Below are positions 1 through 13,135 of a stretch of DNA of 13,135 nt, piece by piece. How positions within the stretch are numbered: position 1 is the stretch's first letter; every line of letters begins with the position of its first letter. Source of the stretch: an uncultured Verrucomicrobia subdivision 3 bacterium (GTDB lineage: Bacteria; Verrucomicrobiota; Verrucomicrobiae; Limisphaerales; UBA11358); the NCBI GenBank assembly GCA_903847285.1, contig CAINDH010000226.1, forward strand, positions 1-13,135. The letters run 5' to 3'. The notes under the pieces are model-generated. The model did not search any database. It saw only the letters and a list, made by a program, of their open reading frames with translations, and was not told the DNA's origin. The translations under genes and the position numbers were made by a program.

Positions 1-814
1 GGCGAAGACGGACGCGGATGTCATCGTGTTCTGCGGCGTGCATTTCATGGCGGAGACGGCAAAGATTTTGAACCCGAATAAAATCGTGGTGCTGCCGGAC
101 AAAGACGCGGGCTGTTCGCTGGAAGAAAGCTGTCCCGCCCCTGCCCTCGCGAAATTGCAGGCCACGAATCCGAACTTCTGGACGATTGCCTATATCAATT
201 GCAGCGCGGCGGTAAAGGCATTGTGCGATGTCATCGTGACCAGCGGCAACGCGGAGAAAATTGTCAACGCCGCTCCCAAAGACAAAGACCTGCTATTCGT
301 GCCTGACGAAAATCTTGGTCAATGGGTCATAGAACAGACCGGTCGCCAGATGACGTTGTGGAAAGGAAATTGTTACGCTCACGTCGAGTTTCAGCAGGAT
401 CAGGTGCTGGCAGCGAAGCGGCAATTTCCCGATGCGAAAATTGTTGTGCATCCGGAAAGCCTTCGCGAAGTTCGCGAACTGGCGGATGCGGTTTGCTCGA
501 CGGAGAAGATGATCACGTTTTGCAAAAACGATCCGGCCAAGCGTTTCGTCATCGTGACCGAATCGGGTATCATTCATCGAATGCAGAAAGAATGTCCCGG
601 CAAAGAATTCCTCTGCGCGCCGACGTTCAACGCGATGAAGCTGCCGATGGATGGCTGCCGTTGCAGCGAGTGTAAATTCATGAAAATGAATACACTCGAA
701 AAAGTCCGCGACTGCATGAAGAACCTCGCCCCTCGAGTAGAATTATCGACAGAAATTATCCAGCGTGCCCGCGTGCCAATGGAGAGGATGCTGGAAATTT
801 CTGCACGGAGCTGA
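1..814 (+). CDS. nadA: Quinolinate synthase NadA, 5' end outside window
   Basis: NadA condenses iminoaspartate with dihydroxyacetone phosphate to make quinolinate, the precursor of NAD, using an oxygen-sensitive [4Fe-4S] cluster in the cytoplasm. The reading frame is open from base 2, so the start codon and roughly the first 60-90 residues are missing; about 271 residues remain. Family signatures are clear: FCGVHFMAETAKIL, then GCSLEESCP (first cluster Cys, codon 113-115), TSGNA, GNCYAHVEF (second cluster Cys), VHPES, TESGI, and the C-terminal CRCSECKFMKMN that supplies the third cluster Cys. The C-terminal motif is C-x-C-x-x-C, whereas E. coli NadA has C-x-x-C-x-x-C there. The gene converges on phoU and is functionally unrelated to the phosphate genes. 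Identity is very secure. No nadB or nadC is visible. Confidence 0.97.
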   Translation, partial: AKTDADVIVFCGVHFMAETAKILNPNKIVVLPDKDAGCSLEESCPAPALAKLQATNPNFWTIAYINCSAAVKALCDVIVTSGNAEKIVNAAPKDKDLLFVPDENLGQWVIEQTGRQMTLWKGNCYAHVEFQQDQVLAAKRQFPDAKIVVHPESLREVRELADAVCSTEKMITFCKNDPAKRFVIVTESGIIHRMQKECPGKEFLCAPTFNAMKLPMDGCRCSECKFMKMNTLEKVRDCMKNLAPRVELSTEIIQRARVPMERMLEISARS

Positions 815-865
815 ATTGTTTTACCCCTTCAGAGTCAGACCAGCGAGCATAGTTACAGATCAGTT

Positions 866-915
866 AAAAATGCGCCGACAGCTCATCTCGGTTCAATGAC
901 GAGATGGACGCATTT
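866..915. terminator. Bidirectional terminator between nadA and phoU
   Basis: An inner stem pairs CATCTCG (884-890) with CGAGATG (900-906) around a 9-base loop. An outer stem pairs AAATGCG (868-874) with CGCATTT (909-915). The two are separated by an asymmetric internal loop (9 bases on the left, 2 on the right). The plus strand continues as TTTGTTTGATTTT, and the minus strand continues from the other arm as a run of five T. Both strands thus have a hairpin followed by T-rich sequence, which suits the convergent genes nadA and phoU. The rest of the 815-1038 gap holds only a small palindrome, CTGAAA-AAC-TTTCAG (964-978), and on the minus strand a G6-A-T6 tract just after the phoU stop (1027-1038). 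No gene is seen in the gap. Confidence 0.6.
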
Positions 916-1038
916 GTTTGATTTTATGGCGGCGTCTCGCAATTCCTAAAAGCGATTGCGACACTGAAAAACTTTCAGATTGAAAACTTTTGTGCAAAGT
1001 CAGGCAGGGAAACACGCAGAGCACTAAAAAATCCCCCC

Positions 1039-1689
1039 TCAATGCAAGTGGCGGATGTCCTGCGCCTCACAGAGATAGACGACTTCCTCGGCGATATTCT
1101 TAGCGTGGTCGGCAATGCGCTCTAGGCTCTTCGAGGCGACAATCCAATGTAGACAACGCGAAATGGTATCCGGATTTTCCATCATATGCTGCGCGAGGGC
1201 GGCGTGAATTTGCCTATTGAGCGCGTCCACCTCCTTGTCGCGAGGAATGATTGCGCGGGCTGCGGTAGAATCCTTCTGCACGAACGAATCGAGCGCATCC
1301 TTGACCATGGCCAACGCGAGCGTAGCCATGCGCGGTAGGTCGAGATTGATTTTTACCGGCGGTTCCAGTGTGAGGTCGCAGGAGCGCTTGGCAATCTTGG
1401 TGGCCTCGTCGCCGATGCGTTCAAGGTTTTGGGAAATCTTCATCGCCACCATAACAAGGCGGAGGTTACTGGCGAGCGGTGCCTTGGTCAGAAGCTGGAT
1501 GGCCTGCTCATCAATTTCCAACTCATAGCGGTCTATGATATCGTCATCCGCCCGCACCTTTATCGCGAGGTCGTGGTTTCGTTGCATGAGCGACTGGACG
1601 GATTCGTTGACGGCCTTTTCGGAATGGCTCGCCATCACCAAAAGTTTTTGGCGAAGGTTTTCGATGCCAGCTTCAACATGATTTTCCAT
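1039..1689 (-). CDS. phoU: Phosphate signalling and transport regulator PhoU
   Basis: PhoU is a cytoplasmic all-helical protein that links the Pst transporter to the PhoR/PhoB two-component system and represses the Pho regulon when phosphate is plentiful. The product has 216 residues, in the family range (about 210-240). It shows the two internally repeated three-helix bundles typical of PhoU, each with its metal-binding signature: LERIGDEATKIA at residues 89-100 and LERIADHAKNIAEEVVYL at 189-206. An ATG start (1687-1689) follows the pstB stop by 19 bases, so it is the last gene of a pstSCAB-phoU unit. No convincing Shine-Dalgarno sequence precedes it. The partner kinase and response regulator genes are not in the window. 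Confidence 0.97.
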   Translation of the reverse strand: MENHVEAGIENLRQKLLVMASHSEKAVNESVQSLMQRNHDLAIKVRADDDIIDRYELEIDEQAIQLLTKAPLASNLRLVMVAMKISQNLERIGDEATKIAKRSCDLTLEPPVKINLDLPRMATLALAMVKDALDSFVQKDSTAARAIIPRDKEVDALNRQIHAALAQHMMENPDTISRCLHWIVASKSLERIADHAKNIAEEVVYLCEAQDIRHLH

Positions 1690-1708
1690 AAAATAAATTC
1701 CGGATGGT

Positions 1709-2527
1709 TCAGCCGAACCGGCCAGTCACATAGTCTTCCGTGCGCTTCTGCGACGGGTTGGTGAAAATTTTTCCCGTCGACCCAAATTCCACCAGTTCAC
1801 CGATGTAAAAAAACGCCGTCTGATCCGAGATGCGCGCGGCCTGCTGCATATTGTGTGTGACGATGACAATGGTGAATTGTTTTTTCAAATCCAAAATCAA
1901 ATCTTCTACCCGTGCGGTGGCAATGGGGTCCAGTGCGCTAGCCGGTTCGTCCATCAAAATGACTTCCGGCTTTATGGCGATGGCGCGGGCAATGCAAAGC
2001 CGTTGCTGCTGACCGCCAGACAAACCGAGAGCGCTGGAGTGAAGCCGGTCTTTCACTTCGTCCCACAACGCTGCGCCCTGCAAGCTTTCCTCGATGCGCG
2101 CGTCCAAATCCGATTTGGCTTTCACCCCGTGCAACCGCAGACCGTAAGCGACGTTCTCGTAAATGGATTTCGGGAACGGATTCGATTTCTGAAACACCAT
2201 CCCCACGCGCTTGCGGAGTTCGATGACGTCCACATCTTTCGCATAGATGTCGTGGCCGCCGATTTTGAGCGTGCCTTCAATTCGCACGCCGTCAATCAGG
2301 TCATTCATGCGATTGAGGCATCGCAGCAAGGTGGACTTTCCGCAACCGCTCGGCCCGATGAAAGCAGTAACCACTTTCTCGCCAAGATTCAGAGAAATAT
2401 TCTTCAGCGCCTTGCTCGTGCCGTAGTAGAGCGAAACGTTCTCGATGGCGATGAACGGGGCGGCAGCCGCCGCTGGCACAGAGGAGTTATCTGGCGGTGC
2501 CAGTTTTGGGATTAAAGTTTCAGCCAT
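1709..2527 (-). CDS. pstB: Phosphate ABC transporter ATP-binding protein PstB
   Basis: PstB is the cytoplasmic ATPase that drives phosphate import through PstCA. The 272-residue product carries every ABC motif intact: Walker [10 protein letters not shown] (residues 58-66), Q-loop VFQKSNPFP (Gln113), signature LSGGQQQR (169-176), Walker B with D-loop [12 protein letters not shown] (190-201) and the switch His in VTHNM (His225). The PstB-typical C-terminus EDYVTGRFG is present. It is slightly longer than E. coli PstB (257 residues) because of an Ala/Pro-rich N-terminal tail of about 25 residues before the first strand [12 protein letters not shown]. It starts 24 bases after the pstA stop and ends 19 bases before phoU. 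No strong ribosome-binding site is seen. Confidence 0.98.
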
Positions 2528-2551
2528 AACGTGAAAAGGGTTTCGCTTAGT

Positions 2552-3541
2552 TCAACTCATCGCCCGCAGTTTTTTCCGCACGCGCGCACGGATGATGATG
2601 GCCACGATATTCAGCGCGAACGTCAACATCAGCAAGACGAGCACCGTCGCGTAAAGAATCGGGCGAGTCTGCTCGATGTTCGGCGACTGCGTGGACAGCA
2701 CGAAAACATGGTAACCCAAATCCATAAATTGATCGCTTAAATGGCTCGGCAGCGACGCCATGTAATACGCCACCCCGGTGAAAAGAATCGGCGCGACCTC
2801 ACCTGCCGCGCGGCTCACGGCGAGAATACCGCCAGTCATAATGCCGGGCAACGCCTGCGGCAAAACAATTTTCAAAATAGTTTCCAGCTTTGTCGCACCC
2901 AGCGCTAGGCTGGCTTCACGCAAGCCGGGAGGAATGGCTTTTAAGGATTCTTCCGTGGCGACGATAACCACCGGCAGGGTCATCACGGCCAAGGTGAGTG
3001 ATGCCCAGATTAACGCTGGCTGCCCCCAAACGGCTTCGGAATGGTGCAACACGTCATCCAGATGTTTACCGACGAAGTTGATGAAGAAACCAAGGCCAAA
3101 CAAACCAAAGACGATGGACGGCACACCGGCGAGATTGTTTACGGCGGCACGAATGATGCGCGTGATGATTGAGGTGTTCGACGCATATTCCGTCAGGTAA
3201 ATCGCCGTGATGACACCGACGGGAATCACGAAGATGGTCATCACAATCACGCGGAAGGCTGTGCCGACAATCATCGGCAACACGCCGGTTGTTTGCGGAT
3301 CAAAAAAATCTTTTTTTGGAATGGTGGAGACGAAATGCCAGGAGAGTCCGCCCCAGCCATTGTAAATAATGTTCACCAGAATCGTGGCGAGAATGCCAAG
3401 GATGAACAGCGTGGCTAACCCGGTCAGCCCGGAGAAGAAGAATGACCAGAAATCAAATTTCTCCGCGCGAAAATTACGCGTGATACGCGCCGTATCGCCG
3501 GAATTTTCCGGCAGGTATTGACCGGGCGTCACAGTGTTCAT
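2552..3541 (-). CDS. pstA: Phosphate ABC transporter permease PstA
   Basis: PstA forms, with PstC, the inner-membrane phosphate channel. The 329-residue product has a cytoplasmic N-terminal tail of about 30 residues, a first membrane helix around residues 33-60, and the conserved permease core from GVLPMIVGTAFR onwards. The EAA coupling loop that contacts PstB lies at about 198-233 (ESLKAIPPGLREASLALGAT). The core ends with the PstA-typical RAAGEVAPILFT and a final helix near 296-318. It is about 30 residues longer than E. coli PstA (296), mainly through the N-terminal tail. Its ATG overlaps the pstC stop as ATGA (3538-3541 on the minus strand), a sign of translational coupling. Confidence 0.97.
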   Translation of the reverse strand: MNTVTPGQYLPENSGDTARITRNFRAEKFDFWSFFFSGLTGLATLFILGILATILVNIIYNGWGGLSWHFVSTIPKKDFFDPQTTGVLPMIVGTAFRVIVMTIFVIPVGVITAIYLTEYASNTSIITRIIRAAVNNLAGVPSIVFGLFGLGFFINFVGKHLDDVLHHSEAVWGQPALIWASLTLAVMTLPVVIVATEESLKAIPPGLREASLALGATKLETILKIVLPQALPGIMTGGILAVSRAAGEVAPILFTGVAYYMASLPSHLSDQFMDLGYHVFVLSTQSPNIEQTRPILYATVLVLLMLTFALNIVAIIIRARVRKKLRAMS

Positions 3542-4725
3542 CGCTTGCCCTCCAATTTGTTTTTGAAGCGATGAATCACGAAGTCGCCGACCATGTTGGA
3601 AATAAACGTGGCTGCGAAGAGCAAAGCGCCCAGCATGAAAAGAATACGATAGTGGGGCCCACCATTCACGGCTTCCGCCATTTCCGCCGCGATAGTGGTG
3701 GTGATGCTGCGGGCCGAATCAAAAACGCTCCACGACATCACGCTGGCGGAGCAGACCATCAACACAATCATCGTTTCACCAATCGCGCGGCCAAAGCCCA
3801 GCACGGCGGCGGCAAAAACTCCGGGCAACGCGGCGGGCAGAACGATTTGCCACGCGGTCTGCCAGCGCGACGCGCCGAGTGCGAGAGCGCCCTGCGTGTA
3901 AGCACGAGGCACGCTGGTAAGCGCATCTTCGGCGATGGAGAAGATCACAGGGATGACCGCAAAGCCCAGCGCGATGCCCGCGACGAAGGCATTCAGACGC
4001 GTCTCGTAACCAAAAATCTTTTGCAGCACCGTAGCCATCACGATGAGTGCAAACACGCCGATGACGACGGAGGGAATTCCCGAAAGCATTTCAATCATTG
4101 GCTTGACGGTTTCACGGACACGCGGACGGGCGAGTTGGGAAACATAAATCGCAGCGCCCACCGCCAGCGGAACGGCAAAGAACAAACCAATCAAAGTAAT
4201 TTTCAGCGTGCCGACGAAGAGCGGAATGACGTTGAATTTTTTAATCTGGCCGACAGGCTGCCAGATGTTTTCTGGCTTATCGTAACCGGTCCATTGGTGC
4301 GAACGGACAAGGTATTTTAATTCGGTCGTGTTGATGCGAGCATCGGGGTCGTTACGGAAATTTTCCGGAATTTCATTCTGCGCCTCGACTTTCACATCCA
4401 TCAGGGTGCGAAGCGTTTCCTTGTCCATTTCAGCAAACTGCTTGGGGGTGAGCTCAAGGTAGGCCTGCAATTCGGCGGGCGTGTGCTGATCCATCTCGGC
4501 GGGTGGAATGGGCTTTTGCACGAGCGCGGTGTTGACCTTGCCAAAAAAAACCGGCAGCGCCTCGCGCGCGACGAACAGAAAAATCAGCAGCACCATCGCG
4601 ATAGCTGAAAGCGAGACGAGGAAAATAAATTTCTCCGCGAGCCATTCCACCGGGCGCGCCTTGTGGCCGCGATGAATGCCAATCCAACCAGGACTGTTAG
4701 TCGAATTTTTTTCGGCGGAATTCAA
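3538..4725 (-). CDS. pstC: Phosphate ABC transporter permease PstC with long periplasmic loop
   Basis: PstC is the second channel subunit of the Pst phosphate importer. Residues 33-53 form the first membrane helix, and the permease core starts near residue 165 (NVIPLFVGTLKITLIGL). The EAA loop that meets PstB is at about 266-302 (EDALTSVPRAYTQGALALGA), followed by FGRAIGETMIVLM. At 395 residues it is much longer than E. coli PstC (319). The excess is a charged stretch of about 95 residues between helix 1 and the core (about 62-158), predicted periplasmic. The start is uncertain. An in-frame TAA lies five codons before the TTG at 4723-4725, and the first plausible alternative is GTG at 4648-4650, which is preceded by AAGG about 8 bases upstream; that shorter form still keeps the first helix. 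The gene overlaps pstA by 4 bases. Confidence 0.95.
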   Translation of the reverse strand: MNSAEKNSTNSPGWIGIHRGHKARPVEWLAEKFIFLVSLSAIAMVLLIFLFVAREALPVFFGKVNTALVQKPIPPAEMDQHTPAELQAYLELTPKQFAEMDKETLRTLMDVKVEAQNEIPENFRNDPDARINTTELKYLVRSHQWTGYDKPENIWQPVGQIKKFNVIPLFVGTLKITLIGLFFAVPLAVGAAIYVSQLARPRVRETVKPMIEMLSGIPSVVIGVFALIVMATVLQKIFGYETRLNAFVAGIALGFAVIPVIFSIAEDALTSVPRAYTQGALALGASRWQTAWQIVLPAALPGVFAAAVLGFGRAIGETMIVLMVCSASVMSWSVFDSARSITTTIAAEMAEAVNGGPHYRILFMLGALLFAATFISNMVGDFVIHRFKNKLEGKR

Positions 4726-4736
4726 GCGGCGTAAAA

Positions 4737-4792
4737 GTTATGCGGGCGGCGCGTATTTCTCAATGGAGAAACCGCACCGCCCGCGTGATAAC
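4737..4792 (-). promoter_or_regulatory. Large hairpin between pstS and pstC
   Basis: The 90-bp gap between pstS and pstC holds a nested inverted repeat. GTTAT (4737-4741) pairs with ATAAC (4788-4792), GCGGGCGG (4742-4749) pairs perfectly with CCGCCCGC (4777-4784), and an inner stem pairs TTTCTC (4756-4761) with GAGAAA (4766-4771) around a 4-base loop. On the transcribed minus strand the structure is followed by CTTTTA. Such a hairpin just after a binding-protein gene commonly acts as a partial terminator or a block to 3' exonucleases, so that the binding protein is made in excess of the membrane subunits. That role is inferred; the pairing itself is seen directly. Confidence 0.72.
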
Positions 4793-4815
4793 TAGTGGAG
4801 GAACAAGTAATCAAA

Positions 4816-5661
4816 TCAATTTCCAGCTCGCTGGGCCTTCGGCAACGGATAATAACCGACTTGTGTCACATACTTCTGGCCGGCATCGCTGCGCATCCAG
4901 TTCAAGTAGGCGGCCACTTCGCCCTTGTCTTTGGACGGGTCGAGATAGACGTAGAGGTAGCGCCAGATGGAATAGCTCTGGTTGACGACGGTTTCCTCGG
5001 TCGGCGTGATGGCCGGGGAATTTTCATCCTTCTTAATAGCGAGCAGTTTGCTGCCGCCGCCGTAAGCCGCGCCGCCGTATCCGATGGCATTTTTGTCTTT
5101 GACGACGGACTGGACGATCAGCGCGGTTCCTTGCTGGGTCTGTGCGCTAGCGGCAAAGTCGCTCCCCTTCAAGACGTGTTCCTTGAAGAACTCGTAAGTG
5201 CCGGAACTATTCTCGCGGCTGTAAACCGTGATGGGAGCATCCGCACCGCCAACATCTTTCCAGTTTTTAACTTTGCCGGTGAAGATGTCTTTCACCTGGT
5301 CGAGGGTGAGTTCCTTGACAGGATTTTCGGGGTTCACATAAACGGAAAGGCCGTCGAGCGCGACTTTGTATTCCGTGGGGCGCTTGCCATTGAACACCTT
5401 GATGCAGTTGGCGATTTCCGCCGCCTTGGCTTTGCGAGAAGCATCGCACAAATCAGTCGTCTGGTTTTGCAACGCGGCAAAACCCGTGCCAGTGCCGCCG
5501 CCGGAGACTTGAATCTTAGTTTCCTTGTGTTCGCCCATATAGACCTCAGCCCACTTCTGGGCGAGGACGACGAGGGTGTCGGAACCTTTTACTGTGATGG
5601 TTCCCGCTTGCAGATTAGCGGCGAGCGCCGCAACGGACAGGATGGCAAATAATTTTTTCAT
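4816..5661 (-). CDS. pstS: Periplasmic phosphate-binding protein PstS
   Basis: PstS captures inorganic phosphate in the periplasm and delivers it to PstCA. The 281-residue product begins with a signal peptide, MKKLFAILSVAALAANLQA, cut near residue 19. The mature protein opens with TITVKGSDTL, the phosphate-contacting start typical of the family. Other ligand-binding segments are SGGGTGTGFAAL (53-64), DLCDASRKAK (70-79) and SRENSSGTYEFF (148-159). There is no lipobox Cys, so it is a soluble periplasmic protein. It is shorter than E. coli PstS (346), as in the compact PstS subfamily. The ATG (5659-5661) lies 36 bases downstream of a Pho box, so it should be induced by phosphate starvation. No Shine-Dalgarno sequence is obvious. 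Confidence 0.97.
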   Translation of the reverse strand: MKKLFAILSVAALAANLQAGTITVKGSDTLVVLAQKWAEVYMGEHKETKIQVSGGGTGTGFAALQNQTTDLCDASRKAKAAEIANCIKVFNGKRPTEYKVALDGLSVYVNPENPVKELTLDQVKDIFTGKVKNWKDVGGADAPITVYSRENSSGTYEFFKEHVLKGSDFAASAQTQQGTALIVQSVVKDKNAIGYGGAAYGGGSKLLAIKKDENSPAITPTEETVVNQSYSIWRYLYVYLDPSKDKGEVAAYLNWMRSDAGQKYVTQVGYYPLPKAQRAGN

Positions 5662-5697
5662 AGCAGAATGTTAAACCGATTTTGTTTTCAGACGTTA

Positions 5698-5715
5698 GTT
5701 ACAATTGGGTGACAA
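5698..5715 (-). promoter_or_regulatory. Pho box upstream of pstS
   Basis: Read on the minus strand this is TTGTCACCCAATTGTAAC: two 7-base direct repeats (TTGTCAC and TTGTAAC) separated by 4 bases, the layout of the PhoB-binding Pho box (CTGTCAT-N4-CTGTCAT in E. coli). It starts at the first base after the porin stop codon and ends 36 bases before the pstS ATG, so pstS has its own phosphate-controlled promoter. A possible -10 box, CAAAAT (5679-5684 on the minus strand), lies 13 bases downstream and matches the consensus at 4 of 6 positions. It differs from the porin Pho box at one base. Confidence 0.82.
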
Positions 5716-7080
5716 TCAAAATTTCCACATCGCGTCCACCTGCATCCGGCTCATACCGCTCTGCGAGTTTGCCGGAAACTCGTTGATTAGATCGGTGGCG
5801 AACCACTTGAGCGACAGCGTAAGCGAGTCACTGGGCGAATAGGCGAACTTGACAACGTGGCCTTTGGAATTCGGGCCAGAGCCGTAGCCTACGCCCGCGC
5901 CAGAGTTAACGGGAGAATTGGCCTGACCGTAGAACGCGCCGAAATCGGAATCCGTGAGCTCTTCCCACGCCGAGTTAGCCCCGAGCCATTTGTAGGTATA
6001 GGAAACCTCCCAGGTTTTTTTCTTACCCGATTTGCCAAACGTGATGCCGGTTGACCACGCGTAGTTATCGGCACCGCTGGGCGCTCCGGGGTTGATGACG
6101 TATTCGCCGCTCAACTTGACCGGGAAGGCGCCAGTATAAAATGGTGCACTTTCGAAGTTGTAGGTCACAGAGGCATCAAGGTCCACTGGGTTGAAATGGT
6201 AAGTCAACGAGCCGTCGCCGTTGCGCGCGTTGCCCCGGTTTTGATTTGGAACCGCAGCCGTCGTGAGCGAGGTGCGGCTTATCATCGGCAAGTAAGCTAC
6301 ACCAGCACTGCTGCTCCACTTGGTGTTCCACGCGGCATCCCAGCGCGCTTGCGCACCGAACAGCCACGGATCTTTTTCATTGGAGGAAATTTCATCCAAC
6401 ACGAAGCCTCCCGCGTTCAGTTTGAGGCTGTGGACACTGTTCAACTGATATGCGAATTGCCCCGCCAATCCTTCAGGCGTGTAATCCGGATCCATAATGA
6501 GATCAGAAAGCACGAACGGATTCTCCATCTTGCCAACCGTGAAGCCGCCGGAAAATGCGCCCGTGAAAGGCGTCCACTTACCATAAGCCTGGTCGATATA
6601 AACGAGTTTCTTCGAGCCATTGTTCTGCATCGTGGTGTTGCCGGAAATCGGGTCACCCTCATTGTTTGAGCCGCCGCTAGCAGCATCACTGGAAGTAATT
6701 TTGAAACCCGCCTCAAAATTATCCAGCATCGTCACCGCGAGACCAGCACGGACGCGGTAACGCAGGCGATTGCGGTCAACGAAATTTTGGTTCTCGGAAT
6801 AAAAACCCTCAAAACGTCCGCGCACATCACCGCTGATTTTGTAGCCGCTCACCCAGTCCGGCATCCCGGTCTTAGCCTGAAGAGCGGTGCTGAAATTTTT
6901 GTCGGCTTCGTCGCGCAAATCCTTCGCTTCGGTCGACGTTAAAATTCCTTTGTCCACTAGCTTGTCAATCAGCGCGTCCGATGACTGTGCGTGAGATTGG
7001 GAAGTGAAGGCAGTTAACGCAGCCGTTCCGGCCAGCAAGGCCAATTTGGTGTTCGAGTTCTTGGTTTTGAATGGTTTCAT
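5716..7080 (-). CDS. Outer-membrane porin, Porin_5-like, Pho-linked
   Basis: The product (454 residues from the chosen start) looks like a beta-barrel porin of the 'putative porin' Porin_5 type. I chose the ATG at 7078-7080 because it gives a good signal peptide (cut after SQSHA, residue 31). The same frame is open upstream to 7188, but that extension would run through the Pho box. After the signal comes a short helical segment (ALIDKLVDKGILTSTEAKDL), then the barrel starting DVRGRFEGFYSENQNFVDRN, with the family-like stretch VGKMENPFVLSDLIMDPDY. It has alternating barrel strands and a C-terminal Phe (MQVDAMWKF), the outer-membrane assembly signal. Placement between a Pho box and pstS suggests passage of phosphate or phosphorylated compounds, like OprP or PhoE elsewhere. 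That is inference, since no OprP-type Lys/Arg ladder could be confirmed by eye. Confidence 0.88.
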   Translation of the reverse strand: MKPFKTKNSNTKLALLAGTAALTAFTSQSHAQSSDALIDKLVDKGILTSTEAKDLRDEADKNFSTALQAKTGMPDWVSGYKISGDVRGRFEGFYSENQNFVDRNRLRYRVRAGLAVTMLDNFEAGFKITSSDAASGGSNNEGDPISGNTTMQNNGSKKLVYIDQAYGKWTPFTGAFSGGFTVGKMENPFVLSDLIMDPDYTPEGLAGQFAYQLNSVHSLKLNAGGFVLDEISSNEKDPWLFGAQARWDAAWNTKWSSSAGVAYLPMISRTSLTTAAVPNQNRGNARNGDGSLTYHFNPVDLDASVTYNFESAPFYTGAFPVKLSGEYVINPGAPSGADNYAWSTGITFGKSGKKKTWEVSYTYKWLGANSAWEELTDSDFGAFYGQANSPVNSGAGVGYGSGPNSKGHVVKFAYSPSDSLTLSLKWFATDLINEFPANSQSGMSRMQVDAMWKF

Positions 7081-7128
7081 GTTGGCGTGGTTTGAAATGC
7101 GCAAACACTTTGCCGCCATTGCGTTACA

Positions 7129-7162
7129 GGAATAAGTCGCCAATGTTACAATTGTGTGACAA
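7129..7162 (-). promoter_or_regulatory. Pho box and -10 element upstream of the porin
   Basis: On the minus strand 7162-7145 reads TTGTCACACAATTGTAAC, two 7-base repeats with a 4-base spacer, as in a Pho box. After a 10-base gap comes TATTCC (7134-7129), well placed as the -10 hexamer of a PhoB-activated promoter, where the Pho box replaces the -35. A further heptamer, CTGTAAC (7129-7123), lies 22 bases (two 11-base periods) beyond the second repeat and could be an extra half-site or chance. The porin ATG is at 7080, which leaves a leader of about 40 bases. Confidence 0.82.
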
Positions 7163-7180
7163 CCGAGGCGGCTTGTCACA
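7155..7180 (-). terminator. Inverted repeat after the methyltransferase, sharing the Pho box
   Basis: TGTGACAA (7155-7162) and TTGTCACA (7173-7180) are perfect inverted repeats around a 10-base loop. The structure begins a few bases after the stop codon of the RNA methyltransferase gene, and its distal arm is the first half-site of the porin Pho box. On the minus strand it is followed by CAATTG rather than a clean T-run, so termination would be weak. It may be only a second, inverted PhoB half-site. Confidence 0.35.
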
Positions 7181-7184
7181 AACC

Positions 7185-8039
7185 TCAATCTCGCTGCCGC
7201 GTCGCCTCGTAGAGAAACACCGCTGTGGCCACGGCCACATTGAGCGAATTCATGTGCGACGGCATCGGGATTTCCACCATGTCAGCACACGCGGCGAGCG
7301 CGGCGGACGTCAGCCCCGGCCCTTCCGCGCCGAACACCAGACAGCAGTCGCCGCGCAATTCCGCGTGTGCCAGCTTCGTCGCATCGACACGCGGATGCGC
7401 CGCGAGACAGCGTACGCCGCGCGCCCGCAACGCCGTCAGCGTCGACGCCAGATTTTCCACGCGCACCACTGGCTGCTCGAAGATGGTGCCCATCGAACCC
7501 GAAACCGCGCGACGTTGAAACGGACTGCCGCACGTCTCGCCTACGATGAGAATGTGCGCGCCGAACGCGGCGCAACTGCGGACCACCGCGCCGAGATTTT
7601 CCGCGCTGGCAATTCCCTCCACCGCGGCAATTAGCAGCGGACGAGGCGAGTTTTTCAGCAATGTTTCTAAATTTGGTTGCGCAGGAATCTTTGCTACAGC
7701 CAGCGCGCCTTGATGCAATTTGTAGCCTGTAATGGTCTCCAGTAACGGCGGCTCAGCCACGAAGATTTGAATCGCCTCCGCCCGCGCCCTCAGCAGCGGC
7801 TCCAGTTTTTCTAACCACACCGGCGTGAGCAGCGCGGACTCCACCGTGAACCGGCTCGCGAGCAGCCGCTTGATGACTTTATTGTTCGCCGCCACCAGCA
7901 CTCCCGCCCGCTCGTGTTCTTCCACGCGCTTGAGCGTGCGATACAGCGCCAGTTCCGGCGCATCGAGTGATTGAACGGTTTGAATGGAAGAAATCGCCAC
8001 GCAGAATTTTAAGCGTGTGGCGGCGGTGTTGGAAAGCAC
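7185..8039 (-). CDS. SpoU/TrmH-family RNA 2'-O-methyltransferase
   Basis: This is a SPOUT-class enzyme that transfers a methyl group from S-adenosylmethionine to a ribose 2'-OH in tRNA or rRNA; the exact target cannot be read from the sequence. All three SpoU motifs are intact in the C-terminal knotted domain: motif 1 ENLGAVVRSCAAFG (147-160, with the catalytic-type Asn148 and Arg154), motif 2 LVFGAEGPGLT (234-244), and motif 3 IPMPSHMNSLNVAVATAVFL (257-276). Residues 22-110 form an N-terminal substrate-binding domain of the SpoU_sub_bind kind (SLDAPELALYRTLKR). The frame opens at a GTG (8037-8039); a second GTG at 7998-8000 would remove 13 poorly conserved residues and is equally possible. 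It stands alone between the protease and the porin and has no visible link to phosphate uptake. Confidence 0.93.
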   Translation of the reverse strand: MLSNTAATRLKFCVAISSIQTVQSLDAPELALYRTLKRVEEHERAGVLVAANNKVIKRLLASRFTVESALLTPVWLEKLEPLLRARAEAIQIFVAEPPLLETITGYKLHQGALAVAKIPAQPNLETLLKNSPRPLLIAAVEGIASAENLGAVVRSCAAFGAHILIVGETCGSPFQRRAVSGSMGTIFEQPVVRVENLASTLTALRARGVRCLAAHPRVDATKLAHAELRGDCCLVFGAEGPGLTSAALAACADMVEIPMPSHMNSLNVAVATAVFLYEATRQRD

Positions 8040-8173
8040 GGAGAAAAATTGCGGGACAAATAGGAAGGCTTCGACATTTCCTAATAGCTGATGCGCGGCG
8101 TGAGAACTCCCGAAGCATAAGCAATTTCTTGAGCTACGCGAGTAGCCACAAGCGAGCGTTGTGCAACGACGCC

Positions 8174-8193
8174 ATTAATGGTTCACCACTAAT
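8174..8193 (-). other. Small hairpin in the protease-methyltransferase gap
   Basis: In the 172-bp gap (8040-8211) the minus strand has ATTAGTGG-TGAA-CCATTAAT, an 8-pair stem with one G-U pair and a 4-base loop, about 18 bases after the protease stop codon. It may protect or end the protease mRNA, but no T-run follows. A second small stem, GCTAC/GTAGC (8133-8146), lies further downstream. I see no clear promoter for the methyltransferase in this gap. Confidence 0.3.
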
Positions 8194-8211
8194 TTATTCC
8201 CAAGCCAACAC

Positions 8212-11200
8212 TCAGGGGAATGCCACCCGGTAGAACTGGAACGGTGCGGCTGTGCTGGTCTCGTTAAACTGGATGATACCGTTCGTGCCGATGATGTTCG
8301 TCACCAGCGGAACCCAGACGATGGGCGGCGACAGATTAGTTGTCCGTTGCACGATATAGCGGTTGCTCACTGCGCCGCTTCCCGCCGCGAGCACAAACCC
8401 TGCGCCGGAATTGCTCAAAACCAACGAGGGCACAGGGACGACGTTCAGTGCGGCCAAACTGCTCGTCACGCTGCCGCCGAGATTGGTGACGATGACGGAA
8501 TAGTTTCCGGTGTGGTTCGTGGCTGCCGGAATAAACGTGAGCACGTTGGTGCGCGCGCCGGAGATGGCGCCGCCGTTCGCGACGGGCACGCCGGCTTTGA
8601 GCCATTGGTAGTTCAGCGGCGCATTGCCGGTGGCAGTGACGCTGAACGCGGCGTTGTTGCCCACGAAGACGTTGGTGTTGAGCGGTTGCACAGTGATGAC
8701 GGGCGGCGACAGCAAAGCAAACACGCCGGCGGCATTGATGGGCACATTGGTCACAAGAACTTCGAACGCGGTGAAGTCGGCGGTGCTCAAGCGGGCAAGT
8801 GGTTCGCTGGCGGTGTAAGGGCCGGTGTTCGTCTGCGTAAAGATGTAATACACCGGCGAGGTGGCGGGCTTGACGGTTATGCCGTAGCGGCTGATGCCAG
8901 TGCCGACGATGGGAAATTCCACGGTAGACCCTTCAAGGGTCCAGGCGGAGACGGGCTGGGAAACATCGGCGGTGGACCAGACGAAACAGACGCCGCCACT
9001 GATGTTAGTGGTGTAGAGATTTTCATCGTTTAAAAATCCTGGTCCGTTGTCCACGGGCAGCCCGAAGACATTGGTGACGGTGAGCACCACGACGGAACTG
9101 TTGGTGAAGCCGTAGAGATTGGAGATGACCACGCTGTAATTGCCGGCGTTGAACATGGAAACGTTCGTGAGGGTGAGCGTGGCATTCGTGGCGGCGGTGA
9201 TCGGGGCGGAATTTTTTGACCATTTATACAACAAGGGTCCGCTTCCATTTGCCGTCACAGCAAAAGCCGCATTGCCCCCTTGCAAAATGTTGGTCGAGGC
9301 CGGCTGTTGAACGATGACCGGAGCGGATTGCACACCATTCGCTGGCGACAGTGCGCCTGAAATCTGCAGATCAAAACCGGCCGAAATGTTGTTGATATAC
9401 CAACTGCCGGAACTGCTGGTGCCGCCCCAAGGCACAATGCGGAAGGTGACGTTGGTTCCCGCCGGAACATTTTGCAATGCGGTGATGCCGGTAAGATCAA
9501 TCGCAGACTGCAAATTGCCCGACGAGGAGGTCGTGGAACCCCAGGCGATCGCTGAGCCGATGTCCGTGAACGTGCCGCCGCCGATCTGGTATTGCCACAT
9601 ACCCGTGGTCGAGCCGGTGCTGCTGCGGCGGATGTTGTAGGCGGCGATGTTGGTGAATGAAACCACATAGCCAACGTTGCCGGTCACGCTGAAAGTGGCG
9701 AAGGTGTTGGCAGTGATTGACGCCGCCTCGCTGCTGGAGGTGAAGCCCGAGCCGCCCCAGGCATTGCCCGCGCCGGTAGAAGAGGTGTTCACACCTGTGC
9801 CACGCGTGAGTCCGGACACGGTGACGTTGGGAGCATTGCTCACAGCGGCGAACGGCGACGGACCGTAGTTGCCGCTTCCACCGGTCAAACCAGACATTTC
9901 CCACGCGACCAGAATCCCGCCATATGCCGCCGAGTTGGCAATCGATAGGATCGCGGGCGAACTCGTCACGCTTCCAACCAAGTTGCTGATCACCACGGTG
10001 TATGTGCCAGCATTGGTGGGATCCACATTGGCAATGGAAAAGCTAGTCGCAGTGGCTCCCGCTATGGCATTGGAATTGAAATACCATTGATATGAGAGCG
10101 GTCCGTCACCCGTGACTCCAATTGTGAAAGTTGCCGAACCACCCGGCAGCGACGCGCGATTTTGCGGCTGCGTCAGGATTATCGGCGGAATCGCCGCATT
10201 GGTGGCGTTGTAAATGACAAGCGCAAAATCCTGATCAATCGTCGGCGACTCATTGGGAACACCATCGGAATTGATGCTCGTCGCGTTTACGGTGACAATA
10301 AACGGACCGCTGACTCCGGCGGGAACAAAGACGCATTCCAAATTATTTTTCGCATCATTCGCTCCGCCGGAAACGGAATTGGATCCGCTGAAAACATTGC
10401 CCTTATAAGTGACGCTACCGACGATGACATTCAGATCCAGATTATTATTGTAAGCATTCCCGGTCGTGTTGCCCGGCGCATCCGTCCAGGCCAGCGTCAC
10501 CCGAAATGGTTTTGAATTGGTCGAAATAAAACCGGTGTTCGTGCGAGCCTGACCGCTGGCGGTGAATTTATCCACGCTCAACTGGTCACGAATCACTCTG
10601 TTAACCCCATCAAATGCGGTGCCGAGATTCACTGAGCCTAGCCCCTGCGAATTGGATGGCAGCGTGCCGCTCGCTCCCGTGCCAGTCATGTAACGCGTAG
10701 AGTTCACGAGATACGCCTTCGTCATGGCCGGGCTGGGCGGCGTGAGCGATTGATTGATAAAATACTGGCGGAGCAACGCGCATGCGCCAGCGATGCCCGG
10801 CGTGGAATGGCTCGTGCCGGAACTAGCCGTATAAAATTGCTGGCCGCTGCTAGGAAAATAACTGGAACCACCGGTGCCACCGCTCACACCCGTGCCGTCA
10901 AAACAGGCGATGGCCGTGCCCGTCGCCGATGGGTTCGCCGCCTGCGCCACGCCGCCACTGACGTGCGTGCCGGGCGCACAAAGATCCGGCTTAAACCGAC
11001 CGTCCGAACATGGTCCGCGGCTCGAAAAACTGATGACGTCATTCGCGCTGTCCGCACCAGTATCAGCAACGCCGCTGGCATCAGAGCCACCGAATGGCTG
11101 CACGTTTTCCGCCGCGCCGACACAGATGATATTTTTTCCAGTGCCAGGTGAACCAACGGTGGATGCGCCGGAACCGGCGTTACCCGCCGCGAATACGAAA

Positions 11201-12606
11201 ACCATTTCCTGATTGCCGGCATTCGGAACGGCGGAGCCGCTTGGCTGCGCATCACGGACGAGTGCGTCGTAATTTTGCGCGTCGGCATCGTAAGCACCCG
11301 CGGTGTCCGCGCCCCAACTGTTGTTGCTCACGCGTGCGCCGTTGTTATAGGCGCGCGACGCCAAGTTGTCATAATTTGGCGAGGTGAAATTCGTCACGTC
11401 AAAAATCACCGACGAACCGACGCGCACAAATGGACAAATGCCCAAGCCATAGTGAAAGCCACTGCCATCAGCAAAGGGAAAGCCAGTGAGGTCGTCGTAG
11501 CCGCCGATGATGTGGGCGTTGAGATTGCCGTGTCCGTCGCAGCCTTGCAACGTGCTGCCGGGATTCGGCGTGCCTTCCAGGCGATTGTAAGCCACGCGGC
11601 TAGCGAGCGTGTTGGTGCCGCCAAGGTGCAGGCCGAAGTGATTGGGCGACGTCGTGCCGTTATCAATGCCGCTATCCGTCACGTCCACGACGAAACCCGA
11701 CGCATCGAATTGCGCCTGGGTAAAACCTTTGCCCGTTAGCCACGCGAGGTAGCCGGGGCCGCTCGGCGAATTGCCGGAAATATTTCCCGCCATGATCTGC
11801 GCCTGCCGTTCGCAGAACTTTTTGCGCGGAAAATACGGCTGGATGGAAACCACGTCGGCATTCGTCGCCAGTTCGGCAAGTTTTTCTGGCGGCAGCTCCA
11901 CGAAGACATTGCGGTAACCAAGCGTGCGCGACTCGCGTTCGATTGGCGCAAGCTTAAGGGTGTCCACTTGCGCGAGCGTGTTACTGTTCGCGAAAGAATC
12001 ATCCACGAGTTGAATCGCAAACGCCGTTCCCGGCCAATGCGCCTGACCGAGCGCGTTCGTGAGGCGCGCGGTAGGATTGACTTTCCAATCGTCCGCGTAA
12101 GTGCCTTCCCATTGCACCACGGCGTTGGTTCCCGCCCATGTTTGCGCGGCGGCTAGCGCAGCGGCATCGCCGTAAACGAGAAATGTGTTCTGCGGAATAT
12201 AGGCAATAATTTTCACGCCCGTCGCCACCAATTCCGCGCGCCATTCCGGTTTCACCGGTGCGGCGAATTGAACCAGATGCAGACCCTTGCCGCGAAAACT
12301 GCCCCGCGCCTTGCGCAACGATTTAGTAGCTGAAGTGCGCGTGTCCACGGCACCAGCGTGTAGCTCGATAAAATTTTCCGTGTCGACTGATTCAACCTTC
12401 CCCTGCTCTTTCGCCATCGCCAAAGCGGTGGCTTCTACAACTTGAAATGTGCCATAGTCGGCGACCAGTTTTCCGCCATCGGCAATCAGCCGCTGCGTGG
12501 CGGCAGTATCATGGCTGCGGATTTTCTCAGCGTGCGTGGCGGGCGTAAACGCCAGCACAGCGTAAATTGAAATGATTTTAATCCAAGACACGGTTACGGG
12601 CTTCAT
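8212..12606 (-). CDS. Secreted subtilisin-like (S8, KP-43-type) protease with three Ig-like domains
   Basis: This is a predicted exported serine endopeptidase of 1464 residues. The ATG at 12604-12606 gives a signal peptide cut after ATHA (residue 26); an upstream in-frame start would bury it. Residues 27-270 look like a propeptide. The S8 catalytic domain spans about 290-670, with Asp311 (VDVTDSGID), His359 (DGHGNLNAHIIGG), oxyanion Asn476 (FAAGNAG) and Ser599 (GTSHSTP, a variant of GTSMATP). Residues 675-803 resemble the C-terminal beta-barrel of KP-43-like proteases (LAWTDAPG ... NNNLDLNV). Ig-like domains follow at about 807-891, 1096-1178 and 1301-1390. Between the first two lies a Gly/Ser-rich beta-sandwich region (898-1084), and between the last two an unrecognised region (1183-1298). 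The end (1392-1464) is a module shared with the neighbouring protein. No PEP-CTERM, LPXTG or barrel anchor is seen. It probably degrades extracellular protein. Confidence 0.93.
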   Translation of the reverse strand: MKPVTVSWIKIISIYAVLAFTPATHAEKIRSHDTAATQRLIADGGKLVADYGTFQVVEATALAMAKEQGKVESVDTENFIELHAGAVDTRTSATKSLRKARGSFRGKGLHLVQFAAPVKPEWRAELVATGVKIIAYIPQNTFLVYGDAAALAAAQTWAGTNAVVQWEGTYADDWKVNPTARLTNALGQAHWPGTAFAIQLVDDSFANSNTLAQVDTLKLAPIERESRTLGYRNVFVELPPEKLAELATNADVVSIQPYFPRKKFCERQAQIMAGNISGNSPSGPGYLAWLTGKGFTQAQFDASGFVVDVTDSGIDNGTTSPNHFGLHLGGTNTLASRVAYNRLEGTPNPGSTLQGCDGHGNLNAHIIGGYDDLTGFPFADGSGFHYGLGICPFVRVGSSVIFDVTNFTSPNYDNLASRAYNNGARVSNNSWGADTAGAYDADAQNYDALVRDAQPSGSAVPNAGNQEMVFVFAAGNAGSGASTVGSPGTGKNIICVGAAENVQPFGGSDASGVADTGADSANDVISFSSRGPCSDGRFKPDLCAPGTHVSGGVAQAANPSATGTAIACFDGTGVSGGTGGSSYFPSSGQQFYTASSGTSHSTPGIAGACALLRQYFINQSLTPPSPAMTKAYLVNSTRYMTGTGASGTLPSNSQGLGSVNLGTAFDGVNRVIRDQLSVDKFTASGQARTNTGFISTNSKPFRVTLAWTDAPGNTTGNAYNNNLDLNVIVGSVTYKGNVFSGSNSVSGGANDAKNNLECVFVPAGVSGPFIVTVNATSINSDGVPNESPTIDQDFALVIYNATNAAIPPIILTQPQNRASLPGGSATFTIGVTGDGPLSYQWYFNSNAIAGATATSFSIANVDPTNAGTYTVVISNLVGSVTSSPAILSIANSAAYGGILVAWEMSGLTGGSGNYGPSPFAAVSNAPNVTVSGLTRGTGVNTSSTGAGNAWGGSGFTSSSEAASITANTFATFSVTGNVGYVVSFTNIAAYNIRRSSTGSTTGMWQYQIGGGTFTDIGSAIAWGSTTSSSGNLQSAIDLTGITALQNVPAGTNVTFRIVPWGGTSSSGSWYINNISAGFDLQISGALSPANGVQSAPVIVQQPASTNILQGGNAAFAVTANGSGPLLYKWSKNSAPITAATNATLTLTNVSMFNAGNYSVVISNLYGFTNSSVVVLTVTNVFGLPVDNGPGFLNDENLYTTNISGGVCFVWSTADVSQPVSAWTLEGSTVEFPIVGTGISRYGITVKPATSPVYYIFTQTNTGPYTASEPLARLSTADFTAFEVLVTNVPINAAGVFALLSPPVITVQPLNTNVFVGNNAAFSVTATGNAPLNYQWLKAGVPVANGGAISGARTNVLTFIPAATNHTGNYSVIVTNLGGSVTSSLAALNVVPVPSLVLSNSGAGFVLAAGSGAVSNRYIVQRTTNLSPPIVWVPLVTNIIGTNGIIQFNETSTAAPFQFYRVAFP

Positions 12607-12641
12607 GATTTCTGATTCTAAAGTTTTCCTACTGGGTCCAT

Positions 12642-12678
12642 TCTCCGAAACACAGCGGAGATTAAAAAGTTTTTTTAA
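12642..12678 (-). promoter_or_regulatory. AT-rich leader with two palindromes upstream of the protease
   Basis: On the minus strand a palindrome of A and T tracts (TTAAAAA/TTTTTAA, 12662-12678) is followed by a hairpin TCTCCG-N8-CGGAGA (12642-12661), ending 35 bases before the protease ATG. The sequence TTTAAT (12667-12662 on the minus strand) could be a -10 box, but no good -35 pairs with it. The protease promoter most likely lies here, between this element and the upstream terminator, though no transcription start can be fixed. Confidence 0.35.
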
Positions 12679-12715
12679 GAAAATTTGGCGCGAACCGGTT
12701 TTGGCGGTTGGCGCC
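12675..12715 (-). terminator. Rho-independent terminator of the upstream secreted-protein gene
   Basis: On the minus strand GGCGC (12715-12711) and AACCG (12709-12705) pair with CGGTT (12697-12693) and GCGCC (12691-12687), giving ten pairs with one C-C mismatch and a 7-base loop. AAATTTTCTT follows immediately. It begins 23 bases after the stop codon of the upstream gene, so that gene and the protease are probably separate transcription units. Confidence 0.65.
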
Positions 12716-12738
12716 GTAACACTCCACCTCAAACATTT

Positions 12739-13135
12739 TCACGGATTCCAGCCGAGCCGATAATACGCCGAAGCCGGAATTGTGCCGCCGAGGTCGCTGA
12801 AATCATCCGCGCATTGGAACACGCCCGCGACCGGGTTCGTCGTCAGGATAGTTGTCCAGTCATTGAGATTGGTGGAGCGCTGAACGTCGTAGTTGAAGCC
12901 AGGGATGCCCGCGAAGTTCAGCGTAGCCGTGCCACCGTTGATGGCAACGGACTGCGCCTGACCGCTCGGCGCGCTTGTGCCAATGGTCAGGCTCACCAAC
13001 GCAGTGGCCGTGCCACCGAAACCATCGGTCACGATGTAAGTGAATTCATCGTTGACCGCGTTCGTGTTGAAGTAGTTGAGATAACCAGAAGTGTTCACCA
13101 ACGTGATACCGTTGGTGGTCACACTGGCGCTCACC
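12739..13135 (-). CDS. C-terminal end of a secreted repeat protein, 5' part outside window
   Basis: Only the last 132 or so residues are visible; the frame is open at the right edge, so the start and most of the protein lie outside. The first 50 residues (FNTNAVNDEFTYIVTDGFGG, then TATALVSLTI) match the end of a cadherin-like or VCBS-type repeat ('tandem-95' style) found in large bacterial surface proteins. After a short linker the last 65 residues form a module beginning LNFAGIPGFNYDVQRSTNL and ending ASAYYRLGWNP, related to the end of the neighbouring protease. It is probably a secreted or surface adhesin-like or enzyme-tail protein. The catalytic part, if any, cannot be seen. It is followed by a terminator. 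Confidence 0.8.
   Translation of the reverse strand, partial: VSASVTTNGITLVNTSGYLNYFNTNAVNDEFTYIVTDGFGGTATALVSLTIGTSAPSGQAQSVAINGGTATLNFAGIPGFNYDVQRSTNLNDWTTILTTNPVAGVFQCADDFSDLGGTIPASAYYRLGWNP

What the first reader, a model, noticed from the sequence alone, without database searches (positions are those of the whole stretch)
5698..7162. Two near-identical Pho boxes mark the porin and pstS as a phosphate-starvation regulon
The minus strand carries TTGTCACACAATTGTAAC ahead of the porin and TTGTCACCCAATTGTAAC ahead of pstS, identical at 17 of 18 positions though about 1.4 kb apart. Both keep the 7-4-7 direct-repeat layout of PhoB sites. The gene context (pst) fits, and they give a candidate Pho-box consensus for this poorly studied lineage.
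Basis: partly seen in the sequence, partly recalled or inferred. Interest (0 to 1): 0.72.

Follow-up and report, generated by a model that had tools for sequence, protein, structure and literature searches.

The report
Phosphate-starvation switches in uncultured Verrucomicrobiota
Two short repeated DNA sites in front of an outer-membrane pore gene and a phosphate-uptake gene look like genuine docking sites for a phosphate-starvation regulator, and the same code marks phosphate genes in related uncultured bacteria.

Summary
Confirmed and extended. The two 18-mers lie at window 7162-7145 and 5715-5698 (minus strand); none of 200 dinucleotide shuffles gave two matches. They behave as PhoB-type Pho boxes. 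The porin site starts a four-unit array with 11-bp spacing, found ahead of 48 of 54 relatives' porins against 1 of 1832 control segments. The pstS site abuts the porin stop codon; such a box precedes 42 of 78 relatives' pstS genes against 22 of 2872 controls. In 12 relatives' genomes the motif occurs 61 times against 10 for the reversed pattern. I assign 46 of the 61, largely by eye, to porin/pst genes, phoB (12 of 12 genomes), polyphosphate kinase, a phosphoesterase, a prepilin plus acid-phosphatase operon and a small cyclic-nucleotide-domain protein. The relatives encode a PhoB-like regulator with a recognition helix very close to E. coli's. The kind is classical; the consensus for this lineage, the promoter layout and the extra candidate members did not appear in the papers I could search. 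PhoB binding and phosphate control are inferred; the window's own genome is not held.

The parts
7145..7162 (-). Pho box ahead of the porin, units 1 and 2 (TTGTCAC ACAA TTGTAAC)
   Evidence: box in 53 of 55 porin-upstream regions incl. the window
7123..7140 (-). Units 3 (GCGACTT, diverged, 7140-7134) and 4 (CTGTAAC, 7129-7123) of the four-unit porin array
   Evidence: four-unit array in 48 of 54 relatives vs 1 of 1832 control segments, and once in the window; column conservation
7107..7112 (-). Putative -10 hexamer of the porin promoter (CAAAGT), 10 nt after unit 4
   Evidence: A at array position 51 and T at 55 in 42 of the 48 relatives with an array; same 10-nt gap as E. coli phoA; prediction
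5716..7080 (-). Porin gene (454 aa, PF16930 Porin_5; predicted beta-barrel with about 16 long strands)
5698..5715 (-). Pho box ahead of pstS (TTGTCAC CCAA TTGTAAC), abutting the porin stop codon
   Evidence: box in 42 of 78 pstS-upstream regions vs 22 of 2872 controls
5668..5673 (-). Putative -10 hexamer of the pstS promoter (TAACAT), 6 nt before the ATG, suggesting a leaderless or nearly leaderless mRNA
   Evidence: a [TC]AnnnT hexamer at +39 to +43 with 6-8 nt to the ATG in 16 of 27 short-leader sites incl. the window; prediction
4816..5661 (-). pstS (TIGR02136, above cutoff)
3538..4725 (-). pstC (TIGR02138, above cutoff)
2552..3541 (-). pstA (TIGR00974, above cutoff)
1709..2527 (-). pstB (TIGR00972, above cutoff)
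1039..1689 (-). phoU (TIGR02135, above cutoff)

Best explanation
The two sites are operators of a PhoB-type response regulator. Under phosphate limitation a PhoR-like kinase phosphorylates PhoB (known pathway, inferred here). PhoB binds head-to-tail on 11-bp units of the form (T/A)(T/C)GTCAC NNAA NNGTAAC and recruits RNA polymerase to a -10 lying 10 nt beyond the last unit at the porin. At pstS and phoB the -10-like hexamer fits about 11-12 nt beyond a degenerate last unit. The porin promoter carries four units; pstS has its own second promoter directly behind the porin stop codon. So outer-membrane entry (porin) and inner-membrane uptake (PstSCAB-PhoU) are switched on together, with extra, separately driven pstS. 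Shown: motif, arrays, conservation, enrichment in relatives, and a PhoB-like regulator in relatives with an array ahead of its own gene. Inferred: binding, phosphate dependence, start sites, and such a regulator in the window's own genome.
For: Sites real and non-random. pstS-upstream box in 42 of 78 relatives vs 22 of 2872 control segments; porin box in 53 of 55 regions incl. the window. Four-unit array 48 of 54 vs 1 of 1832. Of 55 porin-pst loci incl. the window, 28 have both boxes, 25 only the porin box, 1 only the pstS box, 1 neither. 61 vs 10 control matches in 12 genomes; downstream genes. Three-unit pattern 22 vs 0 in 58 genomes, 17 of them with a match. Residues R176, W184, R193, T194, H198, R200, R201 and R203 of E. 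coli PhoB identical in all 18 PhoB-like proteins aligned (contact roles recalled). PhoR-like kinase after phoB in the 3 loci scanned. Porin -10 gap equals that of E. coli phoA, 10 nt.
Against: No binding or expression data. Window's own genome not held. The PhoB-like proteins score best with TIGR02154 but below its cutoff (247.6-251.8 vs 296.2 bits in 4 scanned), and the kinases fall below the PnpS and PhoR cutoffs, with PnpS and WalK ahead of PhoR. 36 of 78 pstS genes have no box within 200 bp; 25 of those loci keep the porin box. 15 of 61 genome-wide matches are at other places, some inside coding sequence, near the control level of 10. 41 of 58 order genomes have no three-unit match. The four-unit rule was written after seeing the porin set, so only its control is independent. 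Related MAGs share ancestry, so species counts are not independent.
Confidence: 0.9

Rival explanations
1. The sites are operators of another OmpR-family regulator (for example a WalR-, MtrA- or BaeR-like one) that also uses tandem repeats, not a phosphate regulator.
For: The regulator behind the phoB-type array scores below the PhoB equivalog cutoff; YycF/WalR, MtrA and BaeR models also match it well, and the kinase's second-best model is WalK.
Against: TIGR02154 PhoB is the best NCBIfam match in all 4 proteins scanned; targets are phosphate genes and phoB itself; the recognition helix matches E. coli PhoB closely (not compared with WalR, MtrA or BaeR).
Confidence: 0.07
2. The porin-side site is one arm of a terminator-like hairpin after the SpoU-type methylase gene (TTGTGACAA about 10 nt before TTGTCACA), so its match to the pstS site is a coincidence.
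For: The window has an inverted copy of the first unit just upstream.
Against: By eye, the upstream arm is not kept among the 55 aligned porin promoters while the direct-repeat units are; the pstS copy has no such arm.
Confidence: 0.01
3. Chance similarity or a recent local duplication of a short sequence.
For: The two copies differ at one base only.
Against: 0 of 200 shuffles gave two matches; both sites are conserved in relatives and differ in form (four units at the porin, two clear units at pstS).
Confidence: 0.005

Closest known systems
E. coli Pho box / PhoB operators (phoA, phoB)
   Same: 7-bp units every 11 bp with a GT(C/A)A core; 10 nt from the last unit to the -10 at the porin as in phoA; PhoB recognition helix nearly identical; an array ahead of phoB itself
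   Different: unit consensus (T/A)(T/C)GTCAC then NNGTAAC rather than CTGTCAT; porin arrays have a consistently diverged third unit, CCGnCnT; V197 is T in 18 of 18 PhoB-like proteins; the pstS -10-like hexamer at +41 lies 23 nt past the two clear units
Pseudomonas OprP/OprO phosphate porins in the Pho regulon (recalled)
   Same: a porin predicted to be phosphate-starvation induced and linked to pst
   Different: this porin matches only PF16930; best solved fold match is Veillonella OmpM1 at 13-15% identity; phosphate selectivity untested
PlcP lipid-remodelling phosphoesterase with Pho boxes in marine bacteria (PMC4796936, passages seen)
   Same: one relative (G009, L091) has a Pho box 212 nt upstream of a calcineurin-like phosphoesterase with weak similarity to UDP-2,3-diacylglucosamine diphosphatases
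   Different: its identity as PlcP was not tested; the resemblance is recalled

Membership tests
Pho box (PhoB operator) | two 7-nt direct repeats with 4 nt between, i.e. 11-nt units (definition in passages of PMC4415409) | tested here: met
   both window sites; four units in the porin array
Pho box (PhoB operator) | conserved ahead of phosphate-uptake genes in relatives | tested here: met
   53 of 55 porins incl. the window, 42 of 78 pstS, vs 22 of 2872 controls
Pho box (PhoB operator) | genome-wide enrichment ahead of phosphate genes | tested here: met
   in relatives: 61 vs 10 control in 12 genomes, 46 of 61 assigned largely by eye; 22 vs 0 in 58 genomes. Not testable in the window's own genome
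Pho box (PhoB operator) | bound by phosphorylated PhoB | not testable with these tools
   no binding data; only recognition-helix conservation
Pho regulon | induction under phosphate limitation | not testable with these tools
   no expression data
PhoB (TIGR02154 equivalog) | score above the curated cutoff of 296.2 bits | tested here: not met
   best NCBIfam match in all 4 scanned but 247.6-251.8 bits; therefore called PhoB-like
PhoB | receiver plus winged-helix domain and E. coli recognition-helix residues | tested here: met
   PF00072 and PF00486 in the one protein scanned with Pfam; of 14 positions compared, 12 identical in 18 of 18, V197 is T in all, Q178 varies
Phosphate-selective porin (OprP/OprO type) | match to a phosphate-selective porin family or fold | tested here: not met
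   Pfam gives only PF16930; no PDB sequence match up to E=1; among the 50 fold matches listed the best are OmpM1 and OprB and no OprP/OprO is named

The most novel reading that the evidence does not exclude
Verrucomicrobiota of this order run a phosphate-starvation programme that includes a surface export module: one Pho-controlled operon encoding a prepilin-like protein with a PAP2/PhoC-like acid phosphatase, in most loci backed by a second, oppositely directed array that serves a divergent large secreted protein, plus a small cyclic-nucleotide-domain protein. The pstS mRNA is leaderless, and the diverged third unit of the four-unit promoters is a conserved functional element rather than decay.
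Probability: 0.35. Interest if true: 0.6.

Novelty: new member of a known kind. Interest (0 to 1): 0.42.

Why it matters
It gives a testable Pho-box consensus and promoter layout for a large uncultured lineage (relatives titled Limisphaerales / Verrucomicrobia subdivision 3), so phosphate-stress genes can be predicted in metagenomes where no experiment is possible. It already points at candidates outside the classical Pho set: a prepilin-acid phosphatase operon (phosphatase found in 9 of 12 genomes; array upstream of the prepilin in 8 of 9 by score, and a partial one by eye in the ninth) and a cyclic-nucleotide-domain protein (5 of 12 genomes; box ahead of all 5).

Tried and rejected
Hairpin or terminator reading of the porin-side site: its upstream arm is not kept in relatives, judged by eye. 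E. coli-like spacing at pstS from the two clear units alone: the -10-like hexamer at +41 lies 23 nt past them, so I fall back on a degenerate third unit, which is an inference. Phylum-wide scan: 12 matches vs 0 control in 96 genomes, 10 genomes with a match, but only two matches (L164, L165) lie ahead of ORFs that look like this porin, and the rest are unassigned or repeat-like, so I claim the code only for the window's relatives and the one order sampled. Three of the 22 order-wide matches are copies of one repeat in G020. Phosphate selectivity of the porin: no support by family or fold.

Rows dropped before counts. Of 80 loci, L071 was left out because its match starts at base 1, and L061 for too little upstream sequence, leaving 78 relatives for pstS. 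For the porin, 14 of 79 loci had no ORF of 300 codons ending near pstS (several contigs end there), 7 upstream ORFs were not treated as this porin (no or marginal blastp match), and 4 porin starts were unclear (L006, L010, L020, L057), leaving 54 relatives plus the window. The -10 analysis at pstS covers 27 sites with short leaders out of 43 with a box and an ATG; the other 16 were only printed. L082 (contig ends inside the gene) and L138 were left out of the PhoB alignment, so 18 of 20 phoB loci are in it. Genome-wide work used 12 of the 80 relatives. The box score was tuned on these same pstS loci, and the four-unit rule and the looser unit score were written after seeing porin arrays; the control segments and the background rate (0.14 per kb and strand for the looser score) carry the weight. 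The assignment of 46 of 61 hits was made from ORF translations and positions, with Pfam scans of representatives only.

Full report
What is there. The window carries, on the minus strand, a porin gene followed by pstS, pstC, pstA, pstB and phoU; each of the five pst/pho genes matches its NCBIfam model above the curated cutoff. Upstream lie a SpoU-type rRNA methylase and a subtilase-Ig protein; nadA is on the other strand at the far end. The ten closest pstS relatives (76-86% identity in the best segment) come from MAGs titled Limisphaerales, Verrucomicrobiia or Verrucomicrobia subdivision 3. The window's own genome is not held.

Observation. The pstS box begins at the base after the porin stop codon. 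The porin box is only the first half of an array: TTGTCACACAA TTGTAACATTG GCGACTTATTC CTGTAACGCAA, four units at 11-bp spacing, starting 82 nt from the porin ATG.

Conservation. From 80 pstS loci, a box of at least 12 of 14 matched positions lies within 200 bp upstream of pstS in 42 of 78, against 22 of 2872 control segments from the same loci. Ahead of the porin, 53 of 55 regions (window included) reach that score within 260 bp; 15 of 1832 control segments of 260 bp do. The full four-unit form with a diverged third unit is in 48 of 54 relatives and 1 of 1832 controls. Of 55 loci scored at both places, window included, 28 have both boxes, 25 only the porin box, 1 only the pstS box and 1 neither. 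So the porin promoter is the stable one, and a separate pstS promoter is common in the window's closest relatives.

Promoter layout. In the porin set the first strongly conserved columns past the array are A at 51 and T at 55, a CAnnnT-like hexamer starting 10 nt after unit 4, with both bases in 42 of the 48 arrays. In E. coli K-12 phoA the box is also followed by 10 nt and then TATAGT (sequence; its role as -10 is recalled). At pstS, 27 sites with short leaders were examined, window included: 17 have a [TC]AnnnT hexamer exactly at +41 from the box start; 16 have one at +39 to +43 with 6-8 nt to the ATG, 5 with 11-17 nt, 2 only at +50 and 4 none. The 6-8 nt class predicts a leaderless or nearly leaderless mRNA, if the first in-frame ATG is the true start. 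At phoB, in 12 aligned promoters, conserved C62, A63 and T67 past the array suggest a -10 there too. These start sites are predictions.

Genome-wide. The two-unit pattern occurs 61 times in 12 relatives' genomes, against 10 for the same pattern read backwards. I fetched the 42 matches outside the main pst locus (39 regions), read the downstream ORFs and scanned representatives. My assignment of the 61: 19 at the porin-pst locus (by position and sequence), 12 ahead of phoB (one in each genome; in L082 the contig ends inside the gene), 2 second porins, 1 second pstS, 1 ahead of a second pstC, 1 polyphosphate kinase, 1 calcineurin-like phosphoesterase, 5 at a small cyclic-nucleotide-domain protein (4 genes), 4 at a prepilin plus PAP2 operon, and 15 others, near the control level. 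One of the 15 (L113) is the oppositely directed array at the prepilin locus of G008. A stricter three-unit pattern in 58 genomes sampled from the order of G009 (order name not told) gave 22 matches in 17 genomes against 0: 8 phoB (2 scanned, the rest by translation), 3 PhoU (2 scanned), 2 DUF47/PhoU_div (one at and one just below the Pfam cutoff), 2 registers of one porin array, 1 pstS, and 6 others including 3 copies of one repeat. In 96 genomes across the phylum it gave 12 in 10 genomes against 0, few of them assignable.

Out-of-sample checks. Searching by protein instead of motif, the cyclic-nucleotide-domain protein is in 5 of 12 genomes; the one not found by motif, in G003, also has a box directly upstream (L145). 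The PAP2 phosphatase is in 9 of 12. Four of these loci had been found by motif ahead of the prepilin. Of the other five, four have an array reaching the looser unit score 97-128 nt or so upstream of the prepilin FTLIELL motif (L151, L153, L154, L155); the fifth (L150) does not reach it but shows units 2, 3 and 4 in register by eye. So 8 of 9 pass the score. Arrays on the opposite strand lie within 500 nt in 6 of the 9 (L083, L086, L151, L153, L154, L155). A divergent gene is visible in L083, L086, L119 and L151 and, through L113, in G008; the L083 one encodes an Ig-domain protein. In L154 and L155 the divergent gene was not checked.

Regulator. The protein behind the phoB array has a receiver and winged-helix domain and scores best with the PhoB model, but below its cutoff in all 4 scanned, so I call it PhoB-like. 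Of 14 positions compared with E. coli PhoB, 12 are identical in 18 of 18; V197 is T in 18 of 18 and Q178 varies (contact roles recalled). A histidine kinase follows in the three loci scanned; its best models are PnpS, WalK and PhoR, all below cutoff.

Porin. The predicted model (mean pLDDT 76, 17 sequences) is a beta-barrel with about 16 long strands and a low-confidence helical N-terminus. The best solved match is OmpM1 of Veillonella (TM 0.51-0.54 by query, 13-15% identity). Phosphate selectivity is neither supported nor excluded.

Literature. Six searches of the held open-access library listed no paper whose title or abstract start describes Pho boxes in Verrucomicrobiota; only 20 of 201 papers were listed. 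PMC4796936 (passages) found putative Pho boxes in PlcP gene clusters and a PlcP in a verrucomicrobium, so a predicted box in one verrucomicrobium may lie in that work; I did not see its tables. I also saw passages of PMC4415409 and PMC7593963. Many subscription papers and preprints are not held, so absence in print is not shown.

Verdict. The kind of system is classical. What is added is a consensus for this lineage, the four-unit porin promoter with its diverged third unit, a second promoter for pstS, and a short list of candidate regulon members to test.

Noticed in passing
L083, L086, L109, L119, L150, L151, L153, L154, L155: A prepilin-like gene followed by a PAP2/PhoC-like acid phosphatase; a Pho array lies upstream in 8 of 9 by score, and 6 of 9 also have an array on the opposite strand nearby.
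   Followed up: partly
L094, L099, L104, L107, L145: A small (about 120 aa) cyclic-nucleotide-binding-domain protein with a Pho box just upstream, in 5 of 5 homologues found among 12 genomes; four begin MNPA(D/E)LF.
   Followed up: partly
L121:1688-2779: PhoU domains fused to a low-molecular-weight phosphatase/arsenate-reductase-like domain, behind a three-unit Pho array.
   Followed up: no
window 5661-5673 and relatives' pstS promoters: A -10-like hexamer sits 6-8 nt before the pstS ATG in 16 of 27 short-leader sites, suggesting a leaderless pstS mRNA.
   Followed up: partly
L031, L038, L047, L051, L068, L077, L078: Public records titled Methylacidimicrobium, Akkermansia muciniphila or Proteobacteria whose pstS is 66-72% identical to the window's; the titles may be wrong.
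   Followed up: no
L136, L139, L141 (genome G020): A dispersed repeat with 11-bp GTAAC spacing that mimics a Pho array.
   Followed up: no
window 8212-12732: A 1506-aa ORF with a subtilase domain and Ig domains near the phosphate locus; the window holds no further match to the box.
   Followed up: no
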